Positions 1 through 64,000 of a stretch of 64,000 nt of DNA are shown here, piece by piece. The DNA is from a bacterium (GTDB lineage Bacteria > Bacillota > Bacilli > Lactobacillales > Streptococcaceae). The notes under the pieces were generated by a model. The model did no database searches and was not told the DNA's origin. It was given only the letters and a program-made list of their open reading frames with translations. Within the stretch, counting starts at the first letter, position 1. Every line of letters begins with the position of its first letter. The stretch is from positions 186,001-250,000 of the forward strand of contig CAJNDF010000002.1 in NCBI GenBank assembly GCA_905221455.1, given 5' to 3'. A program made the translations under genes and the position numbers.

Positions 1-1
1 T

Positions 2-964
2 GAAAATGGCTTGGTTATTACCAAGAAACGGGTGGCTATGGGGGTCATAGGTATTATATATGAAAGCCGTCCAAATGTGACGTCTGACGCGGCTGCTTTG
101 GCTCTCAAGAGTGGAAATGCGGTTGTTCTTCGTAGTGGGAAGGATGCCTATCAAACAGCCCATGCCATTGTCACATCCCTGAAGAAGGGTTTGGAGACCA
201 CGACCATTCATCCAGATGTGATTCAACTAGTGGAAGATACTAGCCGTGAAAGTAGTTATGCTATGATGAAGGCCAAGGGCTATCTAGACCTTCTTATTCC
301 TCGTGGGGGAGCTGGCTTGATCAATGCCGTGGTTGAGAATGCTATCGTACCTGTTATCGAGACAGGAACAGGCATTGTCCATGTTTATGTGGACAAGGAT
401 GCAGATGAGGACAAGGCTCTATCTATCATCAATAATGCCAAAACCAGTCGTCCTTCTGTCTGCAATGCCATGGAGGTTCTGCTGGTTCATGAAGATAAAG
501 CAGCAAGCTTCCTTCCTCGCTTGGAGCAAGTGCTAGTTGCGGAGCGTAAGGAAGCTGGACTGGAACCAATTCAATTCCGCTTGGATAGTAAAGCAAGTCA
601 GTTTGTTTCAGGTCAAGCAGCTGAAACTCAAGACTTTGACACTGAGTTTTTAGACTATGTCCTAGCAATTAAGGTTGTGAGCAGTTTAGAAGAAGCGGTT
701 GCGCATATTGAAGCTCACAGTACGCATCATTCGGACGCCATTGTAACGGAAAATGCTGAAGCTGCAGCTTACTTTACAGATCAGGTGGACTCAGCAGCGG
801 TTTATGTTAATGCCTCAACTCGTTTCACAGATGGTGGCCAATTTGGTCTGGGTTGTGAAATGGGGATTTCTACTCAGAAACTACATGCGCGTGGGCCAAT
901 GGGCTTGAAAGAGTTGACTAGCTACAAGTATGTGGTTACTGGTGACGGACAGATAAGGGAGTAA
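2..964 (+). CDS. proA: Gamma-glutamyl phosphate reductase (5' end outside window)
   Basis: Catalyses NADPH-dependent reduction of gamma-glutamyl phosphate to glutamate semialdehyde, step two of proline synthesis, in the cytoplasm. The frame is open from base 2 with no start, so about 100 N-terminal residues of the usual ~420 lie outside the window; 320 codons are seen. The aldehyde-dehydrogenase-fold signature is clear: the IYESRPNVT segment near the left edge, and [13 protein letters not shown], which carries the expected catalytic Cys. The end ([15 protein letters not shown]) is typical of ProA. proC follows after 3 bp, so the two are one transcript, probably with proB upstream. Identification is firm; only completeness is limited. 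Confidence 0.95.
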
Positions 965-967
965 GAG

Positions 968-1765
968 ATGAAGATTGGATTTATCGGTTTGGGGAATATG
1001 GGAGCTAGTTTGGCCAAGTCTGTCTTGCAGGCTAAGACGGGTGATGACCTTCTCCTTGCCAATCGTAGCCAAGCCAAGGTGGATGCTTTCATCGCCAACT
1101 TCGGTGGTCAGGCTTCTAGCAATGAAGAAATATTCGCAGAAGCAGATGTGATTTTTCTAGGTGTTAAGCCAGCCCAGTTCTCAGACTTGCTTTCTCAATA
1201 TCAGACCATTCTTGAAAAACGAGAGAGTCTTCTTGTGATTTCGATGGCAGCTGGATTGAGTTTAGAAAAACTAGCAAGTCTTATCCCGAGTCAACACAGA
1301 ATTATTCGTATGATGCCAAATACCCCTGCTTCTATCGGGCAAGGAGTGATTAGTTATGCCTTGTCTTCTAATTGCAGGGCTGAGGATAGTGAGCTCTTTT
1401 GTCAGTTATTAGCAAATGCTGGTCTCTTGGTGGAACTAGGAGAAGGCTTAATCGATGCAGCGACAGGTCTTGCGGGTTGTGGTCCAGCCTTTGTCTATCT
1501 TTTTATCGAGGCCTTGGCAGATGCAGGTGTTCAGACTGGATTGCCACGAGAAATGGCCTTGAAAATGGCAGCTCAAACTGTGGTAGGAGCTGGGCAATTG
1601 GTCCTAGAAACCCAAGAGCATCCTGGGGTCTTGAAAGACCAAGTTTGTAGCCCAGGAGGTTCGACTATCGCTGGAGTAGCGAGCTTAGAAGCGCATGCTT
1701 TTCGAGGCACAGTCATGGATGCAGTTGGTCAAGCCTATAAACGAACACAAGAACTAGGTAAATAA
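968..1765 (+). CDS. proC: Pyrroline-5-carboxylate reductase
   Basis: Reduces pyrroline-5-carboxylate to proline with NAD(P)H, the last step of the pathway begun by ProA. The 265-residue protein has normal family length. It opens with the Rossmann motif GFIGLGNMG (residues ~4-12) and carries the family signature SPGGSTIAGV near residue 225, before an all-helical dimerisation tail. The ATG at 968 follows an AGGGAG ribosome site 3 bp after proA, showing translational coupling. A weak hairpin and a BOX element lie downstream, so the operon probably ends here. Confidence 0.96.
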   Translation: MKIGFIGLGNMGASLAKSVLQAKTGDDLLLANRSQAKVDAFIANFGGQASSNEEIFAEADVIFLGVKPAQFSDLLSQYQTILEKRESLLVISMAAGLSLEKLASLIPSQHRIIRMMPNTPASIGQGVISYALSSNCRAEDSELFCQLLANAGLLVELGEGLIDAATGLAGCGPAFVYLFIEALADAGVQTGLPREMALKMAAQTVVGAGQLVLETQEHPGVLKDQVCSPGGSTIAGVASLEAHAFRGTVMDAVGQAYKRTQELGK

Positions 1766-1790
1766 GAGGTGGATTTGTCTGCCTCTTTTA
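1764..1790 (+). terminator. Weak terminator after proC
   Basis: AAGAGG (1764-1769) pairs with CCTCTT (1782-1787) across a 12-base loop, followed by a short T-run. It begins at the proC stop. The stem is short, so read-through is plausible. Confidence 0.5.
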
Positions 1791-1799
1791 TGGTGGTTG

Positions 1800-1904
1800 A
1801 TACTCTTCGAAAATCAAATTCAAACTGCGTCAACTTCACCTTGCCGTACTCAAGTACAGCATGCGGCTAGCTTCCTAGTTTGCTCTTTGATTTTCATTGA
1901 GTAT
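1800..1904 (+). repeat. BOX element (boxA-boxC, no boxB)
   Basis: A 105-bp copy of the streptococcal BOX repeat. It starts ATACTCTTCGAAAATC (boxA), ends TTTTCATTGAGTAT (boxC), and has a short centre with CAAGTACAGC instead of boxB modules. Two close copies occur at 29672-29776 (inverted) and 45443-45547. It lies between proC and the tmk promoter and interrupts nothing. Confidence 0.92.
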
Positions 1905-1924
1905 GAAATGAGAAGACAAAAAGA

Positions 1925-1955
1925 TTGTCACAAACCCCTATTTTTTTGATAGAAT
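1925..1955 (+). promoter_or_regulatory. Putative promoter of tmk operon
   Basis: TTGTCA at 1925-1930 and TAGAAT at 1950-1955 with a 19-bp spacer, about 30 bp before tmk. The spacer is long, so the assignment is moderate. Confidence 0.5.
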
Positions 1956-1984
1956 AGAAGTAGTAAAAAAGAAATGAGTTAGAC

Positions 1985-2623
1985 ATGTCAAAAGGATTTT
2001 TAGTCTCTCTTGAGGGACCAGAGGGAGCAGGCAAGACCAGTGTTTTAGAGGCTCTGCTCCCAATTTTAGAGGAAAAAGGGGTAGAGGTGCTGACGACCCG
2101 TGAGCCAGGCGGAGTCTTGATTGGGGAGAAGATTCGTGAAGTGATTTTGGACCCAAGTCATACTCAGATGGATGCTAAGACAGAACTCCTTCTCTATATT
2201 GCTAGTCGCAGACAGCATTTGGTGGAAAAAGTTCTTCCAGCCCTTGAAGCTGGCAAGTTGGTCATTATGGACCGCTTCATCGATAGTTCTGTTGCCTATC
2301 AGGGATTTGGTCGTAGCTTGGATATTGACGCCATTGATTGGCTCAATCAGTTTGCGACAGATGGCCTCAAACCTGATTTGACCCTCTATTTTGACATTGA
2401 GGTGGAAGAAGGACTGGCTCGCATTGCTGCTAATAGTGATCGCGAGGTTAATCGTTTGGACTTGGAAGGTTTGGACTTGCATAAAAAAGTTCGCCAAGGT
2501 TACCTTTCTCTTCTGGACAAAGAAGGAAATCGCATTGTCAAGATTGATGCTAGTCTCCCTTTGGAACAAGTTGTGGAAACTACCAAGGCTGTCTTGTTTG
2601 ATAGAATGGGCTTGGCTAAATGA
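1985..2623 (+). CDS. tmk: Thymidylate kinase
   Basis: Phosphorylates dTMP to dTDP with ATP for DNA synthesis. At 212 residues it is standard length. The P-loop GPEGAGKTS sits at residues ~11-19, the substrate-binding [12 protein letters not shown] motif at ~93-104, and a lid region follows. The ATG at 1985 has only a weak upstream purine stretch, but no better start precedes the P-loop. holB begins inside the stop (ATGA overlap), and yabA and rsmI follow, the usual Gram-positive arrangement linking nucleotide supply to the replisome. Confidence 0.97.
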
Positions 2624-3510
2624 AACAAGAAGAATTAAAGGCTTGGCAACCAGACCAGTTTGACCGCTTTATCCGTATCCTAGAACAAGATCAGCTTAAT
2701 CATGCCTATCTATTTTCAGGTTTCTTTGGAAGCTTGGAAATGGCACAGTTTTTGGCTAAGAGCCTCTTTTGTACGGATAAAGTAGGCGTTTTACCATGTG
2801 AGAAATGCCGAAATTGCAAGCTGATTGAACAGGAAGAGTTTCCAGATGTTACCTTGATTAAACCAGTCAATCAGGTCATCAAGACAGAACGCATTCGGGA
2901 ATTGGTGGGGCAGTTTTCCCAAGCAGGGATTGAAAGTCAGCAACAGGTCTTTATTATCGAGCAAGCTGAGAAAATGCATCCCAACGCAGCTAACTCTCTG
3001 CTCAAGGTCATCGAGGAACCCCAGAGTGAGGTTTATATTTTCTTCTTGACCAGCGATGAGGAAAAGATGTTACCGACCATCCGTAGTCGGACCCAGATTT
3101 TCCACTTTAAAAAGCAAGAAGAAAAGCTCATCTTGCTCTTAGAACAAATGGGGCTGGTTAAGAAAAAAGCGACTCTTTTAGCCCAGTTTAGTCAATCGCG
3201 AGTTGAAGCAGAAAAGTTGGCTAATCAGGCAAGTTTTTGGACCTTGGTCGATGAAAGTGAACGCCTGCTGACCTGGTTATTAGCTAAGAAAAAAGAAAGT
3301 TATTTGCAGGTTGCTAAATTAGCCAACTTGGCAGATGACAAAGAAAAACAAGATCAGGTTTTACGGATTCTCGAAGTCCTCTGTGGGCAGGACCTTCTGC
3401 AAGCAAGAGTAAGGGTGATTCTACAAGATTTGTTAGAAGCTAGAAAAATGTGGCAAGCTAATGTCAGCTTTCAAAATGCCATGGAATATCTGGTCTTGAA
3501 AGAAATGTAA
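2620..3510 (+). CDS. holB: DNA polymerase III delta' subunit
   Basis: Clamp-loader subunit delta' of the replicative polymerase; it works with DnaX and HolA to load the sliding clamp. The 296 residues show an AAA+-like N-terminal half with a zinc-type cysteine cluster CEKCRNC near residue 65 and the KVIEEP segment near residue 130 typical of DnaX/HolB proteins. A canonical P-loop is absent, as expected for delta', which does not hydrolyse ATP. It overlaps tmk by 4 bp (ATGA), indicating coupled translation. Confidence 0.93.
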
Positions 3511-3549
3511 ACTCAAAAATGAACGATAAAGAGAGGAAAGGGCTGGTTT

Positions 3550-3867
3550 ATGGACAAAAAAGAATTATTTGACGCGCTGGATGATTTTTCCCAACAGTTA
3601 TTGGTGACCTTGGCCGATGTGGAAGCCATCAAGAAAAATCTCAAGAGCTTGGTAGAGGAAAATACAGCTCTTCGCTTGGAAAATTCTAAGTTGCGCGAAC
3701 GCTTGGGTGAGGTGGAGGCAGATGCTCCTGTCAAGGCCAAGCATGTTCGCGAAAGTGTCCGTCGCATTTACCGTGATGGATTTCACGTATGTAATGATTT
3801 TTATGGACAACGTCGAGAACAGGACGAGGAATGTATGTTCTGTGACGAGTTGTTATACAGGGAGTAA
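3550..3867 (+). CDS. yabA: Replication initiation control protein YabA
   Basis: Small negative regulator of replication initiation that binds DnaA and the clamp DnaN in Firmicutes. The 105 residues have the family layout: an N-terminal leucine-rich coiled coil (residues ~1-60), a basic linker, and a C-terminal zinc-binding segment with His/Cys then ECMFCDE (Cys95, Cys98). The ATG at 3550 follows GAAAGG at a good distance. Its place between holB and rsmI matches other streptococci and bacilli. Confidence 0.93.
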
Positions 3868-3869
3868 GC

Positions 3870-4748
3870 ATGCAGATTCAAAAAAGTTTTAAGGGGCAGT
3901 CTCCCTATGGCAAGCTGTATCTAGTGGCAACGCCGATTGGCAATCTAGATGATATGACCTTTCGTGCTATCCAAACCCTGAAAGAAGTGGACTGGATTGC
4001 AGCTGAGGACACGCGCAATACAGGTCTGTTGCTCAAGCATTTTGACATTTCCACTAAGCAGATCAGTTTTCATGAGCACAATGCCAAGGAAAAAATTCCT
4101 GATTTGATTGGTTTCTTGAAAGCAGGGCAAAGTATTGCTCAGGTATCCGACGCGGGTCTGCCTAGCATCTCAGACCCTGGTCATGATTTGGTTAAGGCAG
4201 CTATTGAGGAAGAAATTGCGGTTGTCACAGTTCCAGGAGCCTCTGCAGGTATTTCTGCCTTGATTGCCAGTGGTTTAGCGCCACAGCCACATATCTTTTA
4301 CGGCTTTTTACCGAGAAAATCAGGCCAGCAAAAGCAATTTTTCGACTCGAAAAAAGACTATCCTGAAACACAAATTTTCTACGAATCACCCCATCGTGTG
4401 GCAGATACATTGGAAAATATGCTCGAAGTCTACGGTGACCGCTCGGTCGTCTTGGTCAGGGAATTGACCAAAATCTATGAAGAATACCAACGAGGAAAGA
4501 TCTCTGAATTGCTAGAAAGCATCGCTGAAACGCCACTCAAGGGCGAATGCCTTCTCATTGTTGAAGGTGCCAACCAAGATGTGGAGGAAAAAGACGAGGA
4601 AGACTTGTTCTTAGAAATCCAAGTTCGTATTCAGCAAGGCATGAAGAAAAACCAAGCTATCAAGGAAGTTGCTAAGATTTACCAGTGGAATAAAAGTCAG
4701 CTCTACGCTGCATACCACGATTGGGAAGAAAATCAAGAAAATGACTAA
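3870..4748 (+). CDS. rsmI: 16S rRNA (cytidine1402-2'-O)-methyltransferase
   Basis: Methylates the 2'-O of C1402 in 16S rRNA, tuning decoding. The 292-residue protein has the tetrapyrrole-methylase-type fold: LVATPIGNLDD near residue 20, AEDTRNTG near 50, SDAGLPSISDPG near 92, and the C-terminal VEGA segment. The ATG at 3870 is preceded by GGGAG and lies 2 bp after yabA, so the tmk-holB-yabA-rsmI transcript continues to here. A strong terminator follows. Confidence 0.95.
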   Translation: MQIQKSFKGQSPYGKLYLVATPIGNLDDMTFRAIQTLKEVDWIAAEDTRNTGLLLKHFDISTKQISFHEHNAKEKIPDLIGFLKAGQSIAQVSDAGLPSISDPGHDLVKAAIEEEIAVVTVPGASAGISALIASGLAPQPHIFYGFLPRKSGQQKQFFDSKKDYPETQIFYESPHRVADTLENMLEVYGDRSVVLVRELTKIYEEYQRGKISELLESIAETPLKGECLLIVEGANQDVEEKDEEDLFLEIQVRIQQGMKKNQAIKEVAKIYQWNKSQLYAAYHDWEENQEND

Positions 4749-4750
4749 AC

Positions 4751-4778
4751 AGGGAAGTTTGCCTTCTTCCCTTTTTTT
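4751..4778 (+). terminator. Intrinsic terminator after rsmI
   Basis: AGGGAAG (4751-4757) pairs with CTTCCCT (4766-4772), followed by seven T. It closes the tmk-rsmI operon. Confidence 0.88.
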
Positions 4779-4786
4779 GTTATACT
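4778..4786 (+). promoter_or_regulatory. Extended -10 promoter of trmFO
   Basis: TGTTATACT matches the extended -10 pattern TGnTATAAT with one change. It sits at the tail of the rsmI terminator and would give a leader of about 90 nt. That leader can form a long-range TGGGTG/CACCCA stem (4814-4819 with 4861-4866) ending just before the ribosome site. Confidence 0.6.
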
Positions 4787-4882
4787 AGTAGAAGAAAAAA
4801 ATAGAAAGATTTGTGGGTGTCAAACAGTCTAGTAGTTTGTTTTGATATGGACTTAGATCCCACCCAAAGAGGTATTAGTGTC

Positions 4883-6217
4883 GTGTCTCAATCTTATATC
4901 AATGTTATCGGTGCTGGTTTGGCAGGTTCTGAAGCAGCCTACCAAATCGCAGAACGTGGTATTCCAGTTAAACTTTATGAAATGCGTGGTGTCAAGTCAA
5001 CACCCCAGCACAAAACAGACAATTTTGCTGAGTTAGTTTGTTCCAATTCCCTGCGTGGGGATGTTCTGACAAACGCCGTAGGGCTCCTCAAGGAAGAAAT
5101 GCGTCGCCTGGGTTCTGTTATTTTGGAATCAGCCGAAGCAACTCGTGTTCCCGCTGGAGGAGCTCTTGCGGTGGACCGTGATGGTTTCTCTCAAATGGTG
5201 ACTGAAAAAGTTGCCAACCACCCCTTGATTGAAGTGGTGCGTGATGAAATTACAGAATTGCCAACTGACGTTATTACTGTGGTCGCTACTGGTCCTTTGA
5301 CTAGCGATGCCCTGGCTGAGAAGATTCATGCCCTTAATGACGGTGATGGTTTCTATTTCTACGACGCGGCAGCACCTATTATTGATGTCAACACTATCGA
5401 TATGAGTAAGGTCTATCTCAAGTCTCGTTATGACAAGGGAGAGGCAGCCTACCTCAATGCCCCTATGACCAAACAAGAGTTTATGAATTTCCATGAAGCC
5501 TTGGTCAATGCAGAAGAAGCACCGCTGAATTCCTTTGAAAAAGAAAAGTACTTTGAAGGATGTATGCCTATCGAAGTCATGGCCAAACGTGGTATTAAAA
5601 CCATGCTTTATGGTCCCATGAAACCAGTCGGTCTGGAGTATCCAGATGACTACACAGGACCTCGTGATGGAGAGTTCAAAACACCGTACGCGGTTGTCCA
5701 ACTTCGTCAGGACAATGCGGCTGGTAGCCTCTACAATATCGTCGGTTTCCAAACCCACCTCAAATGGGGAGAACAAAAGCGTGTCTTCCAAATGATACCA
5801 GGTCTTGAAAATGCTGAGTTTGTTCGCTATGGTGTCATGCACCGCAATTCTTACATGGATTCACCAAATCTTCTTGAGCAAACCTATCGTTCTAAGAAAC
5901 AGCCCAACCTCTTCTTTGCTGGTCAAATGACGGGTGTGGAAGGCTATGTAGAGTCAGCAGCTTCAGGCTTGGTTGCAGGAATTAACGCAGCTCGTCTTTT
6001 TAAGGGAGAAGGAGAAGCTATTTTCCCAGAGACAACAGCGATTGGAAGTCTGGCTCATTACATCACTCATGCGGACAGCAAACATTTCCAACCAATGAAT
6101 GTCAATTTTGGGATTATCAAGGAATTGGATGGCGAGCGTATCCGTGATAAGAAGGCTCGTTATGAAAAAATTGCAGAGCGTGCTCTTAGCGACTTAGAGG
6201 AATTTTTAACAGTCTAA
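4883..6217 (+). CDS. trmFO: tRNA (uracil54-C5)-methyltransferase, folate/FAD dependent
   Basis: Uses methylene-tetrahydrofolate and FADH2 to form ribothymidine at U54 of tRNA; the Gram-positive counterpart of TrmA, formerly Gid. From GTG at 4883 it is 444 residues, the family norm. It opens [18 protein letters not shown], with the FAD-binding GxGxxG, and later has CSNSLRGD and [16 protein letters not shown]. The open frame reaches back to a TTG at 4811, but that extension lies in a structured leader; GTG 4883 has AAGAGG 10 nt upstream, so the shorter form is chosen. Confidence 0.94.
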
Positions 6218-6300
6218 TTTTTTTGAAAGAATTGCTCATGGCACTATAAAAATCTTAGAAATTGTGATAAAATAGGTAGGATAAAAAAAGGAGAGTAAAA

Positions 6301-7038
6301 ATGGCGAATCCCAAGTATAAACGTATTTTAATCAAGTTATCAGGTGAAGCCCTTGCCGGTGAACGTGGCGTAGGGATTGATATCCAGACAGTTCAAACAA
6401 TCGCAAAAGAGATTCAAGAAGTTCATAGCTTAGGTATCGAAATTGCCCTTGTTATTGGTGGAGGAAATCTCTGGCGTGGGGAACCTGCTGCAGAAGCAGG
6501 AATGGACCGTGTTCAGGCAGATTACACTGGAATGCTTGGGACCGTGATGAATGCTCTTGTGATGGCAGATTCATTGCAACAAGTTGGTGTCGATACGCGT
6601 GTGCAAACTGCCATTGCGATGCAACAAGTGGCAGAGCCTTATGTACGTGGACGTGCTCTTCGCCACCTTGAAAAAGGCCGCATCGTTATCTTTGGTGCTG
6701 GTATTGGTTCACCTTACTTCTCAACAGATACAACAGCAGCCCTTCGTGCAGCTGAAATCGAAGCGGATGCTATCCTTATGGCTAAAAATGGTGTCGACGG
6801 TGTTTACAATGCCGATCCTAAGAAGGACAAGACGGCCGTTAAGTTTGAAGAATTGACCCATCGTGACGTTATCAATAAAGGTCTTCGTATCATGGACTCA
6901 ACAGCTTCAACCCTCTCAATGGATAACGACATTGACTTGGTTGTCTTCAACATGAACCAACCAGGCAACATCAAACGTGTCGTATTTGGTGAAAATATCG
7001 GAACAACAGTTTCAAATAATATCGAAGAAAAGGAATAA
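6301..7038 (+). CDS. pyrH: UMP kinase
   Basis: Phosphorylates UMP to UDP, feeding pyrimidine nucleotide pools. The 245-residue protein belongs to the amino-acid-kinase fold: [12 protein letters not shown] at the N-terminus, GGGNLWRG near residue 58, GTGNPYFSTD-type [10 protein letters not shown] near 140, and the [18 protein letters not shown] segment near 157. An AAGGAG site lies 6 nt before ATG 6301, and an extended -10 TGATAAAAT (6265-6273) lies upstream. frr follows after 8 bp, the conserved pyrH-frr pair. Confidence 0.97.
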
Positions 7039-7046
7039 GAAAGATT

Positions 7047-7604
7047 ATGGCTAACGCAATTATTGAAAAAGCTAAAGAGAGAATGACCCAGTCTCACCAA
7101 TCACTTGCTCGTGAATTTGGTGGTATCCGTGCCGGTCGTGCCAATGCAAGCTTGCTTGACCGTGTACATGTAGAGTACTATGGAGTAGAAACTCCTCTTA
7201 ACCAAATCGCTTCAATTACCATTCCAGAAGCGCGTGTTTTGTTGGTAACACCATTTGACAAATCTTCATTGAAAGACATCGAACGTGCCTTGAACGCTTC
7301 TGATCTTGGTATTACACCAGCTAACGATGGTTCTGTGATTCGTTTGGTTATCCCAGCTCTTACAGAAGAAACTCGTCGTGACCTTGCTAAAGAAGTGAAG
7401 AAGGTCGGTGAGAATGCTAAAGTGGCTGTCCGCAATATCCGTCGTGATGCTATGGACGAAGCTAAGAAACAAGAAAAAGCAAAAGAAATCACTGAAGACG
7501 AATTGAAGACTCTTGAAAAAGACATTCAAAAAGTAACAGACGATGCTGTTAAACACATCGATGACATGACTGCCAACAAAGAAAAAGAACTCTTGGAAGT
7601 CTAA
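7047..7604 (+). CDS. frr: Ribosome recycling factor
   Basis: Works with EF-G to split the post-termination ribosome. At 185 residues it has exact family length, with [13 protein letters not shown] near residue 28, the conserved [15 protein letters not shown] segment in the middle, and a long helical C-terminus rich in Lys/Glu. Co-transcribed with pyrH 8 bp upstream; a terminator hairpin follows the stop codon. Confidence 0.97.
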
Positions 7605-7615
7605 AAATAAACAGA

Positions 7616-7646
7616 AAAACTCAGTTGGCATTGCTGGCTGAGTTTT
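7616..7646 (+). terminator. Terminator after frr
   Basis: AAAACTCAG (7616-7624) pairs with CTGAGTTTT (7638-7646). The 3' arm supplies the T-run. It lies in front of cvfB, so cvfB may depend on read-through or on a promoter I cannot place. Confidence 0.75.
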
Positions 7647-7663
7647 ATTCGAAAGAAGGAAAT

Positions 7664-8518
7664 ATGAATACAAATCTTGCAAGTTTTATCGTTGGACTGA
7701 TCATCGATGAAAACGACCGTTTTTACTTTGTGCAAAAGGCTGGCCAAACTTATGCTCTTGCTAAGGAAGAAGGTCAACATACAGTGGGTGATACGGTTAA
7801 AGGTTTCGCCTATACAGATATGAAGCAAAAACTCCGCTTGACAACTCTAGAAGTGACTGCTACGCAGGAACAATTTGGTTGGGGCCGTGTCACAGAAGTG
7901 CGCAAGGACTTGGGTGTCTTTGTAGATACAGGTCTTCCTGATAAGGAAATCGTAGTGTCACTCGATATTCTCCCTGAGCTCAAGGAACTCTGGCCTAAGA
8001 AGGGCGACCAACTCTACATCCGTCTTGAAGTGGACAAGAAAGACCGTATCTGGGGACTATTGGCCTATCAAGAAGACTTCCAACGTCTGGCTCGTCCTGC
8101 TTACAACAACATGCAGAATCAAAACTGGCCAGCCATTGTATACCGCCTCAAGTTGTCAGGAACTTTTGTTTACCTACCAGAAAATAATATGCTTGGTTTT
8201 ATCCATCCTAGCGAACGTTACGCAGAGCCACGATTGGGTCAAGTTTTAGATGCGCGTGTCATTGGTTTCCGTGAAGTGGACCGTACCTTGAACCTCTCCC
8301 TCAAACCACGTTCATTTGAAATGTTGGAAAATGATGCTCAGATGATTTTGACCTATTTGGAAAGCAATGGCGGTTTTATGACCTTGAATGATAAGTCATC
8401 CCCTGATGACATCAAGGCAACCTTTGGCATTTCTAAAGGTCAGTTCAAGAAAGCACTTGGCGGCTTGATGAAGACTGGTAAAATCAAGCAAGACCAGTTT
8501 GGGACCGAGTTGATTTAG
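7664..8518 (+). CDS. cvfB: CvfB-type S1 RNA-binding regulatory protein
   Basis: Family of cytoplasmic proteins with several S1 RNA-binding domains and a C-terminal winged helix, named for virulence regulation in Staphylococcus; the target here is unknown. From ATG 7664 it is 284 residues: N-terminal S1-like repeats (~1-130), an S1 domain with GFIHPSERY near 175, and a winged-helix end (~220-284). An in-frame TTG at 7625 lies inside the frr terminator, whereas ATG 7664 follows AAGAAGGAA, so the later start is used. The next gene begins 8 bp downstream. Confidence 0.88.
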   Translation: MNTNLASFIVGLIIDENDRFYFVQKAGQTYALAKEEGQHTVGDTVKGFAYTDMKQKLRLTTLEVTATQEQFGWGRVTEVRKDLGVFVDTGLPDKEIVVSLDILPELKELWPKKGDQLYIRLEVDKKDRIWGLLAYQEDFQRLARPAYNNMQNQNWPAIVYRLKLSGTFVYLPENNMLGFIHPSERYAEPRLGQVLDARVIGFREVDRTLNLSLKPRSFEMLENDAQMILTYLESNGGFMTLNDKSSPDDIKATFGISKGQFKKALGGLMKTGKIKQDQFGTELI

Positions 8519-8526
8519 GGTGACTT

Positions 8527-8742
8527 ATGAGAAAATCATTTTACACTTGGCTCATGACTGAGCGTAATCCTAAGAGTAACAGTCCCAAAGCCATTTTGGC
8601 AGACCTCGCTTTTGAAGAGTCAGCCTTCCCAAAACATACGGATGATTTCGATGAGGTCAGTCGCTTTTTGGAAGAACATGCCAGTTTTTCTTTTAACCTA
8701 GGAGACTTTGACAGCATTTGGCAAGAATACTTAGAACACTAG
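8527..8742 (+). CDS. YozE SAM-like domain protein
   Basis: A 71-residue acidic soluble protein of the YozE/UPF0346 family, recognisable by [13 protein letters not shown] at the N-terminus and the C-terminal SIWQEYLEH. The family folds as a small helical SAM-like bundle; its biological role is not established. It lies 8 bp after cvfB and is probably co-transcribed with it. Confidence 0.85.
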
Positions 8743-8784
8743 CATTTATTCATTGGGTTTGGGCTAGTAATTTCTCCACCCCTT

Positions 8785-8793
8785 TGCTATAAT
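8785..8793 (+). promoter_or_regulatory. Extended -10 promoter of phoH-like gene
   Basis: TGCTATAAT is a perfect extended -10 (TGnTATAAT) 35 bp before the TTG start. No convincing -35 is needed for this class. Confidence 0.7.
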
Positions 8794-8827
8794 AAAAAGA
8801 AATAAAAGGATTAGAGAGGTTCTTTAT

Positions 8828-9832
8828 TTGAAGGAACATTCAATAGACATTCAACTGAGTCATCCAGATGACCTGTTTCATCTTTTTGGTTCCAATGAAC
8901 GCCATCTTCGTTTGATGGAAGAAGAGCTTGATGTTGTGATTCATGCTCGTACGGAGATTGTCCAGGTTTTGGGAGAAGAGACTGCCTGTGAGGAAGCACG
9001 TCAGGTTATTCAGGCCTTGATGGTCTTGGTGAACCGTGGGATGACCGTCGGTACGCCAGATGTGGTAACTGCGATTAGCATGGTCAAAAACGATGAAATC
9101 GACAAGTTTGTCGCCCTTTACGAAGAAGAAATCATCAAGGACAATACAGGGAAACCAATCCGTGTCAAAACACTGGGTCAAAAGCTTTATGTGGACAGTG
9201 TCAAACAGCATGATGTGACCTTTGGAATCGGACCAGCAGGGACAGGGAAGACCTTTCTTGCAGTGACCTTGGCAGTGACAGCTCTTAAACGTGGGCAAGT
9301 CAAACGGATTATCCTAACTCGTCCAGCAGTGGAAGCAGGAGAGAGTCTAGGTTTTCTTCCGGGTGACCTTAAGGAGAAGGTCGATCCTTACCTTCGACCA
9401 GTTTATGATGCCTTGTATCAGATTCTGGGGAAAGACCAAACGACTCGTCTCATGGAGCGTGAAATTATCGAAATCGCCCCCCTTGCCTATATGCGTGGCC
9501 GGACCTTGGATGATGCTTTTGTCATTCTCGATGAGGCGCAAAATACGACCATCATGCAGATGAAGATGTTCTTGACTCGTTTAGGTTTTAATTCTAAGAT
9601 GATTGTCAATGGAGATATCAGTCAGATTGACCTACCACGGAATGTCAAGTCCGGTTTGATTGATGCCCAAGAGAAACTAAAGAACATTCACCAAATCGAC
9701 TTTGTTCATTTTTCAGCCAAGGATGTGGTTCGACATCCAGTTGTCGCTCAGATTATCCGAGCTTATGAACCAGCTCCAGTTAAAAAAGAAGAGAGTGAAG
9801 AATTAGAGTCTAAACCTCTGTCTGAAGGATAG
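8828..9832 (+). CDS. phoH: PhoH-like ATPase
   Basis: Cytoplasmic P-loop ATPase of the PhoH/YbeZ family, linked in other bacteria to ribosome and RNA metabolism, often beside YbeY. The 334 residues contain Walker A GPAGTGKT near residue 137 and Walker B VILDEAQNTT near 236, with the RPAVEAGESLGFLPGDL family segment between. The start is a TTG at 8828 with GAGAGG 8 nt upstream; the N-terminal KEHSIDIQLSHPDD aligns with related proteins. In this genome ybeY is 11 kb away rather than adjacent. Confidence 0.92.
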   Translation: MKEHSIDIQLSHPDDLFHLFGSNERHLRLMEEELDVVIHARTEIVQVLGEETACEEARQVIQALMVLVNRGMTVGTPDVVTAISMVKNDEIDKFVALYEEEIIKDNTGKPIRVKTLGQKLYVDSVKQHDVTFGIGPAGTGKTFLAVTLAVTALKRGQVKRIILTRPAVEAGESLGFLPGDLKEKVDPYLRPVYDALYQILGKDQTTRLMEREIIEIAPLAYMRGRTLDDAFVILDEAQNTTIMQMKMFLTRLGFNSKMIVNGDISQIDLPRNVKSGLIDAQEKLKNIHQIDFVHFSAKDVVRHPVVAQIIRAYEPAPVKKEESEELESKPLSEG

Positions 9833-9917
9833 TTCTTTTGTATTTAAAGTTATCTCAATACAATGTTTCAGTCAATATCCTTATATTAGTTAGAAACTTT
9901 TCAAGCGGAGGAGAAGT

Positions 9918-10487
9918 ATGGAATCAATTTTTGTAAAATTTGCCCAGTATCCGTATATAGAAACGGAGCGTTTATTGCTTAGACCTGTAACTTTGGATGA
10001 TGCGGAAGAAATGTTTGAGTATGCCTCGGACAGAGAAAATACGCGCTACACTTTTCAAATAAATCAAAGTTTGGAAGAAACCAAGAATAACATTGCTCAG
10101 TTCTACTTGGCTAATCCCTTGGGGCGTTGGGGGATCGAATTAAAAGATAATGGCAAGTTTATCGGAACTATTGACTTACACAAGATTGATCCAGTTCTTA
10201 AGAAGGCAGCTATTGGTTACATTATCAATAAAAAATATTGGAATCAAGGTTTGACGACAGAAGCCAATCGTACCGTGATTGAGCTGGCTTTTGAGAAGAT
10301 TGGAATGAACAAGTTGACCGCCCTTCATGATAAGGATAATCCCGCATCTGGCAAGGTCATGGAGAAATCAGGCATGCGCTTTTCCCATGAAGAACCATAT
10401 GCCAGAATGGACAAAAACGAACCAGGACGAATCGTTACAAGAGTTCATTATGTCTTGACCAAGGAAGACTATTTTGCAAATAAATAA
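9918..10487 (+). CDS. GNAT acetyltransferase, RimJ/RimL type
   Basis: A 189-residue acetyl-CoA-dependent N-acetyltransferase. The N-terminal YIETERLLLRPVTLDD is the hallmark of the RimJ/RimL/ribosomal-protein-Ser branch, and the GYIINKKYWNQGLTTEA region with N-P-A-S-G-K-V-M-E-K-S-G near residue 147 forms the acetyl-CoA site. The substrate is unknown. GGAGGAGAAG precedes ATG 9918. It is a single-gene unit ended by the terminator whose T-run leads into the comEA cin-box. Confidence 0.85.
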   Translation: MESIFVKFAQYPYIETERLLLRPVTLDDAEEMFEYASDRENTRYTFQINQSLEETKNNIAQFYLANPLGRWGIELKDNGKFIGTIDLHKIDPVLKKAAIGYIINKKYWNQGLTTEANRTVIELAFEKIGMNKLTALHDKDNPASGKVMEKSGMRFSHEEPYARMDKNEPGRIVTRVHYVLTKEDYFANK

Positions 10488-10488
10488 G

Positions 10489-10518
10489 CAGTTGAGAAGA
10501 AATTTTCAACTGTTTTTT
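10489..10518 (+). terminator. Terminator before comEA
   Basis: CAGTTGA (10489-10495) pairs with TCAACTG (10506-10512), followed by six T. The T-run lies 9 bp before the cin-box and serves as the T-rich tract upstream of it. Confidence 0.88.
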
Positions 10519-10526
10519 CCTCCTCT

Positions 10527-10534
10527 TACGAATA
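10527..10534 (+). promoter_or_regulatory. cin-box (ComX late-competence promoter) of comEA-comEC
   Basis: A perfect TACGAATA, the -10-like element read by the alternative sigma factor ComX in streptococci, with T-rich sequence upstream. It is 20 bp before comEA ATG, giving a leader of roughly 15 nt that contains the ribosome site. Confidence 0.93.
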
Positions 10535-10553
10535 ATCTAAGAGAGGAGAAAAT

Positions 10554-11204
10554 ATGGAAACAATTATCGAGAAAATTAAAGAGTATAAAATCATTGTCAT
10601 CTGTACTGGTCTGGGCTTGCTTGTTGGTGGATTTTTCCTACTAAAACCAGGTTCACAAACACCTGTTAAGGAAACGAATTTACAGGCAGAAGTTGCAGCT
10701 GTTTCAAAGGATTCATCGACCGAAAAGGAAGTGAAACAGGAAGAGAAGGACGAACCTCTTGAACAAGATTTGATCACAGTAGATGTGAAGGGGGCTGTCA
10801 AATCGCCAGGGATTTATGACTTGCCAGTAGGTAGTCGGGTCAATGATGTCGTTCAAAAGGCGGGTGGCTTGACAGAGCAAGCAGACAGCAAGTCACTCAA
10901 TCTCGCTCAGAAAGTTAGTGATGAGGCTCTGGTTTACGTCCCAACTAAGGGAGAAGAAGCAGCAAGTCAGCAGATTGGTTCTGGAACGGCTTCTTCAACG
11001 AGCAAGGAAAAGAAGGTCAATATAAACAAGGCCAGTCTGGAAGAACTCAAGCAGGTCAAGGGTCTGGGTGGCAAACGAGCTCAGGATATTATCGACCATC
11101 GTGAATCAAATGGAAAATTTAAGTCGGTTGATGAACTCAAGAAGGTTTCTGGCATTGGTGCTAAAACCATAGAAAAGCTAAAAGACTATGTTACAGTGGA
11201 TTAA
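10554..11204 (+). CDS. comEA: ComEA competence DNA receptor
   Basis: Membrane-anchored double-stranded DNA receptor for natural transformation. The 216-residue protein has a short cytoplasmic start, one membrane helix (~12-30), a low-complexity linker, an SLBB-type domain (~72-130, with VDVKGAVKSPGIY), and a C-terminal helix-hairpin-helix pair (~150-215: NINKASLEELKQVKGLG and VSGIGAKTIEKLKDY) that binds DNA. ATG 10554 follows AGAGAGGAGA. Expression should be restricted to competence by the cin-box. comEC overlaps its end by 17 bp. Confidence 0.96.
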   Translation: METIIEKIKEYKIIVICTGLGLLVGGFFLLKPGSQTPVKETNLQAEVAAVSKDSSTEKEVKQEEKDEPLEQDLITVDVKGAVKSPGIYDLPVGSRVNDVVQKAGGLTEQADSKSLNLAQKVSDEALVYVPTKGEEAASQQIGSGTASSTSKEKKVNINKASLEELKQVKGLGGKRAQDIIDHRESNGKFKSVDELKKVSGIGAKTIEKLKDYVTVD

Positions 11205-13428
11205 GAATTTCCCCCTTCCCCTAATTTATCTGAGTTTTCTATTGCTTTGGCTTTACTATGCTATTTTCTCAGCATCCTATATCGCACTGCTAGGCTTCGT
11301 TTTTCTGCTGGTCTGTCTCTTTCTCCAATTTCCTTGGAAATCAGCAGGCAGAGTTCTAGTGATTTGTGGAATCTTTGGTTTCTGGTTTCTGTTTCAAAAT
11401 TGGCAACAGAGTCAAGCTGGTCAAAACCTAGCGGATTCTGTTGAAAGGGTAAGGGTTTTGCCTGACACTATTAAGGTCAATGGTGACAGTCTATCCTTTC
11501 GGGGCAAGTCTGATGGACGCATTTTTCAAGTTTATTATAAACTCCAGTCCGAGGAGGAGAAAGAAGCCTTTCAAGCTTTAACAGATCTTCACGAGATAGA
11601 GCTAGAAGGAAAACTTTCAGAACCAGAAGGGCAGAGAAATTTTGGTGGTTTTGATTATCAAGCCTATCTGAAAACTCAGGGAATTTACCAGACACTCAAT
11701 ATTAAAAAAATCCAGTCACTTCAAAAGGTTGGCAGTTGGGATATAGGTGAAAACCTGTCCAGCTTACGTCGAAGGGCTGTAGTTTGGATTAAGACACACT
11801 TTCCAGACCCTATGCGCAATTACATGACAGGTCTTTTATTGGGACATCTGGACACCGACTTTGAGGAGATGAATGAGCTTTATTCCAGTCTAGGAATTAT
11901 CCATCTTTTTGCCTTGTCGGGTATGCAGGTAGGCTTTTTCATGGATGGATTTAAGAAACTTCTCTTGCGATTGGGTTTGACCCAAGAAAAGTTGAAATGG
12001 CTGACTTATCCCTTTTCCCTTATCTATGCAGGCCTGACAGGATTCTCAGCATCGGTCATTCGTAGTCTTTTGCAAAAGCTATTGGCTCAACATGGTGTTA
12101 AGGGCTTAGATAATTTTGCCCTGACTGTGCTTGTCCTCTTTATCATCATGCCCAACTTTTTCTTGACAGCAGGAGGTGTCTTGTCCTGCGCCTATGCTTT
12201 TATCTTGACCATGACCAGCAAAGAAGGAGAGGGCCTCAAGGCTGTTGCTAGAGAAAGTCTAGTCATTTCCTTGGGAATATTGCCCATTCTATCCTTCTAT
12301 TTTGCGGAATTTCAACCATGGTCCATCCTTTTGACCTTTGTCTTTTCCTTTCTATTTGACTTGGTCTTCTTACCACTCTTGTCTATTTTATTTGCCCTTT
12401 CCTTTCTCTATCCAGTCACTCAACTGAACTTTATCTTTGAGTGGTTGGAGGAGATTATTCGCTTGGTATCGCAGCTGGCAAGTAAACCTCTGGTCTTTGG
12501 ACAACCCAATGCATGGCTGTTGATACTACTATTAATTTCTTTGGCTTTGGTCTATGATTTGAGGAAAAACATTAAAAGGCTAATGGTGTTGAGCTTATTG
12601 ATTACAGGTCTCTTTTTCTTGACCAAGTATCCACTGGAAAATGAAATCACTATGCTGGATGTGGGGCAAGGCGAGAGTCTTTTCCTACGGGATGTAACTG
12701 GGAAGACCATTCTCATAGATGTGGGAGGTAAGGTAGAATCTGATAAGAAAATTGAAAAATGGCAAGAAAAGGCGACAACCAGCAATGCCCAGCGAAGTTT
12801 AATTCCTTATCTCAAAAGTCGAGGAGTAGCCAAGGTTGACCAGCTAATTTTGACCAACACAGACAAGGAGCATGTTGGAGACTTGTTGGAGGTGACTAAG
12901 GATTTTCATGTAGGCGAAATTTTAGTGTCAAAAGGCAGTCTGAAACAGAAGGAATTTGTGGCAGAACTACAGGCGACTCAAACCAAGGTGCGTAGTGTGT
13001 CAGTGGGAGAGAATTTGCCAATTTTCGGAAGTCAGTTAGAAGTCCTATATCCAAGGAAAATTGGAGATGGAGGGTATGAAGATTCCCTGGTTCTGTATGG
13101 AAAACTTTTGGATAAGCACTTTCTCTTCACAGGCAATTTGGAGGAAAAAGGAGAGAAGGATTTACTGAAGCACTACCCAGACTTGAAAATGGATGTTTTG
13201 AAAGCTGGTCAACATGGTTCTAAAAATTCAACAAATCCAGTTTTCCTAGAAAAACTCAAACCAGAGATCACTCTCATCTCAGTTGGAAAGAACAATCGAA
13301 CGAAACTCCCCCATCAGGAAACTTTGACACGACTGGAAGGTATCAATAGTAAAGTTTACCGAACTGACCAGCAGGGAGCTATACGGTTTAAAGGGTGGAA
13401 TAGTTGGAAGATTGAAACGGTTGGTTAA
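11188..13428 (+). CDS. comEC: ComEC DNA uptake channel
   Basis: Polytopic membrane channel that passes single-stranded DNA into the cell during transformation. Its 746 residues contain N-terminal membrane helices (~7-60), a soluble OB-like segment, the ComEC/Rec2 core of several helices (~210-490), and a C-terminal metallo-beta-lactamase-like domain (~495-746) with MLDVGQGES, TNTDKEHVGD and GQHGSKNST. The metal motif in TNTDKEHVGD is degenerate compared with the HxHxDH of zinc hydrolases; I cannot say whether it is active. Translation is coupled to comEA. Confidence 0.95.
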   Translation: MLQWIKNFPLPLIYLSFLLLWLYYAIFSASYIALLGFVFLLVCLFLQFPWKSAGRVLVICGIFGFWFLFQNWQQSQAGQNLADSVERVRVLPDTIKVNGDSLSFRGKSDGRIFQVYYKLQSEEEKEAFQALTDLHEIELEGKLSEPEGQRNFGGFDYQAYLKTQGIYQTLNIKKIQSLQKVGSWDIGENLSSLRRRAVVWIKTHFPDPMRNYMTGLLLGHLDTDFEEMNELYSSLGIIHLFALSGMQVGFFMDGFKKLLLRLGLTQEKLKWLTYPFSLIYAGLTGFSASVIRSLLQKLLAQHGVKGLDNFALTVLVLFIIMPNFFLTAGGVLSCAYAFILTMTSKEGEGLKAVARESLVISLGILPILSFYFAEFQPWSILLTFVFSFLFDLVFLPLLSILFALSFLYPVTQLNFIFEWLEEIIRLVSQLASKPLVFGQPNAWLLILLLISLALVYDLRKNIKRLMVLSLLITGLFFLTKYPLENEITMLDVGQGESLFLRDVTGKTILIDVGGKVESDKKIEKWQEKATTSNAQRSLIPYLKSRGVAKVDQLILTNTDKEHVGDLLEVTKDFHVGEILVSKGSLKQKEFVAELQATQTKVRSVSVGENLPIFGSQLEVLYPRKIGDGGYEDSLVLYGKLLDKHFLFTGNLEEKGEKDLLKHYPDLKMDVLKAGQHGSKNSTNPVFLEKLKPEITLISVGKNNRTKLPHQETLTRLEGINSKVYRTDQQGAIRFKGWNSWKIETVG

Positions 13429-13463
13429 TGAGCAGAAACTTTTCAAAAAAATAACTTTTTATC

Positions 13464-13492
13464 TTGACAAGGGCTAGAAAACTTGGTATCAT
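13464..13492 (+). promoter_or_regulatory. Promoter of infC-rpmI-rplT
   Basis: TTGACA (13464-13469) and TATCAT (13487-13492) with an ideal 17-bp spacer. The implied start point is near 13499, giving a leader of about 160 nt. Confidence 0.82.
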
Positions 13493-13498
13493 ATAAAA

Positions 13499-13656
13499 GT
13501 TGAGAAAAGCAGAAGTGAGAGCTTCTCGCCTTGTGACATTAAGTTGCCTGGCCCTACGGATGAAAAGTTTCTAAGAAACGCTATCATAACGTGCGGGCTT
13601 GTATATTTACGAGTCCGCTATTGTTTTTCTCTAATAAAACAAAAGAGGTGAAAACC
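13499..13656 (+). promoter_or_regulatory. Structured leader of infC operon (L20/IF3 autoregulation type)
   Basis: A ~158-nt untranslated leader with several self-complementary parts, e.g. GAGAAAAGC.../GCTTCTC, and a final terminator-like hairpin. Firmicute infC-rpmI-rplT operons are known to be controlled by L20-binding leaders that end in a conditional terminator, and this fits that layout. I did not fold it against the Rfam model. Confidence 0.7.
13593..13628 (+). terminator. Conditional terminator in infC leader
   Basis: GCGGGCTTGT (13593-13602) pairs with ACGAGTCCGC (13609-13618), with G-U pairs, then TATTGTTTTTCT. It lies between promoter and gene, so it acts as an attenuator. An in-frame GTG at 13591 starts in this stem and is an unlikely start codon. 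Confidence 0.75.
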
Positions 13657-14178
13657 ATAGCAAAGCAAGACTTATTCATCAATGATGAGATTCGTGTACG
13701 TGAAGTTCGCTTGATTGGTCTTGAAGGAGAACAGCTAGGCATCAAGCCACTCAGTGAAGCACAAGCTTTGGCTGATAACGCTAATGTTGACCTAGTATTG
13801 ATTCAACCCCAAGCCAAACCGCCTGTTGCAAAGATTATGGACTACGGTAAGTTCAAATTTGAGTACCAGAAGAAGCAAAAAGAACAACGTAAAAAACAAA
13901 GTGTTGTTACTGTAAAAGAAGTTCGTCTAAGTCCAACTATTGACAAGGGTGACTTTGATACAAAACTTCGCAATGCACGCAAATTCCTTGAAAAAGGAAA
14001 TAAAGTTAAGGTATCTATTCGCTTTAAGGGTCGTATGATTACCCATAAAGAGATTGGTGCAAAAGTTTTAGCCGAGTTTGCTGAAGCAACTCAAGATATT
14101 GCCATCATCGAACAACGTGCTAAAATGGATGGACGTCAAATGTTCATGCAATTGGCGCCAGCGACTGACAAAAAATAA
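13657..14178 (+). CDS. infC: Translation initiation factor IF-3 (ATA start)
   Basis: Binds the 30S subunit, prevents premature 50S joining and proofreads the start codon. The mature region [20 protein letters not shown] and the C-terminal [13 protein letters not shown] identify it. I place the start at ATA 13657: AAAGAGGTG lies 6 nt upstream, and the resulting 173 residues equal normal IF-3 length. Rare AUU/AUA starts are a known feature of infC, letting IF-3 repress its own translation. The frame extends 22 codons further to a GTG within the leader terminator, which I reject. Confidence 0.9.
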
Positions 14179-14210
14179 TTGTCAGAAAGTTAAATAAAGG
14201 AGAAAAAATC

Positions 14211-14411
14211 ATGCCAAAACAAAAAACACACCGCGCATCAGCTAAACGTTTCAAACGTACAGGTTCTGGTGGACTTAAACGTTTCCGTGCTTACACTTCT
14301 CACCGTTTCCACGGAAAAACTAAGAAACAACGTCGTCATCTTCGTAAAGCATCTATGGTGCATTCAGGAGATTACAAACGTATCAAAGCAATGCTTACTC
14401 GCTTGAAATAA
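14211..14411 (+). CDS. rpmI: 50S ribosomal protein L35
   Basis: A 66-residue, strongly basic large-subunit protein: [15 protein letters not shown] and [15 protein letters not shown] are diagnostic. AAAGGAG lies upstream of ATG 14211. It is the middle gene of the conserved infC-rpmI-rplT operon, 32 bp after infC and 51 bp before rplT. Confidence 0.98.
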
Positions 14412-14462
14412 TAGCTTGACTGTAAGTAAACAATTCTAGGAAATATTTGGAGGAAATAAAAC

Positions 14463-14822
14463 ATGGCACGTGTTAAAGGTGGCGTTGTATCACGCAAACG
14501 TCGTAAACGTATTCTTAAATTAGCAAAAGGTTACTATGGAGCTAAACACATCTTGTTCCGTACTGCAAAAGAACAAGTAATGAACTCTTACTACTATGCA
14601 TACCGTGACCGTCGTCAGAAAAAACGTGACTTCCGCAAATTGTGGATCACTCGTATCAACGCGGCAGCTCGTATGAACGGACTTTCATACTCACAATTGA
14701 TGCATGGATTGAAATTGGCTGAGATCGAAGTTAACCGTAAAATGCTTGCTGACTTGGCTGTTAACGATGCAGCAGCTTTCACAGCTCTTGCAGATGCAGC
14801 TAAAGCAAAACTTGGTAAATAA
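14463..14822 (+). CDS. rplT: 50S ribosomal protein L20
   Basis: A 119-residue 23S rRNA-binding protein needed for early large-subunit assembly; in Firmicutes it also binds the operon leader to repress it. [20 protein letters not shown] at the start and [13 protein letters not shown] near residue 77 are typical. A TTTGGAGG site precedes ATG 14463. A terminator follows. Confidence 0.98.
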
Positions 14823-14830
14823 TAACAGAT

Positions 14831-14861
14831 AAGACTGGAACAGGATTGTCCCAGTCTTTTT
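14831..14861 (+). terminator. Terminator after rplT
   Basis: AAGACTGGAACA (14831-14842) pairs with TGTCCCAGTCTT (14847-14858) with one mismatch, then a T-run to 14861. Its tail leads straight into the gloA ribosome site. Confidence 0.88.
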
Positions 14862-14880
14862 GAAAGTAAAGGAGAAAAAT

Positions 14881-15261
14881 ATGGTTTCAAAAATGCTACA
14901 CACTTGCTTGCGAGTAGAAAATCTTGAAAAATCAATTGCATTTTATCAAGATGCTTTTGGTTTTAAAGAATTGCGTCGCAGAGATTTTCCAGATCATGCT
15001 TTCACGATTGTTTATCTAGGTCTTGAGGGTGACGACTATGAGTTGGAGTTGACTTATAACTACGATCACGGTCCTTATGTGGTTGGAGATGGGTTTGCCC
15101 ACATCGCCCTAAGTACACCTGATCTTGAAGCTCTTCATCAAGAGCACAGTGCAAAAGGCTATGAAGTGACTCAGCCAAATGGTCTACCAGGAACTGCACC
15201 TAACTATTACTTTGTCAAAGACCCTGATGGCTACAAAGTCGAAGTCATTCGTGAAAAATAA
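14881..15261 (+). CDS. gloA: Lactoylglutathione lyase (glyoxalase I) family protein
   Basis: Glyoxalase I converts the hemithioacetal of methylglyoxal and thiol into lactoyl-thiol, detoxifying a glycolytic by-product. From ATG 14881 (AAGGAG upstream) it is 126 residues. The four metal ligands are in place: His in LHTCLRV, Glu in YELELTYN, His in FAHIALS, Glu in YKVEVIRE. An in-frame TTG at 14860 overlaps the rplT terminator tail and is not used. The thiol cofactor in this organism cannot be judged from sequence. Confidence 0.9.
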   Translation: MVSKMLHTCLRVENLEKSIAFYQDAFGFKELRRRDFPDHAFTIVYLGLEGDDYELELTYNYDHGPYVVGDGFAHIALSTPDLEALHQEHSAKGYEVTQPNGLPGTAPNYYFVKDPDGYKVEVIREK

Positions 15262-15270
15262 TCTCGTGAG

Positions 15271-15307
15271 GTCAAGTAGAATGTTCGTTTTCTACTTGAC
15301 TTTTTTT
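15271..15307 (+). terminator. Terminator after gloA
   Basis: GTCAAGTAGA (15271-15280) pairs with TCTACTTGAC (15291-15300), then seven T. The 3' arm also contains the TTGACT that works as -35 for the pyr promoter. Confidence 0.9.
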
Positions 15308-15324
15308 AGCTGAAAGAGTATACT
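15296..15324 (+). promoter_or_regulatory. Promoter of pyrK-pyrD
   Basis: TTGACT (15296-15301) and TATACT (15319-15324) with a 17-bp spacer. The -35 is embedded in the gloA terminator stem. Confidence 0.75.
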
Positions 15325-15340
15325 AATAAAAATTTAACCT

Positions 15341-15490
15341 TTAAGGGGAGTCCAGAGAGACTCACAAGGTGTCAGATAAAAGAATAGTACAATTTTCTAG
15401 AGAAGACTTTTTGAGTGTGCTCTCTTGTCTTGTACGATTTTAACTGAGGCCTTGCAATCGCAAGGTCTTTTCTTTGTCTGGTCCCCTTAA
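15341..15490 (+). promoter_or_regulatory. PyrR attenuator leader
   Basis: The conserved PyrR-binding segment AGTCCAGAGAGACT...AAGG lies at 15349-15368. The AGAGAGACTCAC arm can pair with GAGTGTGCTCTCT near 15411-15423. With UMP bound, PyrR stabilises this hairpin and lets the downstream terminator form. In addition, TTAAGGGGA at 15341-15349 can pair with TCCCCTTAA at 15482-15490, beyond the terminator. Confidence 0.88.
15448..15472 (+). terminator. Pyr attenuator terminator
   Basis: GGCCTTGC (15448-15455, with a G-U pair) and GCAAGGTC (15460-15467) form the stem with loop AATC, followed by TTTTCTTT. It is the conditional terminator of the PyrR switch. Confidence 0.85.
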
Positions 15491-15509
15491 AATTTAAGGA
15501 GGAAAAGTC

Positions 15510-17259
<1,750 letters not shown>

Positions 17260-17317
17260 ACTGCAATCAATCTGTTCTTGATTTTTATTAGTTTGTAATG
17301 TTGATTATAGAGAATTT

Positions 17318-17326
17318 TGATATAAT
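17318..17326 (+). promoter_or_regulatory. Extended -10 promoter of lytB
   Basis: TGATATAAT is a perfect extended -10. The start point near 17333 rules out the in-frame ATG at 17330 and supports ATG 17357. Confidence 0.75.
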
Positions 17327-17356
17327 GAAATGAGTAAGAACAGAGGAAGTAAATTA

Positions 17357-19069
17357 ATGAAGAAATTGAGATTTATTTTTTTAGCCCTGCTATTTTTCTT
17401 AGCCAGACCAGAGAGTGCAATGGCTAGTGATGGTACTTGGCAAGGAAAACAATACCTGAAAGCAGACGGCAGTCAAGCAGCGAATGAGTGGGTTTTTGAT
17501 GCTCATTATCAATCTTGGTTTTATATAAAAGCAGATGCTAACTATGCTGAAAATGAATGGCTGAAGCAAGGTGATGATTATTTTTACCTAAAATCTGGTG
17601 GCTATATGGCCAAGTCAGAATGGGTAGAAGACAAGGGAGCCTTCTATTATCTTGACCAAAATGGAAAGATGAAAAGAAATGCCTGGGTGGGTACTTTCTA
17701 TGTTGGTGCAACAGGTGCCAAAGTAATAGAAGATTGGGTCTATGATTCTCAATACGATGCTTGGTTTTATATCAAAGCAGATGGACAGCACGCAGAGAAA
17801 GAATGGCTCCAGATCAAGGGGAAGGACTATTATTTCAAATCCGGTGGTTATTTACTGACAAGTCAGTGGATTGACCAGGCTTATGTGAATTCTAGTGGAG
17901 CTAAAGTACAGAAAGGTTGGCTTTTTGACAAACAATACCAATCTTGGTTTTACATTAATGAAAATGGAAATCATGCTGATAAAGAATGGATTTTTGATAA
18001 TGGTCACTATTATTATCTAAAATCTGGTGGCTATATGGCAGCAAATGAATGGATTTGGGATAAAGAGTCATGGTTTTACCTCAAATCTGATGGCAAAATG
18101 GCTGAAAAAGAGTGGGTATATGATTCTCATAGTCAAGCCTGGTACTACTTCAAATCCGGCGGTTACATGGCAAAAAACGAGACTATTGATGGTTATCAGT
18201 TTGGAAGCGATGGTAAATGGCTTGGAGAAAAAGCTACAAATGAAAATGCAGATTACTATCAAGTAGTGCCTGTCACAGCAAATGTTTATAATGCAGATGG
18301 TGAAAAGCTCTCCTATATATCGCAAGCTAGTGTCGTCTGGCTAGATAAGGATAGAAAAAGTGATGACAAGCGCTTGGCTATTACTGTCTCTGGTTTGTCA
18401 GGCTATATGAAAACAGAAGATTTACAAGCACTAGATGCCAGCAAGGATTTTATCCCTTATTATGAGAGTGATGGACATCGTTTTTATCACTATGTGGCTC
18501 AAAATGCTAGTATCCCAGTAGCTTCTCATGTTTCTGATATGGAAGTAGGCAAGAAATATTATTCGGCAGATGGGTTGCATTTTGATGGTTTTAAGCTTGA
18601 AAATCCCTTCCTTTTCAAAGATTTAACAGAGGCTACAAACTACAGTGCTGAAGACTTGGATAAGGTATTTAGTCTGCTAAACATTAACAATAGCCTCTTA
18701 GAGAACAAGGGGGCTACCTTTAAGGAAGCCGAAGAACATTACCATATCAATGCCCTTTACCTCCTTGCCCATAGTGCCTTAGAAAGCGACTGGGGACGTA
18801 GCAAGATTGCCAAAGATAAGAATAATTTCTTTGGAATTACAGCATATGATACAACGCCTTACCTTTCTGCCAAGACATTTGATGATGTGGATAAGGGAAT
18901 TTTAGGGGCAACCAAGTGGATTAAGGAAAATTATATCGATAGGGGCAGAACCTTCCTTGGAAACAAGGCATCTGGTATGAATGTAGAATATGCCTCAGAC
19001 CCTTATTGGGGCGAAAAAATTGCTAGTGTGATGATGAAAATCAATGAAAAACTAGGTGGCAAAGATTAG
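17357..19069 (+). CDS. lytB: LytB choline-binding cell-separation hydrolase
   Basis: Secreted glucosaminidase-type murein hydrolase that separates daughter cells in choline-containing streptococci. From ATG 17357 (GAGGAAG upstream) it is 570 residues: signal peptide 1-23 (cut after AMA), about a dozen 20-residue choline-binding repeats (~25-291, each with W-x-Y/F and GGY or DG turns), an SH3-like linker region, and a GH73-type catalytic domain (~410-570) with the candidate acid Glu476 in ALESDWG. Pneumococcal LytB as I recall it is about 90-130 residues longer, so repeats appear fewer here. The protein would bind phosphocholine on teichoic acids. Confidence 0.93.
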   Translation: MKKLRFIFLALLFFLARPESAMASDGTWQGKQYLKADGSQAANEWVFDAHYQSWFYIKADANYAENEWLKQGDDYFYLKSGGYMAKSEWVEDKGAFYYLDQNGKMKRNAWVGTFYVGATGAKVIEDWVYDSQYDAWFYIKADGQHAEKEWLQIKGKDYYFKSGGYLLTSQWIDQAYVNSSGAKVQKGWLFDKQYQSWFYINENGNHADKEWIFDNGHYYYLKSGGYMAANEWIWDKESWFYLKSDGKMAEKEWVYDSHSQAWYYFKSGGYMAKNETIDGYQFGSDGKWLGEKATNENADYYQVVPVTANVYNADGEKLSYISQASVVWLDKDRKSDDKRLAITVSGLSGYMKTEDLQALDASKDFIPYYESDGHRFYHYVAQNASIPVASHVSDMEVGKKYYSADGLHFDGFKLENPFLFKDLTEATNYSAEDLDKVFSLLNINNSLLENKGATFKEAEEHYHINALYLLAHSALESDWGRSKIAKDKNNFFGITAYDTTPYLSAKTFDDVDKGILGATKWIKENYIDRGRTFLGNKASGMNVEYASDPYWGEKIASVMMKINEKLGGKD

Positions 19070-19101
19070 TCCTATAATTGGATATGATTTGAGTATAAGC
19101 T

Positions 19102-19136
19102 AAAAATCCTGATTTCAAGTCGAATCAGGATTTTTT
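19102..19136. terminator. Bidirectional terminator between lytB and rqcH
   Basis: AAAAATCCTGATT (19102-19114) pairs with AATCAGGATTTTT (19123-19135). It is A/T-flanked on both sides, so it serves convergent lytB and rqcH. The rqcH stop codon lies inside the hairpin. Confidence 0.9.
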
Positions 19137-20780
19137 CATAGATGCAATTTTTTCGGGGTCTGGTGTGACACGGAGGGTCTTTTGTCCTGTGTAGGTGACA
19201 AAGCCGGGTTTTCCGCCAGTTGGTTTGTTGAGTTTCTTGACTTCAATCATATCCACCTGAACCAGATTTGACAGACGCCCTTGAGAGAAGTAGGAGGCCA
19301 GCTCAGCTGCGTCTGTTTTGACTTCATCAGATGGGTCAAGATTGCCTGAGATGACAACGTGGCTTCCAGGAATGTCCTTGGCATGGAACCAAAGTTCTTC
19401 CTTGCGAGCCATTTTAAAGGTCAATTCCTCATTTTGAAGATTGTTTCGTCCAACATAGATGATGGTTTTGCCATCACTGGCCAGATATTGTTCTGGTTTT
19501 TTACGTTTCTGGATTTTCTCGCGTTGTCTTCTGCGGATAAAGCCTGTTTGGATCAATTCTTCACGGATTTCAGCGATTTCTTCTAGTCCAGCTTGGTTGA
19601 GGACGGTCTCGACACTTTCCAGATAGAGAATGGTTGCCTTGGTTTCTTCAATCAGATCAGTCAAGTATTTGACAGCTTCTTTGAGTTTCTGGTAACGTTT
19701 AAAATAGCGTTGGGCATTCTGGCTGGGAGTAAAGGCCTTATCAAGCGCAATGGTGATAGGTTGATTGGTGTAGTAGTTGTCCAAGGTAACCTGATCTTGG
19801 TCATTAGGTACTTGATGAAGGAAGGTTGTCAGTAATTCCCCTTTTTGGCGAAATTCCTCAGCATTGTCTGTCGCTAGTAACTCTTTTTCTTGTTTTTTCA
19901 GCTTATGGCGATTTTTTTGAAGTTCATTTTCAACACGACGAATGAGTTCACTGGCTTGCTGTTTGACGCGGTCGCGTTCAGCCTTGTCCTTATAGTAGGT
20001 GTCCAGCAAATCAGAAAGACTGGTAAAAGGTTCTCCCACCTGATTTGCAAAAGGAATTGGACTGAAAGATGTCTCTGTCAAGCATGGCTTGGTTTCTTGA
20101 CTGAAAAAGTTACGGAAAGTAGATAGTTTATCACTAACCAGAATGTTTTCCAATTCATTTGCCGTATCGCGTCCCAGACCTTGAAAGAGGCTTTGAAGAT
20201 GTTTAGCTGTCGTTTCCTGTGTTTGCAGGATTTCAAAGAGTTTTTCGTCCTTGACCGTGAAAGGGTTGAGCGATTCCGTGCTTGGCGGAGCGATATAGGT
20301 TGAACCAGGCAGCAAGGTGCGGTAGCTATTTTGTGAAAAGCCGACGTGTTTAATGACTTCAAGGATTTTATGACTGCTTTTATCAACCAGTAGAATGTTA
20401 CTGTGTTTACCCATGATTTCGATAATCAAGGTAGCCTGAATATGGTCTCCAATCTCGTTTTTATTGGAAACCGTGATTTCCACAATACGGTCATTTTCCA
20501 CTTGCTCAATCGACTCAATCAGGGCCCCCTGCAAATACTTTCTCAAAACCATGATAAAGGTAGAGGGTTGGGCTGGATTTTCAAAAGTCGTTTGGGTCAG
20601 CTGAATGCGTCCAAAAACTGGATGAGCAGAAAGGAGCAGACGATGGCTTTGGCGATTGCTGCGGATTTGCAAGACCAACTCTTGTTCAAAAGGCTGATTG
20701 ATTTTCTGAATGCGACCGTTAACTAACTCTCTTCGCAATTCCTCAACCATGTGGTGTAAAAAAAATCCGTCAAATGACAT
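19125..20780 (-). CDS. rqcH: RqcH (PavA/FbpA, NFACT family)
   Basis: NFACT protein that, in Bacillus, binds stalled 50S subunits and recruits tRNA-Ala to add alanine tails in ribosome quality control; in pneumococci the same protein is known as PavA, a fibronectin-binding factor. From ATG at 20780 it is 551 residues: NFACT-N (~1-200, MSFDGFFLHHMVEELR...), coiled coil (~265-435), and NFACT-R (~445-540, with LWFHAKDIPGSHV). AAGGAGAG precedes this ATG; the upstream in-frame ATG (20807) is rejected. No signal peptide is visible. Confidence 0.93.
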   Translation of the reverse strand: MSFDGFFLHHMVEELRRELVNGRIQKINQPFEQELVLQIRSNRQSHRLLLSAHPVFGRIQLTQTTFENPAQPSTFIMVLRKYLQGALIESIEQVENDRIVEITVSNKNEIGDHIQATLIIEIMGKHSNILLVDKSSHKILEVIKHVGFSQNSYRTLLPGSTYIAPPSTESLNPFTVKDEKLFEILQTQETTAKHLQSLFQGLGRDTANELENILVSDKLSTFRNFFSQETKPCLTETSFSPIPFANQVGEPFTSLSDLLDTYYKDKAERDRVKQQASELIRRVENELQKNRHKLKKQEKELLATDNAEEFRQKGELLTTFLHQVPNDQDQVTLDNYYTNQPITIALDKAFTPSQNAQRYFKRYQKLKEAVKYLTDLIEETKATILYLESVETVLNQAGLEEIAEIREELIQTGFIRRRQREKIQKRKKPEQYLASDGKTIIYVGRNNLQNEELTFKMARKEELWFHAKDIPGSHVVISGNLDPSDEVKTDAAELASYFSQGRLSNLVQVDMIEVKKLNKPTGGKPGFVTYTGQKTLRVTPDPEKIASMKKS

Positions 20781-20810
20781 CGTTCTCTCCTTGTGATTGT
20801 ATTCCATAGT

Positions 20811-20819
20811 ATTATATCA
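20811..20819 (-). promoter_or_regulatory. Extended -10 promoter of rqcH
   Basis: On the minus strand the sequence reads TGATATAAT, a perfect extended -10, 31 bp before the rqcH start codon. Confidence 0.72.
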
Positions 20820-20846
20820 AAAAGGTAGAATAAAATCATGGAAATG

Positions 20847-20855
20847 TGGTATAAT
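20847..20855 (+). promoter_or_regulatory. Extended -10 promoter of ybeY operon
   Basis: TGGTATAAT is a perfect extended -10, 30 bp before ybeY. It is only about 35 bp from the divergent rqcH -10, so the two promoters overlap upstream. Confidence 0.75.
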
Positions 20856-20884
20856 AAAGCCAAGTAAAGAGAAACGAGAAGCAC

Positions 20885-21382
20885 ATGTATATTGAAATGG
20901 TAGATGAAACTGGTCAAGTTTCAAAAGAAATGTTGCAACAAACCCAAGAAATTTTGGAATTTGCAGCTCAAAAATTAGGCAAAGAAGACAAGGAGATGGC
21001 AGTCACTTTTGTGACCAACGAGCGTAGTCATGAACTCAATCTGGAGTACCGTGACACAGACCGTCCGACAGATGTCATCAGCCTTGAGTATAAGCCAGAG
21101 TTGGAAATTGCCTTTGACGAAGAAGATTTACTTGAAAATCCAGAATTAGCAGAGATGATGTCTGAGTTTGATGCCTATATTGGAGAACTGTTCATCTCTA
21201 TCGATAAGGCTCATGAGCAGGCCGAGGAATATGGCCACAGCTTTGAGCGTGAGATGGGTTTCTTGGCAGTACACGGCTTTTTACATATCAATGGCTATGA
21301 TCACTACACTCCGGAAGAAGAAGCGGAGATGTTCGGTTTACAAGAAGAAATTTTGACAGCGTATGGACTCACAAGACAATAA
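20885..21382 (+). CDS. ybeY: Endoribonuclease YbeY
   Basis: Metal-dependent single-strand endoribonuclease involved in 16S rRNA 3' maturation and 70S quality control. The 165 residues contain the zinc-binding signature [11 protein letters not shown] near residues 128-138. It heads a string of closely packed genes (ybeY, dgkA, era, mutM, coaE, pmrA, rpmG); the ybeY-dgkA-era order is common in Firmicutes. The site upstream of ATG 20885 is weak (CGAGAAG). Confidence 0.94.
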
Positions 21383-21758
21383 ACGAAAATGGAAAAATCG
21401 TGACCTGATATCCAGTTTAGAATTTGCGATTACAGGGATTTTTACTGCCATCAAGGAAGAACGCAATATGCGAAAACATGCAGTGACGGCTCTAGTGGTC
21501 ATCCTTGCAGGTTTTATTTTTCAGGTGTCACGAATCGAATGGCTCTTTCTCCTATTGAGCATTTTCTTGGTAGTAGCGTTTGAGATTATCAACTCTGCTA
21601 TTGAAAATGTAGTGGATTTGGCCAGTCACTATCACTTTTCCATGCTGGCTAAAAATGCCAAGGATATGGCGGCTGGTGCGGTATTAGTGGTCTCTCTTTT
21701 CGCAGCCTTAACAGGCGCATTGATTTTTCTCCCACGAATCTGGGACTTAATATTTTAA
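21363..21758 (+). CDS. dgkA: Undecaprenol/diacylglycerol kinase
   Basis: Small integral-membrane kinase; in Gram-positives the substrate is chiefly undecaprenol, recycling the carrier lipid of cell-wall synthesis. The 131 residues have a basic N-terminal stretch and three membrane helices (~40-60, ~62-80, ~105-128) with the catalytic [12 protein letters not shown] and [10 protein letters not shown] motifs. It overlaps the end of ybeY by 20 bp, indicating coupled translation. Confidence 0.92.
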
Positions 21759-21774
21759 ACAGTAAGAGGAAATT

Positions 21775-22674
21775 ATGACTTTTAAATCAGGCTTTGTAGC
21801 CATTTTAGGACGTCCCAATGTCGGGAAGTCAACTTTTTTAAATCACGTTATGGGGCAAAAGATTGCCATCATGAGTGACAAGGCGCAGACAACGCGCAAC
21901 AAAATCATGGGAATTTACACGACTGATAAGGAGCAAATTGTCTTTATCGACACACCAGGGATTCACAAGCCTAAAACAGCTCTTGGAGATTTCATGGTCG
22001 AATCTGCCTATAGCACCCTTCGTGAAGTGGACACCGTTCTTTTCATGGTGCCTGCTGATGAAGCGCGTGGTAAGGGGGACGATATGATTATTGAGCGCCT
22101 CAAGGCTGCCAAGGTCCCTGTCATTTTGGTGGTGAACAAGATTGATAAGGTCCACCCAGACCAGCTTTTGTCTCAGATTGATGATTTCCGAAATCAGATG
22201 GACTTCAAGGAAATTGTTCCTATCTCAGCCCTTCAGGGAAATAATGTGTCTCGTCTAGTGGATATTTTGAGTGAAAATCTGGACGAAGGATTCCAATATT
22301 TCCCATCTGATCAAATCACAGACCATCCAGAACGTTTCTTGGTTTCAGAAATGGTTCGCGAGAAAGTCTTGCACCTAACTCGTGAAGAGATTCCGCACTC
22401 AGTTGCTGTAGTGGTTGACTCTATGAAACGAGACGAAGAAACAGATAAGGTTCACATCCGTGCAACCATCATGGTCGAGCGTGATAGTCAGAAAGGGATT
22501 ATCATCGGTAAAGGTGGTGCTATGCTTAAGAAAATCGGTAGCATGGCTCGTCGTGATATTGAACTCATGCTAGGAGACAAGGTCTTTCTAGAAACCTGGG
22601 TAAAGGTCAAGAAAAACTGGCGTGATAAAAAACTAGATTTGGCTGACTTTGGCTATAATGAAAAAGAATATTAA
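21775..22674 (+). CDS. era: GTPase Era
   Basis: Essential GTPase that binds 16S rRNA and helps assemble the 30S subunit. The 299 residues hold G1 GRPNVGKST (residues ~11-19), G3 DTPGIHKP, G4 NKID, and a C-terminal KH RNA-binding domain (~200-299) with [22 protein letters not shown] precedes ATG 21775. Its neighbours ybeY and dgkA match the usual operon. Confidence 0.97.
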
Positions 22675-22678
22675 GTAG

Positions 22679-22707
22679 AGGTGGGCTCATGCCTGCTTCT
22701 TGTTTTT
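22679..22707 (+). terminator. Weak hairpin between era and mutM
   Basis: AGGTGGGC and GCCTGCTT pair over a TCAT loop (three G-U pairs), followed by CTTGTTTTT. Possibly a leaky terminator that lowers expression of the distal genes. Confidence 0.45.
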
Positions 22708-22722
22708 ACAGAAGGAGGACTT

Positions 22723-23547
22723 ATGCCTGAATTACCTGAGGTTGAAACCGTTCGTCGTGGCTTGGAAAAATTGATTCTGGGTAAGAGGATTTCGAGTATA
22801 GAAATTCGTTATCCCAAGATGATTAAGACGGATTTGGACGAGTTTCGAAAGGAAGTGCCTGGTCAGATTATCAAGTCAATGAGACGGCGTGGAAAATATT
22901 TGCTTTTTTACCTGACAGACAAGGTCTTGATTTCCCATCTGCGGATGGAGGGCAAGTATTTTTACTATCCGGACCAGGTTCCTGAACGCAAGCATGCCCA
23001 TGTTTTCTTCCAGTTTGAAGACGGTGGCACGCTTGTTTATGAGGATGTACGCAAGTTTGGGACTATGGAACTCTTGGCTCCTGACCTTTTGGAAGCCTAC
23101 TTTATTTCTAAAAAATTAGGTCCTGAACCAAGGGAGCAAGACTTTGATTTACAGGTCTTTCAAGCTGCCCTAGCTAAGTCTAAAAAGCCTATCAAATCCC
23201 ACCTTCTAGACCAGACTTTGGTAGCTGGACTTGGTAATATCTATGTGGATGAGGTTCTCTGGCGAGCTCGGGTTCATCCAGCTAGACCTTCCCAAACTTT
23301 GACAGCAGAAGAAGCGTCAGCCATTCATGACCAGACCATTGCTGTTTTGGGCCAGGCTGTTGAAAAAGGTGGTTCCACCATTCGGACCTATACCAATGCC
23401 TTTGGGGAAGATGGAACCATGCAGGATTTTCATCAGGTCTATGACAAGGCTGGTCAAGAATGTGTACGCTGTGGTACCATCATTGAGAAAATCCAATTAG
23501 GTGGACGTGGAACACACTTTTGTCCTCAGTGTCAAAGGAGGGACTGA
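22723..23547 (+). CDS. mutM: Formamidopyrimidine-DNA glycosylase
   Basis: Base-excision repair enzyme that removes 8-oxoguanine and formamidopyrimidines and nicks the abasic site. From ATG 22723 (AAGGAGGA upstream) it is 274 residues; the mature N-terminus begins PELPEVE with catalytic Pro and Glu. The zinc finger CVRCG...CPQC is at the C-terminus. An in-frame ATG at 22681 is rejected because it would mask the catalytic proline. coaE starts in the stop codon (TGATG). Confidence 0.96.
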
Positions 23548-24152
23548 TGGGAAAAATCATAGGAATCACAGGAGGAATTGCCTCTGGTAAGTCAACTGTG
23601 ACAAATTTTCTAAGACAGCAAGGTTTTCAAGTGGTGGATGCCGATGCAGTTGTCCACCAACTACAGCAACCTGGTGGTCGTCTGTTTGAGGCTCTAGTTC
23701 AGCATTTTGGTCAAGAAATTATTCTAGAAAATGGAGAACTTAATCGCCCTCTCCTAGCTAGTCTCATCTTTTCAAATCCTGAAGAACGGGAATGGTCTAG
23801 GATAACTCAGGGGGAGATTATCCGTGAAGAACTGGCTACTTTGAGAGACCAGTTGGTTCAGACAGAAGCTATCTTTTTCATGGATATTCCCCTGCTTTTT
23901 GAACAAGACTACAGCGCTTGGTTTGATGAGACGTGGTTGGTCTATGTGGACCGAGATGTCCAGGTAGAACGTTTAATAAAAAGAGACCAGTTGTCCAAAG
24001 TTGAGGCTGAATCTCGTCTGGCGGCCCAGTGGCCTTTAGAAGAAAAGAAAGATTTGGCCAGCCATGTTCTAGACAACAATGGCAATCAGGACCAGCTTCT
24101 TAATCAAGTGCGTATCCTTCTTGAGGGAGGTAGGCAAGATGACAGAGATTAA
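23547..24152 (+). CDS. coaE: Dephospho-CoA kinase
   Basis: Performs the last step of coenzyme A synthesis, phosphorylating the 3'-OH of dephospho-CoA. The 201 residues start with the P-loop GITGGIASGKST and keep the DADAVVHQL and DIPLLFE segments. ATG 23547 follows AAGGAGG and shares a base with the mutM stop; pmrA overlaps its end by 14 bp. Confidence 0.95.
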   Translation: MGKIIGITGGIASGKSTVTNFLRQQGFQVVDADAVVHQLQQPGGRLFEALVQHFGQEIILENGELNRPLLASLIFSNPEEREWSRITQGEIIREELATLRDQLVQTEAIFFMDIPLLFEQDYSAWFDETWLVYVDRDVQVERLIKRDQLSKVEAESRLAAQWPLEEKKDLASHVLDNNGNQDQLLNQVRILLEGGRQDDRD

Positions 24153-25338
24153 CTGGAAGGATAATCTGCGCATTGCCTGGTTTGGTAATTTTCTGACAGG
24201 AGCCAGTATTTCTTTGGTTGTGCCCTTTATGCCCATCTTTGTGGAAAATCTAGGTGTTGGGAGTGAGCAAGTCGCTTTTTATGCAGGCTTAGCAATTTCT
24301 GTATCAGCTATTTCAGCGGCGCTCTTTTCTCCCATCTGGGGAATCCTTGCTGACAAATACGGACGAAAACCCATGATGATTCGGGCAGGTCTTGCCATGA
24401 CTATCACTATGGGAGGCTTGGCCTTTGTCCCAAATATCTATTGGTTAATCTTTCTTCGCTTACTGAATGGTGTATTTGCAGGATTTGTTCCCAATTCAAC
24501 GGCCCTGATAGCCAGTCAGGTTCCCAAGGAGAAATCAGGCTCTGCCTTAGGTACTCTGTCTACAGGCGTAGTTGCAGGTACTCTAACTGGTCCCTTTATT
24601 GGTGGCTTTATCGCAGAATTATTTGGCATTCGTACAGTTTTCTTACTTGTTGGTAGTTTTCTATTTTTAGCTGCTGTTTTGACTATTTGCTTTATTAAGG
24701 AAGATTTTCAACCAGTAGCCAAGGAAAAGGCCATCCCAACAAAGGAATTGTTTACATCACTTAAATATCCCTATCTTTTGGTCAATCTCTTTCTAACCAG
24801 TTTTGTCATCCAATTTTCAGCCCAATCGATCGGCCCTATTTTGGCTCTTTATGTGCGCGACTTAGGGCAGACAGAGAATCTTCTTTTTGTCTCTGGTTTG
24901 ATTGTGTCCAGTATGGGCTTTTCCAGCATGATGAGTGCAGGAGTTATGGGCAAGCTAGGTGACAAGGTGGGCAATCATCGTCTCTTGGTTGTCGCCCAGT
25001 TTTATTCAGTTATCATCTATCTTCTCTGTGCCAATGCCTCTAGCCCCCTTCAACTAGGACTCTATCGTTTCCTCTTTGGCTTGGGAACTGGTGCCTTGAT
25101 ACCTGGGGTCAATGCCCTACTCAGCAAAATGACTCCCAAAGCCGGCATTTCGAGGGTCTTTGCCTTCAATCAGGTATTCTTTTATCTGGGAGGTGTCGTT
25201 GGTCCCATGGCAGGTTCTGCAGTAGCAGGTCAATTTGGCTACCATGCTGTCTTTTATGCGACAAGCCTTTGTGTTGCCTTTAGTTGTCTCTTTAACCTGC
25301 TTCAATTTCGAACATTATTAAAAGTAAAGGAAATCTAG
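24139..25338 (+). CDS. pmrA: MFS multidrug efflux transporter PmrA
   Basis: Proton-driven efflux pump of the major facilitator superfamily; PmrA of pneumococcus exports fluoroquinolones and dyes. From ATG 24139 (GGGAGG upstream) it has 399 residues and about twelve membrane helices, with the MFS motif [13 protein letters not shown] between helices 2 and 3 and [14 protein letters not shown] in helix 5. It overlaps coaE by 14 bp. Substrate range here is inferred by name only. Confidence 0.9.
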
Positions 25339-25487
25339 TGCGAGTAAAAATTAATCTCAAATGCTCCTCTTGTGGCAGTATCAATTACCTAACCAGTAAA
25401 AATTCAAAAACCCATCCAGACAAGATTGAGGTTTTAAAGTATTGTCCCAAGGAAAGAAAAGTAACCCTACATCTTGAATCTAAGTAG
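25338..25487 (+). CDS. rpmG: 50S ribosomal protein L33 (short gene, GTG start)
   Basis: A 49-residue basic ribosomal protein read as [14 protein letters not shown]...[12 protein letters not shown]. The start is GTG 25338, sharing one base with the pmrA stop (TAGTG), with AAAGGAAA upstream. L33 of the zinc type normally has two CxxC pairs; here the first pair is intact (CSSC) but the second has only one Cys (CPKE). This suggests an intermediate between zinc-binding and zinc-free forms. It sits before secG, a common L33 position. Confidence 0.88.
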
Positions 25488-25493
25488 ATTTTA

Positions 25494-25502
25494 TGGTAAA
25501 AT
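25494..25502 (+). promoter_or_regulatory. Extended -10 promoter of secG
   Basis: TGGTAAAAT matches an extended -10 with one change, 25 bp before the secG ATG. Confidence 0.55.
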
Positions 25503-25526
25503 AATAAGGATTTTAAGGAGTTTGAT

Positions 25527-25760
25527 ATGTATAACCTATTATTAACCATTTTATTAGTATTATCTGTTGTGATTGTGATTGCGATTTTCATGCAACCAAC
25601 CAAAAACCAATCCAGCAATGTATTTGATGCCAGCTCAGGTGATTTGTTTGAACGCAGTAAAGCACGTGGTTTTGAAGCTGTGATGCAGCGTTTGACAGGG
25701 ATTTTAGTCTTTTTCTGGCTAGCCATTGCCTTAGCATTGACGGTATTATCAAGTAGATAA
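25527..25760 (+). CDS. secG: Preprotein translocase subunit SecG
   Basis: Auxiliary subunit of the SecYEG channel. The 77 residues form two membrane helices (~3-22 and ~53-75) separated by a loop containing the conserved MQPTKNQSSN and a GDLFERSKARGFE segment. TTAAGGAG precedes ATG 25527. rnr and smpB downstream form the usual secG-rnr-smpB cluster. Confidence 0.93.
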   Translation: MYNLLLTILLVLSVVIVIAIFMQPTKNQSSNVFDASSGDLFERSKARGFEAVMQRLTGILVFFWLAIALALTVLSSR

Positions 25761-25770
25761 GAAAATAATG

Positions 25771-25796
25771 GGCAGGACTAGGTCTTTGCCTCTTTT
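25771..25796 (+). terminator. Leaky terminator after secG
   Basis: GGCAGGAC (25771-25778) pairs with GTCTTTGCC (25782-25790), with one bulge, then TCTTTTT. It separates secG from rnr. Confidence 0.6.
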
Positions 25797-25861
25797 TATT
25801 TTTAAAGGATGTTTGAGAAGGTTTTACAGTAAAAGAAAATTAAAAAATCTAGAAAGAAAAT

Positions 25862-28216
25862 ATGAAAGATAGAATAAAAGAATATTTACAAGAAAAGGGA
25901 AAGGTGACTGTCAATGACTTGGCTCAAGATTTGGGAAAAGACGGGTCCAAGGATTTTCGTGAGTTGATTAAAACCTTGTCCTTAATGGAAAGAAAGCACC
26001 AGATACGCTTTGAAGAAGATGGTAGTCTGACTTTGGAAGTCAAGAAAAAACATGAGATTACCCTAAAGGGGATTTTTCATGCCCATAAAAATGGCTTTGG
26101 TTTTGTCAGTCTGGAAGGAGAAGAGGACGACCTTTTTGTAGGAAAAAACGATGTCAACTATGCCATTGATGGTGATACCGTTGAGGTCGTGATCAAGAAA
26201 GTCGCTGACCGCAATAAGGGAACAGCAGCAGAAGCCAAAATTATTGATATCCTAGAGCACAGTTTGACAACCGTTGTCGGTCAAATCGTACTGGATCAGG
26301 AAAAACCTAAGTATGCCGGCTACATCCGTTCTAAAAACCAGAAAATCAGCCAACCAATTTATGTTAAGAAACCAGCCCTTAAACTAGAAGGGACGGAAGT
26401 TCTCAAGGTCTTTATCGACAAATACCCAAGCAAGAAACATGATTTCTTTGTGGCGAGTGTCCTCGATGTGGTGGGGCACTCGACGGATGTTGGGATTGAT
26501 GTCCTGGAGGTTTTGGAGTCTATGGACATTGTCTCAGAGTTTCCAGAGGCTGTTGTTAAGGAAGCAGAAAGTGTTCCTGATGCTCCGTCTCAAAAGGATA
26601 TGGAAGGCCGTCTGGATTTGAGAGATGAGATTACCTTTACCATTGACGGTGCGGATGCCAAGGACTTGGACGATGCGGTACATATCAAGGCTCTGAAAAA
26701 TGGAAATCTGGAGCTTGGAGTTCACATCGCAGACGTTTCCTACTATGTGACTGAGGGTTCTGCCCTTGACAAGGAAGCCCTTAACCGCGCGACTTCTGTT
26801 TATGTGACAGACCGTGTGGTCCCAATGCTTCCAGAACGACTGTCAAATGGCATCTGCTCCCTTAATCCTCAAGTTGACCGCCTGACCCAGTCAGCCATTA
26901 TGGAGATTGATAAACATGGTCGTGTAGTCAACTACACCATCACACAAACGGTTATCAAGACTAGCTTCAGGATGACCTACAGTGATGTCAATGATATCCT
27001 AGCTGGAGACAAGGAAAAGAGACAAGAATATCAGAAAATTGTTCCAAGTATTGAACTTATGGCTAAGCTCCATGAAATTTTAGAAAACATGCGTGTGAAA
27101 CGTGGAGCCCTCAATTTCGATACCAATGAAGCCAAGATTTTAGTGGATAAACAAGGTAAGCCTGTTGATATCGTTCTTCGGCAGCGTGGTGTTGCCGAGC
27201 GCATGATTGAGTCCTTTATGTTGATGGCCAATGAAACAGTTGCCGAGCATTTTAGCAAGTTGAACCTACCTTTCATCTATCGAATTCACGAGGAGCCTAA
27301 GGCTGAAAAAGTTCAGAAGTTTATTGATTATGCTTCGAGCTTTGGCTTGCGCATTTATGGGACTGCCAGTGAGATTAGCCAGGAGGCCCTCCAAGACATC
27401 ATGCGTACTGTTGAGGGAGAACCTTATGCGGATGTATTGTCCATGATGCTTCTCCGTTCCATGCAGCAGGCTCGCTATTCGGAGCACAATCACGGTCACT
27501 ATGGTCTAGCGGCTGATTATTACACTCACTTTACTAGCCCGATTCGCCGTTATCCGGACCTCCTTGTTCACCGTATGATTCGGGACTACGGCCGTTCTAA
27601 GGAAATAGCCGAGCATTTTGAGCAAGTGATTCCAGAGATTGCAACCCAGTCTTCCAATCGTGAGCGTCGTGCCATCGAGGCGGAGCGTGAAGTTGAAGCT
27701 ATGAAAAAGGCTGAGTACATGGAAGAATACGTGGGTGAAGAGTATGATGCAGTTGTATCAAGTATCGTTAAATTCGGTCTCTTTGTTGAATTGCCAAACA
27801 CGGTTGAGGGTTTGATTCACATCACTAATTTACCTGAATTTTATCATTTTAATGAGCGTGATTTGACTCTGCGTGGGGAAAAATCGGGTACAACCTTCCG
27901 TGTAGGTCAGCAAATCCGTATCCGAGTTGAAAGAGCTGACAAGATGACGGGGGAAATTGATTTCTCTTACATTCCAAGTGAATTTGATGTGATTGAAAAA
28001 GGCTTGAAACAGTCTAGTCGTAGTGACAGAGGGCGTGGTTCAAGTCGTCGTTCAGATAAGAAGGAAGATAAGAGAAAATCAGGACGCTCAAATGATAAGC
28101 GCAAGCATTCACAAAAAGACAAGAAGAAAAAAGGTAAGAAACCTTTTTACAAGGAAGTAGCTAAGAAAGGAGCCAAGCATGGCAAAGGGCGAGGGAAAGG
28201 TCGTCGCACAAAATAA
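25862..28216 (+). CDS. rnr: Ribonuclease R
   Basis: Processive 3'-to-5' exoribonuclease that degrades structured RNA and, with tmRNA-SmpB, defective mRNAs. The 784 residues contain an N-terminal helix-turn-helix, cold-shock domains (~70-215), the RNB catalytic core (~250-590) with [13 protein letters not shown], an S1 domain (~630-710), and a very basic Lys/Arg/Ser tail of about 70 residues. That tail overlaps the smpB start by 38 bp, so the two partners in trans-translation decay are translationally coupled. Confidence 0.96.
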
Positions 28217-28646
28217 AAAGGCGCGCCACGACTATACAATCGTAGATACGCTAGAGGCAGGAATGGTCCTGACTGGGACTGAAATCAAGAGTGTGCGAGC
28301 TGCTCGAATTAATCTCAAGGATGGCTTTGCCCAAGTGAAAAATGGGGAGGTTTGGTTGAGTAATGTCCATATCGCCCCTTACGAAGAGGGCAATATCTGG
28401 AACCAAGAACCAGAACGCCGTCGCAAACTCCTGCTCCATAAGAAGCAAATTCAAAAATTGGAACAAGAGACCAAAGGGACAGGAATGACGCTGGTTCCCC
28501 TTAAGGTCTATATCAAAGATGGCTATGCCAAGCTCCTTTTAGGCCTAGCTAAAGGGAAGCATGACTACGACAAACGGGAGTCTATCAAACGTCGTGAACA
28601 AAACCGCGATATTGCGCGCGTCATGAAAGCTGTCAACCAGCGATAA
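28179..28646 (+). CDS. smpB: SsrA-binding protein SmpB
   Basis: Binds tmRNA and delivers it to stalled ribosomes. The 155 residues show [25 protein letters not shown] opening, the [10 protein letters not shown] core and a C-terminal basic tail ending in VMKAVNQR, which enters the empty mRNA channel. The start ATG 28179 with AAGGAG lies inside the 3' end of rnr. Confidence 0.97.
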
Positions 28647-28660
28647 AAAGAGGAATGAAA

Positions 28661-29518
28661 ATGGAAAAACTAGTTGCCTATAAACGCATGCCACTGTGGA
28701 CTAAAGAGACCATGCCAGAGGCGGTTCAGCAAAAGCACAATACCAAGGTCGGAACTTGGGGCAAGATTACTGTTGTAAAAGGAGTTCTCAAGTTTATTGA
28801 GTTGACCGAAGAAGGAGAAGTTCTAGCTGAACACCTCTTTGAAGCAGGGGTAGATAATCCAATGGCGCAACCACAAGCCTGGCACCGAGTGGAGGCTGCC
28901 ACAGACGATGTGGAATGGTACTTGGAATTTTATTGTAAACCTGAGGACTATTTCCCTAAGAAATACAATACCAATCCTGTTCATTCAGAGGTTCTAGAGG
29001 CTATGCAAACAGTGAAACCGGGTAAAGCCTTGGATTTGGGTTGTGGTCAGGGTCGTAATTCCCTCTTTTTAGCCCAGCAAGGTTTTGATGTGACGGCTGT
29101 GGATCAAAATGAACTGGCTCTTGAAATCTTGCAAAGCATTGTGGAGCAGGAAGATTTGGATATGCCTGTTGGTCTTTACGATATCAATTCAGCCAGCATT
29201 GGGCAAGCCTATGATTTTATCGTTTCAACAGTTGTTCTCATGTTTCTACAAGCGGACCGCATTCCAGCTATTATCCGAAACATGCAGGAGCACACCACGG
29301 TCGGTGGTTACAATCTTATCGTCTGTGCCATGGATACGGAGGATTATCCTTGCTCGGTTAACTTCCCATTCACTTTTAAAGAAGGGGAATTGGCAGACTA
29401 CTACAAGGACTGGGAATTGGTTAAGTACAATGAAAATCCAGGCCATTTGCACCGTCGCGATGAGAATGGCAATCGCATTCAACTACGTTTCGCGACCATG
29501 CTAGCTAAGAAAATCAAG
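28661..29518 (+). CDS. tehB: TehB-like SAM-dependent methyltransferase
   Basis: Two-domain protein: an N-terminal cupin-like DUF1971 domain (~1-95) and a class I methyltransferase (~100-285) with the SAM motif ALDLGCGQGRNS. The family is linked to tellurite resistance, though the natural substrate is uncertain. I choose ATG 28661 (AGAGG 7 nt upstream; 285-286 residues) over ATG 28655, which is too close to that site. A terminator carried in a 42-bp repeat follows the stop near 29521. Confidence 0.85.
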
Positions 29519-29532
29519 TAAACACACATGAA

Positions 29533-29565
29533 GATTAGGAATTTTCCTGATCTTTTTTCTTTTTT
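29533..29565 (+). terminator. Terminator after tehB
   Basis: GATTAGGAA (29533-29541) pairs with TTCCTGATC (29544-29552), one wobble, followed by a run of T broken by single C residues. Confidence 0.82.
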
Positions 29566-29572
29566 ACGAATA
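29565..29572 (+). promoter_or_regulatory. cin-box upstream of hicA (duplicate of coiA's)
   Basis: A perfect TACGAATA with the preceding T-tract, 68 bp before the hicA start. It is the left copy of the coiA competence promoter, so hicAB could be transcribed by ComX holoenzyme. Function is inferred from sequence identity only. Confidence 0.75.
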
Positions 29573-29587
29573 GATAAGATAGAAGAA

Positions 29588-29616
29588 TTGACAAAAATAC
29601 GCATTATAAGTATAAT
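29588..29616 (+). promoter_or_regulatory. Sigma-A promoter of hicAB
   Basis: A perfect TTGACA (29588-29593) and TATAAT (29611-29616) with a 17-bp spacer, 24 bp before hicA. This is the strongest consensus promoter I see in the window. Confidence 0.88.
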
Positions 29617-29639
29617 TTTAGCTAGAAAGGTGACCATAA

Positions 29640-29934
29640 ATGCCAATCACAGGTAAGGAAATGGTAAAATTATACTCAATGAAAATCAAAGAGCAAACTA
29701 GGAAGCTGGCCGCAGGCTGTACTTGAGTACGGCAAGGAGAAGCTGACGTGGTTTGAATTTGATTTTCGAAGAGTATTAGCTCTTGCAAATAGATGGATTG
29801 AAGTACGTAAGAGAGGAAGTCATCATCATTTTAAGAAAGAAGGAGTTCCCTATCTTGTCACTATTCCAGTTCACGGTAATGAGGATTTAGGAAAAGGTTT
29901 AGAGAGAAAAATAGTAAAAGATTTGGGACTGTAG
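29640..29934 (+). pseudogene. hicA: hicA toxin gene split by a BOX element
   Basis: HicA is a small double-stranded-RNA-binding-fold ribonuclease toxin. The first 11 codons (MPITGKEMVKL, from ATG 29640, AAAGGTGA upstream) are intact; the frame then runs into a BOX element and stops at 29724-29726. The rest resumes in another frame from 29776 to the stop at 29932: LALANRW...RKRGSHHHF...TIPVHGNEDLG, holding the catalytic His. Removing 106 bp between the two TTA trinucleotides (29670-29672 and 29776-29778) joins the parts into a 62-codon HicA, the normal size. The toxin should be inactive. Confidence 0.9.
29672..29776 (-). repeat. BOX element (boxA-boxC) inserted in hicA
   Basis: A 105-bp BOX copy in reverse orientation (boxC end first). 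It is nearly identical to those at 1800-1904 and 45443-45547. It shifts the hicA frame and introduces a stop. Confidence 0.95.
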
Positions 29935-29961
29935 TTGATTTGGAAATTGTGGAGGTGTATT

Positions 29962-30339
29962 ATGCTAAAATCTTATCCTGCTATTTTTCATAGAGAAGGC
30001 ACTGGATACTGGGTTGAATTTCCTGAATTTGGAGGTGGAACAGAAGGAGCAACGATTGAACTTGCAATGAAAAATGCTCGGGAAATGCTTGAGAGTGTTT
30101 TAGCTTCTTATATTGATGAAGGACAGGCTTTGCCTACTCCTAGTGACATTTCTATGTTGAAAGCTCCTGATGGCTTTGTGACTTTGATTCAGGTCAATCC
30201 CTTGCCTTTCGTAAAGAATAATAAGGCGATTCGAAAAAATGTTACGGTTCCAGAGTGGCTAGTCAGACTTGCAGATCGTGAGAAAGTGAACTATTCTGAA
30301 GTGTTGACACAAGCTCTTGAAAGTCGCTTGCAACTCTAA
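29962..30339 (+). CDS. hicB: HicB antitoxin
   Basis: Antitoxin partner of HicA. From ATG 29962 (GGAGGTG upstream) it is 125 residues: an N-terminal RNase H-like HicB fold (~1-75, with YPAIFHREGTGYWVEFPEF) and a C-terminal ribbon-helix-helix part (~88-125, VTVPEWLVRLADREKVNYSEVL) that would bind operator DNA and repress the operon. The reading frame is intact although its toxin is broken, as expected when the antitoxin carries no cost. The 9 in-frame codons upstream to 29935 lack a better start. Confidence 0.92.
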   Translation: MLKSYPAIFHREGTGYWVEFPEFGGGTEGATIELAMKNAREMLESVLASYIDEGQALPTPSDISMLKAPDGFVTLIQVNPLPFVKNNKAIRKNVTVPEWLVRLADREKVNYSEVLTQALESRLQL

Positions 30340-30356
30340 AATTATAGAATGATTAA

Positions 30357-30389
30357 GATTAGGAATTTTCCTGATCTTTTTTCTTTTTT
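30357..30389 (+). terminator. Terminator after hicB
   Basis: GATTAGGAA (30357-30365) pairs with TTCCTGATC (30368-30376), then a T-rich tail running into the cin-box. Confidence 0.82.
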
Positions 30390-30396
30390 ACGAATA
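30389..30396 (+). promoter_or_regulatory. cin-box of coiA
   Basis: A perfect TACGAATA 22 bp before the coiA ATG, with an upstream T-tract supplied by the terminator tail. coiA is an established late-competence gene in pneumococcus. Confidence 0.93.
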
Positions 30397-30417
30397 ATAT
30401 AGAAAAGGAGGAAAATT

Positions 30418-31371
30418 ATGTTTGTTGCGAGAGATGCTAGGGGAGAGTTGGTAAATGTGCTAGAGGATAAGCTTGAGAAGCAAAACTACACCTGCCCAGC
30501 TTGTGGAGGTCAGCTCCGTTTGCGGCAAGGACCAAGTGTCCGAACCCATTTTGCCCACAAATCCCTAAAAGACTGTGATTTTTCATTTGAAAATGAAAGT
30601 CCAGAACACTTGGTAAATAAGGAATTCCTCTACCACTGGTTGAAAAAAGAGACAGAGGTACAATTAGAACACCCGCTTTCAGAACTTAAACAGATTGCGG
30701 ATGTATTTGTAAATGGCAATCTGGCTTTAGAAGTTCAGTGTAGTCCCTTGCCTCAAAAAGTTCTTAAAGAGCGCAGTGAGGGCTATCGTAGTCAGGGTTA
30801 CCAAGTACTGTGGTTGCTGGGAGAAAAACTATGGCTCAACGACCGTTTAACCCGTCTGCAACAAGGTTTTCTCTATTTCAGTCAAAATATGGGCTTTTAT
30901 GTTTGGGAATTAGACAAAGAAAAACAGATTTTAAGGCTCAAATACCTGATTTACCAAGACCTCCGAGGTAAACTCCATTATCAAATCAAGGAATTTCCCT
31001 ATGGTCAAGGCAGTCTACTGGAGATATTACGTCTTCCCTATAAGAAACAAAAAATCTCTCATTTTACAGTTTCTCAGGACAAGGACATCTGTCGCTATAT
31101 CCGGGAACAACTGTTTTATCAAAATCCCTTTTGGATGAAAGAACAAGCAGAAGCCTATCAAAAGGGAGAAAATCTCCTAACTTATGGGCTAAAAGAATGG
31201 TATCCACAAATTCGACCAATAGTAGGTAATTTTTGCCAAATTGAGAAAGATTTGACTCGCTATTATCAGTATTTTCAAACATATTATCAAGAAAATCCTC
31301 AAAATGATTGGCAAAAGCTTTATCCACCAGCCTTTTATCAGCAATATTTCTTGAAAAATATGGTAGAATAG
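30418..31371 (+). CDS. coiA: Competence protein CoiA
   Basis: Late-competence protein required for transformation, thought to aid recombination of incoming DNA. The 317 residues have an N-terminal zinc-like segment (YTCPACGGQLRLRQG, ~22-36), the H-F-A-H of THFAHKS, and a restriction-nuclease-like core (~80-140) with ADVFVNGNLALEVQ, which fits a PD-(D/E)xK pattern. AAAAGGAGG precedes ATG 30418. pepF follows 18 bp later and may be partly co-expressed during competence. Confidence 0.94.
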   Translation: MFVARDARGELVNVLEDKLEKQNYTCPACGGQLRLRQGPSVRTHFAHKSLKDCDFSFENESPEHLVNKEFLYHWLKKETEVQLEHPLSELKQIADVFVNGNLALEVQCSPLPQKVLKERSEGYRSQGYQVLWLLGEKLWLNDRLTRLQQGFLYFSQNMGFYVWELDKEKQILRLKYLIYQDLRGKLHYQIKEFPYGQGSLLEILRLPYKKQKISHFTVSQDKDICRYIREQLFYQNPFWMKEQAEAYQKGENLLTYGLKEWYPQIRPIVGNFCQIEKDLTRYYQYFQTYYQENPQNDWQKLYPPAFYQQYFLKNMVE

Positions 31372-31389
31372 AAAGGATGGAGGAATCTA

Positions 31390-33192
31390 ATGGTATTACA
31401 AAGACATGAAATAAATGAAAAAGATACATGGGATCTATCAACGATTTACCCAACTGACCAGGCTTGGGAAGAAACCTTAAAAGATTTAACAGAACAATTG
31501 GAGACAGTGGCCCAGTATGAAGGCCATCTCTTGGATAGTGCGGATAGCCTACTCGAAATTACTGAATTTTCTCTTGACATGGAACGCCAGATGGAGAAGC
31601 TTTACGTTTATGCTCATATGAAAAATGACCAGGACACTCGTGAAGCCAAGTATCAAGAGTACTATGCCAAGGCAATGACTCTCTACAGCCAGCTGGACCA
31701 AGCCTTTTCATTCTATGAGCCTGAATTTATGGATATTAGCGAAAAGCAGTATGCTGACTTTTTAGAAGCTCAACCAAAATTGCAGGTTTATCAACACTAT
31801 TTTGACAAGCTTTTGCAAGGTAAGGATCACGTTCTTTCACAACGTGAAGAAGAATTATTGGCTGGAGCTGGAGAAATCTTTGGTTCGGCAAGTGAAACCT
31901 TCGCTATCTTGGACAATGCGGATATTGTTTTCCCTTATGTTCTTGATGAAGATGGTAACGAAGTACAATTATCACATGGCGTTTATATGCGTTTAATGGA
32001 ATCTAAAAATCGTGAGGTTCGTCGAGGTGCCTATCAAGCCCTCTATGCGACTTACGAACAATTCCAACATACCTATGCCAAAACCTTGCAAACCAATGTT
32101 AAGGTCCAAAACTACCGTGCCAAAGTTCGTAACTACAAGAGTGCTCGTCATGCAGCCCTAGCGGCCAATTTTGTTCCAGAGAGTGTTTATGACAATTTGG
32201 TAGCAGCAGTTCGCAAGCACTTGCCACTCTTGCATCGCTATCTTAACCTTCGTTCAAAAATCTTGGGAATTTCAGACCTCAAGATGTACGATGTCTACAC
32301 ACCACTATCTTCAGTAGAATACAGCTTTACCTACGAGGAAGCCTTGAAAAAGGCAGAAGAGGCCTTGGCAGTCTTGGGTGAGGATTACTTGAGCCGTGTT
32401 AAACGTGCCTTCAGTGAGCGTTGGATTGATGTTTATGAAAATCAAGGCAAGCGTTCAGGTGCCTATTCTGGTGGCTCTTACGATACCAATGCCTTTATGC
32501 TCCTTAACTGGCAGGACAATCTGGACAATCTTTTTACCCTTGTTCATGAAACAGGTCACAGTATGCATTCCAGTTATACTCGTGAAACTCAGCCTTATGT
32601 TTACGGAGATTATTCGATCTTCTTGGCTGAGATTGCTTCAACTACCAATGAAAATATCTTGACAGAGAAATTATTGGAAGAAGTGGAAGACGACGCAACG
32701 CGTTTTGCTATCCTCAATAACTTCCTAGATGGTTTCCGTGGAACAGTTTTCCGCCAAACTCAATTTGCTGAGTTTGAACACGCTATCCACCAAGCAGACC
32801 AAAATGGAGAAGTTTTGACTAGCGATTTCCTAAATAAACTCTACGCAGACTTGAACCAAGAGTATTATGGTTTGAGCAAGGAAGACAATCCTGAAATCCA
32901 ATACGAGTGGGCCCGCATTCCACACTTCTACTATAACTACTATGTATATCAATATTCAACTGGTTTTGCAGCAGCCTCAGCCTTGGCTGAAAAGATTGTT
33001 CATGGTAGTCAAGAAGACCGTGATCGTTATATCGACTACCTCAAGGCCGGTAAGTCTGATTATCCACTTAATGTCATGAGAAAAGCTGGTGTTGATATGG
33101 AGAAAGAAGACTACCTCAACGATGCCTTTGCAGTCTTTGAACGCCGTTTAAATGAGTTTGAAGCCCTTGTTGAAAAATTGGGATTGGCATAA
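31390..33192 (+). CDS. pepF: Oligoendopeptidase F
   Basis: Cytoplasmic M3-family zinc metallopeptidase that cleaves oligopeptides. The 600 residues contain the zinc motif [10 protein letters not shown] (HExxH near residue 387) and the third ligand region [11 protein letters not shown] 31390 follows GGAGG. It is directly downstream of coiA and 1 bp before the methyltransferase gene. Confidence 0.95.
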
Positions 33193-33193
33193 A

Positions 33194-33907
33194 ATGGTTG
33201 AATCGTATAGTAAAAATGCCAACCATAACATGCGTCGTCCTGTTGTCAAGGAAGAAATTGTGGACTTGATGCGTCAGCGCCAAAAGCAAGTCACAGGATC
33301 TTTGAAAGAATTGGAAGATTTTGCCCGTAAGGAAAATATTCCCATCATTCCCCATGAAACTGTTGCTTATTTCCGTTTTCTCATGGAAACCATGCAGCCT
33401 AAAAATATTCTGGAAATTGGGACGGCTATCGGTTTTTCAGCTCTCTTGATGGCGGAACATGCGCCAAATGCCAAGATTACAACCATTGATCGCAATCCAG
33501 AGATGATTGGTTTTGCCAAGGAAAATTTGGCCCAGTTTGATAGCCGCAAGCAAATCACGCTTCTAGAGGGAGATGCGGTAGATGTCTTATCTACCTTGAC
33601 AGAGTCTTATGATTTTGTCTTTATGGATTCTGCCAAGTCTAAATACATCGTCTTTCTACCAGAAATCCTCAAACATTTGGAAGTTGGTGGTGTGGTTGTC
33701 TTGGATGATATTTTCCAAGGTGGTGATGTTGCCAAGGATATCATGGAAGTTCGTCGTGGTCAGCGAACTATCTATCGAGGCCTTCAAAGACTATTTGATG
33801 CAACTTTAGACAATCCGGGACTTACCGCAACATTAGTACCTCTGGGTGACGGCATTCTTATGCTTCGTAAAAATGTAGCAGATGTTCAATTGCCTGACGG
33901 CGAATGA
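33194..33907 (+). CDS. Family 3 O-methyltransferase (TrmR/YrrM-like)
   Basis: A 237-residue SAM-dependent methyltransferase with the motifs ILEIGTAIGFSALLM (~72-86), a conserved acidic TIDRNPE and FMDSAKSKY (~140-148), typical of family 3 (catechol-type) O-methyltransferases. Bacillus YrrM/TrmR of this family methylates 5-hydroxyuridine in tRNA; that role is possible here but not shown. ATG 33194 follows the pepF stop by 1 bp; an in-frame upstream TTG inside pepF is rejected. Confidence 0.85.
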   Translation: MVESYSKNANHNMRRPVVKEEIVDLMRQRQKQVTGSLKELEDFARKENIPIIPHETVAYFRFLMETMQPKNILEIGTAIGFSALLMAEHAPNAKITTIDRNPEMIGFAKENLAQFDSRKQITLLEGDAVDVLSTLTESYDFVFMDSAKSKYIVFLPEILKHLEVGGVVVLDDIFQGGDVAKDIMEVRRGQRTIYRGLQRLFDATLDNPGLTATLVPLGDGILMLRKNVADVQLPDGE

Positions 33908-33973
33908 TTTTCAGAAAAATTTAAGAAAATATAGTAAAATAGATGGGGTAACACTTATCTTAAAGGAGTAGAC

Positions 33974-34912
33974 ATGAAGAAAAAACTATTGGCAGGTGCC
34001 ATTACACTATTATCAGTAGCAACTTTAGCAGCTTGTTCGAAAGGTTCAGAAGGAGCAGACCTCATCAGCATGAAAGGGGATGTCATCACAGAACATCAAT
34101 TTTATGAGCAAGTGAAAAGCAACCCTTCAGCCCAACAAGTGTTGTTGAACTTGACCATCCAAAAAGTGTTTGAGAAACAATACGGTTCAGAAGTAGATGA
34201 CAAAGAAGTCAATGACACGATTGCAGAAGAAGAAAAACAATATGGCGAAAACTACCAACGTGTCTTGTCACAAGCAGGCATGACTCTTGAAACACGCAAA
34301 GCTCAAATTCGTACAAGCAAATTAGTTGAGTTGGCAGTTAAGAAGGCAGCAGAAGCTGAATTGACAGATGATGCCTATAAGAAAGCCTTTGATGAGTACA
34401 CTCCAGATGTAACGGCTCAAATCATCCGTTTGGACAATGAAGACAAGGCTAAAGAAATTCTTGAAAAAGCTAAGGCTAGTGATGCAGACTTTGCTCAATT
34501 AGCTAAAGATAACTCAACTGATGAGAAAACCAAAGCGAACGGTGGAGAAATCACCTTTGATTCTGCTTCAACAGAAGTGCCAGAACAAGTTAAGAAAGCG
34601 GCATTTGCTCTAGATGTAAACGGCGTTTCTGATGTGATCACAGCCGCTGGTGCACAAGCCTACAGCAGCCAATATTACATTGTAAAACTCACTAAGAAAA
34701 CAGAAAAATCATCTAATCTTGATGACTACAAAGAAAAATTAAAAACTGTTATCTTGACTCAAAAACAAAATGATTCAACATTTGTTCAAAGCATTATCGG
34801 AAAAGAATTACAAGCAGCTAATATCAAGGTTAAGGACCAAGCCTTCCAAAATATCTTTACCCAATATATTGGTGGCGGAGATTCAAGCTCAAGCAGTTCT
34901 TCAAAAGAATAA
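33974..34912 (+). CDS. prsA: PrsA foldase lipoprotein
   Basis: Membrane-anchored peptidyl-prolyl isomerase/chaperone that helps exported proteins fold outside the membrane. The 312 residues begin with a lipoprotein signal (lipobox LAAC, lipidated Cys21), followed by an N-terminal chaperone region, a parvulin domain (~145-240, with NGGEITFDSAS), and a Ser-rich acidic end. AAAGGAG precedes ATG 33974, and a TAAAAT -10 candidate is at 33935-33940. A terminator follows. Confidence 0.95.
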   Translation: MKKKLLAGAITLLSVATLAACSKGSEGADLISMKGDVITEHQFYEQVKSNPSAQQVLLNLTIQKVFEKQYGSEVDDKEVNDTIAEEEKQYGENYQRVLSQAGMTLETRKAQIRTSKLVELAVKKAAEAELTDDAYKKAFDEYTPDVTAQIIRLDNEDKAKEILEKAKASDADFAQLAKDNSTDEKTKANGGEITFDSASTEVPEQVKKAAFALDVNGVSDVITAAGAQAYSSQYYIVKLTKKTEKSSNLDDYKEKLKTVILTQKQNDSTFVQSIIGKELQAANIKVKDQAFQNIFTQYIGGGDSSSSSSSKE

Positions 34913-34918
34913 AACAGA

Positions 34919-34939
34919 AAAGAGCCAAGTGCTCTTTTT
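34919..34939 (+). terminator. Terminator after prsA
   Basis: AAAGAGC (34919-34925) pairs with GCTCTTT (34931-34937) over CAAGT, followed by T residues. Confidence 0.85.
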
Positions 34940-34994
34940 CTTATAACAAAAATGGTCTATCTGATGGATAAGAGTTTTTTTCTTTCGGAAAAAA

Positions 34995-35003
34995 TGGTAT
35001 AAT
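34995..35003 (+). promoter_or_regulatory. Extended -10 promoter of ftsW
   Basis: TGGTATAAT is a perfect extended -10; the ftsW leader would be about 65 nt. Confidence 0.72.
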
Positions 35004-35073
35004 AGCAATCAAAACTAGAAAACAAACGGAATTTGGGAAGCAATTGTGTTGTTCTCATTAGATTGGTGATACT

Positions 35074-36297
35074 ATGAAGATTAGTAAAAGGCACCTGTTA
35101 AATTATTCTATTCTAGTTCCTTACTTACTTTTATCTATTCTGGGCTTGATTGTGGTTTATTCGACAACCAGTGCTATTTTAATTCAAGAAGGCCAAAGTG
35201 CACTGCAATTGGTCCGAAGTCAGGGACTATTTTGGATATTTAGTTTGATACTGATTGCCTTGATATATAAGTTGAGACTGAATTTTTTAAGAAATGAACG
35301 TCTTTTATTTATTGTTATGTTTGTTGAGCTGATTCTCTTAGCTTTGGCTCGTTTGATTGGTATTCCTGTCAATGGAGCCTATGGCTGGATTTCTGTAGGA
35401 CCTTTGACCATTCAGCCAGCTGAATATTTGAAAATTATTATTATTTGGTATCTAGCAAATAAATTTTCCAAACAACAAGAGGATATAGCTATTTATGATT
35501 TCCAAGTTTTAACTCAAAATCAATGGATTCCTCGTGCTTTTAATGATTGGCGCTTTGTCCTCTTGGTAATGATAGGAAGTCTGGCTATTTTCCCAGATTT
35601 GGGGAATGCTACTATCCTAGCTTTGGTTGCCTTGATTATGTATACAGTTAGTGGGATTGCTCATCGTTGGTTTATAGCCTTTATCGGTCTTTTGTTTGGA
35701 GTTTCGGCCCTTTCCTTAACAGCTATTGATATGATAGGGGTTGATAAGTTTTCAAAAGTTCCAGTATTTGGATATGTGGCTAAACGTTTCAGCGCCTATT
35801 TTAATCCCTTTGCTGATTTGGCAGGAGCTGGTCACCAGCTCGCAAATTCCTACTTTGCCATGGTAAATGGTGGTTGGTTTGGTCTAGGGTTAGGAAACTC
35901 GATCGAAAAACGTGGCTATCTACCAGAAGCCCATACAGACTTTGTATTTTCAATTGTCATTGAAGAGTTTGGATTTGTGGGGGCCAGCTTGATTTTAGCC
36001 CTTGTCTTTTTCCTAATTTTGCGAATTATCCTAGTCGGTATTCGTGCTAAGAATCCCTTTAATTCCATGATGGCGATTGGAGTTGGGGGGATGATGTTGG
36101 TACAGGTCTTTGTTAATATCGGTGGAATTTCTGGTATTATTCCTTCAACGGGAGTTACCTTCCCTTTCCTATCACAAGGAGGGAATAGTCTCCTAGTTCT
36201 GTCTGTAGCCATTGCCTTTGTCTTAAATATTGATGCAAGTGAAAAGCGTGCCCAATTATATGAGGAGTTAGAAGCTCACTCATCACATTATATGTAG
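35074..36297 (+). CDS. ftsW: Septal peptidoglycan polymerase FtsW
   Basis: SEDS-family glycosyltransferase that polymerises septal peptidoglycan with its cognate class B PBP. The 407 residues have about ten membrane helices, with the SEDS landmarks GAYGWISVGPLTIQPAEYLK near residue 107, a large extracellular loop with the NSYFAMVNGGWFGLGLG segment, EAHTDFVFSIVIEE, and GVTFPFLSQGGNS near the end. ppc follows 24 bp downstream, the same pair as in pneumococcus. Confidence 0.94.
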   Translation: MKISKRHLLNYSILVPYLLLSILGLIVVYSTTSAILIQEGQSALQLVRSQGLFWIFSLILIALIYKLRLNFLRNERLLFIVMFVELILLALARLIGIPVNGAYGWISVGPLTIQPAEYLKIIIIWYLANKFSKQQEDIAIYDFQVLTQNQWIPRAFNDWRFVLLVMIGSLAIFPDLGNATILALVALIMYTVSGIAHRWFIAFIGLLFGVSALSLTAIDMIGVDKFSKVPVFGYVAKRFSAYFNPFADLAGAGHQLANSYFAMVNGGWFGLGLGNSIEKRGYLPEAHTDFVFSIVIEEFGFVGASLILALVFFLILRIILVGIRAKNPFNSMMAIGVGGMMLVQVFVNIGGISGIIPSTGVTFPFLSQGGNSLLVLSVAIAFVLNIDASEKRAQLYEELEAHSSHYM

Positions 36298-36321
36298 AGC
36301 TGAGAGTGGAAAGGATTATCT

Positions 36322-39018
36322 ATGTCTCTTCAAAAATTAGAAAACTATAGTAATAAAGCTGTCGTGCAAGAAGAAGTGTTGATTTTAACAGAATTGTTGG
36401 AAGATATCACTAAAAATATGCTTGCCCCAGAGACTTTTGAAAAAATCATGCAGTTGAAAGAATTGTCAACTCAAGAAGATTATCAAGGCTTGAACCAATT
36501 GGTAACTAGTCTGACAAATGATGAAATGGCTTATATTTCACGCTATTTCTCTATCTTGCCCCTTTTGATTAATATTTCAGAAGACGTGGATTTGGCCTAT
36601 GAAATCAACCACCAAAATAATATCGATCAAGATTATCTTGGTAAGTTGTCAGCAACAATCAAAATGGTTGCAGAAAAAGAAAATGCGGTTGAAATTCTAG
36701 AACACTTGAATGTTGTCCCTGTTTTGACAGCCCATCCAACACAAGTGCAACGTAAGAGTATGTTGGATTTGACTAACCATATCCACACCCTCTTGCGTAA
36801 GTACCGTGATGTGAAATTAGGCTTGATTAATAAGGAAAAATGGCATAATGATCTCCGTCGTTATATTGAGATTATCATGCAAACAGATATGATTCGTGAA
36901 AAGAAATTGAAAGTGACCAATGAAATCACGAATGTTATGGAATACTACAATAGTTCATTCTTGAAAGCTGTTCCTCATTTGACTGCTGAGTACAAGCGCC
37001 TGGCTAAAAAACATGGCTTAGAGTTGAAACATCCTAAACCAATTACCATGGGAATGTGGATTGGTGGAGACCGTGATGGGAATCCCTTTGTTACAGCAGA
37101 TACCTTGAAGAAATCTGCCATGACCCAGTGTGAAGTCATCATGAACTACTACGATGAAAAGATTTACCAGCTTTATCGTGAGTTCTCTCTTTCAACCAGT
37201 ATTGTCAATGTCAGCAAGCAAGTCAGAGAAATGGCTCGTCAATCCAAGGATAACTCGATTTATCGTGAAAAAGAGCTGTATCGTCGTGCCCTGTTTGATA
37301 TTCAATCAAAAATCCAAGCAACAAAAGCTTATCTGATTGAGGATAAGGAAGTTGGGGCTCGCTATGAAACAGCCAATGATTTTTATAAGGACTTAATTAC
37401 TATCCGTGATTCCCTCTTGGAAAACAAGGGAGAAGCACTTATTTCTGGTGATTTTGTTGAGTTGATTCAAGCAGTTGAAATTTTTGGTTTCTATTTGGCA
37501 TCCATTGACATGCGTCAAGATTCCAGTGTTCATGAGGCCTGTGTAGCTGAACTTTTGAAATCAGCAGGAATTCATTCGCGTTATAGCGAACTAAGTGAAG
37601 AAGAAAAATGCCAGCTTCTCTTGAAAGAATTGGAAGAAGATCCACGCATTCTTTCTGCTACTCATGTTGAAAAATCAGAGTTACTTGAAAAAGAATTGGC
37701 TATCTTTAAGGCTGCTCGTAATTTGAAAGATAAGTTGGGTGATGATGTTATTCGTCAGACTATCATTTCACATGCAACCAGCGTATCAGACATGCTGGAA
37801 TTGGCAATCTTGCTAAAAGAAGTAGGACTAGTTGATAAAGAAAGAGCCCGTGTCCAAATTGTTCCTCTCTTTGAAACAATTGAGGACTTGGACCACTCAG
37901 AAGAAACCATGAGAGAATACCTTTCTCTTCCTCTTGCTAAAAAATGGATTGCTTCACGTAATAACTACCAAGAAATCATGCTTGGCTACTCTGACAGTAA
38001 TAAAGATGGTGGTTACCTTTCATCATGTTGGACTCTCTACAAGGCTCAACAACAATTGACTGCTATTGGAGATGAATTTGGCGTTAAGGTTACCTTCTTC
38101 CATGGACGTGGTGGTACTGTTGGTCGTGGTGGTGGACCAACTTATGAAGCTATCACATCTCAACCGCTCAAGTCTATTAAGGATCGTATCCGCTTGACAG
38201 AGCAGGGAGAAGTAATTGGCAATAAATACGGTAATAAAGATGCTGCCTATTATAACCTTGAAATGTTAGTTTCAGCAGCTATTAACCGCATGATTACTCA
38301 GTGGAAGAGTGATACTAATACCTCAAATCGCTATGAGGCTATTATGGATCAAGTAGTAGACCGTAGTTATGATATCTACCGTGATTTGGTCTTTGGTAAT
38401 GACCATTTCTATGACTATTTCTTTGAGTCAAGTCCTATTAAGGCTATTTCCAGCTTTAATATCGGTTCGCGTCCAGCTGCTCGTAAGACCATTACAGAAA
38501 TCGGTGGTTTGCGTGCCATTCCTTGGGTCTTCTCATGGTCACAAAGTCGTGTCATGTTCCCTGGTTGGTATGGGGTTGGTTCAAGCTTCAAGGAATTTAT
38601 CGATAAAAATCCAGAAAATATTGCTATCTTACGAGATATGTACCAAAATTGGCCTTTCTTCCAATCTCTCCTTTCAAATGTAGACATGGTCTTGTCAAAA
38701 TCTAACATGAATATTGCTTTTGAATATGCTAAGTTATGTGAAGATGATCAAGTGAAAGCTATTTATGATACTATTTTAGACGAATGGCAATTAACTAAAA
38801 ATGTTATCCTAGAGATTGAAGGCTATGACGAATTATTAGCTGAAAATCCATATCTAAAAGCAAGTTTGGATTACCGTATGCCATACTTTAATATCCTCAA
38901 CTATATCCAGTTGGAGTTGATTAAACGTCAACGTCGAGGAGAGTTGTCTAGCGATCAAGAAAAATTAATCCATACAACCATCAACGGAATTGCAACAGGC
39001 TTGCGTAATTCAGGCTGA
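36322..39018 (+). CDS. ppc: Phosphoenolpyruvate carboxylase
   Basis: Carboxylates PEP to oxaloacetate, supplying aspartate-family precursors where the TCA cycle is incomplete. At 898 residues it has bacterial PEPC length. Catalytic segments are [11 protein letters not shown] (His near residue 137), [10 protein letters not shown] near 555, and [11 protein letters not shown] near 594, with QNxG-like NSG at the C-terminus. GGAAAGG precedes ATG 36322. A terminator follows. Confidence 0.96.
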
Positions 39019-39026
39019 TACCCATC

Positions 39027-39057
39027 AAACTTCCTCTTTTCTATAGGGGAAGTTTTT
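39027..39057 (+). terminator. Terminator after ppc
   Basis: AAACTTCC (39027-39034) pairs with GGAAGTTT (39048-39055), with two further T. Confidence 0.82.
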
Positions 39058-39086
39058 GAATATTTCAAAAAAATGCTAAAAGAGTC

Positions 39087-39114
39087 TTGACAAGTAGTTG
39101 AAAAATGATATAAT
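39087..39114 (+). promoter_or_regulatory. Promoter of trpXYZ-type operon
   Basis: TTGACA (39087-39092) and TATAAT (39109-39114), both perfect, with a 16-bp spacer. It drives the T-box leader. Confidence 0.87.
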
Positions 39115-39120
39115 TTAACC

Positions 39121-39358
39121 ATTCAGAAAAGTAATCATACAAACTTTTTAGAGAGTCTGTGGTAGCTGAAAACAGATAAGTGGTGATGATGAAAATTGGG
39201 CTGAATGTTATTTAGAATTTGAAATCATAAAAATTCGGTGAGCACACCTTACAGTGCATCTCGTTATTGCGAGACAGAGCGATAGGGAAATTCCCTATAA
39301 TTGAGGTGGTACCGCGCATCGACGTCCTCACACAAGTTTTTTGTGTGAGGACTTTTTT
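39121..39358 (+). promoter_or_regulatory. T-box riboswitch (probably tRNA-Trp)
   Basis: The T-box core AGGTGGTACCGCG is at 39304-39316, followed by the terminator GTCCTCACACAA/TTGTGTGAGGAC (39324-39352) and six T. Upstream sequence from ~39150 has the stem I pattern. A TGG at 39197-39199 is the best specifier candidate I see. Uncharged tRNA would pair with it and permit antitermination, matching the known T-box control of trpXYZ-type transporters. The specifier assignment is tentative. Confidence 0.88.
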
Positions 39359-39371
39359 GACGGAGGTTAGT

Positions 39372-39407
39372 ATGGAAAGAAAACGATGGCGTCGCTTGTT
39401 TAGATAA
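39372..39407 (+). CDS. Possible 11-codon peptide between T-box and trpX
   Basis: ATG at 39372 with CGGAGG 5 nt upstream encodes MERKRWRRLFR and then TAA. It lies just past the T-box terminator and 37 bp before trpX. It has one Trp, five Arg and one Lys in eleven residues. The strong ribosome site suggests translation; function is unknown and could be a leader peptide. Confidence 0.45.
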   Translation: MERKRWRRLFR

Positions 39408-39444
39408 GTGAAGTATTTTAAAGGAATTAAAAAGGAGAAATAGA

Positions 39445-40440
39445 ATGAAAAATAAACGTTTAATTGGAATTATCGCTGCATTAGCGGTTTTAGTAGCAGG
39501 AAGCTTGATTTACTCTTCAATGAATAAACCAGAAGCTAAGAATGAAAAGAAAGTTGCCAAAGTTGGTGTTCTTCAGTTTGTGAGCCATCCATCTCTTGAT
39601 TTGATTTATAAAGGGATTCAAGATGGACTTGCAGAAGAAGGTTATAAAGATGATCAGTTGAAGATTGACTTTATGAACTCAGAAGGTGACCAAAGTAAGG
39701 TTGCGACAATGAGTAAACAATTGGTTACTAATGGCAATGACTTGGTTGTTGGTATCGCAACACCAGCTGCTCAAGGTTTGGCTAGTGCAACAAAAGACCT
39801 ACCGGTTATCATGGCTGCTATTACAGACCCAATCGGTGCGAACCTGGTTAAAGATTTGAAAAAACCAGGTGGCAACATTACAGGGGTATCAGACCACAAC
39901 CCAGCCCAACAACAAGTTGAACTCATCAAGGCTCTGACACCAAATGTGAAAACAATTGGAGCACTTTACTCAAGCAGCGAAGACAATTCAAAAACACAGG
40001 TAGAAGAATTTAAGGCTTATGCTGAAAAAGCAGGTTTGACAGTGGAAACATTTGCAGTTCCTTCAACAAATGAAATTGCTTCAACAGTTAACGTTATGAC
40101 TAGCAAGGTTGATGCTATCTGGGTTCCAATTGATAACACTATTGCTTCAGCCTTCTCAACTGTTGTATCAAGTAACCAATCAGCTAAAAAACCAATCTAC
40201 CCAAGCGCAACTGCTATGGTAGAAGCAGGTGGTTTGGCATCCGTTGTAGTTGACCAACATGATCTTGGTGTGGCAACAGGTAAAATGATTGCGCAAGTTT
40301 TGAAAGGTGCAAAACCAGCTGATACACCAGTCAATGTCTTTTCAACTGGTAAATCAGTTATCAATAAAAAATTGGCACAAGAGTTAGGTATTACTATTCC
40401 TGAGTCTGTTCTAAAAGAAGCAGGACAAGTGATTGAATAA
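39445..40440 (+). CDS. trpX: ABC transporter substrate-binding protein (TrpX type)
   Basis: Extracytoplasmic binding protein of the ABC_sub_bind family, the class controlled by Trp T-boxes in streptococci; tryptophan or a related compound is the inferred ligand. The 331 residues have an N-terminal membrane anchor (~5-25) and no Cys in that region, so it is not a classical lipoprotein. The body shows VGVLQFVSHPSLDLI, the hinge AAITDPIGANLV and VSDHNPAQQQ. AAAAGGAG precedes ATG 39445. A hairpin separates it from the permease gene. Confidence 0.87.
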   Translation: MKNKRLIGIIAALAVLVAGSLIYSSMNKPEAKNEKKVAKVGVLQFVSHPSLDLIYKGIQDGLAEEGYKDDQLKIDFMNSEGDQSKVATMSKQLVTNGNDLVVGIATPAAQGLASATKDLPVIMAAITDPIGANLVKDLKKPGGNITGVSDHNPAQQQVELIKALTPNVKTIGALYSSSEDNSKTQVEEFKAYAEKAGLTVETFAVPSTNEIASTVNVMTSKVDAIWVPIDNTIASAFSTVVSSNQSAKKPIYPSATAMVEAGGLASVVVDQHDLGVATGKMIAQVLKGAKPADTPVNVFSTGKSVINKKLAQELGITIPESVLKEAGQVIE

Positions 40441-40447
40441 TCTGTAA

Positions 40448-40480
40448 TGGAGGAGTTGGGGACATCTCCTCCAATTTTTT
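40448..40480 (+). terminator. Intra-operon terminator between trpX and trpY
   Basis: TGGAGGAG (40448-40455) pairs perfectly with CTCCTCCA (40466-40473), then six T at 40475-40480. It would make the binding protein mRNA more abundant than the permease and ATPase. The in-frame ATG at 40447 overlaps this stem. Confidence 0.82.
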
Positions 40481-40515
40481 ACAATAGAAATCATATAGAA
40501 AAGGTTAAGAAACAG

Positions 40516-41382
40516 ATGATATTATCTATTATTTCTCAAGGATTTGTCTGGGCTATTTTAGGTCTGGGAATCTTTATGACATTTAGGATTTTAAACTTTC
40601 CAGATATGACAACAGAAGGTTCCTTCCCTCTTGGGGGAGCTGTTGCTGTCACTCTGATAACCAAAGGTGTAAATCCCTTTTTAGCGACACTTGTTGCTGT
40701 AGGAGCAGGTTGTTTGGCTGGAATGGCAGCAGGCCTTCTTTATACAAAAGGGAAGATTCCAACCTTGCTCTCAGGGATTTTGGTGATGACTTCCTGTCAC
40801 TCTATCATGCTCTTGATTATGGGACGTGCAAATTTAGGCTTACTTGGAACTAAGCAAATTCAGGATGTCTTACCTTTTGATTCAGACTTGAATCAACTCT
40901 TGACAGGTCTTATCTTTGTCAGTCTTGTCATTGCTCTTATGCTCTTTTTCTTGGACACCAAACTTGGACAGGCCTATATTGCCACAGGTGACAATCCTGA
41001 TATGGCTAGAAGTTTCGGGATTCATACTGGACGCATGGAGCTCATGGGTTTGATCTTATCAAATGGTGTCATTGCCCTTGCAGGTGCCCTCATTGCCCAG
41101 CAAGAAGGCTATGCTGATGTGTCTCGAGGAATCGGGGTTATCGTTGTGGGGCTTGCAAGTTTGATTATTGGAGAAGTTATTTTCAAGAGTTTGAGCTTGG
41201 CAGAACGTCTGGTTACCATCGTTGTAGGTTCTATCGCTTATCAATTCTTAGTGTGGGCAGTTATTGCGCTTGGCTTTAATACAAGTTACCTTCGTTTGTA
41301 CAGCGCCGTGATTTTAGCAGTCTGCCTCATGATTCCAACATTTAAGCAAACAATCTTGAAAGGAGCCAAATTAAGCAAATGA
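40516..41382 (+). CDS. trpY: ABC transporter permease (TrpY type)
   Basis: Integral membrane permease partner of the preceding binding protein. From ATG 40516 it is 288 residues with about eight helices, including FRILNFPDMTTEGSFPLGGAV and ATGDNPDMARSFGI, typical of this ABC family. The frame also opens at ATG 40447, inside the terminator stem; the region between is not hydrophobic, so I use 40516 although its ribosome site (AAGG) is weak. Its stop overlaps the ATPase start (ATGA). Confidence 0.85.
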   Translation: MILSIISQGFVWAILGLGIFMTFRILNFPDMTTEGSFPLGGAVAVTLITKGVNPFLATLVAVGAGCLAGMAAGLLYTKGKIPTLLSGILVMTSCHSIMLLIMGRANLGLLGTKQIQDVLPFDSDLNQLLTGLIFVSLVIALMLFFLDTKLGQAYIATGDNPDMARSFGIHTGRMELMGLILSNGVIALAGALIAQQEGYADVSRGIGVIVVGLASLIIGEVIFKSLSLAERLVTIVVGSIAYQFLVWAVIALGFNTSYLRLYSAVILAVCLMIPTFKQTILKGAKLSK

Positions 41383-42137
41383 CAGCAATTGTAGAATTAA
41401 AAAATGCAACCAAAGTCGTTAAAAATGGCTTTGATGAAGAAAAGATTATTTTAAATGATGTTTCCTTAGAAATTTTTGAACAGGATTTCATCACGATTTT
41501 AGGTGGAAATGGTGCTGGGAAATCAACCCTCTTTAACACCATTGCAGGAACCTTGTCCTTAACCAGTGGAACCATCCGTATTTTAGGTGAAGATGTTACC
41601 AAGTATTCGCCAGAGAAGAGAGCCAAGTATCTGTCTCGTGTTTTCCAAGATCCCAAGATGGGGACAGCTCCTCGTATGACAGTGGCTGAAAATCTATTGA
41701 TTGCCAAGTTTCGTGGTGAAAAGCGCGGACTGTTACCAAGACGTCTGGCTAGTTATAAGGATGAGTTTCAGGCTACTATTGAAAAAGTAGGGAATGGTCT
41801 TGAGAAACACTTGAATACACCGATTGAGTTTTTATCAGGTGGTCAAAGACAAGCCTTGAGTCTCTTGATGGCAACCTTGAAGCGTCCTGAATTACTCTTG
41901 TTGGACGAGCATACTGCAGCCCTGGATCCAAAGACCAGTGTGGCCTTGATGGAATTGACGGATGAGTTTGTCAAGAAAGATCAGCTGACAGCGCTTATGA
42001 TTACCCACCATATGGAAGATGCTCTCAAATATGGTAATCGTTTGATTGTCATGAAAGAAGGACGAATTATCCAAGATTTGAACCAAGAAGAAAAAGCAAA
42101 AATGAAAATCTCTGATTATTATCAACTCTTTGAATAA
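41379..42137 (+). CDS. trpZ: ABC transporter ATP-binding protein (TrpZ type)
   Basis: ATPase that powers the importer. The 252 residues have Walker A GGNGAGKST (residues ~42-50), Q-loop in RVFQDP, signature LSGGQ, Walker B LLLLDEH and H-loop MITHHM. It overlaps the permease by 4 bp. Together with trpX and trpY it forms a complete import system under T-box control. Confidence 0.92.
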   Translation: MTAIVELKNATKVVKNGFDEEKIILNDVSLEIFEQDFITILGGNGAGKSTLFNTIAGTLSLTSGTIRILGEDVTKYSPEKRAKYLSRVFQDPKMGTAPRMTVAENLLIAKFRGEKRGLLPRRLASYKDEFQATIEKVGNGLEKHLNTPIEFLSGGQRQALSLLMATLKRPELLLLDEHTAALDPKTSVALMELTDEFVKKDQLTALMITHHMEDALKYGNRLIVMKEGRIIQDLNQEEKAKMKISDYYQLFE

Positions 42138-42159
42138 AGTAGGGAAAACGAGTGAAATG

Positions 42160-42202
42160 GTTTACTTTTTTTCTGAAATAAAGTATACTATATAAAGTAA
42201 AC
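42160..42202 (+). promoter_or_regulatory. dnaG operon promoter bracketed by a 9-bp inverted repeat
   Basis: TTTACT (42161-42166) and TATACT (42184-42189), 17-bp spacer, form the promoter. GTTTACTTT (42160-42168) and AAAGTAAAC (42194-42202) are perfect inverted repeats centred on it, covering the -35 and lying just past the -10. This could be an operator; no regulator is identified. Confidence 0.65.
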
Positions 42203-42226
42203 TATGATAACATGGAGGTATTGTGT

Positions 42227-43987
42227 ATGGTTGACAAACAAGTCATTGAAGAAATCAAAAACAATGCCAACATTGTGGAAGTCATAGGAGATGTGATTTC
42301 TTTACAAAAGGCAGGACGGAACTATCTAGGGCTCTGTCCTTTTCATGGTGAAAAAACACCTTCTTTCAACGTTGTTGAGGACAAGCAGTTTTATCACTGT
42401 TTTGGTTGTGGTCGCTCAGGTGATGTCTTTAAATTCATCGAGGAGTACCAAGGGGTTTCCTTTATGGAGGCTGTCCAAATCTTAGGTCAGCGTGTTGGGA
42501 TAGAGGTGGAAAAACCACTTTATAGTGAGCAGAAGCCCGCCTCCCCCCACCAAGCTCTTTATGATATGCACGAAGATGCTGCCAAATTTTATCATGCTAT
42601 TCTCATGACAACGACCATGGGGGAGGAGGCCAGAAATTACCTCTATCAGCGTGGTTTGACAGATGAAGTCCTCAAACATTTTCGGATTGGTTTAGCACCT
42701 ACAGAACGAAACTATCTCTATCAACGTTTGTCTGGTCAGTATCGTGAAGAGGATTTTCTAGATTCAGGATTATTTTACCTCTCGGATGCCAATCAATTTG
42801 TAGACACCTTTCACAATCGGATTATGTTTCCCTTGACCAATGATCAGGGAAAGGTCATTGCCTTCTCAGGTCGTATCTGGCAGAAAACGGATTCACAAAC
42901 TTCTAAGTATAAAAATAGCCGATCGACTGCAATTTTTAACAAAAGTTACGAATTATATCATATGGATAGGGCAAAAAAATCTTCTGGTAAAGCCAGTGAG
43001 ATTTACCTCATGGAAGGGTTCATGGATGTCATTGCAGCCTATCGGGCTGGAATCGAAAATGCTGTGGCGTCTATGGGTACGGCCTTGAGTCGGGAGCATG
43101 TTGAGCATCTGAAAAGATTAACCAAGAAGTTGGTTCTTGTTTACGATGGCGATAAGGCTGGACAAGCTGCGACATTGAAAGCCTTGGATGAAATTAGCGA
43201 TATGCCTGTGCAAATCGTTAGTATGCCTGATAACTTGGATCCAGATGAGTATCTACAAAAAAATGGACCAGAAGATTTGGCCTATCTATTAACGAAAACT
43301 CGTATTAGTCCGATTGAGTTTTACATTCACCAGTACAAGCCTGAAAACAGTGAAAATCTGCAGGCTCAGATTGAGTTTATTGAAAAAATAGCTCCCTTGA
43401 TTGTTCAAGAAAAGTCTATCACTGCTCAAAACAGCTATATTCATATTTTAGCTGACAGTCTGGCATCCTTTGATTATGCTCAGATTGAGCAGATTGTTAA
43501 TGATAGTCGACAGGCACAAAGGCAGAATCGCATGGAAGGGATTTCCAGACCGACGCCAATCACTATGCCTGTCACCAAACAGTTATCGGCTATTATGAGG
43601 GCAGAAGCCCATCTACTTTATCGAATGATGGAATCGCCTCTTGTTTTGAACGATTACCGTTTGCGAGAAGATTTTGCATTTGACACTCCTGAATTTCAGG
43701 TTTTATATGACTTGCTTGGCCAGTATGGCAATCTTCCTCCAGAAGTTTTAGCAGAACAGACAGAGGAAGTTGAAAGAGCTTGGTACCAAGTCTTAGCTCA
43801 GGATTTACCTGCCGAGATGTCACCACAGGAACTTAGTGAAGTAGAGATGACTCGAAACAAGGCCCTCTTGAATCAGGACAATATGAGAATCAAAAAGAAG
43901 GTGCAGGAAGCTAGCCATGTAGGAGATACCGATACAGCCCTAGAAGAATTGGAACGTTTGATTTCCCAAAAGAGAAGAATGGAGTAA
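42227..43987 (+). CDS. dnaG: DNA primase
   Basis: Makes RNA primers at the replication fork. From ATG 42227 (GGAGGT 8 nt upstream) it is 586 residues: the zinc-binding domain (CPFH...CFGCG, ~38-62), the TOPRIM core (LMEGFMDV near 263 and VYDGDKAG near 304), and a C-terminal helicase-binding domain. An ATG at 42212 would include the ribosome site itself and is rejected. rpoD follows 2 bp later, the macromolecular-synthesis pair. Confidence 0.96.
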
Positions 43988-43989
43988 TA

Positions 43990-45099
43990 ATGGCAACAAA
44001 ACAAAAAGAAGTAACAACATTTGACGTACAAGTAGCAGAATTTATCCGTAATCATAAACAAAAAGGGACAGCAACAGACGATGAAATCAATGCTAGTCTA
44101 GTCCTTCCTTTTACCTTGGATGCTGATGGGATTGAAGACCTTTTGCAACGAATCCAGGATGCAGGAATTTCAATCACAGATAACGAAGGAAACCCAAGTG
44201 CGCGTGTGCTTAGTGCAGAAGAAGAGCCAGAACTCAGCGATGAGGACTTGATTGGGTCAACTTCGGCTAAGGTCAATGACCCTGTTCGTATGTACTTGAA
44301 AGAAATCGGGGTCGTTCCTCTCTTGACCAATGAAGAGGAAAAAGAATTGGCACTGGCTGTTGAAGCTGGCGATATCGAAGCCAAACAACGTCTTGCGGAA
44401 GCCAACCTTCGTTTGGTTGTTTCTATTGCCAAACGTTATGTCGGTCGTGGTATGCAGTTCCTTGACTTGATTCAAGAAGGGAACATGGGCTTGATGAAGG
44501 CGGTTGACAAGTTTGACTATTCTAAAGGATTTAAGTTCTCAACTTATGCAACTTGGTGGATTCGTCAGGCCATCACTCGTGCTATTGCGGACCAAGCTCG
44601 TACCATTCGTATTCCAGTCCACATGGTTGAAACTATTAATAAATTGGTTCGTGAACAGCGTAATCTCCTTCAAGAATTGGGACAAGATCCAACGCCAGAA
44701 CAAATCGCAGAGCGTATGGATATGACTCCTGACAAGGTTCGTGAAATCTTGAAGATCGCTCAAGAACCAGTATCTCTTGAAACACCAATCGGTGAAGAGG
44801 ATGATAGCCACCTTGGGGACTTTATCGAAGACGAAGTGATTGAAAATCCAGTAGACTATACAACTCGTATCGTTTTGCGTGAGCAATTGGATGAGGTCTT
44901 GGATACTCTTACAGACCGTGAAGAAAATGTTCTACGTCTACGTTTTGGACTAGATGATGGGAAAATGCGCACCCTTGAAGATGTTGGTAAAGTCTTTAAC
45001 GTGACTCGTGAGCGTATCCGTCAGATTGAGGCTAAAGCTTTGAGAAAACTACGTCAACCAAGTCGCAGCAAACCGCTTCGTGATTTTATTGAAGACTAA
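43990..45099 (+). CDS. rpoD: Primary sigma factor RpoD (SigA)
   Basis: Housekeeping sigma factor that recognises the TTGACA/TATAAT promoters seen throughout the window. The 369 residues include region 1.2 ([16 protein letters not shown]), region 2.4 ([17 protein letters not shown]), region 3, and region 4.2 ([17 protein letters not shown]). GGAG precedes ATG 43990. Region 1.1 is short, as usual in Gram-positives. Confidence 0.97.
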
Positions 45100-45113
45100 G
45101 AGTGAGGATAAAT

Positions 45114-45443
45114 ATGGCTTATACAGAAGAGCAAATTGAGAATATCAAAACACGCATTTTAACAGCCTTGGAAGAAGTCATCGACCCTGAGTTGGGAATC
45201 GATATTGTCAATCTTGGTTTGATTTATGAGATTCGTTTTGATGGCGACACAGGGCAAACAGAGATTGATATGACTTTGACAACTATGGGTTGCCCACTAG
45301 CAGACCTTTTGACGGATCAGATTTATGATGCCATGACAGAGGTCCCAGAAGTAACGGATACTGAGGTTAAATTAGTCTGGTATCCAGCCTGGACAGTTGA
45401 AAAAATGAGTCGCTATGCACGCATTGCCCTAGGCATTAAGTAA
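45114..45443 (+). CDS. MIP18/DUF59 family metal-sulfur cluster protein (SufT-like)
   Basis: A 109-residue cytoplasmic protein of the MIP18/PaaD family, members of which help iron-sulfur cluster assembly. Diagnostic segments are EVIDPELGIDIVNLGLIY and MTLTTMGCPLADLL with the conserved Cys. From ATG 45114 the ribosome site GAGGAT is well placed; the frame opens 4 codons earlier without a better site. A BOX element starts at the last base of its stop codon. Confidence 0.88.
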   Translation: MAYTEEQIENIKTRILTALEEVIDPELGIDIVNLGLIYEIRFDGDTGQTEIDMTLTTMGCPLADLLTDQIYDAMTEVPEVTDTEVKLVWYPAWTVEKMSRYARIALGIK

Positions 45444-45547
45444 TACTCTTCGAAAAGCAAATTCAAACCACGTCAGCTTCACCTTGCCGTACTCAAGTAC
45501 AGCCTGCGGCTAGCTTCCTAGTTTGCTCTTTGATTTTCATTGAGTAT
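45443..45547 (+). repeat. BOX element (boxA-boxC) after the SufT-like gene
   Basis: A 105-bp BOX, same form as at 1800-1904. It begins at the final A of the upstream gene's TAA stop, so the insertion just spared the coding sequence. Confidence 0.93.
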
Positions 45548-45565
45548 AAACATATAAAAGCATGT

Positions 45566-45618
45566 GAGAGACCGTTGGAGAAGTGAGGAAATTTCCCCTT
45601 CTTTTCCTTTAGTCTCTC
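45566..45618 (+). terminator. Imperfect long hairpin before cpoA
   Basis: GAGAGAC (45566-45572) pairs with GTCTCTC (45612-45618), with inner GGAA/TTCC and AAG/CTT pairing, followed by CTTTCTTTT. It probably ends the dnaG-rpoD transcript, since it lies upstream of the cpoA start point. Confidence 0.5.
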
Positions 45619-45648
45619 CTTTCTTTTGCTGATTTTATTCAAAGAAAA

Positions 45649-45657
45649 TGATATAAT
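45649..45657 (+). promoter_or_regulatory. Extended -10 promoter of cpoA
   Basis: TGATATAAT is a perfect extended -10 whose last base is only 8 bp before the cpoA ATG at 45665. The expected start point falls on or next to the ATG, so the mRNA may be leaderless. Confidence 0.75.
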
Positions 45658-45664
45658 AGTAGTT

Positions 45665-46708
45665 ATGGAAAAAAAGAAATTACGCATCAATATGTTGAGT
45701 TCAAGTGAGAAAGTAGCTGGGCAAGGAGTTTCAGGTGCCTACCGTGAATTAGTTCGTCTTCTTCATCGTGATGCCAAGGACCAATTGATTGTTACTGAAA
45801 ATCTTCCAATCGAGGCAGATGTGACTCACTTTCATACAATTGATTTCCCCTATTATTTATCAACATTCCAAAAGAAACGCTCAGGGAGAAAAATTGGCTA
45901 TGTGCATTTCTTGCCTGATACACTTGAGGGGAGTTTGAAAATTCCATTTTTCTTAAAGGGAATTGTTAAACGCTATGTATTTTCTTTTTACAACCGGATG
46001 GAGCACTTGGTTGTGGTCAATCCTATGTTTATCGAGGATTTGGTGGCAGCGGGTATTCCACGTGAAAAAGTGACCTATATTCCTAACTTTGTCAATAAGG
46101 AAAAATGGCATCCCCTTCCACAAGAAGAGGTAGTGAGACTGCGAACAGAGTTATGTCTTAGTGAAAATCAGTTTATCGTAGTAGGTGCTGGGCAAGTTCA
46201 GAAACGCAAAGGCATTGATGACTTTATCCGTCTGGCTGAGGAATTGCCGCAAATTACCTTTATCTGGGCGGGTGGTTTCTCTTTTGGTGGCATAACAGAT
46301 GGTTATGAACGCTACAAGAAAATGATGGAAAATCCCCCTAAAAATTTGATTTTTCCAGGTATTGTACCGCCAGAGCGGATGCGCGAATTGTATGCCCTAG
46401 CGGACCTTTTCTTGTTGCCTAGTTATAATGAACTCTTCCCTATGACTATTTTAGAGGCTGCGAGTTGTGAAGCTCCTATCATGTTACGTGATTTGGATCT
46501 CTATAAGGTAATTTTGGAGGGAAATTATCGGGCGACAGCAGATAGAGAAGAGATGAAAGAAGCTATTTTGGAATATCAAGCCAATCCTGCTGCCTTAAAA
46601 GCCCTCAAAGAAAAAGCTAAGAATATTTCCAGAGAGTATTCTGAAGAGCATCTATTACAAATCTGGTTGGACTTTTATGAGAAACAAGCCGCTTTAGGGA
46701 GAAAGTAA
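45665..46708 (+). CDS. cpoA: Glycolipid galactosyltransferase CpoA
   Basis: GT4-type glycosyltransferase; pneumococcal CpoA adds galactose to glucosyl-diacylglycerol to make the bilayer-forming glycolipid and lipoteichoic acid anchor. From ATG 45665 it is 347 residues (EKKKLRINMLSSSEKVAGQGVSGAY...), with VGAGQVQKRKGIDDF near the nucleotide-sugar domain and the E-x7-E motif in SYNELFPMTILEAASCE. The frame extends upstream to a TTG at 45626, but that lies before the transcription start. No Shine-Dalgarno precedes the ATG. Confidence 0.9.
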   Translation: MEKKKLRINMLSSSEKVAGQGVSGAYRELVRLLHRDAKDQLIVTENLPIEADVTHFHTIDFPYYLSTFQKKRSGRKIGYVHFLPDTLEGSLKIPFFLKGIVKRYVFSFYNRMEHLVVVNPMFIEDLVAAGIPREKVTYIPNFVNKEKWHPLPQEEVVRLRTELCLSENQFIVVGAGQVQKRKGIDDFIRLAEELPQITFIWAGGFSFGGITDGYERYKKMMENPPKNLIFPGIVPPERMRELYALADLFLLPSYNELFPMTILEAASCEAPIMLRDLDLYKVILEGNYRATADREEMKEAILEYQANPAALKALKEKAKNISREYSEEHLLQIWLDFYEKQAALGRK

Positions 46709-46723
46709 AAAGTGAGGTAATCT

Positions 46724-48049
46724 ATGCGAATTGGTTTATTTACAGATACCTATTTTCCTCAGGTTTCAGGTGTGGCGACCAGTATTCGAACCTTGAAAAC
46801 CGAACTTGAGAAGCAAGGACACGCTGTTTTTATCTTTACGACGACAGATAAGGATGTCAATCGTTATGAAGATTGGCAAATTATCCGCATTCCAAGTGTT
46901 CCCTTCTTTGCTTTTAAGGACCGCCGCTTTGCCTATCGAGGATTTAGCAAGGCGCTTGAAATTGCCAAACAGTACCAGTTAGATATTATCCATACTCAGA
47001 CAGAATTTTCTCTTGGCTTGTTGGGGATTTGGATTGCGCGTGAATTGAAGATTCCAGTTATCCATACCTATCACACCCAGTATGAAGACTATGTGCATTA
47101 TATTGCCAAGGGGATGCTGATTCGTCCGAGTATGGTCAAGTACCTAGTTAGAGGTTTCTTGCATGATGTGGATGGGGTTATTTGTCCGAGTGAGATTGTT
47201 CGTGACTTGCTATCTGACTATAAGGTCAAGGTGGAAAAACGGGTTATTCCAACTGGGATTGAATTAGCTAAGTTTGAGCGTCCTGAAATCAAGCAGGAAA
47301 ATTTGATAGAACTGCGTAGTAAACTAGGGATTCAAGATGGTGAAAAGATGTTGCTGAGTCTTTCGAGAATTTCCTATGAAAAAAATATTCAAGCAGTTTT
47401 AGCAGCCTTTGCAGAAGTTTTGAAAGAAGAAGACAAGGTTAAACTGGTGGTAGCTGGGGACGGTCCTTATCTGGATGACCTCAAAGAGCAAGCCCATAAA
47501 CTAGAGATTCAAGACTCAGTCATCTTTACAGGGATGATTGCTCCTAGTGAGACGGCCCTTTACTATAAGGCGGCGGATTTCTTCATTTCAGCATCGACAA
47601 GTGAAACCCAAGGTTTGACTTACTTGGAAAGCTTGGCTAGTGGAACGCCTGTCATTGCTCACGGAAATCCTTATCTGGACAATCTTATCAGTGATAAAAT
47701 GTTTGGAACTTTGTATTACGGTGAATATGATTTGGCTGGAGCTATTCTGGAAGCCCTGATTGCAACGCCAGATATGAATGAGCATACCTTATCAGAGAAA
47801 TTGTACGAGATTTCAGCTGAAAACTTTGGGAAACGAGTGCATGAGTTCTATCTGGATGCCATCATTTCAAATAACTTCCAGAAAGATTTAGCCAAAGATG
47901 ATACGGTTAGTCAGCGTATTTTTAAGACAGTTTTGTATCTTCCGCAAAAGGTGGTCGCTGTACCGGTAAAAGGCTCTAGACGCATGCTGAAGGCTTCAAA
48001 AACACAGTTGATCAGCATAAGAGATTATTGGAAAGACCATGAAGAATAG
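46724..48049 (+). CDS. lafA: Glucosyl-diacylglycerol synthase LafA
   Basis: GT4 glycosyltransferase that adds glucose to diacylglycerol, the substrate for CpoA. The 441 residues begin MRIGLFTDTYFPQVSGVATSI, with SRISYEKNIQ and the E-x7-E site in STSETQGLTYLESLASG. The basic C-terminal end (KGSRRMLKASKTQ) fits peripheral membrane binding. GAGG precedes ATG 46724; it lies 15 bp after cpoA, the conserved glycolipid operon. Confidence 0.9.
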   Translation: MRIGLFTDTYFPQVSGVATSIRTLKTELEKQGHAVFIFTTTDKDVNRYEDWQIIRIPSVPFFAFKDRRFAYRGFSKALEIAKQYQLDIIHTQTEFSLGLLGIWIARELKIPVIHTYHTQYEDYVHYIAKGMLIRPSMVKYLVRGFLHDVDGVICPSEIVRDLLSDYKVKVEKRVIPTGIELAKFERPEIKQENLIELRSKLGIQDGEKMLLSLSRISYEKNIQAVLAAFAEVLKEEDKVKLVVAGDGPYLDDLKEQAHKLEIQDSVIFTGMIAPSETALYYKAADFFISASTSETQGLTYLESLASGTPVIAHGNPYLDNLISDKMFGTLYYGEYDLAGAILEALIATPDMNEHTLSEKLYEISAENFGKRVHEFYLDAIISNNFQKDLAKDDTVSQRIFKTVLYLPQKVVAVPVKGSRRMLKASKTQLISIRDYWKDHEE

Positions 48050-48063
48050 AAAGAGGAACAGTT

Positions 48064-48255
48064 ATGAAAAAACAATTAATGAGAAGCGGTCGTGATAAAA
48101 AGATTGCTGGTGTTTGTGCCGGTGTGGCTTATTATTTTGATATAGATCCTACTATTGTTCGAGTCATTTGGGGTGTTCTTGCTTTTGGTTACGGAGCAGG
48201 AATTATAGCTTATATCATTTTATGGATTATTGCACCTGTATCAACTGACTATTGA
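48064..48255 (+). CDS. PspC-domain small membrane protein
   Basis: A 63-residue protein with the phage-shock-protein C domain: RSGRDKKIAGVCAGVAYYFDIDPTIVRVIW followed by a membrane helix (~38-58). Such proteins sense or respond to envelope stress, but the role here is unknown. AGAGGAA precedes ATG 48064; it is 14 bp after lafA and likely co-transcribed. Confidence 0.88.
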   Translation: MKKQLMRSGRDKKIAGVCAGVAYYFDIDPTIVRVIWGVLAFGYGAGIIAYIILWIIAPVSTDY

Positions 48256-48313
48256 AAACTAGCTCAATTCATGCTAAGATAATAGAAAATAGAATGTAAC
48301 GAAGGAGAGAAAA

Positions 48314-48448
48314 ATGGCATTTGGAGATAATGGAAATCGTAAAAAAACCTTGTTTGAGAAAATAACCTTGTTTATCGTGATTATCATGCTAGTAGCAAGT
48401 TTATTGGGAATTTTTGCAACTGCAATTGGTGCCCTCAGTAATCTATAA
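48314..48448 (+). CDS. DUF4044-like 44-residue membrane protein
   Basis: A short gene with GAAGGAG ahead of ATG 48314. The product starts MAFGDNGNRKKTLFEK and continues as one membrane helix (~17-40, ITLFIVIIMLVASLLGIF). This resembles the small DUF4044 proteins found in streptococci beside obgE. Function is unknown. A terminator follows. Confidence 0.8.
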   Translation: MAFGDNGNRKKTLFEKITLFIVIIMLVASLLGIFATAIGALSNL

Positions 48449-48470
48449 AATAGATTCAAGAAAATTTAGT

Positions 48471-48495
48471 GACTGGGATTTCCCAGCCCTTTTTT
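48471..48495 (+). terminator. Terminator before obgE
   Basis: GACTGGGA (48471-48478) pairs with TCCCAGCC (48481-48488), one mismatch, followed by six T. Confidence 0.82.
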
Positions 48496-48511
48496 AAAGT
48501 GAGAAGAAAAA

Positions 48512-49822
48512 ATGAGTATGTTTTTAGATACAGCCAAGATCAAGGTTAAGGCTGGTAATGGTGGCGATGGTATGGTTGCCTTTCGCCGTGAAAAATATGT
48601 CCCTAATGGTGGTCCTTGGGGTGGTGACGGTGGTCGTGGAGGTAATGTAGTTTTCGTTGTAGACGAGGGTCTACGTACCTTGATGGATTTCCGCTACAAT
48701 CGTCATTTTAAGGCTGATTCTGGTGAAAAAGGAATGACCAAAGGGATGCATGGTCGTGGTGCCGAGGATCTTAGAGTTCGTGTACCACAAGGAACGACTG
48801 TTCGTGATGCAGAGACTGGCAAGGTCTTAACAGATTTGATTGAACATGGTCAAGAATTTATCGTAGCTCACGGTGGTCGTGGTGGACGTGGAAATATTCG
48901 CTTTGCGACACCAAAAAATCCTGCACCGGAAATCTCTGAAAATGGAGAACCAGGTCAGGAACGTGAGTTACAATTGGAACTAAAAATCCTTGCGGATGTT
49001 GGTTTAGTAGGATTCCCATCTGTAGGAAAATCAACACTTCTAAGTGTTATCACCTCAGCAAAACCTAAAATTGGTGCCTACCACTTTACCACCATTGTGC
49101 CGAATTTAGGTATGGTTCGCACCCAATCGGGTGAATCCTTTGCAGTAGCGGATCTACCTGGTTTGATTGAAGGGGCTAGTCAAGGTGTCGGTTTGGGAAC
49201 TCAGTTCCTCCGTCACATCGAGCGTACACGTGTCATCCTCCACATCATTGATATGTCAGCTAGTGAAGGCCGTGATCCTTATGAGGACTACCTAGCGATC
49301 AATAAAGAGCTGGAGTCATACAATCTTCGTCTCATGGAGCGTCCACAGATTATCGTAGCCAATAAGATGGATATGCCTGAGAGTCAAGAAAATCTTGCAG
49401 AATTCAAGAAAAAATTGGCTGAAAACTATGATGAATTTGAAGAGTTGCCAGCTATTTTCCCAATTTCTGGTTTGACCAAGCAAGGTCTGGTAACGCTCTT
49501 GGATGCTACAGCTGAATTGTTAGATAAGACACCAGAATTCTTGCTCTATGACGAGTCAGATATGGAAGAAGAAGCCTACTACGGCTTTGACGAGGAAGAA
49601 AAAGCCTTTGAAATTAGTCGTGATGATGATGCAACATGGGTGCTTTCTGGTGAAAAACTCATGAAACTCTTCAATATGACCAACTTTGATCGTGACGAAT
49701 CAGTCATGAAATTTGCCCGCCAACTTCGTGGTATGGGGGTTGATGAAGCTCTTCGTGCGCGTGGTGCTAAAGATGGAGATTTGGTCCGTATTGGTAAATT
49801 TGAGTTTGAATTTGTAGACTAG
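48512..49822 (+). CDS. obgE: GTPase ObgE/CgtA
   Basis: Essential GTPase in large-subunit assembly and stress control. The 436 residues comprise the glycine-rich Obg fold (~1-160: [21 protein letters not shown]), the G domain (~161-330) with [20 protein letters not shown] and NKMD, and the C-terminal OCT domain (~355-436). AGAAG precedes ATG 48512. A 52-codon gene follows 9 bp later. Confidence 0.97.
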
Positions 49823-49831
49823 GAGACTGAT

Positions 49832-49990
49832 ATGGGAGATAAACCGATATCTTTCCGAGATGCGGATGGCAATTTTGTTTCCGCCGCAGACGTTTGGAAT
49901 GAAAAGAAATTGGAAGAACTATTTAATCGTCTCAATCCAAATCGTGCCTTGAGATTGGCACGAACTAAAAAAGAAAAACCATCTCAATAA
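49832..49990 (+). CDS. Conserved 52-residue hypothetical protein
   Basis: Short soluble protein, rich in Arg/Lys/Asn: MGDKPISFRDADGNFVSAAD, then VWNEKKLEELFNRLN and NRALRLARTKK. AGGAGA lies upstream of ATG 49832, 9 bp after obgE, so it is the last gene of that unit. I recall a similar product after obgE in other streptococci, but no function. Confidence 0.78.
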   Translation: MGDKPISFRDADGNFVSAADVWNEKKLEELFNRLNPNRALRLARTKKEKPSQ

Positions 49991-49996
49991 AATAGA

Positions 49997-50030
49997 TAAA
50001 AAAATTCCGTGCCATATCAGGACACGGGAT
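49997..50030 (-). terminator. Terminator of argR (minus strand)
   Basis: On the minus strand ATCCCGTG (complement of 50023-50030) pairs with CACGGAAT (complement of 50004-50011), followed by a run of T. It also partly serves the plus-strand obgE unit. Confidence 0.82.
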
Positions 50031-50034
50031 TTTG

Positions 50035-50505
50035 CTATTCACCAAAGAAAAATGGTGGGGCGAACCGTTTCATCTCTTCAAAGCAATGTTGGGCTGCCTC
50101 TACATCTTCACAGATGACAAGACAGACATCATCGCCACAGAGGGTAGCGATAGCGTCAGGGAAGCTCAAAGCATCAATGATAGAACCAAAGGATTGAGCA
50201 AGTCCAGGAAGAGTTTTTAGTAGGACTTGGTGTTGAACTGGGCGCATCAAGACAAGGGCGTCTTCCATGTAGATTTCGAGACGTTTCTCCCATTTTGAGA
50301 TAGAACCTGTATTGAGCACGTAGTAAGAGTTGTCTTCTTCACGTACTTTTGACAGGTTCATATTTTTGATGTCGCGTGAGAGAGTTGCCTGGGTAACTTG
50401 AATGTCGTTATCAGCAAGAAGGGCTTGCAACTCAGCCTGTGTATGAATCTTGTTTTTTGCAACAAGAGCGCGTATGAGTTGGTGTCGGTGTTCGGATTTA
50501 TTCAT
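50035..50505 (-). CDS. argR: ArgR-family arginine repressor/activator
   Basis: Arginine-responsive DNA-binding regulator, active as a hexamer. The 156 residues have a winged-helix N-terminal domain (~1-70, with the SRD of TLSRDIKNMNL) and a C-terminal arginine-binding domain (~85-150) in which the GDD of LCGDDVCL is kept. GGAG precedes the ATG at 50505. Streptococci carry several ArgR paralogues, so which regulon it controls is unclear. It lies 18 bp after pepX on the same strand. Confidence 0.9.
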   Translation of the reverse strand: MNKSEHRHQLIRALVAKNKIHTQAELQALLADNDIQVTQATLSRDIKNMNLSKVREEDNSYYVLNTGSISKWEKRLEIYMEDALVLMRPVQHQVLLKTLPGLAQSFGSIIDALSFPDAIATLCGDDVCLVICEDVEAAQHCFEEMKRFAPPFFFGE

Positions 50506-50523
50506 AATAATTTAACTCCTTTT

Positions 50524-52797
50524 TTAGTGAGGTATGGTAAGCGTGGACTGAGAGAGGTCGATAGTCAAGTGGTAGTCGGTATTGTCACGGATTGTGATTT
50601 CAAAGTCAGTAGTATAGAGGACTAAACGAAGAGTATCTCCTTCTTTTAACTTGTAAATAGTTGGTTGCAGTTCAAATTGCACCTCCATCCATTCATCTGC
50701 AGTAATATCCTCTACTAACAGTAAATCATTTCTATTTTGTAAATTAAGGTAACCTTTTGTCACGACTCGTTGTGCATCTGGTCTAAATGGTAATTCACAG
50801 AGATTTTCCAACATATGGTAGCGTCCATTATCAATGGTTTTAGCACTTAAAATAGCTGGATAAGGTTGCAGGTATTTCTTTTGTCCAAGTTCCAGTAGTT
50901 GAGCAGATAAAAGCCCCTTGTTTGTACTAGATTTGATACGTAGATTGAGTTGAGCGCGACCGTTCAAGTGAAGATCTTTAGTCACAGGAAGGTCAATAGT
51001 AATTTGATTTGTTTTCCCTTGATAGAGTTCCGTATTGAAGGTCTGGTAAGTCTTACCATAACGCTCAAAATCCTTATCTGGGTACTGGTTTTGAATGACT
51101 TTCTCTTCTTGACCAAGTGAGAAGGTTTCAAAGTTATCTTGCCCACCGAAGTTATCAAGTGATAACCAAGTCTGAGGGGCTGTATTGTTCTGCCAGATAA
51201 CAGTAGGAAGTTGGAAATCTGTATCCTGTCCCAGTAATTTCTTTGTCAACAAAGCATTCATAGACTCACGGAAGTCGATGGACTGCCAGTTGTTCATGTA
51301 AACATGTGCGCCATTATGGAAAAAGAGGTGCTTGTTTATATGATTAGGAAGAGCATGGAACATCTGGTAAACATGAAGTGGTTTGACATTCCAATCCTGA
51401 GAACCGTGGGTAAAGACAACCTCTGCCTTTACTTTATTAGCATTGAGCAGATAGTTGCGGTCATGCCAAAATTGATTGTAGTCACCAGACTTGCGATCTA
51501 GTTGTTCTTTTACTTTTTCTAAGTTACTTTGGTGAGCTTCATTGCCACGGATATAGTCGCCAGCCAAGAGATTACGAGAATAGGTTAACTCAGCAAGGGA
51601 GTCAAAGTCCTCACCTGGATAACCACCTGGGCTGGTCACCAGACCGTTTTCACGGTAGTAGTTGTACCATGAAGAAATGCCTGCCTCGGCAATAATGACC
51701 TCTAAACCATCGACACCTGTAGTAGCAAGACCATTAGACATGGTACCTAGATAGGAAAGTCCAGTTGTGGCTACTTTTCCATTTGACCAGTCAGCCTTGA
51801 CTTGACGTTGGCGCGTGTGGTCGGTAAAGGCACGGCAACGACCATTGAGCCAGTCGATGACATTTTTATAAGCCTCGATTTGCTGGTAGTCCCCATTAGT
51901 CATGAAACCAGTAGAGTCTTTAGTACCAACACCTGAAACATAGAGATTAGCAAAACCTCGTGGAAGGAAGTAGTCGTTGAGTGTATAGCTAGAGTTGATA
52001 TGACTTAGCTTTTCCTCAGCTTCTGCCACAAGCTCAGCTTGGCCATGAGGTTGGACGAGATTTAGTTGAGGTTCTTCTAGCTCAATCTTGTGAGCAAGTT
52101 TAACCTCAAGCTGGCCCTCCATCTTGTAGAGAGCTTTGTCACTGGCCTTGTCATTGGTTCCTTGGTGATAAGGGCTGGCTGTCATGATAGCAGGGATTTG
52201 TCCATCAAAACGAGGGCGAATAATGCTGACCTTGACTAGGTCTGGTAGACCTTTTCGGTCAGTATCGACACGAGACTCAACGTAGACCACTTCTCGAATA
52301 ACATCATGGATGGAAAAAGTTGCTAAACTCTTGCCGTTAAAGTAGTGGTAGTCATTATCCTCTGGAATAAGACCATCGCTAACAAGTTGGTCGATAAGAG
52401 TATTTCCCTTTTTGGTGCGAGTATTGAGTAACTGATAGAGATTTTCAATCAAGTCACCATATATAATGGGAAATCCAGTTTCTTTACGAAAAACGTCACT
52501 GTCTTCGAAGTCAACAAAATAAGAAAAGCCTAAAAGTTGAAAGGCTACAGTATAGAAAATATCTGCAGTCAACTCTTTGTCTGACTGAAAAAAAGCCAGT
52601 AAGTCAGTTTCTTTATCAACTGCTAGGATGGAGAGTGGATAGTTGGTGTCTTGATAAGTGAAAAAGAAACGACTTAGAAAAGACTCCAACATCTTTTTAT
52701 TTGTTGACTCAGATGGAAAATCAAATCCATACTTTTTTAATTCATATAAAATAGTATCTCTTGGAAGTGATAAATAGCTGAATTGATTAAAGCGCAT
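50524..52797 (-). CDS. pepX: Xaa-Pro dipeptidyl-peptidase
   Basis: Serine peptidase (S15) that removes X-Pro dipeptides from proline-rich peptides. The 757 residues have a helical N-terminal domain (~1-170), an alpha/beta-hydrolase core with the nucleophile in GLSYLG near residue 347, the catalytic His in GAHVYM, and a C-terminal jelly-roll (~550-757). GGAGG precedes the ATG at 52797. Confidence 0.96.
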
Positions 52798-52828
52798 AAA
52801 ACCTCCTCATAAAATAATAATTAAGGTT

Positions 52829-52837
52829 ATTATATCA
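52829..52837 (-). promoter_or_regulatory. Extended -10 promoter of pepX
   Basis: On the minus strand it reads TGATATAAT, 31 bp before the pepX start codon. Confidence 0.72.
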
Positions 52838-53143
52838 AAAAAATAGGAGAAAGGGAATTATTAAGTGAGAAAGAAATTAATTAAAGAATAATGAATACAA
52901 TTTATATGAAATAATATGTGATATTCTATAGTGTTCATAAATTAAACTATACCTAACAAGAATTTTGAGTGAATTTATCTCACTTTTTTAAAAGAGATAT
53001 CCATTTATTGGGATAAAAAGTTCAAAATAGTTTACAGAAACATTTTTACTGCAACTATATTTGTTATTTTTCATCCAAAATACCTTATTTAAAATATAAA
53101 ACAGAGATAGGAGTTATTGCTTTTGTCTTTCTCTTTTTGAAAA
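52838..53143. other. AT-rich intergenic region between pepX and dnaE
   Basis: About 300 bp, clearly richer in A/T than its surroundings, without a coding frame I can support. It contains an orphan hairpin (52967-52989) on the plus strand and many A/T tracts. No tRNA, repeat or phage site was recognised. Confidence 0.6.
52967..52989 (+). terminator. Orphan terminator-like hairpin
   Basis: GAGTGA (52967-52972) pairs with TCACTT (52980-52985), then T residues. No plus-strand gene precedes it, so it may end a small RNA or be chance. Confidence 0.4.
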
Positions 53144-53152
53144 TGGTATAAT
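53144..53152 (+). promoter_or_regulatory. Extended -10 promoter of dnaE
   Basis: TGGTATAAT, with a start point near 53159. This excludes the in-frame GTG at 53156 as the start codon. Confidence 0.75.
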
Positions 53153-53182
53153 ATAGTGAGAAGGATAGAGGAGAAGTGTAAA

Positions 53183-56100
53183 TTGATCGCACAACTAGAT
53201 ACAAAAACAGTCTATAGTTTTATGGAGAGCGTCATTTCGATTGATAAGTATGTGAGAGCAGCTAAAGAATTTGGCTACACTCATTTGGCTATGATGGATA
53301 TTGATAATCTTTATGGTGCTTTTGACTTTCTAGAGGTTACAAAAAAATACGGTATTCATCCTTTATTAGGGCTTGAAATGACTCTTTTAGTGGATGAGCA
53401 GGAAGTGAATCTGCGTTTTTTAGCCCTATCTAGTGTGGGCTATCAGCAGTTGATGAAGCTTTCAACAGCCAAGATGCAGGGGGAGACAACTTGGTCAGTC
53501 CTGTCCCAGTATCTGGAAGATATCGCGGTTATTGTGCCTTATTTTGATGGATTTGAGTCGTTGGAACTAGGCTGTGATTACTATATTGGGGTTTACCCAG
53601 AAACACTGGCAAGCGAATTTCATCATCCTATATTACCCCTTTATCGGGTCAATGCCTTTGAGAGCAGGGATAGAGAAGTTTTGCAAGTCTTAACAGCGAT
53701 TAAAGAAAATCTACCACTTAGAGAAGTTCCCTTGCGTTCACGACAAGATGTCTTTATATCGGCAAATTCTTTAGAGAAATTATTCCAAGAGCGTTTTCCG
53801 CAAGCCTTGGACAATTTAGAAAAGCTTATTTCAGGTATTTCTTATGATTTGGATACGAGTCTGAAATTGCCTCGTTTTAACCCAGCTAGACCAGCCGTAG
53901 AAGAGTTGAGAGAACGTGCTGAATTGGGGCTTGCTCAGAAGGGATTGTCTAGTAAAGAATATCAAGATCGTCTTGACCAAGAATTGGCTGTTATTCATGA
54001 TATGGGCTTTGATGATTATTTCTTGGTTGTCTGGGATTTGTTGCGTTTTGGACGTTCGAATGGCTACTACATGGGAATGGGACGGGGTTCTGCAGTAGGC
54101 AGCTTGGTGTCCTATTCCTTAGATATCACGGGGATTGACCCAGTAGAGAAAAATCTCATTTTTGAACGCTTCCTCAATCGTGAACGCTATACCATGCCTG
54201 ATATTGATATTGATATTCCTGATATTTATCGTCCAGATTTTATCAGATATGTTGGCAATAAATATGGTAGTAAGCATGCAGCTCAAATCGTTACTTTTTC
54301 TACCTTTGGTGCCAAGCAAGCTCTACGAGATGTATTGAAGCGCTTTGGTGTACCCGAGTATGAATTATCTGCAATTACTAAGAAAATCAGTTTTCGGGAC
54401 AATCTCAAGTCAGCCTATGAGGGCAATCTCCAGTTTCGTCAGCAAATCAATAGTAAGTTAGAATACCAAAAAGCCTTTGAGATTGCTTGCAAGATAGAGG
54501 GCTATCCAAGACAAACCTCGGTCCATGCGGCTGGTGTTGTGATTAGCGACCAAGATTTGACGGACTACATTCCTCTAAAGCATGGTGATGAAATTCCACT
54601 GACTCAGTATGATGCTCATGGTGTTGAGGCTAGCGGGCTTTTGAAGATGGACTTTCTGGGACTACGAAATTTGGCCTTTGTCCAGAAAATGCAAGAGTTG
54701 CTTGCTGAAACAGAAGGGATTCATCTGAAAATAGAAGAAATCAATTTAGAAGACAAAGAAACGTTAGCTCTTTTTGCTGCTGGTAATACAAAAGGTATCT
54801 TTCAATTTGAACAACCTGGTGCCATTCGCCTGCTTAAGCGTGTTCAACCAGTCTGTTTTGAAGATGTTGTAGCAACTACTTCCCTAAATCGACCAGGTGC
54901 TAGTGACTATATCAATAATTTTGTGGCAAGAAAGCATGGGCAGGAAGAAGTGACTGTTCTGGATCCAGTACTGGAGGATATTTTGGCTCCAACCTACGGC
55001 ATTATGCTCTATCAGGAGCAGGTTATGCAAGTTGCCCAGCGTTTTGGCGGATTTAGTCTTGGGAAAGCCGACATTTTGCGTCGAGCTATGGGGAAAAAGG
55101 ATGCCTCTGCTATGCATGAGATGAGGGCTTCCTTTATCCAAGGTTCATTAGAAGCTGGACATACCGTGGAAAAGGCAGAGCAGGTCTTTGATGTCATGGA
55201 GAAGTTTGCAGGTTATGGGTTTAACCGATCTCACGCCTATGCCTACTCAGCCTTGGCCTTCCAGTTGGCTTATTTCAAAACGCATTATCCAGCCATTTTT
55301 TATCAGGTCATGTTAAATTCTGCCAACAGTGATTACTTAACAGATGCCCTAGAAGCAGGCTTTGAAGTAGCGCCTCTGTCCATCAACACCATTCCCTATC
55401 ACGATAAAATTGCAAACAAGGCCATCTATCTAGGATTGAAATCGATTAAGGGAGTCAGCAAGGATTTGGCTCTATGGATTCTTGAAAATAGACCTTATTC
55501 TAACATTGAAGATTTTATAGCTAAATTACCTGAGAATTATCTGAAACTTCCCTTGCTAGAACCTTTGGTAAAAGTTGGTCTTTTCGATTCATTTGAAAAA
55601 AATCGTCAAAAAGTATTCAATAATTTAGCTAATCTATTTGAATTTGTGAAAGAGTTAGGAAGCTTGTTTGGTGAGACCATCTATAGTTGGCAAGATTCGG
55701 AGGACTGGACGGAGCAAGAAAAATTCTATATGGAACAAGAGCTTTTAGGAATAGGTGTTAGCAAACATCCTCTACAAACTATCGCAAGTAAGGCTATTTA
55801 CCCAATTACTCCTATTAGTAATTTATCAGAAAATAGCTACGCTATTATTTTGGTTGAAGTTCAGAAAATAAAAGTAATTCGTACCAAAAAGGGCGAAAAC
55901 ATGGCTTTCTTACAGGTGGATGACAGTAAGAAAAAATTGGATGTCACTCTCTTTTCAGACTTATATCGTCAGGTTGGACAGGAAATAAAAGAGGGAGCCT
56001 TCTGCTATATCAAAGGTAAAGTTCAGTCACGTGATGGCCGTCTGCAAATGATTGCACAAGAAATAAGAGAAGCAGTAGCTGAACGCTTTTGGATTCAGGT

Positions 56101-56284
56101 GAAAAATCATGACTCGGATCAAGAAATTTCACGTGTTTTAGACCAATATAAAGGCCCAATCCCAGTCATCATCAGGTATGAAGAGGAACAGAAAACCATC
56201 GTTTCCCATCATCATTTTGTAGCTAAATCCAATGAATTAGAAGCGAAATTGAATGAAATCGTTATGAAAACGATTTATCGCTAA
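53183..56284 (+). CDS. dnaE: DNA polymerase III alpha subunit DnaE
   Basis: The DnaE-type replicative polymerase, used with PolC in Firmicutes for primer extension. I place the start at TTG 53183, 9 nt after GAGGAG, giving 1033 residues. It has a PHP domain (~5-200; several metal residues appear degenerate), polymerase palm/fingers with PDIDIDIPD near residue 342 and GRGSAVGSL near 303, HhH and OB-fold regions (~880-990). Its C-terminus ends just before a cre-like site. Confidence 0.95.
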   Translation: MIAQLDTKTVYSFMESVISIDKYVRAAKEFGYTHLAMMDIDNLYGAFDFLEVTKKYGIHPLLGLEMTLLVDEQEVNLRFLALSSVGYQQLMKLSTAKMQGETTWSVLSQYLEDIAVIVPYFDGFESLELGCDYYIGVYPETLASEFHHPILPLYRVNAFESRDREVLQVLTAIKENLPLREVPLRSRQDVFISANSLEKLFQERFPQALDNLEKLISGISYDLDTSLKLPRFNPARPAVEELRERAELGLAQKGLSSKEYQDRLDQELAVIHDMGFDDYFLVVWDLLRFGRSNGYYMGMGRGSAVGSLVSYSLDITGIDPVEKNLIFERFLNRERYTMPDIDIDIPDIYRPDFIRYVGNKYGSKHAAQIVTFSTFGAKQALRDVLKRFGVPEYELSAITKKISFRDNLKSAYEGNLQFRQQINSKLEYQKAFEIACKIEGYPRQTSVHAAGVVISDQDLTDYIPLKHGDEIPLTQYDAHGVEASGLLKMDFLGLRNLAFVQKMQELLAETEGIHLKIEEINLEDKETLALFAAGNTKGIFQFEQPGAIRLLKRVQPVCFEDVVATTSLNRPGASDYINNFVARKHGQEEVTVLDPVLEDILAPTYGIMLYQEQVMQVAQRFGGFSLGKADILRRAMGKKDASAMHEMRASFIQGSLEAGHTVEKAEQVFDVMEKFAGYGFNRSHAYAYSALAFQLAYFKTHYPAIFYQVMLNSANSDYLTDALEAGFEVAPLSINTIPYHDKIANKAIYLGLKSIKGVSKDLALWILENRPYSNIEDFIAKLPENYLKLPLLEPLVKVGLFDSFEKNRQKVFNNLANLFEFVKELGSLFGETIYSWQDSEDWTEQEKFYMEQELLGIGVSKHPLQTIASKAIYPITPISNLSENSYAIILVEVQKIKVIRTKKGENMAFLQVDDSKKKLDVTLFSDLYRQVGQEIKEGAFCYIKGKVQSRDGRLQMIAQEIREAVAERFWIQVKNHDSDQEISRVLDQYKGPIPVIIRYEEEQKTIVSHHHFVAKSNELEAKLNEIVMKTIYR
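56264..56278 (+). promoter_or_regulatory. cre-like CcpA site upstream of pfkA
   Basis: TGAAAACGATTT matches the catabolite-response consensus at 12 of 14 positions (last two differ). It overlaps the end of dnaE and is centred 54.5 bp upstream of the pfkA -10 centre, a position compatible with CcpA activation. Confidence 0.5.
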
Positions 56285-56319
56285 AAATACGGAAAATAGA
56301 AGAATTTTAAAATCAAATG

Positions 56320-56328
56320 TGGTATAAT
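56320..56328 (+). promoter_or_regulatory. Extended -10 promoter of pfkA-pyk
   Basis: TGGTATAAT, 38 bp before pfkA. No good -35 is present, in keeping with an activated promoter. Confidence 0.75.
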
Positions 56329-56360
56329 CAATAAGAATGTTAAAAGAAAAAGGAGCATAA

Positions 56361-57374
<1,014 letters not shown>

Positions 57375-57432
57375 TTTACAATTTAGTTAATAAGACCAAA
57401 AAGGTCAAATATATAAAGGAGTCACAAAAATC

Positions 57433-58938
57433 ATGAATAAACGTGTAAAAATCGTTGCAACTTTGGGTCCTGCGGTAGAAATCCGTGGTGGTAAAAAATT
57501 TGGTGATGACGGATACTGGGGTGAAAAACTTGATGTTGAAGCTTCAGCTAAAAACATTGCTAAATTGATTGAAGCTGGTGCTAACACATTCCGTTTCAAC
57601 TTCTCACACGGTGACCACCAAGAACAAGGTGAGCGTATGGCAACTGTTAAACTTGCAGAAAAACTTGCAGGTAAAAAAGTTGGTTTCCTTCTTGATACAA
57701 AAGGACCAGAAATCCGTACAGAATTGTTCGAAGGTGAAGCTAAAGAGTATTCATACAAAACTGGTGAGAAAATCCGTGTTGCAACTAAACAAGGAATCAA
57801 ATCAACTCGTGAAGTGATTGCATTGAACGTTGCTGGTGCTCTTGATATCTATGATGATGTTGAAGTTGGTCGTCAAGTGTTGGTTGACGATGGTAAACTT
57901 GGTCTTCGTGTGGTTGCTAAAGATGATGCAACTCGTGAATTTGAAGTTGAAGTTGAAAACGATGGTATCATTGCTAAACAAAAAGGTGTGAACATTCCTA
58001 ACACTAAAATTCCTTTCCCAGCTCTTGCTGAACGCGATAACGACGATATCCGTTTCGGTCTTGAACAAGGTATCAACTTCATCGCGATTTCATTCGTACG
58101 TACTGCAAAAGACGTTAACGAAGTTCGTGCAATCTGTGAAGAAACTGGAAACGGACATGTTCAATTGTTCGCTAAAATCGAAAACCAACAAGGTATCGAT
58201 AACTTGGATGAAATCATTGAAGCTGCTGATGGTATCATGATTGCTCGTGGTGACATGGGTATCGAAGTACCATTCGAAATGGTTCCAGTTTACCAAAAAA
58301 TGATTATCACTAAAGTCAATGCTGCAGGTAAAGTTGTTATCACTGCAACAAACATGCTTGAAACAATGACTGAAAAACCACGTGCAACTCGTTCAGAAGT
58401 ATCAGATGTTTTCAACGCTGTTATCGATGGAACTGACGCTACAATGCTTTCAGGTGAGTCTGCAAACGGTAAATACCCACTTGAGTCAGTAACTACAATG
58501 GCTACAATCGATAAGAACGCTCAAACTCTTCTTAACGAATACGGACGTTTGAACTCAGATTCATTCGAACGTAACTCTAAGACAGAAGTAATGGCTTCAG
58601 CTGTTAAAGATGCTACTAACTCAATGGACATTAAATTGGTTGTAACTCTTACTAAGACAGGCCACACTGCACGTTTGATCTCTAAATACCGTCCAAATGC
58701 TGACATCTTGGCATTGACATTCGACGAATTGACAGAACGTGGATTGATGTTGAACTGGGGTGTTATCCCAATGTTGACAGATGCTCCATCATCAACTGAC
58801 GATATGTTCGAAATCGCTGAACGTAAAGCAGTTGAAGCAGGTCTTGTACAATCTGGTGACGATATCGTTATCGTAGCTGGTGTACCACTTGGGGAAGCTG
58901 TACGTACAAACACAATGCGTATCCGTACAGTACGTTAA
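57433..58938 (+). CDS. pyk: Pyruvate kinase
   Basis: Converts PEP and ADP to pyruvate and ATP. The 501 residues have the conserved KIVATLGP start, the catalytic KIENQQGIDNLDEI segment, MIARGDMGIEVPFE and the TNMLETM motif, followed by the C-terminal allosteric domain. AAAGGAG precedes ATG 57433. In lactococci pfk-pyk-ldh form one operon; here ldh is nearby but on the opposite strand. A terminator follows. Confidence 0.97.
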   Translation: MNKRVKIVATLGPAVEIRGGKKFGDDGYWGEKLDVEASAKNIAKLIEAGANTFRFNFSHGDHQEQGERMATVKLAEKLAGKKVGFLLDTKGPEIRTELFEGEAKEYSYKTGEKIRVATKQGIKSTREVIALNVAGALDIYDDVEVGRQVLVDDGKLGLRVVAKDDATREFEVEVENDGIIAKQKGVNIPNTKIPFPALAERDNDDIRFGLEQGINFIAISFVRTAKDVNEVRAICEETGNGHVQLFAKIENQQGIDNLDEIIEAADGIMIARGDMGIEVPFEMVPVYQKMIITKVNAAGKVVITATNMLETMTEKPRATRSEVSDVFNAVIDGTDATMLSGESANGKYPLESVTTMATIDKNAQTLLNEYGRLNSDSFERNSKTEVMASAVKDATNSMDIKLVVTLTKTGHTARLISKYRPNADILALTFDELTERGLMLNWGVIPMLTDAPSSTDDMFEIAERKAVEAGLVQSGDDIVIVAGVPLGEAVRTNTMRIRTVR

Positions 58939-58951
58939 TTAATAGAAAAAT

Positions 58952-58995
58952 AGCCTATCATATCAAGCTTTCTAGCCTGTATGATGGGCTTTTTT
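58952..58995 (+). terminator. Terminator after pyk
   Basis: AGCCTATCATA (58952-58962) pairs with TATGATGGGCT (58980-58990), followed by T to 58995. Confidence 0.88.
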
Positions 58996-59013
58996 GTATA
59001 TGGGAAAAGTTTT

Positions 59014-59160
59014 CTACTTTTGATTTAATGCGACTGTAGCCAAAGAGTAAATCGTTGCTTGTTCCATACTTTTTGTGATGTGAGTATAAATCTGATTGGT
59101 CTTCTTAGCGTCTCTATGACTTACACGCACAATGATAGTTTTAAGAAGAAGCAAGCAAAC
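59014..59160 (-). pseudogene. Remnant of a tyrosine-recombinase integrase (C-terminus)
   Basis: On the minus strand a 48-codon open stretch ends in TAG at 59014-59016. It contains VSHRDAKKTNQIYTHITKSM (about 59063-59124), which matches the C-terminal end of phage-type integrases: the H-R-D-A-K-x-T turn and the IYTH with the catalytic Tyr. It is closed by a stop 48 codons upstream and has no start or catalytic Arg region, so it is a fragment. It lies between convergent pyk and ldh. Confidence 0.7.
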
Positions 59161-59189
59161 TTAATAAGATATTGAATTTAAACACAAAA

Positions 59190-59219
59190 AATAACCCCTT
59201 GAGGATTCAAGGAGTTATT
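59190..59219 (-). terminator. Terminator of ldh (minus strand)
   Basis: AATAACCCCTTGA (59190-59202) pairs with TCAAGGAGTTATT (59207-59219); on the minus strand it is followed by a T-run. Confidence 0.9.
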
Positions 59220-59229
59220 TCAACTTTAA

Positions 59230-60258
<1,029 letters not shown>

Positions 60259-60266
60259 TTATTTTA

Positions 60267-60295
60267 ATTCTATCACTTTTAAAAAGCTTTGTCAC
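60267..60295 (-). promoter_or_regulatory. Promoter of ldh (minus strand)
   Basis: On the minus strand GTGACA (complement of 60290-60295) and TAGAAT (complement of 60267-60272) with a 17-bp spacer, and TG before the -10. Confidence 0.78.
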
Positions 60296-60316
60296 GAATA
60301 TGCCTTTCAGTTCTTG

Positions 60317-60331
60317 ATGTAAACGTTTTAG
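60317..60331 (-). promoter_or_regulatory. cre-like CcpA site upstream of ldh
   Basis: Plus-strand TGTAAACGTTTT matches the cre consensus at 12 of 14 positions. It is centred 54.5 bp upstream of the ldh -10 centre, exactly as for the pfkA site. Confidence 0.55.
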
Positions 60332-60364
60332 TGGTTTTAGATACCTGAAATATAGTCGACATTA

Positions 60365-60373
60365 TGGTATAAT
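60365..60373 (+). promoter_or_regulatory. Extended -10 promoter of gyrA
   Basis: TGGTATAAT, 37 bp before the gyrA ATG. Confidence 0.75.
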
Positions 60374-60410
60374 ATTATTAATTACTAATAGTGAAATGAG
60401 GCATTTATTA

Positions 60411-62879
60411 ATGCAGGATAGAAATTTAGTGAATGTCAATCTGACAAAGGAGATGAAGACGAGCTTTATCGATTACGCCATGAGTGTTATCGTAGCGCGG
60501 GCTCTTCCTGATGTTCGAGATGGCTTGAAACCTGTTCACCGTCGGATTCTCTATGGAATGAATGAATTGGGTGTTACTCCAGACAAACCTCATAAAAAAT
60601 CTGCTCGTATTACAGGGGATGTCATGGGTAAATACCACCCACACGGGGACTCCTCTATCTATGAAGCTATGGTTCGTATGGCTCAATGGTGGAGTTACCG
60701 TTACATGCTTGTAGATGGGCATGGAAACTTTGGTTCCATGGATGGCGATGGTGCTGCCGCCCAGCGTTATACTGAGGCACGTATGAGCAAGATTGCTCTG
60801 GAAATGCTTCGTGATATCAATAAGAATACGGTTGATTTCGTTGATAACTATGATGCCAATGAGCGTGAACCCTTGGTCTTGCCAGCTCGTTTTCCAAACC
60901 TTTTGGTCAATGGAGCAACTGGTATTGCCGTTGGGATGGCGACCAATATTCCCCCTCATAACTTGGGTGAAACCATTGATGCAGTGAAGTTGGTTATGGA
61001 TAATCCTGAAGTGACCACTAAGGACTTGATGGAAGTCTTGCCTGGTCCAGATTTTCCAACTGGTGCCCTTGTCATGGGGAAATCAGGCATTCATAAGGCT
61101 TATGAAACAGGTAAAGGTTCTATTGTTCTTCGTTCTCGTACTGAAATTGAAGAAACTAAGACTGGCCGTGAGCGCATCGTTGTAACAGAATTTCCTTACA
61201 TGGTCAATAAAACAAAGGTACATGAGCATATTGTTCGTTTGGTTCAGGAGAAACGCATTGAGGGGATCACAGCGGTTCGTGATGAGTCCAACCGTGAAGG
61301 TGTTCGTTTCGTGATTGAGGTCAAGCGCGATGCCTCAGCCAATGTTATCCTTAACAACCTCTTCAAGATGACCCAGATGCAAACCAACTTTGGTTTTAAT
61401 ATGTTGGCGATTCAAAATGGTGTACCGAAGATTTTGTCCCTTCGTCAGATTTTGGATGCTTATATTGAGCACCAAAAAGAAGTGGTTGTTCGTCGTACTC
61501 GTTTTGATAAGGAAAAAGCTGAAGCGCGTGCGCATATCTTAGAAGGTCTCTTGATTGCGCTAGACCATATCGACGAAGTGATTCGTATCATCCGTGCTAG
61601 TGAAACAGACGCAGAAGCACAAGCTGAGTTGATGAGTAAGTTTAAGCTTTCTGAACGTCAAAGTCAGGCTATCCTAGATATGCGTCTTCGTCGTTTGACA
61701 GGTTTGGAACGCGATAAAATTCAGTCTGAATATGATGACCTCTTGGCTCTGATTGCAGATTTGGCGGATATTCTTGCTAAGCCAGAACGTGTTTCTCAAA
61801 TCATCAAAGACGAATTGGATGAAGTTAAGCGTAAGTTTGGCGACCAACGTCGTACAGAGTTGATGGTCGGTGAAGTTTTGAATCTCGAAGATGAAGACTT
61901 GATTGAAGAATCGGATGTCTTGATTACACTGTCTAACAAAGGCTACATCAAGCGTCTGGACCAAGCTGAATTTACCGCTCAAAAACGTGGGGGTCGTGGT
62001 GTTCAAGGAACAGGTGTTAAGGATGACGATTTTGTCCGAGAGTTAGTGTCAACTAGCACCCATGATCACCTGCTCTTCTTCACAAATAAAGGACGTGTCT
62101 ATCGCCTGAAAGGTTATGAAATTCCTGAGTATGGTCGGACGGCCAAAGGGCTACCAGTAGTCAATCTCTTGAAATTGGACGAAGGTGAAAGTATTCAGAC
62201 TATTATCAATGTTGAGTCTGAACGTAGTGATGATGCTTATCTCTTCTTCACAACCCGTCATGGTATTGTGAAGCGAACCAGCGTCAAGGAATTTGCTAAC
62301 ATTCGCCAGAATGGTCTCAAGGCTTTGAACCTCAAGGATGAAGATGAGTTGATTAATGTCTTGTTGACGGAAGAAGATACGGATATTATTATTGGTACCA
62401 AGTTTGGTTATGCAGTTCGTTTTAATCAATCAGCTGTTCGTGGCATGAGTCGTATCGCCACTGGTGTAAAAGGTGTTAACCTTCGTGATGAAGACACAGT
62501 TGTTGGTGCTAGTGTGATAACAGACCAGGACGAGGTTCTTATCATCACAGAAAAAGGATTTGGTAAGCGCACAGTTGCGACTGAATATCCTACTAAAGGC
62601 CGTGGTGGTAAAGGGATGCAAACCGCTAAAATTACAGAAAAGAATGGTTCCCTTGCTGGTCTTATGACCGTTAAAGGCGATGAAGACTTGATGATTATCA
62701 CTGATACAGGTGTCATGATTCGAACCAATGTTGCCAATATTTCACAAACAGGACGCTCAACTATGGGAGTTAAAGTAATGCGTCTGGATCAAGATGCTAA
62801 AATTGTGACCTTTACAACGGTTGCAGCGGCAGAAAAAGAAGAAGTTGGGACAGAAAACGAAACAGAAGGTGAAGCATAA
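60411..62879 (+). CDS. gyrA: DNA gyrase subunit A
   Basis: Breakage-reunion subunit of the topoisomerase that introduces negative supercoils. From ATG 60411 (GAGG 9 nt upstream) it is 822 residues: winged-helix and tower domains, catalytic Tyr in [11 protein letters not shown] near residue 118, and C-terminal beta-pinwheel (~500-810) with the GyrA box QKRGGRG. The quinolone-resistance region reads HGDSSIYEA, wild-type at the positions usually mutated (Ser81, Glu85). Its stop shares a base with the srtA start (TAATG). Confidence 0.97.
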
Positions 62880-63622
62880 TGTCTCAAAAAAATAATAAGA
62901 AGAAAAACAAACGAAAAAATCTGCTGACAAATATCCTAGCAGGATTTCTGATACTACTATCAATTGCTTTGATTTTTAATGCTAAAATTCGTGATATTTT
63001 CATAGTTTGGAATACCAATAAGTACCAAGTTAGTCAGGTATCAAAAGAAAAAATAGAAGAAAATCAGGATACAGAAGGAAATTTTGATTTTGATTCTGTC
63101 AATGCTATCTCTTCGGAAGCTGTTCTAGCTTCTCAATGGGATGCTCAAAAATTACCAGTTATCGGCGGAATTGCAGTTCCTGAATTAGAAATGAATCTGC
63201 CAATTTTTAAAGGGCTTGATAATGTCAACCTCTTCTATGGTGCTGGTACGATGAAACGCGATCAAGTGATGGGGAAAGGAAATTATAGTCTAGCTAGTCA
63301 TCATATTTTTGGTGTCAATAATGCTAATAAAATGTTATTTTCTCCTTTAGATAACGCTAAAAATGGTATGAAGATTTATCTAACCGATAAAAATAAAGTT
63401 TATACTTATGAAATACGTGAAGTCAAACGGGTTACACCGGATCGTGTTGATGAAGTTGATGATAGAGATGGGGTAAATGAGATTACATTAGTAACCTGTG
63501 AAGACCTTGCCGCTACAGAACGTATTATTGTAAAAGGCGATTTGAAAGAAACAAAAGATTATTCACAAACATCTGATGAAATCCTAACAGCTTTCAATCA
63601 ACCATATAAACAATTTTATTAA
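62879..63622 (+). CDS. srtA: Sortase A
   Basis: Transpeptidase that anchors LPXTG proteins to the cell wall. The 247 residues have a basic N-terminus, one membrane helix (~17-38), and a class A sortase domain with catalytic His in ASHHIFG, Cys in LVTCED and Arg in ATERIIVKG. It is coupled to gyrA (1-bp overlap), the arrangement known in streptococci. Confidence 0.95.
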   Translation: MSQKNNKKKNKRKNLLTNILAGFLILLSIALIFNAKIRDIFIVWNTNKYQVSQVSKEKIEENQDTEGNFDFDSVNAISSEAVLASQWDAQKLPVIGGIAVPELEMNLPIFKGLDNVNLFYGAGTMKRDQVMGKGNYSLASHHIFGVNNANKMLFSPLDNAKNGMKIYLTDKNKVYTYEIREVKRVTPDRVDEVDDRDGVNEITLVTCEDLAATERIIVKGDLKETKDYSQTSDEILTAFNQPYKQFY

Positions 63623-63625
63623 TAC

Positions 63626-63660
63626 AAATCAGTGAAATCCAGGATTTCACTGATTTTTTA
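63626..63660 (+). terminator. Terminator after srtA
   Basis: AAATCAGTGAAATC (63626-63639) pairs perfectly with GATTTCACTGATTT (63643-63656), loop CAG, then T. Confidence 0.92.
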
Positions 63661-63692
63661 AGCTTTTCATAAAAATAAACTTTTATGAAATA

Positions 63693-63707
63693 CAGAAAAC
63701 GCTTCCT
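63693..63707 (+). promoter_or_regulatory. Possible cre site of the formate/nitrite-type gene
   Basis: GAAAACGCTTCC resembles a cre half-consensus (11 of 14). It is centred about 28 bp before the -10 centre, overlapping the -35 position, which would suit repression. Confidence 0.35.
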
Positions 63708-63722
63708 AAATTCAAGAGTTTG

Positions 63723-63731
63723 TGATATAAT
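63723..63731 (+). promoter_or_regulatory. Extended -10 promoter of the formate/nitrite-type gene
   Basis: TGATATAAT, 31 bp before the ATG at 63762. Confidence 0.72.
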
Positions 63732-63761
63732 TATCAGGTAAAAAATTTTTAGGAGTTTATT

Positions 63762-64000
63762 ATGGTTTCTTCAGAATTTATCTCAAAGATTGAATTTGCA
63801 TGCAAGAAGAAAGAAAGTCTTTATAGCCAAAGCAAATTTAAGTATGCGATTCGTTCTATGTTTGCAGGTGCATTTTTAACCTTCAGTACAGCAGCAGGTG
63901 CAGTCGGGGCTGACTTGATTAATAAAATTGCGCCTGGTAGTGGACGCTTCCTCTTCCCATTTGTCTTTGCTTGGGGTTTGGCCTACATTGTTTTCTTGAA
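63762..64000 (+). CDS. Formate/nitrite transporter family channel (3' end outside window)
   Basis: The first 79 codons are present, running off the right edge. The start MVSSEFISKIEFACKKKESL is soluble, then a first membrane helix (~31-50, MFAGAFLTFSTAAGAVGAD) and a second beginning near residue 66. This resembles FocA/NirC pentameric anion channels. GGAG precedes ATG 63762. Which anion it carries cannot be told from this part. Confidence 0.78.
   Translation, partial: MVSSEFISKIEFACKKKESLYSQSKFKYAIRSMFAGAFLTFSTAAGAVGADLINKIAPGSGRFLFPFVFAWGLAYIVFL

Follow-up and report, generated by a model that had tools for sequence, protein, structure and literature searches.

A hicAB toxin-antitoxin locus behind a probable copy of the coiA competence promoter in Mitis-group streptococci

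In some oral streptococci, the toxin-antitoxin pair hicAB lies beside coiA, a DNA-uptake gene. Our analysis of one such locus and of its counterparts in related genomes points to an insertion of hicAB at the coiA promoter. According to this explanation, to which we assign a probability of roughly three in four, the box for sigma-X (SigX) was duplicated, hicAB is transcribed from both a SigX and a sigma-A promoter, the module spread, and a BOX-type element later broke it in some strains. We regard SigX control of hicAB as likely from the sequence; standing behind a copy of the coiA promoter, the pair would probably be switched on during DNA uptake.

Organization of the tehB-coiA interval

The window is the whole stretch of DNA analysed, 64,000 nucleotides from a bacterium of the Streptococcaceae, and the features of this interval lie on its plus strand. 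The left neighbour of hicAB is tehB (28655..29521; PF03848, E 3.8e-95), and coiA follows on the right (30418..31371; PF06054, E 4.2e-26). Two direct repeats, at 29528-29572 and 30352-30396, bracket the pair; they are 45 nt long with 1 mismatch, include 42 identical bases, and have a spacing of 824, whereas exact direct repeats reached 15 at most (mean 10.7) when positions 29000-31000 were dinucleotide-shuffled 200 times. A sequence-only reading of this DNA had described identical 42-bp repeats, each carrying a terminator and then a late-competence box, and both parts of this description were borne out: in both copies, a stem-loop with a T-tail (fold z -4.9 and -2.7) is followed by TACGAATA. 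In the left copy, the tehB terminator covers 29530-29555 and the box 29565-29572; in the right copy, the terminator covers 30355-30378 and the box, at 30389-30396, belongs to the coiA promoter. The right terminator would also end the hicAB transcript.

The layout of a late-competence promoter is present at 29553-29572, where TACGAATA (TNCGAATA) forms the -10 box and a T-rich stretch lies 5' of it, which matches the published S. mitis coiA layout, and hicA starts 67 nt from this box. In S. mitis, SigX boxes have been described as a T-run followed at a distance of 0 by TACGAATA, with T[G/C/T]CGAATA among the listed boxes and box distances of 7-229 nt; the coiA box lies 21-22 nt from the ATG, and coiA was induced 58.6- and 139.6-fold (PMC6001120). 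The right copy in the window, with a T run, 0, TACGAATA and 21 nt to the ATG, has the published coiA spacing (PMC6001120).

The number of TACGAATA occurrences in the window is 4, slightly over chance (shuffle mean 0.95; at least 4 in 1 of 100 shuffles), and that of TNCGAATA is not above chance (8 vs. 5.9 expected). The case for SigX boxes rests on position and repetition. A terminator-like sequence running into TACGAATA is also found at 10527-10534 (box), in the same build as the two repeat copies, so this build is not special to the hicAB-coiA place; we take the gene after it, from its spacing, to be comEA. The spacing there (T6, 8 nt, TACGAATA, 19 nt, ATG) equals that published for S. mitis comEA (PMC6001120). 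The box at 1303, on the minus strand, has no terminator setting by eye, and an Rfam search of 28000-32000 gave 0 matches.

The consensus sigma-A promoter that the sequence-only reading had assigned to hicAB was found at 29588..29616 as TTGACA-17-TATAAT. Inspection by eye revealed a common TACGCAT-N-ATGCGTA-like palindrome between the -35 and -10 elements of related hicAB loci, which is degraded in the window to an imperfect ACGCAT/ATAAGT palindrome in the promoter spacer. We propose this palindrome as a candidate HicB operator.

Interruption of the toxin gene

The antitoxin gene hicB (29962..30339; PF15919, E 8.1e-11) is intact, encodes 125 aa and lies directly downstream of hicA, which is the antitoxin arrangement of HicAB type II. 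Among solved structures, the best match of HicB is 5yrz chain A (E 3e-12, with residues 1-70 covered best), a HicB of the same antitoxin family, which we take to be that of S. pneumoniae HicBA. The intact HicA of type II systems is absent from the window. The hicA frame beginning at 29640 reaches a premature stop after 28 codons (29640..29726) because of a 106-nt insertion (29673..29778), whose length is not a multiple of three. Downstream of the insertion, a 3' remnant of hicA (29779..29937) corresponds to positions 13-58 of the HicA_toxin profile (PF07927, E 8.7e-15 on 29779-29934), and only this C-terminal piece scores in the profile search. Upstream of the remnant, its frame contains no ATG, GTG or TTG back to the nearest stop (partly by eye). 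The split of hicA and the 28-codon frame rule out an intact toxin-antitoxin pair in the window, so that the sequence-only description of a hicAB module was incomplete: hicB is whole, and the toxin is judged to be non-functional because hicA is interrupted. Only HicB would be made, and the window probably carries a SigX-driven antitoxin with a dead toxin.

The region 29670-29779 folds at -42.1 kcal/mol (z -6.8), TTA stands on either side of the insertion, and its 23-mer core occurs at 3 places in the window, two of them besides hicA (chance 0.00). The insertion is thus a dispersed hairpin repeat, and from its build we take it to be a BOX element of the boxA-boxC type. The occupied sequences, in which hicAB stands before coiA, comprise 15 distinct ones: the window, those of 13 genomes, and L085. 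A BOX-type insertion at the same site was found in 5 of these 15 (the window, L004, L007, L008 and L009), and an intact 62-aa HicA frame in 10 (10/14 outside the window), G246 among them. A BOX-like element was also seen by eye at L039 (G001), in the opposite orientation, right after tehB and before the single terminator/box.

Occupied and empty sites upstream of coiA

CoiA was found in all 247 genus genomes searched, and the 35 genomes with CoiA identity of at least 88% were classed as mitis-type; the DNA upstream of coiA was inspected in all 35. In 10 of them, hicAB lies before coiA (in G246, its left half is on a second contig). In another 18, including G001, tehB lies directly before one terminator/box and coiA. 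A different gene precedes coiA in 5 genomes, where coiA has one box and the terminator is absent, and the sites of the other 2 (L032 and L052) are cut by contig ends and show one box each. The interval before coiA is variable among strains; at the five sites with a different gene (L044, L054, L057, L060 and L064), this upstream neighbour of coiA was recognized by eye as a repeat-rich gene with an LPNTG-type anchor end. The records named in the comparison are, according to the depositors' labels, S. mitis, S. pseudopneumoniae, several Streptococcus sp. and one S. pneumoniae (SMRU824).

The alignment of the tehB-coiA interval proposed in the sequence-only reading does reveal single-copy empty sites, 19 with tehB adjacent when the site of G026 (CoiA 75%) is included. 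Two repeat copies without hicAB, which that reading had named as contrary evidence, were not encountered: two terminator copies occur in 0 of the 26 hicAB-less sites scanned (these 19 and 7 others, 2 of which are cut by contig ends), and two terminator/box copies in none of the 25 mitis-type genomes without hicAB. The occupied controls L001, L003, L007 and L084 have two terminator copies each. A second, bare TACGAATA does exist at L057, a site without hicAB, where it lies 824 bp upstream within the coding sequence of the upstream gene. The flanks of hicAB run without a break into tehB on the left and into coiA on the right, just as they do at the empty sites, and because of this contiguity with tehB we take the left copy as the ancestral flank.

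HicB proteins with 94-98% identity were found in 13 of 284 genus genomes searched, and in 13/13 the gene lies immediately before coiA. The next HicB is 81% identical, with no coiA in its fetched flank, and viral contigs yielded only two HicB proteins, at 77%. The pattern of the box joined to GATRAKATAGAAG matched 12 of 247 genomes, which are exactly the hicAB-at-coiA genomes of that set, and the reversed control matched 0. Another SigX promoter was considered as the source of the left junction and rejected, because the junction pattern occurs only at hicAB-coiA in the 247 genomes.

A SigX core box precedes hicA in 15/15 occupied sequences, across three left flanks. It is TACGAATA in 13/13 tehB-side sequences (12 aligned and G246); with other left flanks, it is TGCGAATA in L011 and TACGAATA in L012. 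G279 (locus L156) matches L084 over the 850 bases compared. L011 (G150) and L012 (G239) belong to divergent coiA lineages, with CoiA 66% and 62-66% identical to that of the window and HicB synonymous differences from the window of 0.34 and 0.47. L012 does not have tehB as its left neighbour, and in L011 no left neighbour is seen before the contig ends. Upstream of both hicAB loci, the DNA matches dispersed elements, most matches ending about 20-35 bp before the box; the junction GATGATATAGAAGGATTGACA is kept in both, and their left T-tract resembles, by eye, the coiA promoter of their own lineage. Their left terminator palindrome is not the same as elsewhere, so one simple duplication fails to explain all cases. 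Dispersed repeats make up parts of the left flanks at L091 and L090; 106 and 109 of the 247 genomes, respectively, gave matches to these flanks, and for this reason no empty-site parent was found for the two. A Pfam search of the 849-aa neighbour in L091 gave 0 matches. In L012/L091 (G239), coiA is split into two frames (L091 3457-4414) downstream of an intact hicAB. At 32 loci of other coiA lineages (L068-L075, L077-L080 and L100-L119; coiA 63-72%), neither hicB nor a second box was found within 1000 bp, and 29 of the loci have TTCGAATA as their coiA box, the other 3 TTCGAATG.

Eighteen further hicAB upstream regions (L013-L030, 260 bp each) were compared. TACGAATA occurs on the hicA strand in 5 of them, which resemble one another; the exact box is absent from that strand in the other 13 and in L092-L097 and L099, some of which are the same sequences as in the L013-L030 set. 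At L019 (530-1878), a CRISPR-like repeat array and a gene that we take to be csn2-like flank another kind of hicAB, whose HicB is about 75% identical; TACGAATA comes right after the stop of the csn2-like gene, and between this box and hicA stands a terminator-like palindrome. By upstream similarity, L018, L021, L022 and L023 have a like arrangement.

Selective constraints and distribution among strains

The left box is invariant in the 12 aligned sequences, in which 1 of 15 columns of the adjoining spacer and 40 of 378 columns of hicB vary. Because the spacer is almost as invariant and hicB varies little, retention of the box on the tehB side argues only weakly for selection. Position 2 of the right box varies in 5/12 sequences, and the box of the empty sites deviates in 5/19, 4 of these at position 2; published S. 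mitis SigX boxes likewise vary at this position (PMC6001120). Perfect identity of the left and right copies is unique to the window (1 of the 12 occupied sequences compared). The identity of a left copy to the right copy of its own sequence is 0.948 and to those of other sequences 0.944, and this equality rules out concerted evolution of the two copies. For hicB, pN/pS was 0.21 in 5 BOX carriers vs. 0.17 in 8 other mitis-type sequences, and for the hicA remnant 0.12 vs. 0.19, with no decay; relaxed purifying selection on hicB or the hicA remnant was looked for in BOX carriers and not seen. The undecayed remnant suggests that the break is recent, has been reshuffled by recombination, or is not fully inactivating.

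A coiA tree was built from 35 rows (13 occupied, including the window, 16 empty and 6 other), with the partial-coiA rows L061, L064, L065 and L066 left out. Occupancy required 10 changes on this weakly supported tree (6 of 31 inner branches well supported), compared with a shuffled mean of 10.8, and a value as low was reached in 189 of 500 shuffles. On the tehB tree, occupancy also required 10 changes (no shuffles). Scattered occupancy on the coiA tree is expected for spread by recombination, and the alleles look shuffled among strains.

Origin of the hicAB locus

Insertion of hicAB next to coiA is well supported by these comparisons, with insertion as the probable direction. The sequence-only reading had already suggested an insertion with duplication of the coiA promoter; the duplication does accompany hicAB, but L011 and L012 need more than simple duplication. 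In the proposed course of events, hicAB would have entered the coiA promoter of a Mitis-group streptococcus with duplication of the 45-bp terminator and SigX box, so that tehB would keep its terminator, hicAB would gain a box, and coiA would keep its box and be insulated from hicAB. During competence, sigma-X would start at the left box (putative start near 29579) and yield one hicA-hicB transcript reaching to the right terminator; in non-competent cells, basal transcription would come from the sigma-A promoter, on which HicB probably acts as a repressor. The module would then have spread between strains by recombination in tehB/coiA, presumably through transformation, and a BOX-type element would have broken hicA in the window and in 4 of the 14 occupied sequences besides it.

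The opposite direction, in which the occupied state is older and recombination between the 45-bp repeats removed hicAB cleanly and left one terminator/box, is in our view unlikely. The repeats are long enough for such recombination, occupied sites are scattered over the coiA tree (10 changes), and the two copies differ in 11 of 12 sequences, which means that the duplication is not recent. However, empty sites account for 18 of the 35 mitis-type genomes, the more diverged L066 (coiA 75%) is empty too, and among other lineages only G150 and G239 were seen occupied, against the 32 coiA loci with neither hicB nor a second box within 1000 bp. The module stands at the same place beside coiA in two coiA lineages of 62-66% identity whose left flanks differ, as would also be expected of a self-mobile cassette inserting by site-specific recombination at terminator/SigX-box sequences. 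Yet nothing besides hicA, the insertion and hicB lies in the interval, which leaves no space for an integrase, neither the HicB subtype nor its box junction turned up at another SigX box, and the only two HicB proteins of viral contigs are at 77%; such a cassette is therefore highly improbable.

A more serious competitor, to which we give somewhat less than even odds, accepts the duplication and regards the left SigX box as its incidental by-product: competence may raise hicAB RNA without any selected role, and the sigma-A promoter sustains hicAB, as in other chromosomal HicAB pairs. The independent evolution of the left and right copies (0.948 vs. 0.944) agrees with this, as does the broken toxin in 5/15 sequences, which suggests weak or negative selection; moreover, deletion of accessory CSP-responsive genes left transformation in S. 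mitis unaffected (PMC6001120). What weighs against a by-product is that a box is kept in L011 and L012, where the upstream matches to dispersed elements mostly end about 20-35 bp before it, and that the HicB subtype was found only at coiA (13/13).

Implications and comparison with known systems

Should hicAB indeed be driven by SigX, one toxin-antitoxin family would have come under competence control twice, through unrelated regulators; this would argue for a function of the pairing and open it to tests in transformable laboratory streptococci. A broader suggestion, which we put forward tentatively and consider doubtful on balance, is that Gram-negative bacteria (through Sxy/CRP-S) and Gram-positive ones (through SigX) independently brought hicAB into the competence regulon, following one two-promoter logic, that intact HicA acts in competent cells, for example by slowing translation during DNA uptake or by guarding the coiA region against replacement, and that strains like that of the window escape the cost by breaking hicA and keeping HicB. 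The module in the window cannot act as a toxin, which calls for caution; empty, intact and toxin-broken alleles at one site in close relatives are nevertheless a good natural test set.

Searches of the open-licence literature yielded no report of hicAB at coiA or of SigX-driven hicAB and no expression data for an occupied strain, and a word search for anything starting with hic or toxin found nothing in the main text of a study on the CSP transcriptomes of two S. mitis strains (PMC6001120). Several streptococcal toxin-antitoxin systems are linked to quorum sensing or competence, namely S. mutans SmuATR and S. pneumoniae RipA/RipB and SpxA1-TenA; in the accounts consulted, none is described as hicAB at coiA with a SigX box, and RipA acts upstream by inducing comCDE. 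A BOX element is associated with a toxin-antitoxin operon in pneumococcal yefM-yoeB with boxAC, as here, but there it lies upstream and adds a promoter, whereas the BOX-type element here lies inside the toxin gene (PMC6162744).

In H. influenzae, the toxin-antitoxin operon toxTA is likewise under competence control and often keeps its antitoxin gene after loss of the toxin gene: among 181 strains, 17 had the full operon, 22 a complete deletion and 142 a partial toxin deletion (PMC6957337). It differs in its unrelated RelE/HigB-type toxin, in its Sxy/CRP regulation, and in being altered by deletions instead of element insertion. The closest parallel is E. coli hicAB, in which P1 is activated by Sxy/CRP-S and P2 is repressed by HicB (PMC6957337, PMC11594946). 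In both loci, the toxin comes first, and a promoter for a competence regulator, putative here, lies upstream of one tied, here again putatively, to the antitoxin; the sequences of two promoters, a SigX box and a sigma-A promoter, are present before hicA here. The differences are that the upstream element here is a SigX box copied from coiA, that E. coli P2 yields only HicB whereas the downstream promoter here precedes hicA with a leader including its ribosome site (by eye), and that in the window the toxin is broken and HicB repression is putative. Thus, the link between a toxin-antitoxin module and natural transformation, which the sequence-only reading had thought new, is already published for E. 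coli hicAB and H. influenzae toxTA, and the new part would be the SigX version of the hicAB-competence link in streptococci.
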